DNA of 21,940 bases from positions 1-21,940 of the IMG/VR virus record IMGVR_UViG_3300044647_001196. One strand, 5' to 3'. Below are positions 1 to 21,940 of the stretch, piece by piece (the first letter of the stretch is position 1; each line of letters starts with the position of its first letter). The notes under the pieces are model-generated. The model searched no databases. It saw nothing but the letters and a program-made list of their open reading frames with translations, and was not told the origin of the DNA. The position numbers were made by a program, and so were the translations under genes. The stretch is from a virus.

Positions 1-1
1 A

Positions 2-988
2 TCTGCCGATTGGGCAATTCTACCTTATACCGGAAGAAGCAGAGGATATGAAAAATATGAATTGAATAGTGTTCCTGCAACGGTAAAAGATATCGCAGCA
101 TATCCAAGATGGACAGATGAACTTGATAGCTTACTTGAGTCAGAATATGGTCAAGGTGCTAACATCGCAGAGTTGTACGGTTATGACAAGTCTTCGATGC
201 TACAATTGAAGCAGTATTCTCCGCTAATGTATCAATGGGGAGTACCAAACTGGATTGGTGCCAAACACTTTGTTGAACTTGAATACAGAATTGCAAAATT
301 CAATGTTTCAAAGTTCCGTAATGGCTTAACTACATCAGGACTTTTGCAGCTGTTTGGTGATCTTACTCCTGAACAGCAAAGAGATTATCAGGAAGCTTTT
401 ATGCACAAGATGACTGATACAGGCAATGACTTCAAAGTTATCTTCCAAATCCTTGAGAATCCCGAACTAAAAGCTAACTGGGTGCCGTTCGAGCAGTCAT
501 ACAATGGATATTTTATGGAACTATCCAATATTGCCAAGGATAGGATAGCAACTGGCTTCGAAATTCCTCTCAGTTTAGTACAAGCGACACCAGGGCAGTT
601 AGGTAATAATCAGCAAATACGTTCCGAGTTCGAAATATTGTACCGAACAAAGATTTATGATATTCAGCAGTCAATCCTAAGAGGCATTGTGAAGCCTTAC
701 TTGGACACAGTTGCAGAAACGGAAGGCATAGAGTTCTTAAAGAGCGTAGAACTTGATTTTATAAACATCGTTCCGGTATCTTTCGCAGGCGATCTCGATG
801 TGAATATGCTCCTTACCAAAACTGAAGGTAGAGAAATTCTTGGTTATGGCCCGACATTACAGCCTGCAATCAAAGAAGAGCAGATACAGACAGAAGCAGA
901 AGCAGAAGTTCAAGCTGAAGAAGGCACAGAGAAGCAGCAAAATATATTGGCAAAAATTAAAAACTTACTCGGATGGCGCAATTCATAA
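2..988 (+). CDS. Phage portal protein, C-terminal part (5' end outside window or in another frame)
   Basis: The portal forms the dodecameric ring at the capsid vertex through which DNA is packaged and ejected. The protein reads like the C-terminal two thirds of Bacteroidota phage portals: the YSP...WGVPNWIGA segment, the long helical E-x-x-x-x-IAKFN..NG stretch, a GFEIPLSLV..TPGQLGNN turn, and a Glu/Gln-rich tail ending GWRNS. The frame is open from base 2. The only in-window start is a TTG at 62, which overlaps the TGA (63-65) of another frame. About 308 residues from that TTG is short for a portal (usually 400 or more), so the gene is either cut by the window edge or the N-terminal part lies in the neighbouring frame (see findings). 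The 3' end overlaps the next gene by 16 bases, as in a phage late operon. Family assignment is by pattern recognition, not by search. Confidence 0.75.
   Translation, partial: SADWAILPYTGRSRGYEKYELNSVPATVKDIAAYPRWTDELDSLLESEYGQGANIAELYGYDKSSMLQLKQYSPLMYQWGVPNWIGAKHFVELEYRIAKFNVSKFRNGLTTSGLLQLFGDLTPEQQRDYQEAFMHKMTDTGNDFKVIFQILENPELKANWVPFEQSYNGYFMELSNIAKDRIATGFEIPLSLVQATPGQLGNNQQIRSEFEILYRTKIYDIQQSILRGIVKPYLDTVAETEGIEFLKSVELDFINIVPVSFAGDLDVNMLLTKTEGREILGYGPTLQPAIKEEQIQTEAEAEVQAEEGTEKQQNILAKIKNLLGWRNS
3..65 (+). other. Frame-3 coding fragment ending just before the portal frame
   Basis: Frame 3 encodes LPIGQFYLIPEEAEDMKNMN and then stops at TGA 63-65, exactly where a TTG in the portal frame appears (TTGA overlap). 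The fragment reads like the wing region that normally precedes the YPRW segment of such portals. It is either the 3' end of a separate upstream gene translationally coupled to a TTG start, or the N-terminal part of the portal shifted by one base near the A5 run at 51-55. The window edge prevents a decision. Confidence 0.4.
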
Positions 989-1539
989 AGGCATTGGAAG
1001 TTGTGCGAGGTGGGTACATTCGCATCACTCCGACAGATACTCAGTTCGACCCGAATCTGTTGGCTCCATTCGTTGACAATGCAGAGAGGCGATATGTTCG
1101 CAATCTTATCGGTGCTGCTTTTTTCGATGAACTAAAAGCCAATAGGACAGCAAATGTTATAAATTACAATCCTGCATTTGGTGCAATTGAACCTGCCTTC
1201 ACAGATACAGACCTTGAGAATCTGTTCCTGGATGGTAAGCTATTCGATTTGCTTGGTTTTGCAGTCCTGGAAGAATCACTCAGCTTTGCGCATTTCAAAA
1301 TCACATCGGCAGGAGTACAAGTTACACAGGCAAATTTTGCTACAGCTGCAACTGGTAACGATATGCGCTACTTAAAAGATACATTAAAAGATAAGATTCA
1401 GTTTTTACAACAAGAAGTTATTACCTATCTTTGTGATAACAGCGCATTATATGTTCCTTTCGATTTTGAACCTGAAGGAAAATGCCAATGCTGTAAACCT
1501 AAAAACAAAAACATTTCAACATTTCCAATAATATACTAA
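973..1539 (+). CDS. Putative head-tail connector/adaptor protein (188 aa)
   Basis: This 188-residue protein directly follows the portal, with a 16-base overlap, where phages carry head completion or adaptor proteins. It has an early conserved-looking block (residues about 20-60, LLAPFVDNAERRYVRNLIGA) and a mainly helical middle, features recalling small Bacteroidota phage connectors that form a helical ring below the portal. It ends in a Cys-containing tail (CQCC, about residues 171-174) with no visible metal-site partner. It starts at ATG 973; its stop (1537-1539) overlaps the next ATG (TAATG), implying translational coupling. The function is inferred from position and general character; a hypothetical structural protein is the safe label. 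Confidence 0.45.
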   Translation: MAQFIKALEVVRGGYIRITPTDTQFDPNLLAPFVDNAERRYVRNLIGAAFFDELKANRTANVINYNPAFGAIEPAFTDTDLENLFLDGKLFDLLGFAVLEESLSFAHFKITSAGVQVTQANFATAATGNDMRYLKDTLKDKIQFLQQEVITYLCDNSALYVPFDFEPEGKCQCCKPKNKNISTFPIIY

Positions 1540-3149
1540 TGATGAATAAGCAATTTGCAGAATTACAAGTTTACCAACTCGGTGGTGGTATCGCCTTTGG
1601 ATTGCCGGGTACTACAACTCCATTCCTGGCACTACCAAGTGGACAAGCAACAATTAAACCTTGGGGTACAAGTGGTTTCTTATTTGAGAATATTCTCACA
1701 GGCGATGTTATTGCTTTTGTCGCTGAATACGATGATGTGCTTGATAGTTCAGATAATCCTTATGGTGGAGACCAGACTACTGTATTTACTGCCTTAGCTG
1801 CTTTTTTTTTTGATGTAGCAGCGGGAGGAGCAGGTGACCTTGAATCTGTACTTGCAAATGGCAATACAAGCGGCCCAAGTCCTATTATCTTTGATGCAAA
1901 TTACGGATTGATATTCGACAACAATTCCAGATTGCAAGAGGGCACTATTGACGCTGGATTAGGTGGGTTAAAAGGTATCGCAGAAATATGCGGACTCGGT
2001 TACGAGAGTAAATGGGAGGGAGGTGTCAGGTATATTATGGGCAGTTCGGGAAATACTATTCGCCAGTCTTTGTATAATTTTGGAAATACTCCGACAACTA
2101 CGGATGACGATACAAAAGGCTATCAAATTGGCTCGCTTTGGACATTAGATAATGGTACCGTTTACGAATGTTCGGATGCGACAACAGGAGCAGCTATTTG
2201 GGTATTGCAACAAAATGCAGTTATAACTTTAGACCAAGTTTTAGGCTCAGGAAATACAGCTAATAATAAATCAATAATTGATTTGGATTATTTAGATTTT
2301 GAAACAACACTTGGACATTCTGTTGGGGTTGGTGAATTGGCGTGGAATAACACAGATGGTACTTTAGATTTAGGTTTACAAGGCGGTTTAAAAAATAAGG
2401 TTGGTCAACAATTAGTAGTTAAGGCACGTAATACAAGCGGTTCTACTATTAGCAAAGGCAGCGTTGTAAAGGTAGTTGGAGTTGCAGGTGGATTTGTTGG
2501 TATAAACTTAGCACAAGCTGATAGCGTAGCAAATAGCGAGACAGCCTTTGGTATTGTTGCCGAAGACATCGCAGATAGTTCAAATGGCTTTGTGGCGGTT
2601 AACGGAATAATTCACGGAGTTAACACAAACGCATTTACTGAAGGTGATATTTTGTATCTCAGTACAACAACACCGGGAGCAATTACAAATGTTAAACCTG
2701 CATCACCTAATTACATAGTTATAATCGGATATTGCGCAAAGAAAAGCGCAGTAGATGGACACATCTTGTTACATTTAGAAAACGATACAAGACAAGCTGT
2801 CGAGATACAACTTGCTGCAAGCGATGAAACTACAGCATTGACAACTGGAACTGCAAAGGTAACCTTTAGGATGCCTCACGCAATGACACTAACTTCGGTT
2901 CGTGCAAGTTTAACAACGGCTCAGGCTTCGGGTTCTATTTTTACCGTTGACATAAATCAAGGTGGCAGTTCTGTTCTCGGCACAAAGCTGACCATTGACA
3001 ACACAGAGAAAACATCTGTTACTGCTGCAACTGCTGCAACTATAACAACATCTGCGCTAACTGACGATGCCGAAATTACAATAGATATTGATCAGGTCGG
3101 AAACGGCACAGCAACAGGTCTTAAAATAACTCTAATCGGAACAAGATGA
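1539..3149 (+). CDS. Tail fibre / appendage protein, mosaic beta-rich (536 aa)
   Basis: This is a long Gly/Thr/Ser/Asn-rich, beta-strand-rich virion protein, probably a receptor-binding fibre or appendage. Visible modules are: an N-terminal region (1-180) rich in GG motifs; a short module (about 190-230) of the type G-x-L-W...G-x-V-Y-x-C-x-D-A-T-T-G-A-A-x-W found in many phage fibres; a repeat-like beta region (about 265-420) with ARNTSGSTISKGSVV and GDILYLSTTTPG elements; and a C-terminal domain (about 425-536) of the kind that recurs on phage fibres, from ASDETTALTTGTAKVTFRMP to ITLIGTR. It begins at ATG 1539 or 1542. A T10 run at 1802-1811 is read in frame as FFF. It overlaps the next gene by 4 bases (ATGA). 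The domain series suggests modular exchange; the receptor is unknown. Confidence 0.6.
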   Translation: MMNKQFAELQVYQLGGGIAFGLPGTTTPFLALPSGQATIKPWGTSGFLFENILTGDVIAFVAEYDDVLDSSDNPYGGDQTTVFTALAAFFFDVAAGGAGDLESVLANGNTSGPSPIIFDANYGLIFDNNSRLQEGTIDAGLGGLKGIAEICGLGYESKWEGGVRYIMGSSGNTIRQSLYNFGNTPTTTDDDTKGYQIGSLWTLDNGTVYECSDATTGAAIWVLQQNAVITLDQVLGSGNTANNKSIIDLDYLDFETTLGHSVGVGELAWNNTDGTLDLGLQGGLKNKVGQQLVVKARNTSGSTISKGSVVKVVGVAGGFVGINLAQADSVANSETAFGIVAEDIADSSNGFVAVNGIIHGVNTNAFTEGDILYLSTTTPGAITNVKPASPNYIVIIGYCAKKSAVDGHILLHLENDTRQAVEIQLAASDETTALTTGTAKVTFRMPHAMTLTSVRASLTTAQASGSIFTVDINQGGSSVLGTKLTIDNTEKTSVTAATAATITTSALTDDAEITIDIDQVGNGTATGLKITLIGTR

Positions 3150-3931
3150 TTATAAATCCTTATTCTTTTGGGGTTGCTTATGACCCCGATGCGCAGGCGT
3201 TCATTACGGCAGCAGGCATAACAGATAACACGCAAAAAAGTGCTATCAATACCTTAGTAGTAAGTATGAAAGGCTTCGGTATTTGGACTAAAATGAAAGC
3301 GATATATCCTTTTGTTGGAGGTACTGCTACAACTCACAAGTGGAATTTAAAAGACCCACAAGATACTAATGCAGCTTTTAGGTTAGTGTTTTTTGGTGGT
3401 ATGACTCATAGTGCAAATGGTATACAAGGCAATGGAACTAATTCATATGCAAATACTTTTTTAAATCCATCTGCAATGACTAATAATAATCATATGTCAA
3501 TTTATGTTAGAACAAATATTGATGAAGTAAAAGAAGACATAGGAAATTTTAGTGGTGCAGCTATAGGGTTTGGTATTGATTCAAGAATTTCAAATATTGC
3601 ATATTACACAAATCATTCAACAGGTGGAGGTCAATTTGTAAGTTTCGCAAATGCTGATTCAAGAGGTTTTCATATTAACACAAGATATTCATCATCAAAT
3701 CATAAAGGGTTTTTAAACGGTATTTTAAAAGGTACAAACACATTTGCAGGAACAGGATCAGTAAATTTTGATGTTTATGTTGGTGCAAGAAATAATAATG
3801 GTATAGCTCAAATATTTTCATCAAAACAATTTGCTTTTGCATCAATCGGTGATAGCTTATTAGATACCGAAGCAGCTAATTTTTATACTGCGGTACAGGC
3901 ATTTAACACAACTTTAGCAAGACAAGTATGA
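3146..3931 (+). CDS. LamG/concanavalin-like tail appendage protein (261 aa)
   Basis: The protein has a helical start (residues about 15-60, FITAAGITDNTQKSAINTL then KMKAIYPFVGG) followed by a beta-rich body with NLKDPQDTNAAFRLVF and NGTNSYANTF. It ends with FASIGDSLLDTEAANFYTAV and then QAFNTTLARQV, a C-terminus typical of this type. I recognise this as a type found beside tail fibre genes in Bacteroidota phages and prophages, with a probable concanavalin-like jelly-roll for glycan contact. Base composition changes within the gene: about 3400-3830 is clearly more AT-rich than the two ends, consistent with exchange of the central binding domain. It sits between a fibre gene and a small accessory gene, each overlapping by 4 bases. 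The virion role is inferred. Confidence 0.55.
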   Translation: MIINPYSFGVAYDPDAQAFITAAGITDNTQKSAINTLVVSMKGFGIWTKMKAIYPFVGGTATTHKWNLKDPQDTNAAFRLVFFGGMTHSANGIQGNGTNSYANTFLNPSAMTNNNHMSIYVRTNIDEVKEDIGNFSGAAIGFGIDSRISNIAYYTNHSTGGGQFVSFANADSRGFHINTRYSSSNHKGFLNGILKGTNTFAGTGSVNFDVYVGARNNNGIAQIFSSKQFAFASIGDSLLDTEAANFYTAVQAFNTTLARQV

Positions 3932-4155
3932 TACAAGTAGGACTATTAACAGAATCGCAAAAAGATAGCTTAGTCGGTCAGCTTTATGACGATGACAGCT
4001 ATTTCAACCCAATACAAGACATAGAAGACAACTGGATAATTTCTGTTGAGGAAATGGAATTTTGCGTTAATCCTGAATTTATGTGGGTAAAAACCTTACC
4101 TTTGATAGACTATAAACCAAAACCATCTCCACCATTTCCACCAATAGAAGAATGA
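3928..4155 (+). CDS. Small acidic hypothetical protein next to tail appendage gene (75 aa)
   Basis: A 75-residue acidic protein containing LLTESQKDSLVGQLYDDDSYF and NPIQDIEDNWIISVEE, ending in a Pro-rich tail (KPKPSPPFPPIEE). Its start overlaps the stop of the appendage gene (ATGA) and its stop overlaps the next gene (ATGA), so it is translated in lockstep with them. Position suggests a partner, chaperone or capping protein of the upstream fibre or LamG-like protein. No catalytic motif is visible and I assign no function. Confidence 0.6.
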   Translation: MIQVGLLTESQKDSLVGQLYDDDSYFNPIQDIEDNWIISVEEMEFCVNPEFMWVKTLPLIDYKPKPSPPFPPIEE

Positions 4156-4460
4156 ACACACTATTATTCCAGGAAGCAGTCCCCAGCTTTTTAAATCAAC
4201 TCGCAAACTATGGGGTATTAGGCATTTTTGCCATCTTAATGATTGCCATCATCTATTTTATGGGAAAGCAATTTTTTGTATGGCACAAGAAAAACGAAGC
4301 AAGAATACACGACCTTGAAAAAAGACTTGAAACGTATTTTACTGAAGATCGTGCGAAACTGATGGATACAGTTGCATCAAATAATCACGTAATCGAAAAC
4401 AATACTTCGATGATGAAAAAGCTTTTATCCCTTGTCGAGAAACTTGATAAAACCTACTAA
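4152..4460 (+). CDS. Single-TM coiled-coil membrane protein, holin-cassette candidate (102 aa)
   Basis: It has one strong hydrophobic segment (about residues 20-41, YGVLGIFAILMIAIIYFMG) followed by a charged amphipathic stretch (KKNEARIHDLEKRLETYF...) that looks coiled coil, so a short N-terminus plus one membrane anchor and a long soluble tail. It lies at the 3' end of the late operon just ahead of a two-TM protein and a terminator, the usual place for holin/spanin-like lysis genes. The putative endolysin is far away (21125-21751), so lysis genes are split. The holin role is inferred from topology and position only. Confidence 0.5.
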   Translation: MNTLLFQEAVPSFLNQLANYGVLGIFAILMIAIIYFMGKQFFVWHKKNEARIHDLEKRLETYFTEDRAKLMDTVASNNHVIENNTSMMKKLLSLVEKLDKTY

Positions 4461-4461
4461 T

Positions 4462-4713
4462 ATGTTTAACTTCTTAAAAGAAAGCACAGATGTTTCAAGT
4501 ATGCGAGTAACTTTGTTCCTGGGTACTTTGTGTGTGTGCTTGCTGTGTATTGGTATATTGGTTTACATAATCATTCACGCAGTAAAATGTACTACATTGG
4601 ACTGGTCGGGAATCTCAATATTTTTGACATCGATAGCTGCCTTTACCGGAACGCTTCTGTATGGTAAAGTTCAGCAGAAAAAAGTAGAAAACAACGAAGA
4701 AAACAAGGCATAA
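4462..4713 (+). CDS. Two-TM small membrane protein, holin-like (83 aa)
   Basis: The start is taken at ATG 4462 (MFNFLKES), one base after the previous stop; an in-frame TTG at 4432 would add ten residues inside the upstream gene and is less likely. Two hydrophobic segments are visible (about residues 15-38 and 50-68), joined by a short polar loop and followed by a charged tail (KVQQKKVENNEENKA). This fits the topology of small phage holins. It is the last gene of the rightward late operon and is followed directly by a bidirectional terminator. Holin is a functional inference; a membrane-inserted superinfection-exclusion protein would look similar. Confidence 0.5.
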   Translation: MFNFLKESTDVSSMRVTLFLGTLCVCLLCIGILVYIIIHAVKCTTLDWSGISIFLTSIAAFTGTLLYGKVQQKKVENNEENKA

Positions 4714-4717
4714 AAAA

Positions 4718-4750
4718 AAGAGCATCTCAATCGGATGCTCTAATTTTTTA
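4718..4750 (+). terminator. Bidirectional rho-independent terminator between convergent operons
   Basis: An 8-bp stem (AGAGCATC at 4719-4726 with GATGCTCT at 4734-4741) with a 7-base loop is flanked by an A-run on the left (4712-4719) and a T-run on the right (4744-4749). It therefore gives a U-tail to transcripts from either side. It lies between the rightward late operon (stop 4711-4713) and the leftward SSB operon (stop at 4748). Confidence 0.85.
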
Positions 4751-5242
4751 GAATGGTAACTCACCATCATCATCACTGGAAGGAGTTTCAGCTCTGAGTT
4801 GTGCCAATTGTTCTGTCGTTAGATTAAACTTATCTTGTATCTGTGATATTGTAAGTTCACCTTTTTTTACTTTTATCTTCATAGCCACCATTTGACCGTT
4901 AGTTGGTTCGGGTAAGCTTGGCTTATCTTCGTACTGCTCAGTCTGTTTTTCTCCTTTATAACTCAATTTACGTGCGGTAGAGGCTATGATATCGGTGTAA
5001 TATTTCCCATCGTGTTCTCTGTATTCAACTTTCCCTTCAATGTAGCACAAATCTCCTTTGTCAGCTTTAAACTCTTTGAAGATAGTGCAGCGGTGCCATT
5101 GCGTTTTTTCCTGCCATTCGCCATTCTTATCCTTGTAGCTTTCAGATGTTGCCACAGAAAGATTGGTCAGCTTGTCTCCGCTCTTTGTATCTTTCACATC
5201 AATTTGACCGATTCGCCCAATCAGCGTTACTTTGTTTACCAT
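4748..5242 (-). CDS. ssb: Single-stranded DNA-binding protein (164 aa)
   Basis: An OB-fold SSB that coats single-stranded DNA during phage replication and recombination. The fold is seen in residues 1-105: MVNKVTLIGRIGQ start, LSVATSESYKDKNGEWQEKTQWHR, IEGKVEYREHDGKYYTDI. The last residues are an acidic tip (DDDGELPF, 157-164) as used by bacterial SSBs to dock helicases and nucleases. Unusually, the linker is not a simple Gly/Pro/Gln tail: residues about 120-150 carry a charged helical segment (KGELTISQIQDKFNLTTEQL) that looks like a small HTH. I start at ATG 5242; an in-frame ATG at 5305 would add 21 Lys-rich residues that overlap a separate small gene. The start is one base after the stop of that gene, so it is translationally coupled. 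It is the last gene of the promoter A unit. Confidence 0.93.
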   Translation of the reverse strand: MVNKVTLIGRIGQIDVKDTKSGDKLTNLSVATSESYKDKNGEWQEKTQWHRCTIFKEFKADKGDLCYIEGKVEYREHDGKYYTDIIASTARKLSYKGEKQTEQYEDKPSLPEPTNGQMVAMKIKVKKGELTISQIQDKFNLTTEQLAQLRAETPSSDDDGELPF

Positions 5243-5243
5243 T

Positions 5244-5372
5244 TTAATCGTTTTTAGGTTCGTGATATTTGTTATTCTTTTTTTCTTTCGGGGAATATGG
5301 CCCAAGAGATTCAGTCATCAGCAACAGGCCAAGACCTGTGCTGAGACAAAAGATTGCTATTGCTAAAACCAT
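5244..5372 (-). CDS. 42-aa single-TM peptide coupled to SSB
   Basis: Reading the minus strand from ATG 5372 gives a 42-residue peptide: hydrophobic residues 2-19 (VLAIAIFCLSTGLGLLLM), then TESLGPYSP, then a Lys/Asn-rich cytoplasmic-looking tail (KEKKNNKYHEPKND), ending at TAA 5244-5246. The start overlaps the end of the upstream gene by 10 bases and the stop is one base from the SSB start, so it exactly fills the space in the operon. This is good evidence that it is a real gene. The hydrophobic part could be a membrane anchor or uncleaved signal. The function is unknown; its place beside SSB might suggest membrane attachment of replication, but that is speculation. Confidence 0.6.
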   Translation of the reverse strand: MVLAIAIFCLSTGLGLLLMTESLGPYSPKEKKNNKYHEPKND

Positions 5373-5683
5373 AGTGAATCCTCCTCGATATCAGACTCGT
5401 AAGCCTCCATTAAAGTTTCAGAGAATAAGGTTTGAAGTTCAGATTTAGTACGTTCAAACAAGATAGCTGCCTCTTCGATTGTGACCGATTTGTTATAGTC
5501 AGTAATGAAGATGTCATCCAGTTCAAAATATGCGCTGTAATCAGGCTCTATTTGACATCCGTAGCTATCTCTTGAGCCTCTTTCCTCTTCGATGTATGTT
5601 CCGATTAGTTTTACATAAACTTCGTTTGTCGGGAAGTTGTCGCACTCCATAAAAATGCCTGTGCTAAATTTGTTGTTTGTCAT
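5363..5683 (-). CDS. Acidic hypothetical protein, first gene of the SSB unit (106 aa)
   Basis: A 106-residue protein with about 24 acidic against 7 basic residues, so strongly negative, without transmembrane segments or recognised motifs. The N-terminal half appears beta-rich (FSTGIFMECDNFPTNEVYVK then LIGTYIEEE), the C-terminal part helical (EEAAILFERTKSELQTLFSE). It is the first gene after promoter A, with a leader of only about 25 bases that carries the ACTACCAA element three bases before ATG 5683. It overlaps the 42-aa gene by 10 bases. Early expression plus strong acidity would suit a host-takeover or DNA-mimic protein, but nothing in the sequence proves this. Confidence 0.6.
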   Translation of the reverse strand: MTNNKFSTGIFMECDNFPTNEVYVKLIGTYIEEERGSRDSYGCQIEPDYSAYFELDDIFITDYNKSVTIEEAAILFERTKSELQTLFSETLMEAYESDIEEDSLWF

Positions 5684-5686
5684 AAA

Positions 5687-5696
5687 TTGGTAGTTT
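5687..5696 (-). promoter_or_regulatory. ACTACCAA leader element, ORF106 start (sRNA target candidate)
   Basis: On the minus strand the decamer AAACTACCAA ends three bases before ATG 5683. It lies in the roughly 25-base leader of the SSB unit. With the following U it gives 11 contiguous pairs with the loop of the hairpin RNA at 13155-13183. Confidence 0.6.
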
Positions 5697-5713
5697 TAAT
5701 TATTAACGATGCA

Positions 5714-5744
5714 CAAATGTAATATAATAATATTATACTGCAAA
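5714..5744 (-). promoter_or_regulatory. Promoter A (leftward, ORF106-SSB unit)
   Basis: On the minus strand TTTG (5744-5741), 19 bases, then TACATTTG (5721-5714): an exact match to the Bacteroidota sigma consensus TTTG-N19-TAnnTTTG. Transcription would start near 5708. The upstream box touches the 3' end of the AAA+ helicase gene (stop at 5748), so the SSB group has its own promoter. Confidence 0.75.
5720..5735. promoter_or_regulatory. AT palindrome operator A (imperfect)
   Basis: TAATATAATAATATTA has 7 of 8 symmetric pairs and differs from the perfect copies at 9248-9263 and 11106-11121 by one base near the centre. It fills the spacer of promoter A and its end overlaps the TA of the TAnnTTTG box, an ideal place for a repressor. 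Confidence 0.55.
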
Positions 5745-5747
5745 TAA

Positions 5748-7475
5748 TCACAGAATATTTTTTAAATTTATTTGCACACATCTGCCAATTAAACCCGAAC
5801 TGAATCGAGTAGTATTTCGCTTTGAGGCTCCAGTATGCCTCAAAAGTACAGTTGAATACGATATCGCCCAAGGTGTACGGCTTAAAATCATTTTAACCCA
5901 GGTCGATGTATTTAAAATCAGCAAATATTTTTCTTTGTTATCTTCCACTACTTTCAATCCTAATCGCATTAGCCTCTCGTTAGCTGAATTCTGTTTAATT
6001 TTGGCTTGTGGGTCATATTCTGAAGCATATTCGACCAACTCTCCAACTGTTACAGTTCCAATGAAATCTCCTTCGATGCGAGTTTCATTCTGTAGTATTG
6101 TTTGAAGGCATCTTTCTTCATCAGTCAAGTCAGCTGTTTGGTTAAATAGTCCTTTCATTTTCAAAAGTTCGACAGATTCATCATATGCCTGCTCTATTGT
6201 AACTACATCATCATTCCAGGTATGCCACCATCCACCTAATAGTGCGCCAAACTGATCACCAACCGCCCTATCATTTATTGTTTCTGCAATGACTTCAGTA
6301 AAAATAGCAATTGACTGCAAGATGTTCGGCACAAGATTAATTATACGAGCAATAAATCTTAAGCCAAAATCTTTTTTTATGACTTCTTTCTTCTTTTGGT
6401 TCAGGATGTTAAACTTTTCAGAATCTTGATGCTTTGCAAGTTCGAAGACGGTGAATCTTCTCTTGTCGCTGTCATTGACCAGTTGCGGATTGATACTCAC
6501 AAACAAGAAACAACTGCGAATAAAATAGTCCGTAGCTTTTCCATCCTTGCCGCCCTTGGGAATGGCAGGTGATTTCTCCGAACTTCCTGCTCTTGCCAAG
6601 GCAATGACTTCCTGCATTCTCCTTGCTGCATTCTCATCGTTGCCCTCAGATTCGTCAATCGTCACAGGCATAGCATCACTATTGAGTTTCTGTCTTATCG
6701 CTGCCTCTGTCGCTGCTGTTCCCTGAGCATTAATTGAAAACTCTCCTAAGACCTGGTGAATAATCTGTTCAAGTACATAGGTCTTTCCGTTGCCACGAGG
6801 GCCTGTAATCCAGCAATGAGGCCTCCAGGACAATGCTCCGCAAATCGGTGCTATTGCTAACCATCCTGCCAACATTTTACCATCCGCATCTGTTTGCCAA
6901 TTGAGTGAGCTTAATATTTTTGTAAGCAGAGAGCATTCGATTCTGTCCATCGATGCTTCTATCGGAATGCGGATGTTCTTTCGCATCTCATAAGTAAACT
7001 CCGTTTCAATACTGCCAAGGTTGTATCGAATCTTCTCGCTGAGTAACTGCATCCCGGAATGGAAGATAACTCTGTCAGATTCTTTCCAGGCTCCTCGGCC
7101 TCGGATATTCTGCAAGTCAAAATATCCAGCTTTATTACAAAGTTGTACTAAAATGTTGGAGATGTTCTCAGACTTTGCAAAAACTTCGTGATCCCAAAAC
7201 TCAAGTGGTGCCAATGCCGTAACGTGCTGCTTGGTAAACTTTCCTGTAGTGAATGCTAATATCGCATTACTTGTCTTTGAATAGAAGTAAAATCTTTGAG
7301 ATCTCGCTTCTGTATCCCATCCAAGTGGTTTGAAATAGCCACCTACAAAGCCTCGTGCATCAGTTGTAATAGAGTTTTCGGGTGCTGCCTCAGCTTTTGG
7401 TTTTCGCTTTCTTTTTGCTGGTGGTGGTGTTACATCTTCGGTATTGTTATCCCACTTAATTGGTAGTTTTGTCAT
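5748..7475 (-). CDS. AAA+ replicative helicase-like ATPase (575 aa)
   Basis: This is a large phage replication ATPase of the type often fused to or paired with a primase (DUF927/D5-like helicase group). The order is: a Lys/Pro-rich disordered N-terminus (16-36); a domain with YFKPLG...RFYFYS..AILAF and APLEFW (45-95); CNKAGYFD..NIRGRGAW (113-130); LAGWLAIAPICGALSWRPH (202-220); Walker A GPRGNGKT (225-232); Walker B VTIDESEG (271-278); and SDKRRFTV (336-343), likely sensor/arginine-finger region. The C-terminal RTPWA segment matches the family end, so the gene looks complete. No TOPRIM or primase motif is present, so priming must come from elsewhere. The start ATG 7475 overlaps the upstream stop (ATGA). 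Codons 3-6 contain the AAACTACCAA element. It probably unwinds DNA at the phage fork using host polymerase. Confidence 0.75.
   Translation of the reverse strand: MTKLPIKWDNNTEDVTPPPAKRKRKPKAEAAPENSITTDARGFVGGYFKPLGWDTEARSQRFYFYSKTSNAILAFTTGKFTKQHVTALAPLEFWDHEVFAKSENISNILVQLCNKAGYFDLQNIRGRGAWKESDRVIFHSGMQLLSEKIRYNLGSIETEFTYEMRKNIRIPIEASMDRIECSLLTKILSSLNWQTDADGKMLAGWLAIAPICGALSWRPHCWITGPRGNGKTYVLEQIIHQVLGEFSINAQGTAATEAAIRQKLNSDAMPVTIDESEGNDENAARRMQEVIALARAGSSEKSPAIPKGGKDGKATDYFIRSCFLFVSINPQLVNDSDKRRFTVFELAKHQDSEKFNILNQKKKEVIKKDFGLRFIARIINLVPNILQSIAIFTEVIAETINDRAVGDQFGALLGGWWHTWNDDVVTIEQAYDESVELLKMKGLFNQTADLTDEERCLQTILQNETRIEGDFIGTVTVGELVEYASEYDPQAKIKQNSANERLMRLGLKVVEDNKEKYLLILNTSTWVKMILSRTPWAISYSTVLLRHTGASKRNTTRFSSGLIGRCVQINLKNIL
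7460..7469 (-). promoter_or_regulatory. ACTACCAA element inside codons 3-6 of the helicase gene
   Basis: The minus strand reads AAACTACCAA beginning at nucleotide 7 of the helicase coding sequence (residues K-L-P). With the next U this gives 11 contiguous pairs to the loop of the 13155-13183 hairpin, within the footprint of an initiating ribosome. Because it is coding, part of the match may be coincidental. Confidence 0.45.
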
Positions 7476-7840
7476 TGTAGTGATTTTTGTCCGTACTTTT
7501 CTTCTTGGTATTCCATAAAGTCATTAGCTCTCCTTATGCTTTCGGATCTTGCTGCCTCCTTTCCGTGCATTCCAAATATTTTTCGGATAGTCATCTCCTC
7601 TCGATTCTCAAGTTTAAGGGTATGCAAGGTAGGAGTTACATTTGGAACTTCCAAAAAAATTGTTTCAGATTCTGTATTTTTTAATTCTTCAATCAATTCA
7701 TTCAATACAGATAGCTGCCTCTCCTTTTTTTGTCTGTATGCTTTCTTGGTAACTTCTTCTTTTAAAAAGCCATCCATATACTTGGCTTCAGAGATTAGTT
7801 CCTGGATAACTTTCTCTGCTTTTTCAATTAGTTCATTCAT
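7472..7840 (-). CDS. Hypothetical coiled-coil protein (122 aa)
   Basis: A charged, almost entirely helical protein: residues 1-55 are Glu/Lys-rich heptad-like (KAEKVIQELISEAKYMDGF...), then a short beta or loop part (TIFLEVPNVTPTLHTL), then a second helical region (EEMTIRKIFGMHGKEAARSE). It sits between the VRR-NUC nuclease and the AAA+ helicase, with 4-base ATGA overlaps on both sides, so its product is made with theirs and may be a helicase loader or accessory. I do not recognise the family; an alternative ATG at 7836 is in another frame. Confidence 0.65.
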   Translation of the reverse strand: MNELIEKAEKVIQELISEAKYMDGFLKEEVTKKAYRQKKERQLSVLNELIEELKNTESETIFLEVPNVTPTLHTLKLENREEMTIRKIFGMHGKEAARSESIRRANDFMEYQEEKYGQKSLQ

Positions 7841-8181
7841 ACTCTTGTTATTTTTCCTATGCCACCAGCTTTGTTGACATTGTTAATGAAATTTTGTTGT
7901 TCCTTGCTTACCTTTCCGCTTTCGGTCTTGACTTCTACAGCTGTGAATACTGCGACCTTGGTGCCTACCATCTGCGGAGTAATCTCTACTTCAGTCCATC
8001 CAATTAGATCGGATGAGCCTTTTATTAGTCCGAACTCAATAATGCGAGGCTGAGTAATTACGAGCTGCGAATTTATGTACTTCTTTATTCCCTGGTATGC
8101 GACACCAGTATTGTTTCGAAATAAAACTCCATTTTTGGAATGCTCTGCTCTGATTTTGTTGTAATATCCTTGCTCTTTCAT
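7837..8181 (-). CDS. VRR-NUC domain nuclease (114 aa)
   Basis: A minimal stand-alone VRR-NUC protein of the PD-(D/E)XK superfamily, the domain also found in FAN1; in phages such proteins cut branched DNA such as Holliday junctions and flaps. The key residues are all visible: G55-x-x-D58 in GLIKGSSDLIGW, E83-x-K85 in AVFTAVEVKT, and Q95 in VSKEQQNF, followed by the usual AGGIG turn (105-109). Its length of 114 residues is normal for the phage form. It overlaps the genes on either side by ATGA, in the middle of the promoter B replication unit, where a junction nuclease would help resolve replication or packaging intermediates. Metal-dependent activity is expected from the family. Confidence 0.85.
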   Translation of the reverse strand: MKEQGYYNKIRAEHSKNGVLFRNNTGVAYQGIKKYINSQLVITQPRIIEFGLIKGSSDLIGWTEVEITPQMVGTKVAVFTAVEVKTESGKVSKEQQNFINNVNKAGGIGKITRV

Positions 8182-8411
8182 CGTTCTATTAGCTTTTTTT
8201 CGACTGGTATGAATCCTGTTCCGGTGCCTTCATTACCCATCATTTTAAGAAAATCGATTTCTACCTTTGCAGAGTTAATTATTGTATCTGCTAGTTTTGA
8301 TATTGCCTTGGCTTTTGCTGTCTCTTTCTCAACATCGGCATCATCATCCATTAGCTTCTCAATCTGTTCGAAAAGTAAGTTCCTAAGGTCTTCAATTTTA
8401 TTTCTTGCCAT
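8178..8411 (-). CDS. Small helical phage protein of unknown function (77 aa)
   Basis: A 77-residue acidic helical protein with KIEDLRNLLFEQIEKLMDDD then AKAISKLADTIINSAKVEID, ending GTGTGFIPVEKK. Proteins with this pattern (LR..LFe.ie.L...a.ai...a.tii..AkveidF) recur in phages beside nuclease or replication genes, but their function is not known to me. It starts at ATG 8411, overlapping the HNH-like gene by 14 bases, and its stop overlaps the VRR-NUC start. Confidence 0.65.
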   Translation of the reverse strand: MARNKIEDLRNLLFEQIEKLMDDDADVEKETAKAKAISKLADTIINSAKVEIDFLKMMGNEGTGTGFIPVEKKLIER

Positions 8412-9012
8412 TTTTTCTGATAGTTCTTTTAAGTTTTTGTAATGCTCTGATTGTTTTCTTCAGTTCTTCAGGGTATTTATGAATAGCATTAAGCTTCATA
8501 TTTTCTCCTTTGCTAATGAGCATCAAATTGTTAATGTCATATTTGTTCAGTAATGGATTTATTACTCTTAATATGCTTCCTTTTGGTATCTTTCCGTAGG
8601 CTTCTTCCCAAATAAGAATCTCTTTTCGAATCCATTTTCTATCTGCCACCTTAACAAGTAAAAAACCATCTTTGTTATCTATCCTGGTATCTCCTACTTG
8701 TTTTGTATTATGAGGCTTTTGCCCTTTCTTGAAGCTTGTCGCATTTGGGCCCATAAAGCCTTTTTTCCCTTTGTTCCAGGTATCATTACCTTTTTTGTAT
8801 CTCGTTGCAGCACCGTACTTTCTTAATCTATCAGCTTCTAAACTCAGAAGGTAGTCAATAAACTCAGGAGTTTTTTTAATTCCGTGAGTGTATGCCTGTC
8901 CATAAATTGAAGAGGCTGACCTGTTCAATATATTGCACAATTCATCTGTGCGAGTATGAGGATACAACTCTCGCAATATCCTCATCTCACCTTCAGTCCA
9001 TTTACGCTTCAT
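8398..9012 (-). CDS. HNH-like DNA-binding protein with degenerate active site (204 aa)
   Basis: The N-terminus (residues 3-45, KWTEGEMRILRELYPHTRTD...SASSIYGQA) is a SANT/Myb or HTH-like DNA-binding domain. Residues 74-165 resemble the phage HNH endonuclease module (KKGNDTWNKG, RIDNKDGFLLVKV, IWEEAYGKIPKGS, NNLMLIS). However the His expected before the IWEE helix (kHrl.WE) is Glu131, and the D-G-N of the second half is replaced by NPLLN (152-156), so cleavage may be lost. The start is chosen at ATG 9012 because the domain begins there and the overlap with the upstream gene is a normal 11 bases; a TTG at 9147 would overlap it by 146. It could be a domesticated homing-endonuclease relative acting as a DNA-binding factor. 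Confidence 0.65.
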   Translation of the reverse strand: MKRKWTEGEMRILRELYPHTRTDELCNILNRSASSIYGQAYTHGIKKTPEFIDYLLSLEADRLRKYGAATRYKKGNDTWNKGKKGFMGPNATSFKKGQKPHNTKQVGDTRIDNKDGFLLVKVADRKWIRKEILIWEEAYGKIPKGSILRVINPLLNKYDINNLMLISKGENMKLNAIHKYPEELKKTIRALQKLKRTIRKNGKK

Positions 9013-9199
9013 CCTTAGCTCTTTTGAGATAGTAAACAGCTTCTTCGATAATAACTTTAAGGCTGCCCAACTGTGCGTGTGGTTTATACTCTTCACTGAC
9101 AGCAACCATGTCAGCAGTTTGTTTTGAGCGTTCCATTGCAGTTTCAAGTTGTTTCAATGCCTGATCAATGCAGAACTCCACATAAGTGTGATTTTTCAT
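9002..9199 (-). CDS. Small hypothetical protein, first gene of promoter B unit (65 aa)
   Basis: A 65-residue helical protein (TYVEFCIDQALKQLETAMER then VIIEEAVYYLKRAKDEA) with no recognised motif. It is the first gene downstream of promoter B; its leader of about 33 bases carries the ACTACCAA element three bases before ATG 9199. It overlaps the HNH-like gene by 11 bases. Confidence 0.6.
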   Translation of the reverse strand: MKNHTYVEFCIDQALKQLETAMERSKQTADMVAVSEEYKPHAQLGSLKVIIEEAVYYLKRAKDEA

Positions 9200-9202
9200 A
9201 AC

Positions 9203-9212
9203 TTGGTAGTTT
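9203..9212 (-). promoter_or_regulatory. ACTACCAA leader element, ORF65 start (sRNA target candidate)
   Basis: On the minus strand AAACTACCAA ends three bases before ATG 9199, the same spacing as at 5687-5696. It offers 10 contiguous pairs with the loop of the 13155-13183 hairpin. Confidence 0.6.
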
Positions 9213-9239
9213 TGATATGTTAATAATTGATTACGGTTG

Positions 9240-9269
9240 TAAAAGTATAATATAATTATATTATATCAA
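9240..9269 (-). promoter_or_regulatory. Promoter B (leftward, replication unit)
   Basis: On the minus strand TTG (9269-9267), 19 bases, TACTTTTA (9247-9240), one base from the TAnnTTTG consensus. It overlaps the stop codon of the SF2 helicase gene (9266-9268) and drives ORF65 through the AAA+ helicase. Confidence 0.65.
9246..9265. promoter_or_regulatory. AT palindrome operator B (20-bp perfect palindrome)
   Basis: TATAATATAATTATATTATA is a perfect 20-bp palindrome containing the 16-bp core shared with the site at 11106-11121. It fills the spacer of promoter B and overlaps the TA of its downstream box. Confidence 0.65.
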
Positions 9270-10888
9270 TACTTATTGTAACTTTTTTTAAAATTATTTT
9301 TGTTTTCGACTTTTTTCCAGCTGTAGAATGAGTTCCAGGCCTTGTCGATTGCAGACTGAAAATCTGTTTCGCAAAGTGTTGTAGCGTTGATTTTATATTT
9401 GTTATTTATTGTTTTTACAAAATCCATAATTTCTTTTATTAACAATTTCTCTTTCATAAATGGTTCTAATTTTTTATTAGCATCTTTAACTTCTTTCAAT
9501 ACCTTAGCTTGAAAAACGTGTTTAACCCAGTAGTCTTGACGGCCTTTTTGCTCTTTAAATTGCCATAATTCTTCCAATGTTATACATTCCCATTGTTCTT
9601 TTGGCTTAGGCCCTTGCTGCATATTCAAGAAATCATCTAAAGACCTATTATCTTTGACAGCAACAGCATTCTCAATCGTTTTTTGTTCTCTCTCCTTTCC
9701 CTCCGGTATCAATCCGCATTCAGGGCAGCACTCCTCTGTCTTCTCAAAAACAGCATAACAGCCTTGGCAAACATTGTAGCTATCTTCGACTTCGTTCTTC
9801 TTTTTATTTTTCTTCTTGATGCCAGTCAAATCCCATACACGAGGTGTCAATGGATGCTTATGTCTTGCCATATTGTTAACGTGATCCAGGATGATGCACT
9901 TGTCTTTCCCGGCACAAGGTCTCAATCCTCTGCCGACTATCTGCAAATACAGACTGAGCGATGCCGTTGGTCTGAGCATACCTACTACAGCAACAGCAGG
10001 AATGTCTGTTCCCTCGCTGATCAGGTTACAAAACGTAACCACCTGGATAGTTCCATCCGCAAGACCTTTGAATATTCTATCAACTTCCTCATCTTTTTGC
10101 TCTCCGTGAACTGCCTCAGATGTGTATCCTGCATTCCGAAAAGTTTTTGCCATCTCCTGTGCGTGATGGATGGTGGAGCAGGAATAGATTGCAGGCTCAC
10201 CATCAGCAAGTCTTCTGTATTCCTTAACTATGTCTCCGCAAATCGCAATATCTGTCATTACATCAGATATTTCTCCCAGGTCATATTCTCCAAAATTGTT
10301 TTGCTTTAAGTTATCCAAAGCTTCAATCTTTTTGAACATATAATATGCCGGCATAACAAGATTACCCATCTTAATCAGTTCTGCTATCGGAGGCCCAAGT
10401 ACCATCTGTTGAAACATATCTCCAAGACCTTTGCCATCCAGTCTCCAAGGAGTGGCAGTAACACCAAGCATAAAAGTTTCTGAATAGTATTCCATTATTG
10501 CTTTCCAAGTTCCTGCACTTGCGTGATGGGCCTCATCAATAATAATAAGGTCAGGTCTCGGAACTTCATCCAATCTGTTCTTCAATGTCTGCACACTACA
10601 AACCTGTGCCGGGTGTTGGTAGTTTTTTTTGTGTCCTCCTGCAATAATTCCGTGTTCCAAGTTATACTTATTGCATCGCTCAGAAATTTGTCTCACAAGG
10701 TTCTTTTTATGCACCAGGAAGAATACTTTCTTGTTTCGGCTCATCGCCTGCTCTGCGATATGAATGAAAGTTTCAGTTTTTCCTCCACCAGTAGGAAGCA
10801 CAAACAATACTCTTTTGCTTCCTTGCTTGAAATGCCCTCGAATAGAATCTACTGCATCGGACTGGTATGGTCTAAGAGTTACGCTCAT
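9266..10888 (-). CDS. RadD-like superfamily 2 DNA helicase (540 aa)
   Basis: A DEAH-box SF2 helicase with RadD-type layout, probably unwinding or remodelling recombination and replication intermediates. Visible motifs: Q-like RPYQSDAV (6-13), Walker A PTGGGKT (32-38), DEAH (118-121), motif III TAT in GVTATPWR (about 141-148), and motif VI QIVGRGLRP (about 308-316). A four-Cys zinc-ribbon (C-x2-C...C-x2-C, CQGCYAVF...CCPECG) follows at about 374-395. The C-terminal third is Lys-rich and helical. I take ATG 10888 (MSVTLRPYQ) as start; a TTG nine codons upstream adds a basic extension. It overlaps the HTH gene by 17 bases, so both form one unit from the divergent promoter. One internal AAACTACCAA occurs near codon 88. 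Confidence 0.85.
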   Translation of the reverse strand: MSVTLRPYQSDAVDSIRGHFKQGSKRVLFVLPTGGGKTETFIHIAEQAMSRNKKVFFLVHKKNLVRQISERCNKYNLEHGIIAGGHKKNYQHPAQVCSVQTLKNRLDEVPRPDLIIIDEAHHASAGTWKAIMEYYSETFMLGVTATPWRLDGKGLGDMFQQMVLGPPIAELIKMGNLVMPAYYMFKKIEALDNLKQNNFGEYDLGEISDVMTDIAICGDIVKEYRRLADGEPAIYSCSTIHHAQEMAKTFRNAGYTSEAVHGEQKDEEVDRIFKGLADGTIQVVTFCNLISEGTDIPAVAVVGMLRPTASLSLYLQIVGRGLRPCAGKDKCIILDHVNNMARHKHPLTPRVWDLTGIKKKNKKKNEVEDSYNVCQGCYAVFEKTEECCPECGLIPEGKEREQKTIENAVAVKDNRSLDDFLNMQQGPKPKEQWECITLEELWQFKEQKGRQDYWVKHVFQAKVLKEVKDANKKLEPFMKEKLLIKEIMDFVKTINNKYKINATTLCETDFQSAIDKAWNSFYSWKKVENKNNFKKSYNKY

Positions 10889-11060
10889 CTTCCGCTTTTT
10901 TAAGTTCCTGCTCAATCTTTTGAAGTAATTCTAATGTGTGTGGCTCTTTTCTGCTCCAATGGTCTAACGTAGTTCTGTGAATTCCTGTTCTGTTACATAG
11001 TTCGGAGATACTCATCCCGATCTTGTTTGCTCGCTCTTTGATTTTTAGGTAAGTCTTCAT
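10872..11060 (-). CDS. Cro/CI-like HTH regulator (62 aa)
   Basis: A 62-residue protein that is little more than a helix-turn-helix: IKERANKIGMSISELCNRTG followed by IHRTTLDHWSRKEP, with the recognition helix at about 26-36, and an acidic/basic C-terminal helix. Small Cro-type or MerR/XRE-like phage regulators have this size and bind short palindromes as dimers. It is divergent from the exonuclease gene; a palindromic operator lies between them and over its own promoter, so it is the best candidate to bind the palindromes at 5720, 9246 and 11106 and to autoregulate. The binding target is inferred from proximity only. It overlaps the downstream helicase gene. Confidence 0.7.
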   Translation of the reverse strand: MKTYLKIKERANKIGMSISELCNRTGIHRTTLDHWSRKEPHTLELLQKIEQELKKAEDERNS

Positions 11061-11099
11061 TTTTTTTAAGTTTTAAGAAAAAAATATTATACAATGATG

Positions 11100-11107
11100 C
11101 AAAAGTA
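11100..11107 (-). promoter_or_regulatory. Leftward promoter box for HTH-helicase unit
   Basis: The minus strand reads TACTTTTG, a perfect TAnnTTTG box, about 40 bases before ATG 11060. No good TTG box is seen 19 bases upstream, so it may be weak or need activation. It overlaps the left end of operator C. Confidence 0.5.
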
Positions 11108-11121
11108 ATATAATTATATTA
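11106..11121. promoter_or_regulatory. AT palindrome operator C (perfect 16-bp, divergent promoters)
   Basis: TAATATAATTATATTA is a perfect palindrome lying between and touching both TAnnTTTG boxes of the divergent promoters (minus-strand box 11100-11107, plus-strand box 11120-11127). A dimer bound here would block both the regulator gene and the recombination genes. Confidence 0.65.
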
Positions 11122-11127
11122 TCTTTG
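11120..11127 (+). promoter_or_regulatory. Promoter C (rightward, recombination unit), TAnnTTTG box
   Basis: TATCTTTG matches TAnnTTTG exactly. The expected TTG box about 19 bases upstream is replaced by ATG/TGC, so this promoter may be weaker than A and B. Transcription would start near 11133, giving a leader of about 30 bases that ends in ACTACCA at the start codon. Confidence 0.6.
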
Positions 11128-11155
11128 TGTAACAATTCGTTAAAATTTTAAAAAT

Positions 11156-11165
11156 AACTACCAAT
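11156..11165 (+). promoter_or_regulatory. ACTACCAA element overlapping exonuclease start codon
   Basis: AACTACCAAT runs into the ATG (11164-11166), so its last two bases are the A and U of the start codon. It gives 10 contiguous pairs to the loop of the 13155-13183 hairpin and would cover the initiation codon itself. Confidence 0.6.
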
Positions 11166-11919
11166 GACAAATCAAGAGTATCACTCAAAAACAGATTTTT
11201 TAAGCAAAAGCTTGCTTGATCAAATCCGCAAATCTCCTGCTCACTTCCAAGCATATCTTAATGCAGAGAAGCGAGATGCAACTTCAGCGATGAACTTCGG
11301 AAGCCTGGTGCATTCTGTACTATTCGAACAGGATGACTTCGCAATTATGCCGACCTGCGATCGCAGAACAAAGGAAGGTAAACTTTTGTACGAGGCATTC
11401 TTAGAAAATGCTCAAGGTAAAGAACTATTGGTTACTGAAGACCATCATGAACAAGCTTTGAAAATCGCAGCAGCAGTTCTACAGCATCCAAAAGCAGCAG
11501 CACTTCTTCAAGATGGCAAAGCAGAGATTCCGGTATTTGGACAACTCGAAGGTCTTGACTTCAAATGTAAACCCGATTTTCACAATACCAAGTTCAACGT
11601 ATTGCTTGACCTTAAAACAACTACAGACAGCTCACCTTCTGAGTTTTCAAAATCTGTGTGGAACTATCGCTATCACGTTCAAGCTGCACTTTATATGGAC
11701 TTGACCAAAGCAGAAAGGTTCTTCTTTATTGCAGTAGAGAAAGAATCTCCGTTCAACGTTGAGGTGTATGAACTTGACCAGGATGCAATACAGAAAGGCA
11801 GAGAAGACTACCTGGCAGATATCGCAACTTACAAAAAATGTGTCGAAACAAACAACTGGCACGGATACACAGAAGACAAGTCAATCAATATTCTTTCACT
11901 CCCTAAGTGGGCAAAGTAA
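11164..11919 (+). CDS. RecE-like PD-(D/E)XK exonuclease (251 aa)
   Basis: This matches the nuclease domain of exodeoxyribonuclease VIII/RecE-like phage proteins, which resect one strand of duplex ends to prepare DNA for annealing. Visible motifs: N-terminal DFLSKSLLDQIRKSPAHF with G46-S-L-V-H50 (the motif that opens the active site), P137-D138 in KPDFH, D149-L-K151 in LLDLKTTTD, and H171-x-Q173...Y177 in HVQAALYMD. The length is normal for the stand-alone form. It is first in the unit from promoter C and lies two genes before a Rad52/Erf-like annealing protein, forming a two-component recombination system with SSB encoded on the other strand. No Walker motifs, so it does not need an ATPase partner. 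Confidence 0.87.
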   Translation: MTNQEYHSKTDFLSKSLLDQIRKSPAHFQAYLNAEKRDATSAMNFGSLVHSVLFEQDDFAIMPTCDRRTKEGKLLYEAFLENAQGKELLVTEDHHEQALKIAAAVLQHPKAAALLQDGKAEIPVFGQLEGLDFKCKPDFHNTKFNVLLDLKTTTDSSPSEFSKSVWNYRYHVQAALYMDLTKAERFFFIAVEKESPFNVEVYELDQDAIQKGREDYLADIATYKKCVETNNWHGYTEDKSINILSLPKWAK

Positions 11920-11928
11920 CAACAAATT

Positions 11929-12264
11929 ATGGAAAAATTATATTTAGGAATTGGAGATGGAGATGTTCAAACATTTGAATTTAAAACTCCATATGATTTA
12001 ATAGATTATCTTATTGAAATTCAAGATTCATTTAAAAATATTGTTTGGCTTTTTTGTTTAGAAAATGAAATTTTTATATCTGAAAGCTTTGATACTTTTT
12101 TTACTTTTATAAGAGAATATATTGGAGCAGAAAATGAAAGCGAATTAGATTTAGAATATGCTGATATTAGTGAATATTATTTACAAGAATATCAAAGTTA
12201 TGAAGATGCTTATTCAGTTGCATTGGAGATGAGAGAAGGCAATAAATTACAATTTAATAAATAA
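11929..12264 (+). CDS. Strongly acidic AT-rich hypothetical protein (111 aa)
   Basis: An inserted-looking gene between the exonuclease and the annealing protein, a pair normally adjacent. It has about 25 acidic and 7 basic residues (net charge near -18), many Tyr and Phe (EYIGAENESELDLEYADISE), and no recognised domain. Its codons are plainly more AT-rich than those of its neighbours, with almost all third positions A or T, suggesting recent transfer. Its size, charge and position as an accessory gene suit a DNA-mimic or anti-defence protein, but no specific similarity is recognised. Start ATG 11929 lies nine bases after the exonuclease stop. Confidence 0.65.
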   Translation: MEKLYLGIGDGDVQTFEFKTPYDLIDYLIEIQDSFKNIVWLFCLENEIFISESFDTFFTFIREYIGAENESELDLEYADISEYYLQEYQSYEDAYSVALEMREGNKLQFNK

Positions 12265-12270
12265 CTACCA
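12263..12270 (+). promoter_or_regulatory. Short ACTACCA element before annealing-protein start
   Basis: AACTACCA ends two bases before ATG 12273 in the gap between ORF111 and the annealing-protein gene. Only 8 bases match the hairpin loop complement, so it is a weaker site than the others, but a second full copy follows inside the gene. Confidence 0.45.
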
Positions 12271-12272
12271 CA

Positions 12273-12800
12273 ATGTCAAACATCACAAAACTACCAACAT
12301 TCCAGGAACTGATCACAGATTCTGAAGACAGCCTAAAGCAAAATGCACTAACTGTACTGCTAAATCAAGACCCTCCGAAGACTTGGTTAAGCGAACATCC
12401 AATGATAAAAGGCTATAAATATTTAGCAATCGAGAAAATTGAGTACCTTTTAACACGAATTTTCACCAAATGGTGGGTAGAAGTAAAAAACGTTCAAGTA
12501 GTCGCAAACAGCGTTGTAGTCACGGTTAGGCTCTTTGTAACGAATCCAATCACAAACGAAATAATGTTCCAAGATGGCATCGGTGCAACAGCAATTCAAA
12601 CCGACAAAGGAGCAGGCGCAACTGATTGGAATGCAGTAAAGACCGATGGTGTACAGAAAGCTGCACCCGCAGCTGAGACCTATGCAATAAAAGACGCAGC
12701 AGAGAAATTTGGCAAGATTTTCGGCAGAGATGTGAGCAGAAAAACAACAATGGACTATAGTCCGTTACTGAAAAAAAGCGATTTCAACGACCAAGTTTAG
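12273..12800 (+). CDS. Putative Rad52/Erf-like single-strand annealing protein (175 aa)
   Basis: A 175-residue protein whose C-terminal half has the Rad52/Erf/Sak pattern: a beta sheet (VQVVANSVVVTVRLFVTN), a G-x-G loop (DGIGATAIQTDKGAGA), then a long helix with AAPAAETYAIKDAAEKFG and KIFGRDVSR, the counterpart of the A-x-x-x-A-x-K-D-A-x-x-x-x-G helix of Rad52-type annealers. Together with the RecE-like exonuclease upstream it would promote strand annealing of phage DNA ends. It is the last gene before a terminator. Assignment to Rad52/Erf superfamily is by pattern and context; RecT or Redbeta are less likely given the short length. It carries AAACTACCAA at nucleotides 16-25 of the coding sequence. 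Confidence 0.65.
   Translation: MSNITKLPTFQELITDSEDSLKQNALTVLLNQDPPKTWLSEHPMIKGYKYLAIEKIEYLLTRIFTKWWVEVKNVQVVANSVVVTVRLFVTNPITNEIMFQDGIGATAIQTDKGAGATDWNAVKTDGVQKAAPAAETYAIKDAAEKFGKIFGRDVSRKTTMDYSPLLKKSDFNDQV
12288..12297 (+). promoter_or_regulatory. ACTACCAA element in codons 6-9 of annealing-protein gene
   Basis: AAACTACCAA at nucleotides 16-25 of the coding sequence (residues K-L-P-T) can pair with the hairpin loop for 10 bases within the initiating ribosome footprint. Together with 12263-12270, two elements flank this start codon. Confidence 0.45.
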
Positions 12801-12819
12801 TGTGTTAATAGTTTGTGTT

Positions 12820-12852
12820 AGAGTGCCTTATATCGGGGCACTCTTTTTTTTT
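12820..12852 (+). terminator. Rho-independent terminator after recombination unit
   Basis: An 8-bp stem (AGAGTGCC 12820-12827 with GGCACTCT 12837-12844), a 9-base loop and a T9 run (12844-12852) lie 20 bases after the annealing-protein stop. Confidence 0.85.
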
Positions 12853-13089
12853 GCCCTGTAACAGGATTTTTTTTTGTAACGCTATCTGTTTCATATAACT
12901 TATTGATTCTCAATTCGTGTAACAATGTAACAGATGTAACGGGAAAATATATATATATATAAGAGAATTTATTATTGTGCTATATGTGTAGGTATATTAA
13001 TGTTACATCCGTTACATTATTATAATTATATTATTATTAAGTAGTTAGGTGTAACAAAATTGTGTTACATACTTGTTACGCTTGTTACA
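12853..13089. repeat. Array of 11 GTAAC/GTTAC repeats around an AT tract: candidate origin or pac region
   Basis: This non-coding stretch has GTAAC at 12858, 12876, 12919, 12927, 12936 and 13051, and GTTAC (the same site on the other strand) at 13002, 13011, 13064, 13075 and 13084. Several neighbours are 8-9 bases apart (12919/12927/12936, 13002/13011, 13075/13084). Sites on the left point one way and most on the right the other, around a 15-base alternating AT tract (12947-12961). Repeated inverted iterons plus an AT-rich unwinding tract resemble a replication origin. Alternatives are a TerS-binding packaging site, because terS follows, or activator sites for the late promoter, whose upstream box abuts the last repeat. 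Confidence 0.6.
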
Positions 13090-13121
13090 TTTGATTTAAG
13101 TAAAAAAAAAACATATTTTTG
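13090..13121 (+). promoter_or_regulatory. Promoter L (rightward, hairpin RNA and late operon)
   Basis: TTTG (13090-13093), 20 bases including an A-run, then TATTTTTG (13114-13121), a close match to the Bacteroidota consensus. Transcription would start near 13127. The upstream box follows the last GTTAC repeat (13084-13088) by one base, so a protein bound to the repeats could control it. Confidence 0.7.
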
Positions 13122-13126
13122 CAGTG

Positions 13127-13225
13127 CTTTTTAGCAGGTTTCAGTTTGTCCATGGGGGAAGGTTATTGGTAGTTTCCTTCCCCAATTTTAAAAATCTTCG
13201 TTTTAAGACACTTTTTTTTCTTTTT
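13127..13225 (+). ncRNA. Candidate phage small RNA / leader with anti-ACTACCAA hairpin loop
   Basis: Directly downstream of promoter L lies an RNA-like stretch with an 8-bp GC-rich hairpin (GGGGAAGG 13155-13162 with CCTTCCCC 13176-13183). Its 13-base loop (13163-13175, TTATTGGTAGTTT) is the reverse complement of the ACTACCAA elements near early-gene starts. The hairpin is not followed by a T-run, so it is not an ordinary terminator. A weak stem and T-rich stretch at 13190-13225 might end the RNA; both ends given here are estimates. No open reading frame is present (the ATG at 13152 meets a stop after six codons). It could instead be only the 5' leader of the terS-terL mRNA. Confidence 0.5.
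13155..13183 (+). other. GC-rich hairpin exposing the anti-leader loop
   Basis: The stem GGGGAAGG/CCTTCCCC is the most GC-rich inverted repeat in an otherwise AT-rich region. Loop bases TTGGTAGTTT (13166-13175) are exactly complementary to AAACTACCAA. Confidence 0.75.
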
Positions 13226-13233
13226 GATAGTAG

Positions 13234-13273
13234 AGTACCACTTTAGAAAGATAATTGAATGTAGGTACTAAAG
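13234..13273. repeat. Inverted repeat in terS leader
   Basis: AGTACC (13234-13239) pairs with GGTACT (13264-13269), and CTTTAG (13241-13246) with CTAAAG (13268-13273). The two pairings overlap on the right arm and exclude each other. It could be an alternative-structure leader or a protein site. The rest of 13184-13316 shows T-rich and A-rich DNA but no further promoter consensus. Confidence 0.3.
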
Positions 13274-13316
13274 AATTAAAAATAAGATAGGATTAGCATT
13301 AAAATAATGGAAATAA

Positions 13317-13673
13317 ATGGCATTGTTTGAAAAAGGTCACAAATTAGCAACAGGAAGACCAAAAGGAAGCCAAAACAAAACAACAGCAGAAACAAAAGCC
13401 TTCCTTACAAGAATCTCAAACAAACTTGGTGAGAAAGTAGAGGAAGACCTGGACTTGATGGAACCCAAAGACCGGGTAAAGATTTGGCTCGAACTTCAGG
13501 AGTACTTAATACCAAAACTATCACGCACAGAGATCACTGGCGAAGATGGTGGAATGATAGAGATACAACAAACCTTAAAACTCGAAAACCTTGGCATTGA
13601 TCAACTCAGAGACCTTGAACGAATTGCTGAACTTGCAGCGTATTCGCCAACTGATAGCAGCGAAGGACTTTAA
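13317..13673 (+). CDS. terS: Putative small terminase subunit (118 aa)
   Basis: The N-terminal half has GHKLATGRPKGSQNKTTAET then KAFLTRISNK, a Gly/Arg/Pro/Lys-rich opening followed by helices that is typical of small DNA-recognition proteins placed before phage large terminases. The middle contains a helical LDLMEPKDRVKIWLELQEYL segment suited to oligomer formation, and the C-terminus an acidic tail. It lies directly upstream of, and overlaps by up to 83 bases, the terL gene. TerS binds the packaging site and regulates TerL. The assignment is from position and pattern; a bare DUF5681-like DNA-binding protein is the alternative. Start ATG 13317; A-rich leader without Shine-Dalgarno. Confidence 0.65.
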   Translation: MALFEKGHKLATGRPKGSQNKTTAETKAFLTRISNKLGEKVEEDLDLMEPKDRVKIWLELQEYLIPKLSRTEITGEDGGMIEIQQTLKLENLGIDQLRDLERIAELAAYSPTDSSEGL

Positions 13674-15033
13674 GCGGTTTGTTTCTCACACCAAGCCTGA
13701 CTACCAATTCTCCTGGCATCACAATCTGCTCATTGACTATCTGCAAAAGTTTGCGGAAGGTAAGATTAGGAAGTTGATGGTCTTCATGCCTCCGCAGCAC
13801 GGAAAGTCTGAATTGACATCCAGGAGGCTTCCTGCTTATCTGCTTGGCATCAATCCAAAGTTAAAGATTGTTGGATGCTCCTATTCTGCCGATCTAAGTC
13901 GAAGCTTTAACAGAGATGTTCAGCGCATAATGGATGATGAAGTTTATATCGATGTGTTTCCGAACTCCAGGTTAAACTCTTCCAACATCAGGACAAGTGC
14001 CAAAGGTAGTTTTTTGCGGAATGCAGATATCTTTGAAATAGTAAACAATGTTGGTTTTTATAAGTCCGTTGGGGTAGGTGGATCGCTCACCGGAACGCCA
14101 GTTGACATTGGCATCATTGATGACCCGGTAAAAGATGTTGTTGAGGCAAACAGTATGACATACCGGGCGAGGGTTTGGGATTGGTACAACGGTGTTTTTT
14201 CTACTCGCTTGCACAACAATTCCCAAGTGCTAATCACTCAGACAAGGTGGCACGAGGATGACCTATCAGGCAGAATCCTGAAGCAGAAGGATGCACACGA
14301 ATGGACAGTTTTAACGCTGCCAGGTATCTTGATGTCGGCTGACAAAAGGCAAGATGATCAGAGGCAGATTGGTGAGGCTTTATGGCCCGAAAGACACAGC
14401 CTTGAAAAACTTCAAAAGTTCCAGGATAATTCTCCAAGGTTGTTCCAAGCGATGTACCAACAGGATCCTCGGCCGTTTGAAGGTGGATTGGTTTATCCTC
14501 GTTGGAATGCAATCGAAGAGGCAGAGTATAAGCAGATTAACATTGAGCCTATTTACGGATTGGACTTTGGTTACAGCACCAGTCCTGCTGCATTTGTGGA
14601 GATAAAACTCGATATGCTAAACCGAAAGATTTACATTAAGCAGCTAATCTACAAAAGAGGAATGGGTATTGATGAACTTGGCACCGAGATAAACCGAACT
14701 ATCCAAACGAGCAGAGGCAAGATTATTGCGGATTCTGCCGACCCGATACTGATTGACCATCTGAGAGGCAAGCACAAGTTGAACGTACACAAGGCAGAGA
14801 AAGGTAAGGATAGTATCTCCTATGGCATTTCAGCCATTAACGAGTTCGAACTGGTTGTTACAAGCGAAAGCAAGGATATTGCCATCGAACTTTCGAACTA
14901 TCGATACAAGGAGGATGCCGATGGGAATCCACTTGATGAGCCGATTAAGGAGTTTGATCACTCGCTCGATGCTATGCGCTACGCTGTTACATCTGTAATA
15001 TCCAAGAAAAATAATAAATTTGTACTGATATGA
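13591..15033 (+). CDS. terL: Terminase large subunit (480 aa from first TTG)
   Basis: The packaging motor and headful/cos nuclease. ATPase domain: Trp-His-His (42-44) in the adenine-binding region, Walker A PPQHGKSE (67-74), CSYSADL..RFNRDVQR-like block (96-112), Walker B VDIGIIDD (171-178), QTRWHEDDLSGRI (217-229). RNase H-like nuclease domain: GLDFGYS with D325, then IADSADP and finally FDHSLDAMRYAV, giving the acidic catalytic set. The frame has no ATG or GTG before Walker A; the only starts are TTGs (13591, 13597, 13615, 13624, 13633), all inside terS. The true start is therefore a TTG, or the protein arises by frameshifting from terS. Order terS-terL is standard. The stop overlaps the next ATG. 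Confidence 0.93.
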   Translation: MALINSETLNELLNLQRIRQLIAAKDFKRFVSHTKPDYQFSWHHNLLIDYLQKFAEGKIRKLMVFMPPQHGKSELTSRRLPAYLLGINPKLKIVGCSYSADLSRSFNRDVQRIMDDEVYIDVFPNSRLNSSNIRTSAKGSFLRNADIFEIVNNVGFYKSVGVGGSLTGTPVDIGIIDDPVKDVVEANSMTYRARVWDWYNGVFSTRLHNNSQVLITQTRWHEDDLSGRILKQKDAHEWTVLTLPGILMSADKRQDDQRQIGEALWPERHSLEKLQKFQDNSPRLFQAMYQQDPRPFEGGLVYPRWNAIEEAEYKQINIEPIYGLDFGYSTSPAAFVEIKLDMLNRKIYIKQLIYKRGMGIDELGTEINRTIQTSRGKIIADSADPILIDHLRGKHKLNVHKAEKGKDSISYGISAINEFELVVTSESKDIAIELSNYRYKEDADGNPLDEPIKEFDHSLDAMRYAVTSVISKKNNKFVLI

Positions 15034-15272
15034 TAAATGCGAAAGATTTTAAAACACATCTTGACCTGATGATAATCGAGGTAGAAGAGAAGACAGAAAA
15101 ATGGAGCTTACAGACAAGGCAGCTGCTCAACAACTTGGTTGCAGCTCGAAGGATATGTGAGCGGATCATTACAGACCAGTCTATCCTGGATAAGCAAGGC
15201 AAGGAATTTTTTGAGCATTCCATCCCGGCACAGAAGAAACCGATTAAAATCAGTAAACCAAAAGCGAAATGA
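15030..15272 (+). CDS. Small helical hypothetical protein (80 aa)
   Basis: An 80-residue, largely helical, basic protein (DLMIIEVEEKTEKWSLQTRQ, LVAARRICERIITDQSILDK) with a Lys/Pro-rich C-terminal tail (QKKPIKISKPKAK). ATGA overlap with terL and with the following chaperone gene places it firmly in the late operon. I do not recognise a family; a packaging or tail-assembly accessory is possible. Confidence 0.6.
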   Translation: MINAKDFKTHLDLMIIEVEEKTEKWSLQTRQLLNNLVAARRICERIITDQSILDKQGKEFFEHSIPAQKKPIKISKPKAK

Positions 15273-15901
15273 TTGACATCAAGATTGAAGGCATCAAATA
15301 CCAACTGCCAAAACTCAGCGAGATAAGTATCAGTCGCTTTATTGATTATTTGGAGTTCATAGACCAGTATGAGCCTGATGAAGAAGAAACGAATACGGTT
15401 GTTTGGTTAAAGTATTACACCAAGCATATTGCTTTTTGGACTGGTGCAGACGAGAAACTGATACGCAGATGTAAAGCTGAAGACATCTTAGGAGTTTACG
15501 CTGTTCATCAAAATTATTTGGTACCAGTTGAAAATAGTACATTTAATTGCTTTGAATTATCGGGAGAAATATATTATCTTCCGCAGCGATTTATGCAAGA
15601 GAGTACGATTGAGGACTTTGCAGAGGCCAATGAGTATGAGAAGCAGTTAACTGATGTATTGAATGGTCAGTACAAAGTATTGCCAAAAGTAGCAGCGGTT
15701 ATCTGTCGAAAGGAAGGTGAAAGTTTTGACGATTACAAGGTTGAAGAGCGAGCGGTTTTATTTGAAAGTATGATGAATGCCGATGATTTATTCCAGGTGG
15801 GTTTTTTTTTGCAGAGACAAAGCGAGAAATTGCAGAAAGATTTGCAAATCTATACGACGAGCCAGATGCTCGCAGTCTTAAAGCAGGAATCAAAGACTTG
15901 A
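15269..15901 (+). CDS. Tail assembly chaperone, zero-frame product (210 aa)
   Basis: The zero-frame protein starts with a beta-type segment (MIDIKIEGIKYQLPKLSEIS) followed by helices and ends in KQESKT. It resembles the N-terminal (gpG-like) part of the siphophage tail assembly chaperone, which binds the tape-measure protein and recruits tail-tube subunits. In this phage group the gene lies in the tail module. At 15802-15810 there is a T9 tract; past it the zero frame gives 31 residues, but the -1 frame stays open to 16059 and supplies the missing C-terminal module (next entry). The interval 15480-15600 is somewhat more AT-rich than the flanks. Overlap with the previous gene is ATGA. Confidence 0.6.
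   Translation: MIDIKIEGIKYQLPKLSEISISRFIDYLEFIDQYEPDEEETNTVVWLKYYTKHIAFWTGADEKLIRRCKAEDILGVYAVHQNYLVPVENSTFNCFELSGEIYYLPQRFMQESTIEDFAEANEYEKQLTDVLNGQYKVLPKVAAVICRKEGESFDDYKVEERAVLFESMMNADDLFQVGFFLQRQSEKLQKDLQIYTTSQMLAVLKQESKT
15802..15810 (+). other. T9 slippery tract for -1 frameshifting
   Basis: Nine consecutive Ts read G-GT TTT TTT TTG in the zero frame; a seven-T heptamer satisfies the X-XXY-YYZ rule for -1 slippage. It lies where chaperone frames would join. Confidence 0.6.
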
Positions 15902-16059
15902 TTGAGCCATACGGATGGTTTGCGACATTTGTAACCTTGGCTGGTGGAGATGTTTTGAAGATAAAAGAAGCTGCAAAGTTACCATTGTACACGGCATTTT
16001 CTTTTTTGAGCCTTAAAGCTGCACAGAATGAGTACGAATCTAATATGATGAAACAATGA
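15808..16059 (+). CDS. -1 frameshift extension of the tail assembly chaperone (gpG-T-like, 83 aa)
   Basis: Reading in the -1 frame after slippage on T9 (15802-15810) gives 83 more residues to TGA 16057-16059, which overlaps the next ATG (ATGA) exactly as a real gene end would. The extension is coherent: AETKREIAERFANLYDEPDA, then KDLIEPYGWFATFVTLAGGD, then EAAKLPLYTAFSFLSLKAAQ. The last portion matches the pattern seen in chaperone T-domains (G-W-x-x-x-x-x-x-LAGGD...KLP...AF-x-x-L). The fusion would have 180 + 83 = 263 residues. No independent start is needed. The lambda G/G-T precedent applies: a fixed fraction of ribosomes shifts. A homopolymer length error (T9 for T10) or a genuine mutation is the alternative. 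Confidence 0.65.
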   Translation, partial: FAETKREIAERFANLYDEPDARSLKAGIKDLIEPYGWFATFVTLAGGDVLKIKEAAKLPLYTAFSFLSLKAAQNEYESNMMKQ

Positions 16060-16622
16060 CAATAACACAACTATCCAACTTATTTAATCTGATTGTTCAG
16101 AACGATTCTGATTATAAGTTCTACCACTACGGATTCCCATCTGATATGAATATCAACATAGGAAACAACTTCGACCCGACATCGGACACAGGTCGATTGT
16201 TTCCGTATGTGTTGTTGTTGCCTCCGATTTTAAATAGTCGGGCAATGGAGAACAATACAGCTGCGATTTATGACACTTATCAGGTTGAGTTTCTGATTAC
16301 AGATACCTATGCTTATAATCAAGGATTGCTGACATACAAGATTGACACTACGATTGAGTTAGAGCAGACATTGCAGATACTTGGAAAGAAGATGATTCAG
16401 TATTTGTTGGACTATTCTGCGGTCTCCAATCCACCTTTCAATGTTGGAGATTACAGGATTGAGTTTGACCCATACCGATTTACGGCCGACACTCGCAGCA
16501 TCCGGGTAACATTGGACTTGGTTGTTCCTGCTATTTGCGATGACCAAAGTCTCGACATATCGTTTTTGCCTGTTGACCTGGAAGATATTGCCACAGCTGA
16601 TGAAGAGAATCAACAAACCTAA
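16056..16622 (+). CDS. Hypothetical tail/neck protein, tail-terminator candidate (188 aa)
   Basis: A 188-residue protein with a helical N-terminus (TITQLSNLFNLIVQNDSDYK), then beta strands (YVLLLPPILN, TYQVEFLITDTYAY) and a long beta-like C-terminal block (FNVGDYRIEFDPYRFTADTR then SIRVTLDLVVP). This alternating pattern recalls small siphophage tail terminator proteins, but the similarity is only general. It starts at the ATGA overlap with the chaperone -1 frame, and is followed 23 bases later by a gp10-like gene. No enzyme motifs. Function: structural, position-based inference. Confidence 0.5.
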   Translation: MTITQLSNLFNLIVQNDSDYKFYHYGFPSDMNINIGNNFDPTSDTGRLFPYVLLLPPILNSRAMENNTAAIYDTYQVEFLITDTYAYNQGLLTYKIDTTIELEQTLQILGKKMIQYLLDYSAVSNPPFNVGDYRIEFDPYRFTADTRSIRVTLDLVVPAICDDQSLDISFLPVDLEDIATADEENQQT

Positions 16623-16645
16623 ACAAAGAACTTGCCCACAGATTT

Positions 16646-17143
16646 ATGGAAGCCAACGAACTACTGAACAATCTTGCGGACTTGCTAAAAGAAGAGATGA
16701 GGCAGCAATTAAAAATTGCCAACCACATCATGACTGGAGACTTGATAGAGAGCATCGAAAGCCGAATACTGAGTACGATCGAAGGAAGAAAGATTGAGAT
16801 TTGGTTGAATAGTTACGGCATAGCGTTAGACCAGGGAGTTCCGCCTGATAGGATTCCGTTTACAGAACCATCGGGCAGAGGTGGTCGTAGCAAGTACATT
16901 GAAGGTCTTCAGAGATTTGCGCAGTTGAAGTTGGGGGTTATGGATAACAGAAAAAGTTTAGGCATAGCGTTTGCGATTGCCCGAAAGCATAAGAAAGTTG
17001 GAATGCCTGTAAAAGGCCCGACACAATTTATTCAGAAGACATTGGATGCCACAGAGGATGACATAATAAGATTTGCAGAGGATTGGGCAGAAGCAATATT
17101 TCAAGCAAAAATTGATAGCATAATTGAAAATATAAGAGCATGA
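16646..17143 (+). CDS. HK97 gp10-like neck/tail protein (165 aa)
   Basis: The N-terminal helix (MEANELLNNLADLLKEEMRQ), the T-G-D-L-x-x-S-I-E-S turn, and the loop P-P-x-x-I-P-x-x-x-P-S-G-R-G-G near residues 67-82 resemble proteins of the HK97 gp10/tail-completion type. These proteins have a conserved G-x-L-x-x-S strand-turn and help close the head-tail joint. The C-terminal segment is helical (KGPTQFIQKTLDATEDDIIR). ATGA overlap with the next gene. Assignment is moderate, by pattern and position among tail genes. Confidence 0.5.
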   Translation: MEANELLNNLADLLKEEMRQQLKIANHIMTGDLIESIESRILSTIEGRKIEIWLNSYGIALDQGVPPDRIPFTEPSGRGGRSKYIEGLQRFAQLKLGVMDNRKSLGIAFAIARKHKKVGMPVKGPTQFIQKTLDATEDDIIRFAEDWAEAIFQAKIDSIIENIRA

Positions 17144-17427
17144 CAGAGAAAAAATTTTTACTTACACTCCTGAGCAGCGCAAACAGCGAGACATTAACAA
17201 ACGATTACCAGGATGCGATTGATGAGCAAGGTGGTGATCAGGTTGCGTTTTCATTGGCGGTTGCTGCCTATGTGAGTTTTATCGTACCGGCATCATTGGT
17301 ATCTGCTTACAATGCAGCGAACCAAGCGAAAAAAGAGAAGATGGCTGAAATTTGTCAGCTCACGTTTGCGAGTGGTCAGGACTTTGACACTTATTACACT
17401 ACGCTTTACAATGAAATATATCCGTAA
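17140..17427 (+). CDS. Small hypothetical protein in tail operon (95 aa)
   Basis: A 95-residue protein with charged ends and an Ala/Val-rich middle (QVAFSLAVAAYVSFIVPASL, about residues 33-55) that could be a buried helix or a weak membrane segment. It overlaps the upstream gene by 4 bases and shares a TAATG stop-start with the next one. No recognised family. Confidence 0.55.
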   Translation: MTEKKFLLTLLSSANSETLTNDYQDAIDEQGGDQVAFSLAVAAYVSFIVPASLVSAYNAANQAKKEKMAEICQLTFASGQDFDTYYTTLYNEIYP

Positions 17428-18674
17428 TGGCAGTCATAACAAGTCCAACCTATAATCCTACATCGGCATACAGACCAGTTTTGTGGCAAGTGATGTATAC
17501 AACGTTTCCACCTGATGTAATTACTAACTGCAAGTTCACGATTACAACGGCAGGCGGTACGATTATTATTGCAGAGGGTAGGGTTGCTCCATATCAGTCA
17601 GTTCCGAGTCTTACTCCTCCTGCATTGGAATATTACTTTTATGTCGATGTGCAGCAGTACATACAGAGGTATCTCACAAAGAGAAGTCGGAGAAGTACCT
17701 TCGGGAACCTGAATGCCGATACCCGGGTAAACAATACTGATAGCTTTTTGGAGTTCGAAGTATCCTTTAAATATGAGTACAGAAACAACGCAACAGGTAA
17801 GATTGAAATTTACCCTGCAACGGATTACAGCGGTTTGCAGTATGCCTGTATTACGACAAGGCAGAACGGTGAGGACATGAGCCTGGATGATTTCCTTGGT
17901 GTGCCATTGGTTACAACTGCTAAACGATTTTTGACCAATAGTCCGACAAGCAGAAAGATACAGCAGGATGAGAATATCTTCTTATCGTTTTTAAGCCAAT
18001 GGAATTACATAAGGATTGAGACTTTCAATAGTGCAGGTACGCTGATAAACACAACATATCTTGCGACACTTGGCGGTCTTCCCGATGAGATGCACACGAT
18101 TGGAGTTGGTAAGCCACAGTTACAGGCCATACCGGCAGGAACATATTTTGGTGGTCTTGCTCCTGACTTTACGAACTGCGCTTACTATACCATTACTGCA
18201 GGTTTAGGTATTAATCTATTCTCTGCAATGTTGTTCTTCATAAATTCTGAAATTCATACCTATACCTTTGACGATGCCTGTCCTAAGCAGTTAAGTTTAT
18301 ATTGGCTTAATTCCTTGGGCGGTGTAGATAACTATGATTTTACGTTTACTGAACTTGCGATTGGTGTTACATCGGAGTTATTTCAGAAGCCATTAAACTG
18401 GCCTCACACACAGGATGACTACGGCAGAGCGAGAACCAACATACAAGCGAGCAAAGGATATCGATGCACTAAGCTTGTCACTAATGCCGAGATGGCATGG
18501 TTAAAAGATTTGTTGTATTCCGTTGAGGTATACGTTGTGAATCCGAATGACAGCAGCGAGTACTGGAGATCTTGGATTAGCGATCAGGATGTTATTGAGA
18601 AAAAGAATCCTGGACTTTTTACGATTGAGTTTACATTGAACCTATCTCAGGACATTATAACCCACAGAATATGA
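17427..18674 (+). CDS. Bacteroidota phage tail protein, large beta-rich (415 aa)
   Basis: A beta-rich protein with features I associate with structural tail proteins of Bacteroidota phages: the opening NPTSAYRPVLWQV, a central helix-poor body, and the segment LYWLNSLGGVDNYDFTFTEL (about residues 290-310), a recurring signature of these proteins. It has no membrane segment or catalytic motif. The neighbours (chaperone, neck, large baseplate-like protein) place it in the tail tube or distal tail. Exact position in the virion is not deducible. It overlaps the following gene by 4 bases. Confidence 0.55.
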   Translation: MAVITSPTYNPTSAYRPVLWQVMYTTFPPDVITNCKFTITTAGGTIIIAEGRVAPYQSVPSLTPPALEYYFYVDVQQYIQRYLTKRSRRSTFGNLNADTRVNNTDSFLEFEVSFKYEYRNNATGKIEIYPATDYSGLQYACITTRQNGEDMSLDDFLGVPLVTTAKRFLTNSPTSRKIQQDENIFLSFLSQWNYIRIETFNSAGTLINTTYLATLGGLPDEMHTIGVGKPQLQAIPAGTYFGGLAPDFTNCAYYTITAGLGINLFSAMLFFINSEIHTYTFDDACPKQLSLYWLNSLGGVDNYDFTFTELAIGVTSELFQKPLNWPHTQDDYGRARTNIQASKGYRCTKLVTNAEMAWLKDLLYSVEVYVVNPNDSSEYWRSWISDQDVIEKKNPGLFTIEFTLNLSQDIITHRI

Positions 18675-18997
18675 TATTGGATTACGCAGGATATAGCACG
18701 CTTGCAAGTACAACTTGGACAGCTACAAACGGAGATTTTTATGGCAATACTATTACTCCGCAGTTTACTGAAAAAATAATATTTGGTGCTGTTACTGTTG
18801 GTGTAGGTTTCAAGACGATTGCTTGTGAGTACCAGGTTAAGGATTCGATTATGATAGGATATCTGTATGTCCCGGAAGACTTGATTACAAAATTTGTGTT
18901 CAATAGTGCCGAGAAGATTAACAGCTCATTCGATTTGACAAGTGGTGTTCTTACAATTTTTTCCAAAGATGTAAACGTAAGTATGTCCTATGTATAG
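18671..18997 (+). CDS. Small beta-rich tail protein, hypothetical (108 aa)
   Basis: A 108-residue beta-rich protein (TATNGDFYGNTITPQFTEKI then IFGAVTVGVGFKTIACEYQV) without charged helices. It lies between two large tail genes and overlaps both by 4 and 8 bases. No family is recognised; a minor tail-tip component is likely by position. Confidence 0.55.
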   Translation: MILDYAGYSTLASTTWTATNGDFYGNTITPQFTEKIIFGAVTVGVGFKTIACEYQVKDSIMIGYLYVPEDLITKFVFNSAEKINSSFDLTSGVLTIFSKDVNVSMSYV

Positions 18998-21125
18998 AAG
19001 GTTGACAATAGACAACGTAGTAGTAGATTTGCCACAGAGCGGATTAACTTATTCACTTGTTTATGAGGTGGATGATGAGGGTTTTGTTTCGGGTGCCTAT
19101 TCGAAGCGAGGCATTGAACTGCCAAGCACAGGGGTGAACGATGCCTTATTCGATGATTGGTATGCGGCAGGCTCAGACAACACATTAACGGCAGCGATAT
19201 TGAAGCCTTTCGTTTTTGAAGATGGTGGTGTTCAGATTCTTTCCGGGCAGGCTTCTTTGCAGTCGGGAGTGCTGATGTCAGACCGTTACAGATTTAAGGG
19301 CAGAAGCTACAAGGTTGAGTTATACGGCACCAATGCTGACTGGACTATCAGAATGAAGGATATTAGAATCCGTGATTTGGATTTTACTTCAATTGTTTAC
19401 GATATGGCAGCGGTTATGGCAGGATGGGCTGCGACATACGATGCAGGTGATTATTCAGGATTCACGCTAATTAAGTGGAAGGAATGGAACACAGCAGGTC
19501 AGGTTGGCATTGATGAGTTCACTCCATTTTTGTTTATCCGTTCAATATTGCAGAAGGCATTCGACACGATTGGTTACTCAATATCAAGTCAGTTTTTAAA
19601 CAGCGATGTTTTTAAAAGATTGATATTGCCATTACCGATGCCTGCGAGATATCCTGAAGAGTTTAGTCAGGACTATATCAATGTCAGTTTGGAAGAACCT
19701 GGAACAACAACAGGCAGTACAGGTGTGACCTATGTATTCCCGAATTACGCTCAGCCGAATTTGGCAACTCCTTACAATACTGCAACAGGATTTTATGTTG
19801 TTCCTTTTTCAGGTTACTATCAGATATCCGTATCGGCATCTGTGACAAGTGCATCGGGAACTTATAGTTTTGTAGTAGGTGCTTGTATTGGTGGAAGTCC
19901 TGTTTATTTCAATAATCAGTCAATATTATTTGGCAATTTTTTATCTCCTGGTTCAGGTAACAAATCAGCAAACTTAATCTACGATGTAGGTTTTTTCAAT
20001 GCAGGTGATACGATAAGTTTGTTGCATAACTTCGGTGGTACTAATCCGACCAATGTTTATGCCTTCACTATGAACATCATTGGTGAGGCTGAATATGCTT
20101 TCGGTTCGGTAGTGGCATTCAAATACCTTGTTAAGGATTGGAAGGTAGTGGATATGATTAAGGGATTGCAGCATATGTTCAATCTAAGGTTCGAAGCGAA
20201 TCCACAATCACAGCAAGTTGTAATAGAACCTGCCGACCCATATCTTTACCGACAAGACAATGCTCCAACTACAATACCGTTAGAGTTGAGAGATGGCTTT
20301 TACGCTGTTCCAACAGTAGATTCAACCCAAGGATTGGATTTAGAGATTGGTGCGGAGTTGTTTAATTTAGCTGATGTACCAAAAACAACAATATTTGAAT
20401 ACATAACCGATGGTGAAACGGAAGCTGAAAGGGAACTTAACGAACCGATTAAGATATTTGGTTCACAATATGTACTTCCACAGAACAGATTCAACGAAGT
20501 CATTGAGCAGAGGGAAAATCCGTTCTTTGCAAAGACGATACATACCAATGATTCAAGCATACAGGGTACAACAGCGTTAGGTTCTTTGCAGATACCTTTG
20601 ATTTACCCACAGGATTATCAGTTAGATCCGACAGCAACGGAAATGAATCCTGACATACAGCCAAGGATATTGTATTTTGTTGGATTCCGAGGATTACCAA
20701 GCGATTCAAACGTAAAATATGACTTTACAGGTGGTGTTGAGCTTGCGCCTCCGTTAAGTTTTATGGTAAATTATAACAATCCATTAGATTTTAGCCTTAG
20801 CTTTGCGAATGAATACTACTTAGGACAAGAAGCAATAGGTTTGTTTGATTCATTTTGGCAGCAGGAGTATGCAAGGAAGCGCATCGGGAAGAGATTGGAG
20901 GCAAATTACTTTTGGGATTTGTTAAGCATCAATGCTTTGTCATTCCGAAACAAGATGCTGATTGATGGATTGGAGTGGATTCTGCAAAAGATTGATGGTT
21001 ATAGCGCACAATCTGACAGCAGTACCAAGACTTGGTTGATATTGGAGCAAGGCCCGACAGATGATGATGTAACAGCAACAACATTTAGTAACATTATAGG
21101 AATTATAAACCCAGTAGTAGAATAA
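18990..21125 (+). CDS. Large tail/baseplate protein with inserted beta-sandwich domain (711 aa)
   Basis: The largest gene in the window. The N-terminus (YRRLTIDNVVVDLPQSGLTY, then GAYSKRGIELPSTGVNDALF) has the pattern D-x-x-x-x-L-x...S-x-x-x-x-L-P-x-T-x-x-N known from Bacteroidota phage tail-tip proteins. About residues 235-370 form a separate Ser/Gly/Tyr-rich beta block (TGFYVVPFSGYYQISVSASV) resembling a C1q/TNF-like or carbohydrate-binding sandwich; it interrupts the main body. The C-terminal half resumes with KYLVKDWKVVDMIKGLQHMF and a conserved-looking region near 640-700. The inserted module may bind host glycans. Overlaps flanking genes by 8 and 1 bases. A role in the baseplate is inferred from length and position. 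Confidence 0.6.
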   Translation: MYRRLTIDNVVVDLPQSGLTYSLVYEVDDEGFVSGAYSKRGIELPSTGVNDALFDDWYAAGSDNTLTAAILKPFVFEDGGVQILSGQASLQSGVLMSDRYRFKGRSYKVELYGTNADWTIRMKDIRIRDLDFTSIVYDMAAVMAGWAATYDAGDYSGFTLIKWKEWNTAGQVGIDEFTPFLFIRSILQKAFDTIGYSISSQFLNSDVFKRLILPLPMPARYPEEFSQDYINVSLEEPGTTTGSTGVTYVFPNYAQPNLATPYNTATGFYVVPFSGYYQISVSASVTSASGTYSFVVGACIGGSPVYFNNQSILFGNFLSPGSGNKSANLIYDVGFFNAGDTISLLHNFGGTNPTNVYAFTMNIIGEAEYAFGSVVAFKYLVKDWKVVDMIKGLQHMFNLRFEANPQSQQVVIEPADPYLYRQDNAPTTIPLELRDGFYAVPTVDSTQGLDLEIGAELFNLADVPKTTIFEYITDGETEAERELNEPIKIFGSQYVLPQNRFNEVIEQRENPFFAKTIHTNDSSIQGTTALGSLQIPLIYPQDYQLDPTATEMNPDIQPRILYFVGFRGLPSDSNVKYDFTGGVELAPPLSFMVNYNNPLDFSLSFANEYYLGQEAIGLFDSFWQQEYARKRIGKRLEANYFWDLLSINALSFRNKMLIDGLEWILQKIDGYSAQSDSSTKTWLILEQGPTDDDVTATTFSNIIGIINPVVE

Positions 21126-21751
21126 TGAAACAGTTTCAACAGATACTTAAAGACAGAGGCTACTATTCCGGTAATATCGATGGCATTATCGGGCCATTAA
21201 GCCTTACAGGAGCAAAGCAATGGATTGATGCAGAGATGGACAGACGTGGATGGGTGAAACCAGTCAATGACCTTGTATGGATTAGGACAGACCAAAGCTT
21301 CGACAATAAGTTTGCAGATTACGTTGTCAGATTTAACAATCGGATAGCTGACATGATTATGACCTGCTCAACCACTCCAGGAGATTACATCGTTTTTAAT
21401 CCGCTAACGGTTGGCGGCATTACAGGTAGCGCGGTTGCCTGCGAACAACAAGTTATCGGTTCGCATAAGTTTGTTACTTCGGGCAATTGGAAAAGCCTTT
21501 GGTTGAATGCTCCGTATTTCTTCCAGGCAGGTGCAATAGAAATTTATCGGGATGCCAACAAAGACAGAAAGCTTGACAAGGCGGTAAAAACAAAGGGTTG
21601 GTACGGCATCAACTTTCATCGGGGTGGATGGTTGGCAAATGTAGATGGATGGTCAGCAGGTTGCTTGGTAGTTCCGGACAAACAATGGTTTGAAGCTATC
21701 AAAATCTTCCAGGCAAACCAACTTATTAACTTTACACTAATAGAACTATAA
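21125..21751 (+). CDS. Endolysin/L,D-transpeptidase-like cell-wall enzyme (208 aa)
   Basis: Residues 1-30 (QFQQILKDRGYYSGNIDGII, then GPLSLTG) match the start of a peptidoglycan-binding domain 1 repeat. The C-terminal domain has GINFHRGG (His165) and WSAGCLVVP (Cys180), the H...S-x-G-C signature of YkuD-type L,D-transpeptidase folds and of certain phage lysins. A peptidoglycan-active enzyme is therefore likely, with Cys180/His165 as catalytic pair; a virion-associated lysin is possible because it sits between a baseplate gene and the tape measure, not in the holin cassette at 4152-4713. The TAATG junction with the next gene couples translation. The fold is inferred from motif only. Confidence 0.7.
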   Translation: MKQFQQILKDRGYYSGNIDGIIGPLSLTGAKQWIDAEMDRRGWVKPVNDLVWIRTDQSFDNKFADYVVRFNNRIADMIMTCSTTPGDYIVFNPLTVGGITGSAVACEQQVIGSHKFVTSGNWKSLWLNAPYFFQAGAIEIYRDANKDRKLDKAVKTKGWYGINFHRGGWLANVDGWSAGCLVVPDKQWFEAIKIFQANQLINFTLIEL

Positions 21752-21940
21752 TGGCAAAAACAATAGCACTAAGCATAGAGATTGATGGCTTATCGGACTT
21801 AACAAAACAAGTTGTAGGTCTTGAGCAGCAGCTTGAAAATCTGAATGCAGAACTGAAAAATACTGAGAAGGGCAGCGATGAATACATAAAGCTTCGCAAT
21901 GCTGTTGCAGTAACAAAGGAAGAACTAAGCAAAGCAAAGA
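21751..21940 (+). CDS. Tape-measure protein, N-terminal fragment (cut by window edge)
   Basis: The first 63 codons are visible: MAKTIALSIEIDGLSDLTKQ followed by a coiled-coil pattern (LEQQLENLNAELKNTEKGSD). Bacteroidota tape measures begin this way (a short beta start, then long coiled coil). The protein would fix tail length and run on far beyond the window. ATG 21751 overlaps the endolysin stop by one base. Confidence 0.65.
   Translation, partial: MAKTIALSIEIDGLSDLTKQVVGLEQQLENLNAELKNTEKGSDEYIKLRNAVAVTKEELSKAK

Follow-up and report, generated by a model that had tools for sequence, protein, structure and literature searches.

We propose that a short AT-rich palindrome repeated in the early promoter regions of this phage is probably the operator for a 62-aa Cro-like protein that the phage itself encodes and that would shut off early transcription and regulate its own synthesis. 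The window, that is, the whole stretch of 21,940 nucleotides analysed (21.9 kb), comes from a virus collection (IMG/VR) and represents part of the genome of an uncultured tailed phage. The host is presumably a member of the Bacteroidota because the window's promoters follow the Bacteroidota pattern, carrying the TAnnTTTG -7 box of the published consensus (PMC9723704). From about 11.1 kb, early genes run leftward (helicase, primase-like protein and SSB) and rightward (DUF3799 exonuclease and Rad52-like protein), flanked by structural genes; judged by its gene content, the unit that begins with the helix-turn-helix (HTH) gene would also be early.

The putative operator O1, a perfect 16-bp palindrome (TAATATAATTATATTA, 11106-11121), is common to divergent promoters, and its ends fall on the TA of two face-to-face -7 boxes. 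One of these, TATCTTTG (11120-11127, + strand), belongs to the rightward operon of DUF3799 exonuclease, a 111-aa protein and Rad52-like annealase (11164-12800, +); the other, TACTTTTG (11100-11107, - strand), belongs to the leftward unit in which the HTH gene (10872-11060, -) overlaps the DEAD/ResIII helicase gene of the same operon (9266-10894, -). Putative operator O2, a 20-bp palindrome (TATAATATAATTATATTATA, 9246-9265) with its core at 9248-9263, stands before an operon encoding a 65-aa protein, HNH, a 77-aa protein, VRR-NUC, a 122-aa protein and the primase-like protein (5748-9199, -), and its promoter has a -33 TTG at 9267-9269 (-) and a 19-nt spacer. Putative operator O3 (TAATATAATAATATTA, 5720-5735), in which 7 of 8 pairs match, ends on the TA of the box TACATTTG (5714-5721, -), with a -33 TTG 19 nt upstream (5741-5743, -), and precedes an operon for a 106-aa protein and SSB (4748-5683, -).

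These observations bear out much of a preliminary description of this DNA, which had reported exact 16-mers at O1 and O2, the latter extendable to 20 bp, a single mismatched pair at O3 and the sharing of O1 by divergent promoters. It had also placed the end of the core exactly on the TA of a TAnnTTTG box at every site, which holds at O1 (on both sides) and O3 but not at O2, where the box TACTTTTA (9240-9247, -) is without the final G and has its TA 2 bp beyond the 16-bp core, reached by the 20-bp extension only; in some orthologues the equivalent box is TACTTTTG, again 2 bp out. All three sites described are present, but a fourth copy with one mismatch and no TAnnTTTG box, at 13018-13033, had been overlooked.

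Four near-copies with at most one mismatch therefore occur in the 1,153 intergenic bases, and when these intergenic bases were shuffled with dinucleotides preserved and sites counted at the same threshold, 4,975 of 5,000 shuffles gave no site and 25 gave one. The palindrome is real, and a chance origin is excluded. The boxless copy is itself surrounded by repeats: window 12801-13316 holds seven copies of TGTAACA/TGTTACA in 516 bases, compared with nine in the remaining window, and similar sequence occurs in contigs L003-L006. These repeats are possibly replication-origin iterons or the sites of another protein.

The sites recur among related phages. Scans for the divergent motif and for the helicase, exonuclease, primase-like and protease proteins yielded a family of close contigs, and we found the palindrome at the same promoter regions in over ten relatives. 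Wherever a close contig spans the divergent promoters, the palindrome lies between them, in the same position and with symmetric changes, if weaker in L299, in which only the outer five pairs are left. At the 65-aa and SSB units the sites are kept in almost every contig that includes these units; an SSB-type site was missing in L230 and L232/L299. In relatives the putative regulon includes at least one additional site, found in 14 contigs before a leftward unit beside the head protease gene, a locus in a region absent from the window. Relative to the box, the core has register 0 at the divergent promoters and at the SSB promoter but is shifted by +2 or more at the 65-aa unit and by +3 at this fourth promoter site; that the palindrome persists while its offset from the -7 box varies speaks against its being a promoter element.

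By sequence profile and fold, the 62-aa protein belongs to the Cro/C1 (XRE) proteins. PF13443 (HTH_26) is the sole Pfam family over its cut-off (25.8 bits against 22), matches to Pfam MerR being weak, partial and below cut-off, and the best PHROG match is phrog_8, a transcriptional regulator family (E 3.8e-7). A single-sequence structure model (pLDDT 84) has four helices (residues 3-13, 18-25, 29-35, the recognition helix, and 43-61), with no strands and no wing, and its fold matches by Foldseek and VIA-align are SinR, C.BclI, HipB, 434 Cro and P22 c2, at middling Z scores of 6.2-7.7 that, taken together with the sequence profile, predict a lambda-repressor-like fold. When the 62-aa protein itself was the query against viral contigs, no match was obtained, and the orthologues were reached via neighbouring genes; a scan of a genome collection with two peptide patterns, which is a weak test, returned one distant match and no close relative, nor was a close relative found among named phages.

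The way in which the sites change ties this protein to the palindrome. All 6 half-sites in the window begin with TAATAT, whereas among eleven relatives 69 of 72 begin with TAATAA and 3 of 72 are TAATAT. At every locus a change in one arm is matched in the other, and sites within one genome differ by a mean of 0.59 bases, compared with 2.4 between the window's sites and the orthologous sites of relatives. We take TAATAT as the derived state because more distant contigs, with about 78% primase identity, are TAATAA. L007 and L236 share the TAATAT sites, but at 99.8% identity to the window they are not independent of it, and the pairing of Thr30 with TAATAT is seen in one lineage only: at residue 30, in the recognition helix, the window protein has Thr and the relatives with TAATAA sites have Gln. 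We take this residue to align with Gln29 of the 434 repressor, a base-contacting position. As the cause of the site change Thr30 is a lead and not a finding, since the window protein is unusual in having Asn23 as well and a model of the 933W repressor put a position-6 preference down to a residue that does not belong to the recognition helix (PMC3317979).

A phage represented by contigs L245 and L014, which overlap by 127 identical bases, has Gln30, TAATAA sites and a TAATAA-type fourth site. In a comparison of window 1-1046 with L245/L297, identity was 99.9% over window 1-786. A contig this similar to the left end of the window thus has an early region of the other operator class (L014), and recent exchange of modules among these phages is indicated by such sequences. 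It is conceivable that the window phage's own fourth site, which lies outside the window, might mismatch its regulator, because L245/L014, so nearly identical over window 1-786, has a fourth site of TAATAA type.

A stronger case for pairing than TAATAT against TAATAA comes from L253/L296, whose HTH protein is 53% identical to that of the window and whose neighbouring genes have changed, with a RecT-like gene (read from sequence) in place of the exonuclease and an HNH-like gene in place of the helicase. The palindrome there is different (TATAACAS-TTTT-CTGTTATA), and it is found both at the divergent site of the HTH gene (TATAACACTTTTCTGTTATA) and at the fourth site 11 kb away (TATAACAGTTTTCTGTTATA). 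With the same new palindrome at both loci and changed neighbours, the HTH gene and its operator therefore stay paired, and the distant site follows.

Linkage to a small HTH gene extends further: such a gene adjoins the site in every contig that reaches far enough. Where the exonuclease is 62-71% identical, the divergent boxes flank a palindrome of TTAAAAA type, found at that one promoter pair only, and every long-enough contig of this distant group encodes an HTH protein of about 80 aa beside the site. In L018, L020, L023, L028 and L052-L054, a DNA methyltransferase gene has been inserted and separates the HTH gene from the divergent operator; that these contigs carry the palindrome without an HTH gene was considered and rejected, the HTH gene being the second gene in those that are long enough. 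Close relatives among L015-L062 differ in the orientation of the centre (ACC or GGT) of the TTAAAAAACCTTTTTAA palindrome in their divergent region, as if the palindrome were flipping. In L070, L072 and L073, TAATTAAATTTAATTA stands at an offset of 3 from TATATTTG; L072 has this arrangement twice, and L070 encodes a small HTH protein beside its palindrome.

Conserved sites, concerted change and HTH linkage all favour the earlier suggestion that one regulator governs several early units and that the 62-aa protein is the candidate; from these comparisons, it is very probably the cognate regulator of the palindrome. Dimer binding, repression and timing are steps that we infer. A dimer of the 62-aa protein would bind the 16-bp palindrome, which takes up the space from the -33 to the -7 element, and so exclude host RNA polymerase. 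Three such sites would cover four early promoters in the window, with a fourth site added in relatives. Autoregulation, likewise suggested before, would follow from the anatomy: as the leftward operon that lies behind the divergent operator opens with the HTH gene, the HTH protein would limit its own synthesis and, once accumulated, turn early transcription down.

The preliminary description had gone further and envisaged a repressor that silences the early units; comparative evidence favours a single regulator, but a Cro-like early shut-off appears likelier than lysogenic silencing. We favour Cro-like negative feedback over a lysogeny repressor because the HTH gene sits inside the operon under its own site, because no integrase was found in 17 contigs and because a lysogeny repressor would need its own expression while the early promoters were shut. 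That the protein is instead a CI-like repressor of a temperate phage, with the three operators silencing lytic genes in the lysogen, seems to us improbable. Multiple early operators and divergent promoters do resemble lambdoid immunity regions, and the best PHROG match to a transcriptional regulator family would suit such a role. Against it, no tyrosine integrase was found in 17 contigs and no serine recombinase or resolvase in 8, contigs that may be incomplete, and eight contigs have one HTH_3-type match each, with no second. Moreover, the HTH gene is co-transcribed with the helicase gene from the promoter that would be repressed, with no separate maintenance promoter seen, and the two-pattern genome scan, weak as it is, gave no close relative.

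A second alternative holds that Bacteroidota promoters have such an AT palindrome as a neutral or intrinsic property, its symmetry arising from the inverted -7 boxes of overlapping divergent promoters. The two boxes do partly impose the outer TA...TA symmetry at O1, and A/T tracts are common in the spacers of these AT-rich phages, yet we regard this explanation as very unlikely. A spacer palindrome with at least 7 of 8 pairs accompanies 36 of 102 intergenic TAnnTTTG boxes in the close family, whose contigs are related so that the counts are not independent, but only 3 of 104 in other Bacteroidota phage sequences, all three from the L070/L072 lineage. This control consists of other phages, an SSB plasmid search for Bacteroidota host promoters having given mostly Enterobacteria. 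In the family, the palindrome is also present at unidirectional promoters, at register 0, +2 or +3, and its inner bases vary in step from arm to arm and from locus to locus. Complete divergent motifs, with both boxes, are rare as well: among 2.9 million viral contigs they occur in 16 stretches, of which this family accounts for 13. Positions 32-59 of L207, a 91-kb viral contig from a seemingly unrelated phage, contain GCAAATATAATATTATTATATTATATTTGC, which has the same design.

We rejected, as highly implausible, a MerR-like protein that binds the spacer and activates by distorting DNA, to which the location of the sites and the partial MerR matches might point, since those matches fall below the cut-off that HTH_26 alone exceeds, the all-helical model has no winged helix, the spacer is 19 nt at both O2 and O3, and the register of site to box varies by 3 bp.

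By the position of its gene, we propose that the 62-aa protein works like the lambdoid Cro proteins (lambda Cro and 434 Cro), which are likewise small single-domain HTH proteins of an early operon, with palindromic operators at divergent early promoters and expected autoregulation. Its gene is first in what would be an early operon whose promoter carries the palindrome, and its model aligns with 434 Cro (2cro) over 53 residues at 1.9 A (Z 6.5). The system differs from lambdoid ones in that no CI partner or integrase was found (in contigs that may be incomplete), in having one operator per promoter region rather than clustered triplets and in having a dispersed regulated set with TAnnTTTG-type promoters. 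Restriction-modification controller (C) proteins, SinR and HipB share the XRE fold, and several of them autoregulate from palindromic sites, but they are not phage early regulators, and no restriction or toxin partner gene is seen here. The stoperators of Cluster A mycobacteriophages offer another parallel, with one phage regulator acting at several dispersed sites and a site motif that differs between relatives with divergent repressors (PMC6550527). Stoperators, however, are asymmetric and numerous, also stop elongation and belong to a repressor that serves lysogeny (PMC6550527), whereas the sites here are few palindromes, all in promoters except the copy at 13018.

Overall, the comparisons indicate a phage switch of an ordinary type whose regulator and sites have visibly evolved in step. 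More tentatively, and with slightly less than even confidence, we suggest a virulent Bacteroidota phage family in which one Cro-like protein of 62-70 aa controls the early promoters and has had all of its dispersed operators rewritten in concert with a change in the recognition helix, giving relatives separate regulator-operator pairs that evolved naturally. In a small open-access set of literature, we found no described operator-regulator pair for such phages. If our reading is true, there would be several related pairs (TAATAT, TAATAA, TATAACA and perhaps two more types), and such compact repressor-promoter pairs might serve as tools in Bacteroidota. The family would then illustrate how dispersed sites evolve along with their regulator, providing a good natural experiment in co-variation of the two.

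Follow-up and report, generated by a model that had tools for sequence, protein, structure and literature searches.

The DNA analysed here, hereafter the window, is a 21,940-nucleotide stretch (positions 1 to 21,940 of IMG/VR record IMGVR_UViG_3300044647_001196) and represents a 21.9-kb fragment of a tailed phage. Its left part carries the portal gene and further genes on the + strand. A minus-strand early block encodes SSB (named from its sequence only), a helicase/primase, a DEAD-type helicase, a Cro/C1-type HTH protein and small ORFs, and a plus-strand recombination operon encodes an exonuclease VIII-like protein, ORF111 and a Rad52-type annealing protein, after which come the terminase and following genes. 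The host is probably a member of the Bacteroidota, judging from the promoter type and from the related annealing genes found in two MAGs, one of Lacinutrix and one of a Bacteroidetes member. The nearest TerL and helicase matches in cultured phages are below 60% identity. At 11060-11164, the HTH gene and the exonuclease gene are divergent, and what looks like a shared operator, the palindrome AATATAATTATATT, overlaps the promoter of the exonuclease and is found again at that of ORF65, a similar word being present near ORF106.

The exonuclease-annealing operon is closed by a strong terminator at 12820-12844 (+), which sets it apart from the feature studied here, a GC-rich terminator-like hairpin at 13155-13183 (+). 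Since the early operon ends at this terminator and is followed by repeats, a promoter and then the hairpin, the sequence supports the view that the hairpin unit is a short transcription unit standing alone between the early operon and terS. The idea that the hairpin is the terminator of the exonuclease operon was rejected, as the operon has its own. The AT-rich region between the recombination operon and terS (12855-13090) contains many TGTAAC/GTTACA repeats; the repeat words differ in more distant relatives (GTGTACAC in L024, CCTTAA in L025-L029), and one reading is that it may be an origin or operator region of changing specificity.

The hairpin consists of an 8-bp stem, GGGGAAGG (13155-13162) and CCTTCCCC (13176-13183), enclosing the loop TTATTGGTAGTTT (13163-13175), whose last ten bases, TTGGTAGTTT (13166-13175), form the loop seed. 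It has the hallmarks of an intrinsic terminator, a GC-rich stem with a short U tract directly after it (13184-13189), which reads AATTTT in the window and CTTTTT or TTTTTT in relatives, and which is strong in L018 (CCTGTCCCTTTTTT); a simple terminator scan did not report the window hairpin, with its AATTTT and 13-nt loop. The Bacteroidota-type promoter announced in the preliminary description is indeed present at 13090-13121 (+) and has the form TTTG-N20-TATTTTTG, with TTTG at 13090-13093, a spacer of 20 and TATTTTTG at 13114-13121. Promoter and hairpin are separated in the window by a variable leader of about 30 nt. The predicted small RNA would thus span 13126-13189 (+) and measure about 61-73 nt, its 5' end being placed from the promoter and its 3' end from the hairpin and U tract. 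The covariance models of Rfam 15 gave no match at gathering score for the hairpin region, and a nucleotide search found the region in no cultured phage, returning chance matches only. Farther downstream, at 13203-13270 and upstream of terS, lies TTTAAGACACTTTTTTT followed by a GTACCACTTTaGAAAGATAATTG stretch. TTTAAGACACTTTTTTT was considered as the terminator of the RNA and rejected; because it occurs in many unrelated contigs, and similar stretches occur in a sister clade where the hairpin is absent (clade B, below), it is probably a DNA element, perhaps a packaging (cos-like) one.

Four genes have the exact complement of the ten-base seed, AAACTACCAA, at their starts, and two more start sites have shorter forms of it. 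On the minus strand, this tag lies 3 nt before the ATG of ORF106 (tag 5687-5696, gene 5363-5683), where it is conserved in 12 relatives, and 3 nt before the ATG of ORF65 (tag 9203-9212, gene 9002-9199), and it occupies nucleotides 7-16, that is codons 3-6 (K L P I), of the helicase/primase gene (tag 7460-7469, gene 5748-7475). On the plus strand, AACTACCAAT (11156-11165) overlaps the exonuclease ATG (11164), and an 8-base tag, AACTACCA (12263-12270), stands before the ATG (12273) of the annealing-protein gene, which contains a second tag, AAACTACCAA, at its nucleotides 16-25 (12288-12297); the latter is kept in L015-L017 and L028 and is replaced by CTT in others. On re-check, the hairpin and each of these sites proved to have been correctly placed in the preliminary description. 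An additional exact copy had been overlooked: it lies at 10616-10625 (-), in the middle of the DEAD-type helicase gene, spans K-N-Y-Q codons and is kept as AACTACCA in L015-L017 and L028, the other relatives being without it. With this copy in mid-gene, it goes too far to assert that every site occupies a ribosome-binding position. At 21665-21674 there is also a 9/10 copy of the tag.

Contiguous pairing had been put at 10-11 bases in most cases, a figure to be amended for the exonuclease start, where the duplex is longer, with 13 contiguous pairs, G-U included, running through the AUG. The predicted duplexes cover or directly flank the AUG, and their energies are -17.9 kcal/mol for the exonuclease, -13.5 for ORF106, -13.1 for the helicase, -12.3 for ORF65 and -12.1 for the annealing gene. 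A short, accessible loop seed complementary to the start regions of several mRNAs, as expected of a trans-acting sRNA, is seen here.

Several controls bear on whether this loop is special. Allowing no more than one mismatch, the window has eight sites, among them the complement of the loop itself, against 2.3 expected, a number reached in 1 of 100 shuffles, and the reversed control pattern has no site in the window. When every 13-mer of the window was taken as a pseudo-loop, only copies of the same motif reached five genes with 10-base complementarity. The ranking of the loop by energy against shuffled loops is weakly significant, the mean of the best six being reached by 41 of 1000. The strength of the case is in the exact matches at starts and in conservation, rather than in the energy ranking. 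When hairpin loops were systematically compared with start regions, this hairpin came first in its own genome; among 166 loci without the hairpin signature no loop matched at least four gene starts at 8 bases, and the clade A loci (defined below) mostly gave 4-6 such matches, those loci being overlapping and not independent. A search rule follows, namely a hairpin loop antisense to several start regions, which singled out this hairpin among the loci examined. The matches listed by a scan of the viral collection for AAAACTACCAANNNATG are probably mostly due to chance.

Relatives were defined by queries with TerL, the exonuclease, the helicase and the annealing protein. They comprise clade A, about 19 window-like contigs of which about 14 cover the hairpin locus, and a sister clade B, in which the exonuclease is mostly 63-72% and the annealing protein 73-78% identical. 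The hairpin is present in all clade A contigs covering the locus, in 11 distinct sequence variants, and always lies about 65 nt downstream of the TANNTTTG promoter box. The -7 box (13114-13121 in the window) is TATTTTTG or TAAATTTG in 11 of 11 variants, and the -33 TTTG is not conserved. Absence of the hairpin from phages that retain the leader elements, which had been named as an observation that would speak against the proposal, was looked for in clade A: every record covering the locus has both. Taken together, these data support conservation of the hairpin unit along with the start-site tags across relatives, as judged from their sequences.

Three changes in the stem are informative. L012 has a compensated insertion (GGGGAAAGG/CCTTTCCCC), L018 and L019 have an A-U to C-G change (GGGACAGG/CCTGTCCC), and L014-L017 and L028 have a variant (GGGGGAAGG/CCTTCCTCC) with a G-U that pairs on the + strand alone, its counterpart on the - strand being A-C. 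The stem varies little inside the close group, so that the structural case rests on few stem changes; all members of that group retain the loop complement, with changes in the stem and the 5' part. When a covariance model was built with L018/L019 left out, it recovered both of them (E = 1.8e-5); in clade B and the more distant phages searched it detected no hairpin. In more distant relatives, the position immediately upstream of terS is taken by a plain terminator hairpin that lacks the loop complementarity.

The tags are conserved as well. Across clade A, the exonuclease, annealing, ORF106 and ORF65 genes retain AACTACCA at their starts and the helicase gene retains it in codons 3-5, except in L018/L019 and at ORF65 of L013 (AACTACAA); the genes taken as controls (SSB, HTH, DEAD-type helicase starts, terS and others) lack it in clade A. 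In longer relatives, the tag precedes four more genes, whose products start with MRDLAAIY, MSKVTVQK, MRTLFFIL and MKAILI, so that the tagged set includes replication and recombination genes plus genes of unknown function. Several tagged starts lie in mid-operon with no promoter directly upstream, which indicates that duplication of promoter cassettes does not account for the tag. Inside the helicase gene, the codons under the tag do not vary: K3-L4-P5 is AAA CTA CCA in 7 of 7 homologues compared, although a single codon is kept in just 3 of the 39 Leu columns and 2 of the 14 Pro columns that are invariant, and L4 is the only invariant Leu column fixed as CTA. By this sequence comparison, the helicase tag codons are frozen.

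The divergent pair L018/L019 offered a view of loop and targets that had both changed. Its loop is TTGTAGTTTAT, and its tags are ACTACAATG at the exonuclease, AAACTACTATG at the annealing gene and at an 82-aa ORF, and AAACTACCAA, unchanged, at the helicase. This loop has 7-base complementarity to the pair's own four starts, and the hairpin is again the best of its genome. However, equally many 7-base start matches are found for 25 of 675 background hairpins, and by energy the L018/L019 targets pair no worse with the loop of the other subclade. The co-variation between loop and leader elements that the preliminary description had proposed to look for is therefore suggestive rather than proven: loop and tags both differ and share 7-base pairing, but the cognate loop does no better than the other one and some background hairpins do as well at 7 bases.

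Clade B has its own shared start tag, AACTTCA(CA) (AACTTCAC), at the same position as the clade A tag. Apparently orthologous genes carry AACTACC in clade A and AACTTCA in clade B, and the apparent clade B counterpart of a small, secreted-looking clade A gene carries the clade B tag. In L074/L175 (contig IMGVR_UViG_3300042542_002782) and relatives, a tag AAAACTTCACACAATG was noticed on several early genes. Clade B contigs up to 43 kb long were scanned in full for a hairpin antisense to the clade B tag, and none was found. Either the tag is read in clade B by a different factor, or leader tags act directly in initiation; with no matching hairpin in clade B, such tags may serve a function in their own right. 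I am therefore less confident that the RNA explains the existence of the tag, though no less confident that the RNA can read it. Directly after the annealing gene stop, L175, L155, L157, L102, L156 and about 50 clade B loci also have a TATATTTG promoter followed by a structured RNA of some 100 nt, which has no Rfam match in the loci scanned. The loop of its 5' hairpin is complementary to the apical loop of its 3' terminator-like stem, and the two loops differ by subtype and stay complementary (GGCACTAC/GTAGTGCC, GGCTTCAC/GTGAAGCC, GCAACCAC/GTGGTTGC, GGTCTCAC/GTGAGACC). TGAAGTT, complementary to the clade B start tag, is present in the three members tested (L192, L077, L155).

The best explanation of the clade A data, and to my mind a rather probable one, is a trans-acting antisense RNA that carries its seed in the terminator loop and represses a set of early genes. 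An RNA of about 65 nt would be made from its own promoter and end in the intrinsic-terminator-like hairpin, whose loop (UUAUUGGUAGUUU) would serve as the seed. A run of 8-11 Watson-Crick pairs, or of 13 with G-U counted in the case of the exonuclease, would join the seed to the shared tag AACTACCA, just before or over the ATG, or inside the first nine codons, of the early genes for the exonuclease, the Rad52-type annealing protein, the helicase/primase, ORF106 and ORF65, and of at least four more in longer relatives. The duplex would occupy the 30S landing site and block translation initiation, so that one RNA would repress the whole set of replication, recombination and unknown genes. What the sequences show is the hairpin, its complementarity to the tags, their placement at starts, the conservation and the frozen codons; that the RNA is made, where it ends, that it represses and at what time are inferences from them. 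The suggestion in the preliminary description of an RNA produced late or on command finds neither support nor contradiction in the sequences. A wider proposal, which I put forward tentatively, is a RegA-style shutoff of early genes by a dedicated RNA, one loop reading a start-site address tag on about ten phage genes. Since the tag is genome-wide and clade-specific (AACTACC versus AACTTCAC), the address code appears to have been rewritten as a set between the clades, with another reader in clade B.

The clade B data are also what would be expected if the tag were a translation-start signal, or the site of a RegA-like phage RNA-binding repressor, the hairpin being merely a terminator with a loop derived from an inverted leader copy and the pairing not being the function: apparent orthologues have a different tag at the same position and no antisense hairpin accompanies it. 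Yet the tag is also intragenic, in the helicase and annealing genes, and the helicase codons are frozen, neither of which a leader signal needs; in addition, the loop complement persists in the close group as the stem and the 5' part vary. Leader tags were no more complementary than shuffles to the one 16S rRNA tested (from an unusual MAG), and 16S pairing was dropped as a candidate. On balance this explanation seems unlikely. An opposite flow of information, from early mRNAs to the late operon, would result if the late (terminase) operon had the hairpin as an attenuator in its 5' leader, with early mRNAs controlling read-through by pairing with the loop. The order promoter-hairpin-terS fits such an attenuator, and the stretch from the hairpin to terS shows no second consensus promoter; the plain terminator of the more distant relatives fits as well, but it is kept without loop complementarity, and loop pairing would not obviously unfold an 8-bp GC-rich stem, which makes attenuation quite improbable.

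The direction of the effect cannot be told from sequence, and the RNA might activate or stabilise the early mRNAs rather than repress them. However, pairing over or beside the AUG normally blocks initiation, and this is where the predicted duplexes lie; activation is accordingly given little credence. Finally, the hairpin is situated between iteron-like repeats and the small terminase gene, beside a possibly cos-like shared element, a setting in which it could be a packaging or replication signal acting as DNA, with no role as RNA. Against this, the tags on either strand are placed according to gene orientation and start codons, and the stem is maintained by a G-U pair that exists on one strand only, so that a DNA-level element is scarcely credible.

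If the antisense reading is correct, these uncultured Bacteroidota phages encode an RNA that, by way of one common address tag, controls genes of replication and recombination and could switch off the whole set at once. To my knowledge, post-transcriptional control by phages is hardly described in Bacteroidota. The prediction can be tested cheaply, with two plasmids in a Bacteroidota host. Literature searches, several of them narrow in scope, found no described RNA of this kind. The small RNAs sar of P22 and OOP of lambda are antisense to phage genes (PMC12197685), each to a single one (ant and cII, respectively), whereas the RNA predicted here would act in trans through short seeds on several genes. 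VpdS of VP882 and PreS of lambda are Hfq-dependent trans-acting sRNAs that act on phage and/or host mRNAs (PMC12197685); they belong to phages of Gammaproteobacteria and have host genes among their targets, whereas the present comparison covers phage genes only. In chemistry, the likeness is to the c4 antisense RNA of P1/P7, whose complementary sequence, probably in loops, is aimed at a ribosome-binding region and blocks translation (PMC12197685). Unlike c4, which targets ant and sets immunity, the predicted RNA ends in a terminator and would address at least five separate early genes bearing a shared tag; it is not classed as c4, since the defining c4 target, an antirepressor gene, is not among the targets identified (exonuclease, annealing protein, helicase and unknown ORFs). 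In regulatory role, the likeness is to RegA of T4: in addition to transcriptional switching, this repressor binds about 30 mRNAs at the AUG or immediately 5' of it and represses their translation (PMC3014915). RegA is a protein, which precludes assignment to that class; here the proposed reader would be an RNA that recognises its tag by base pairing.
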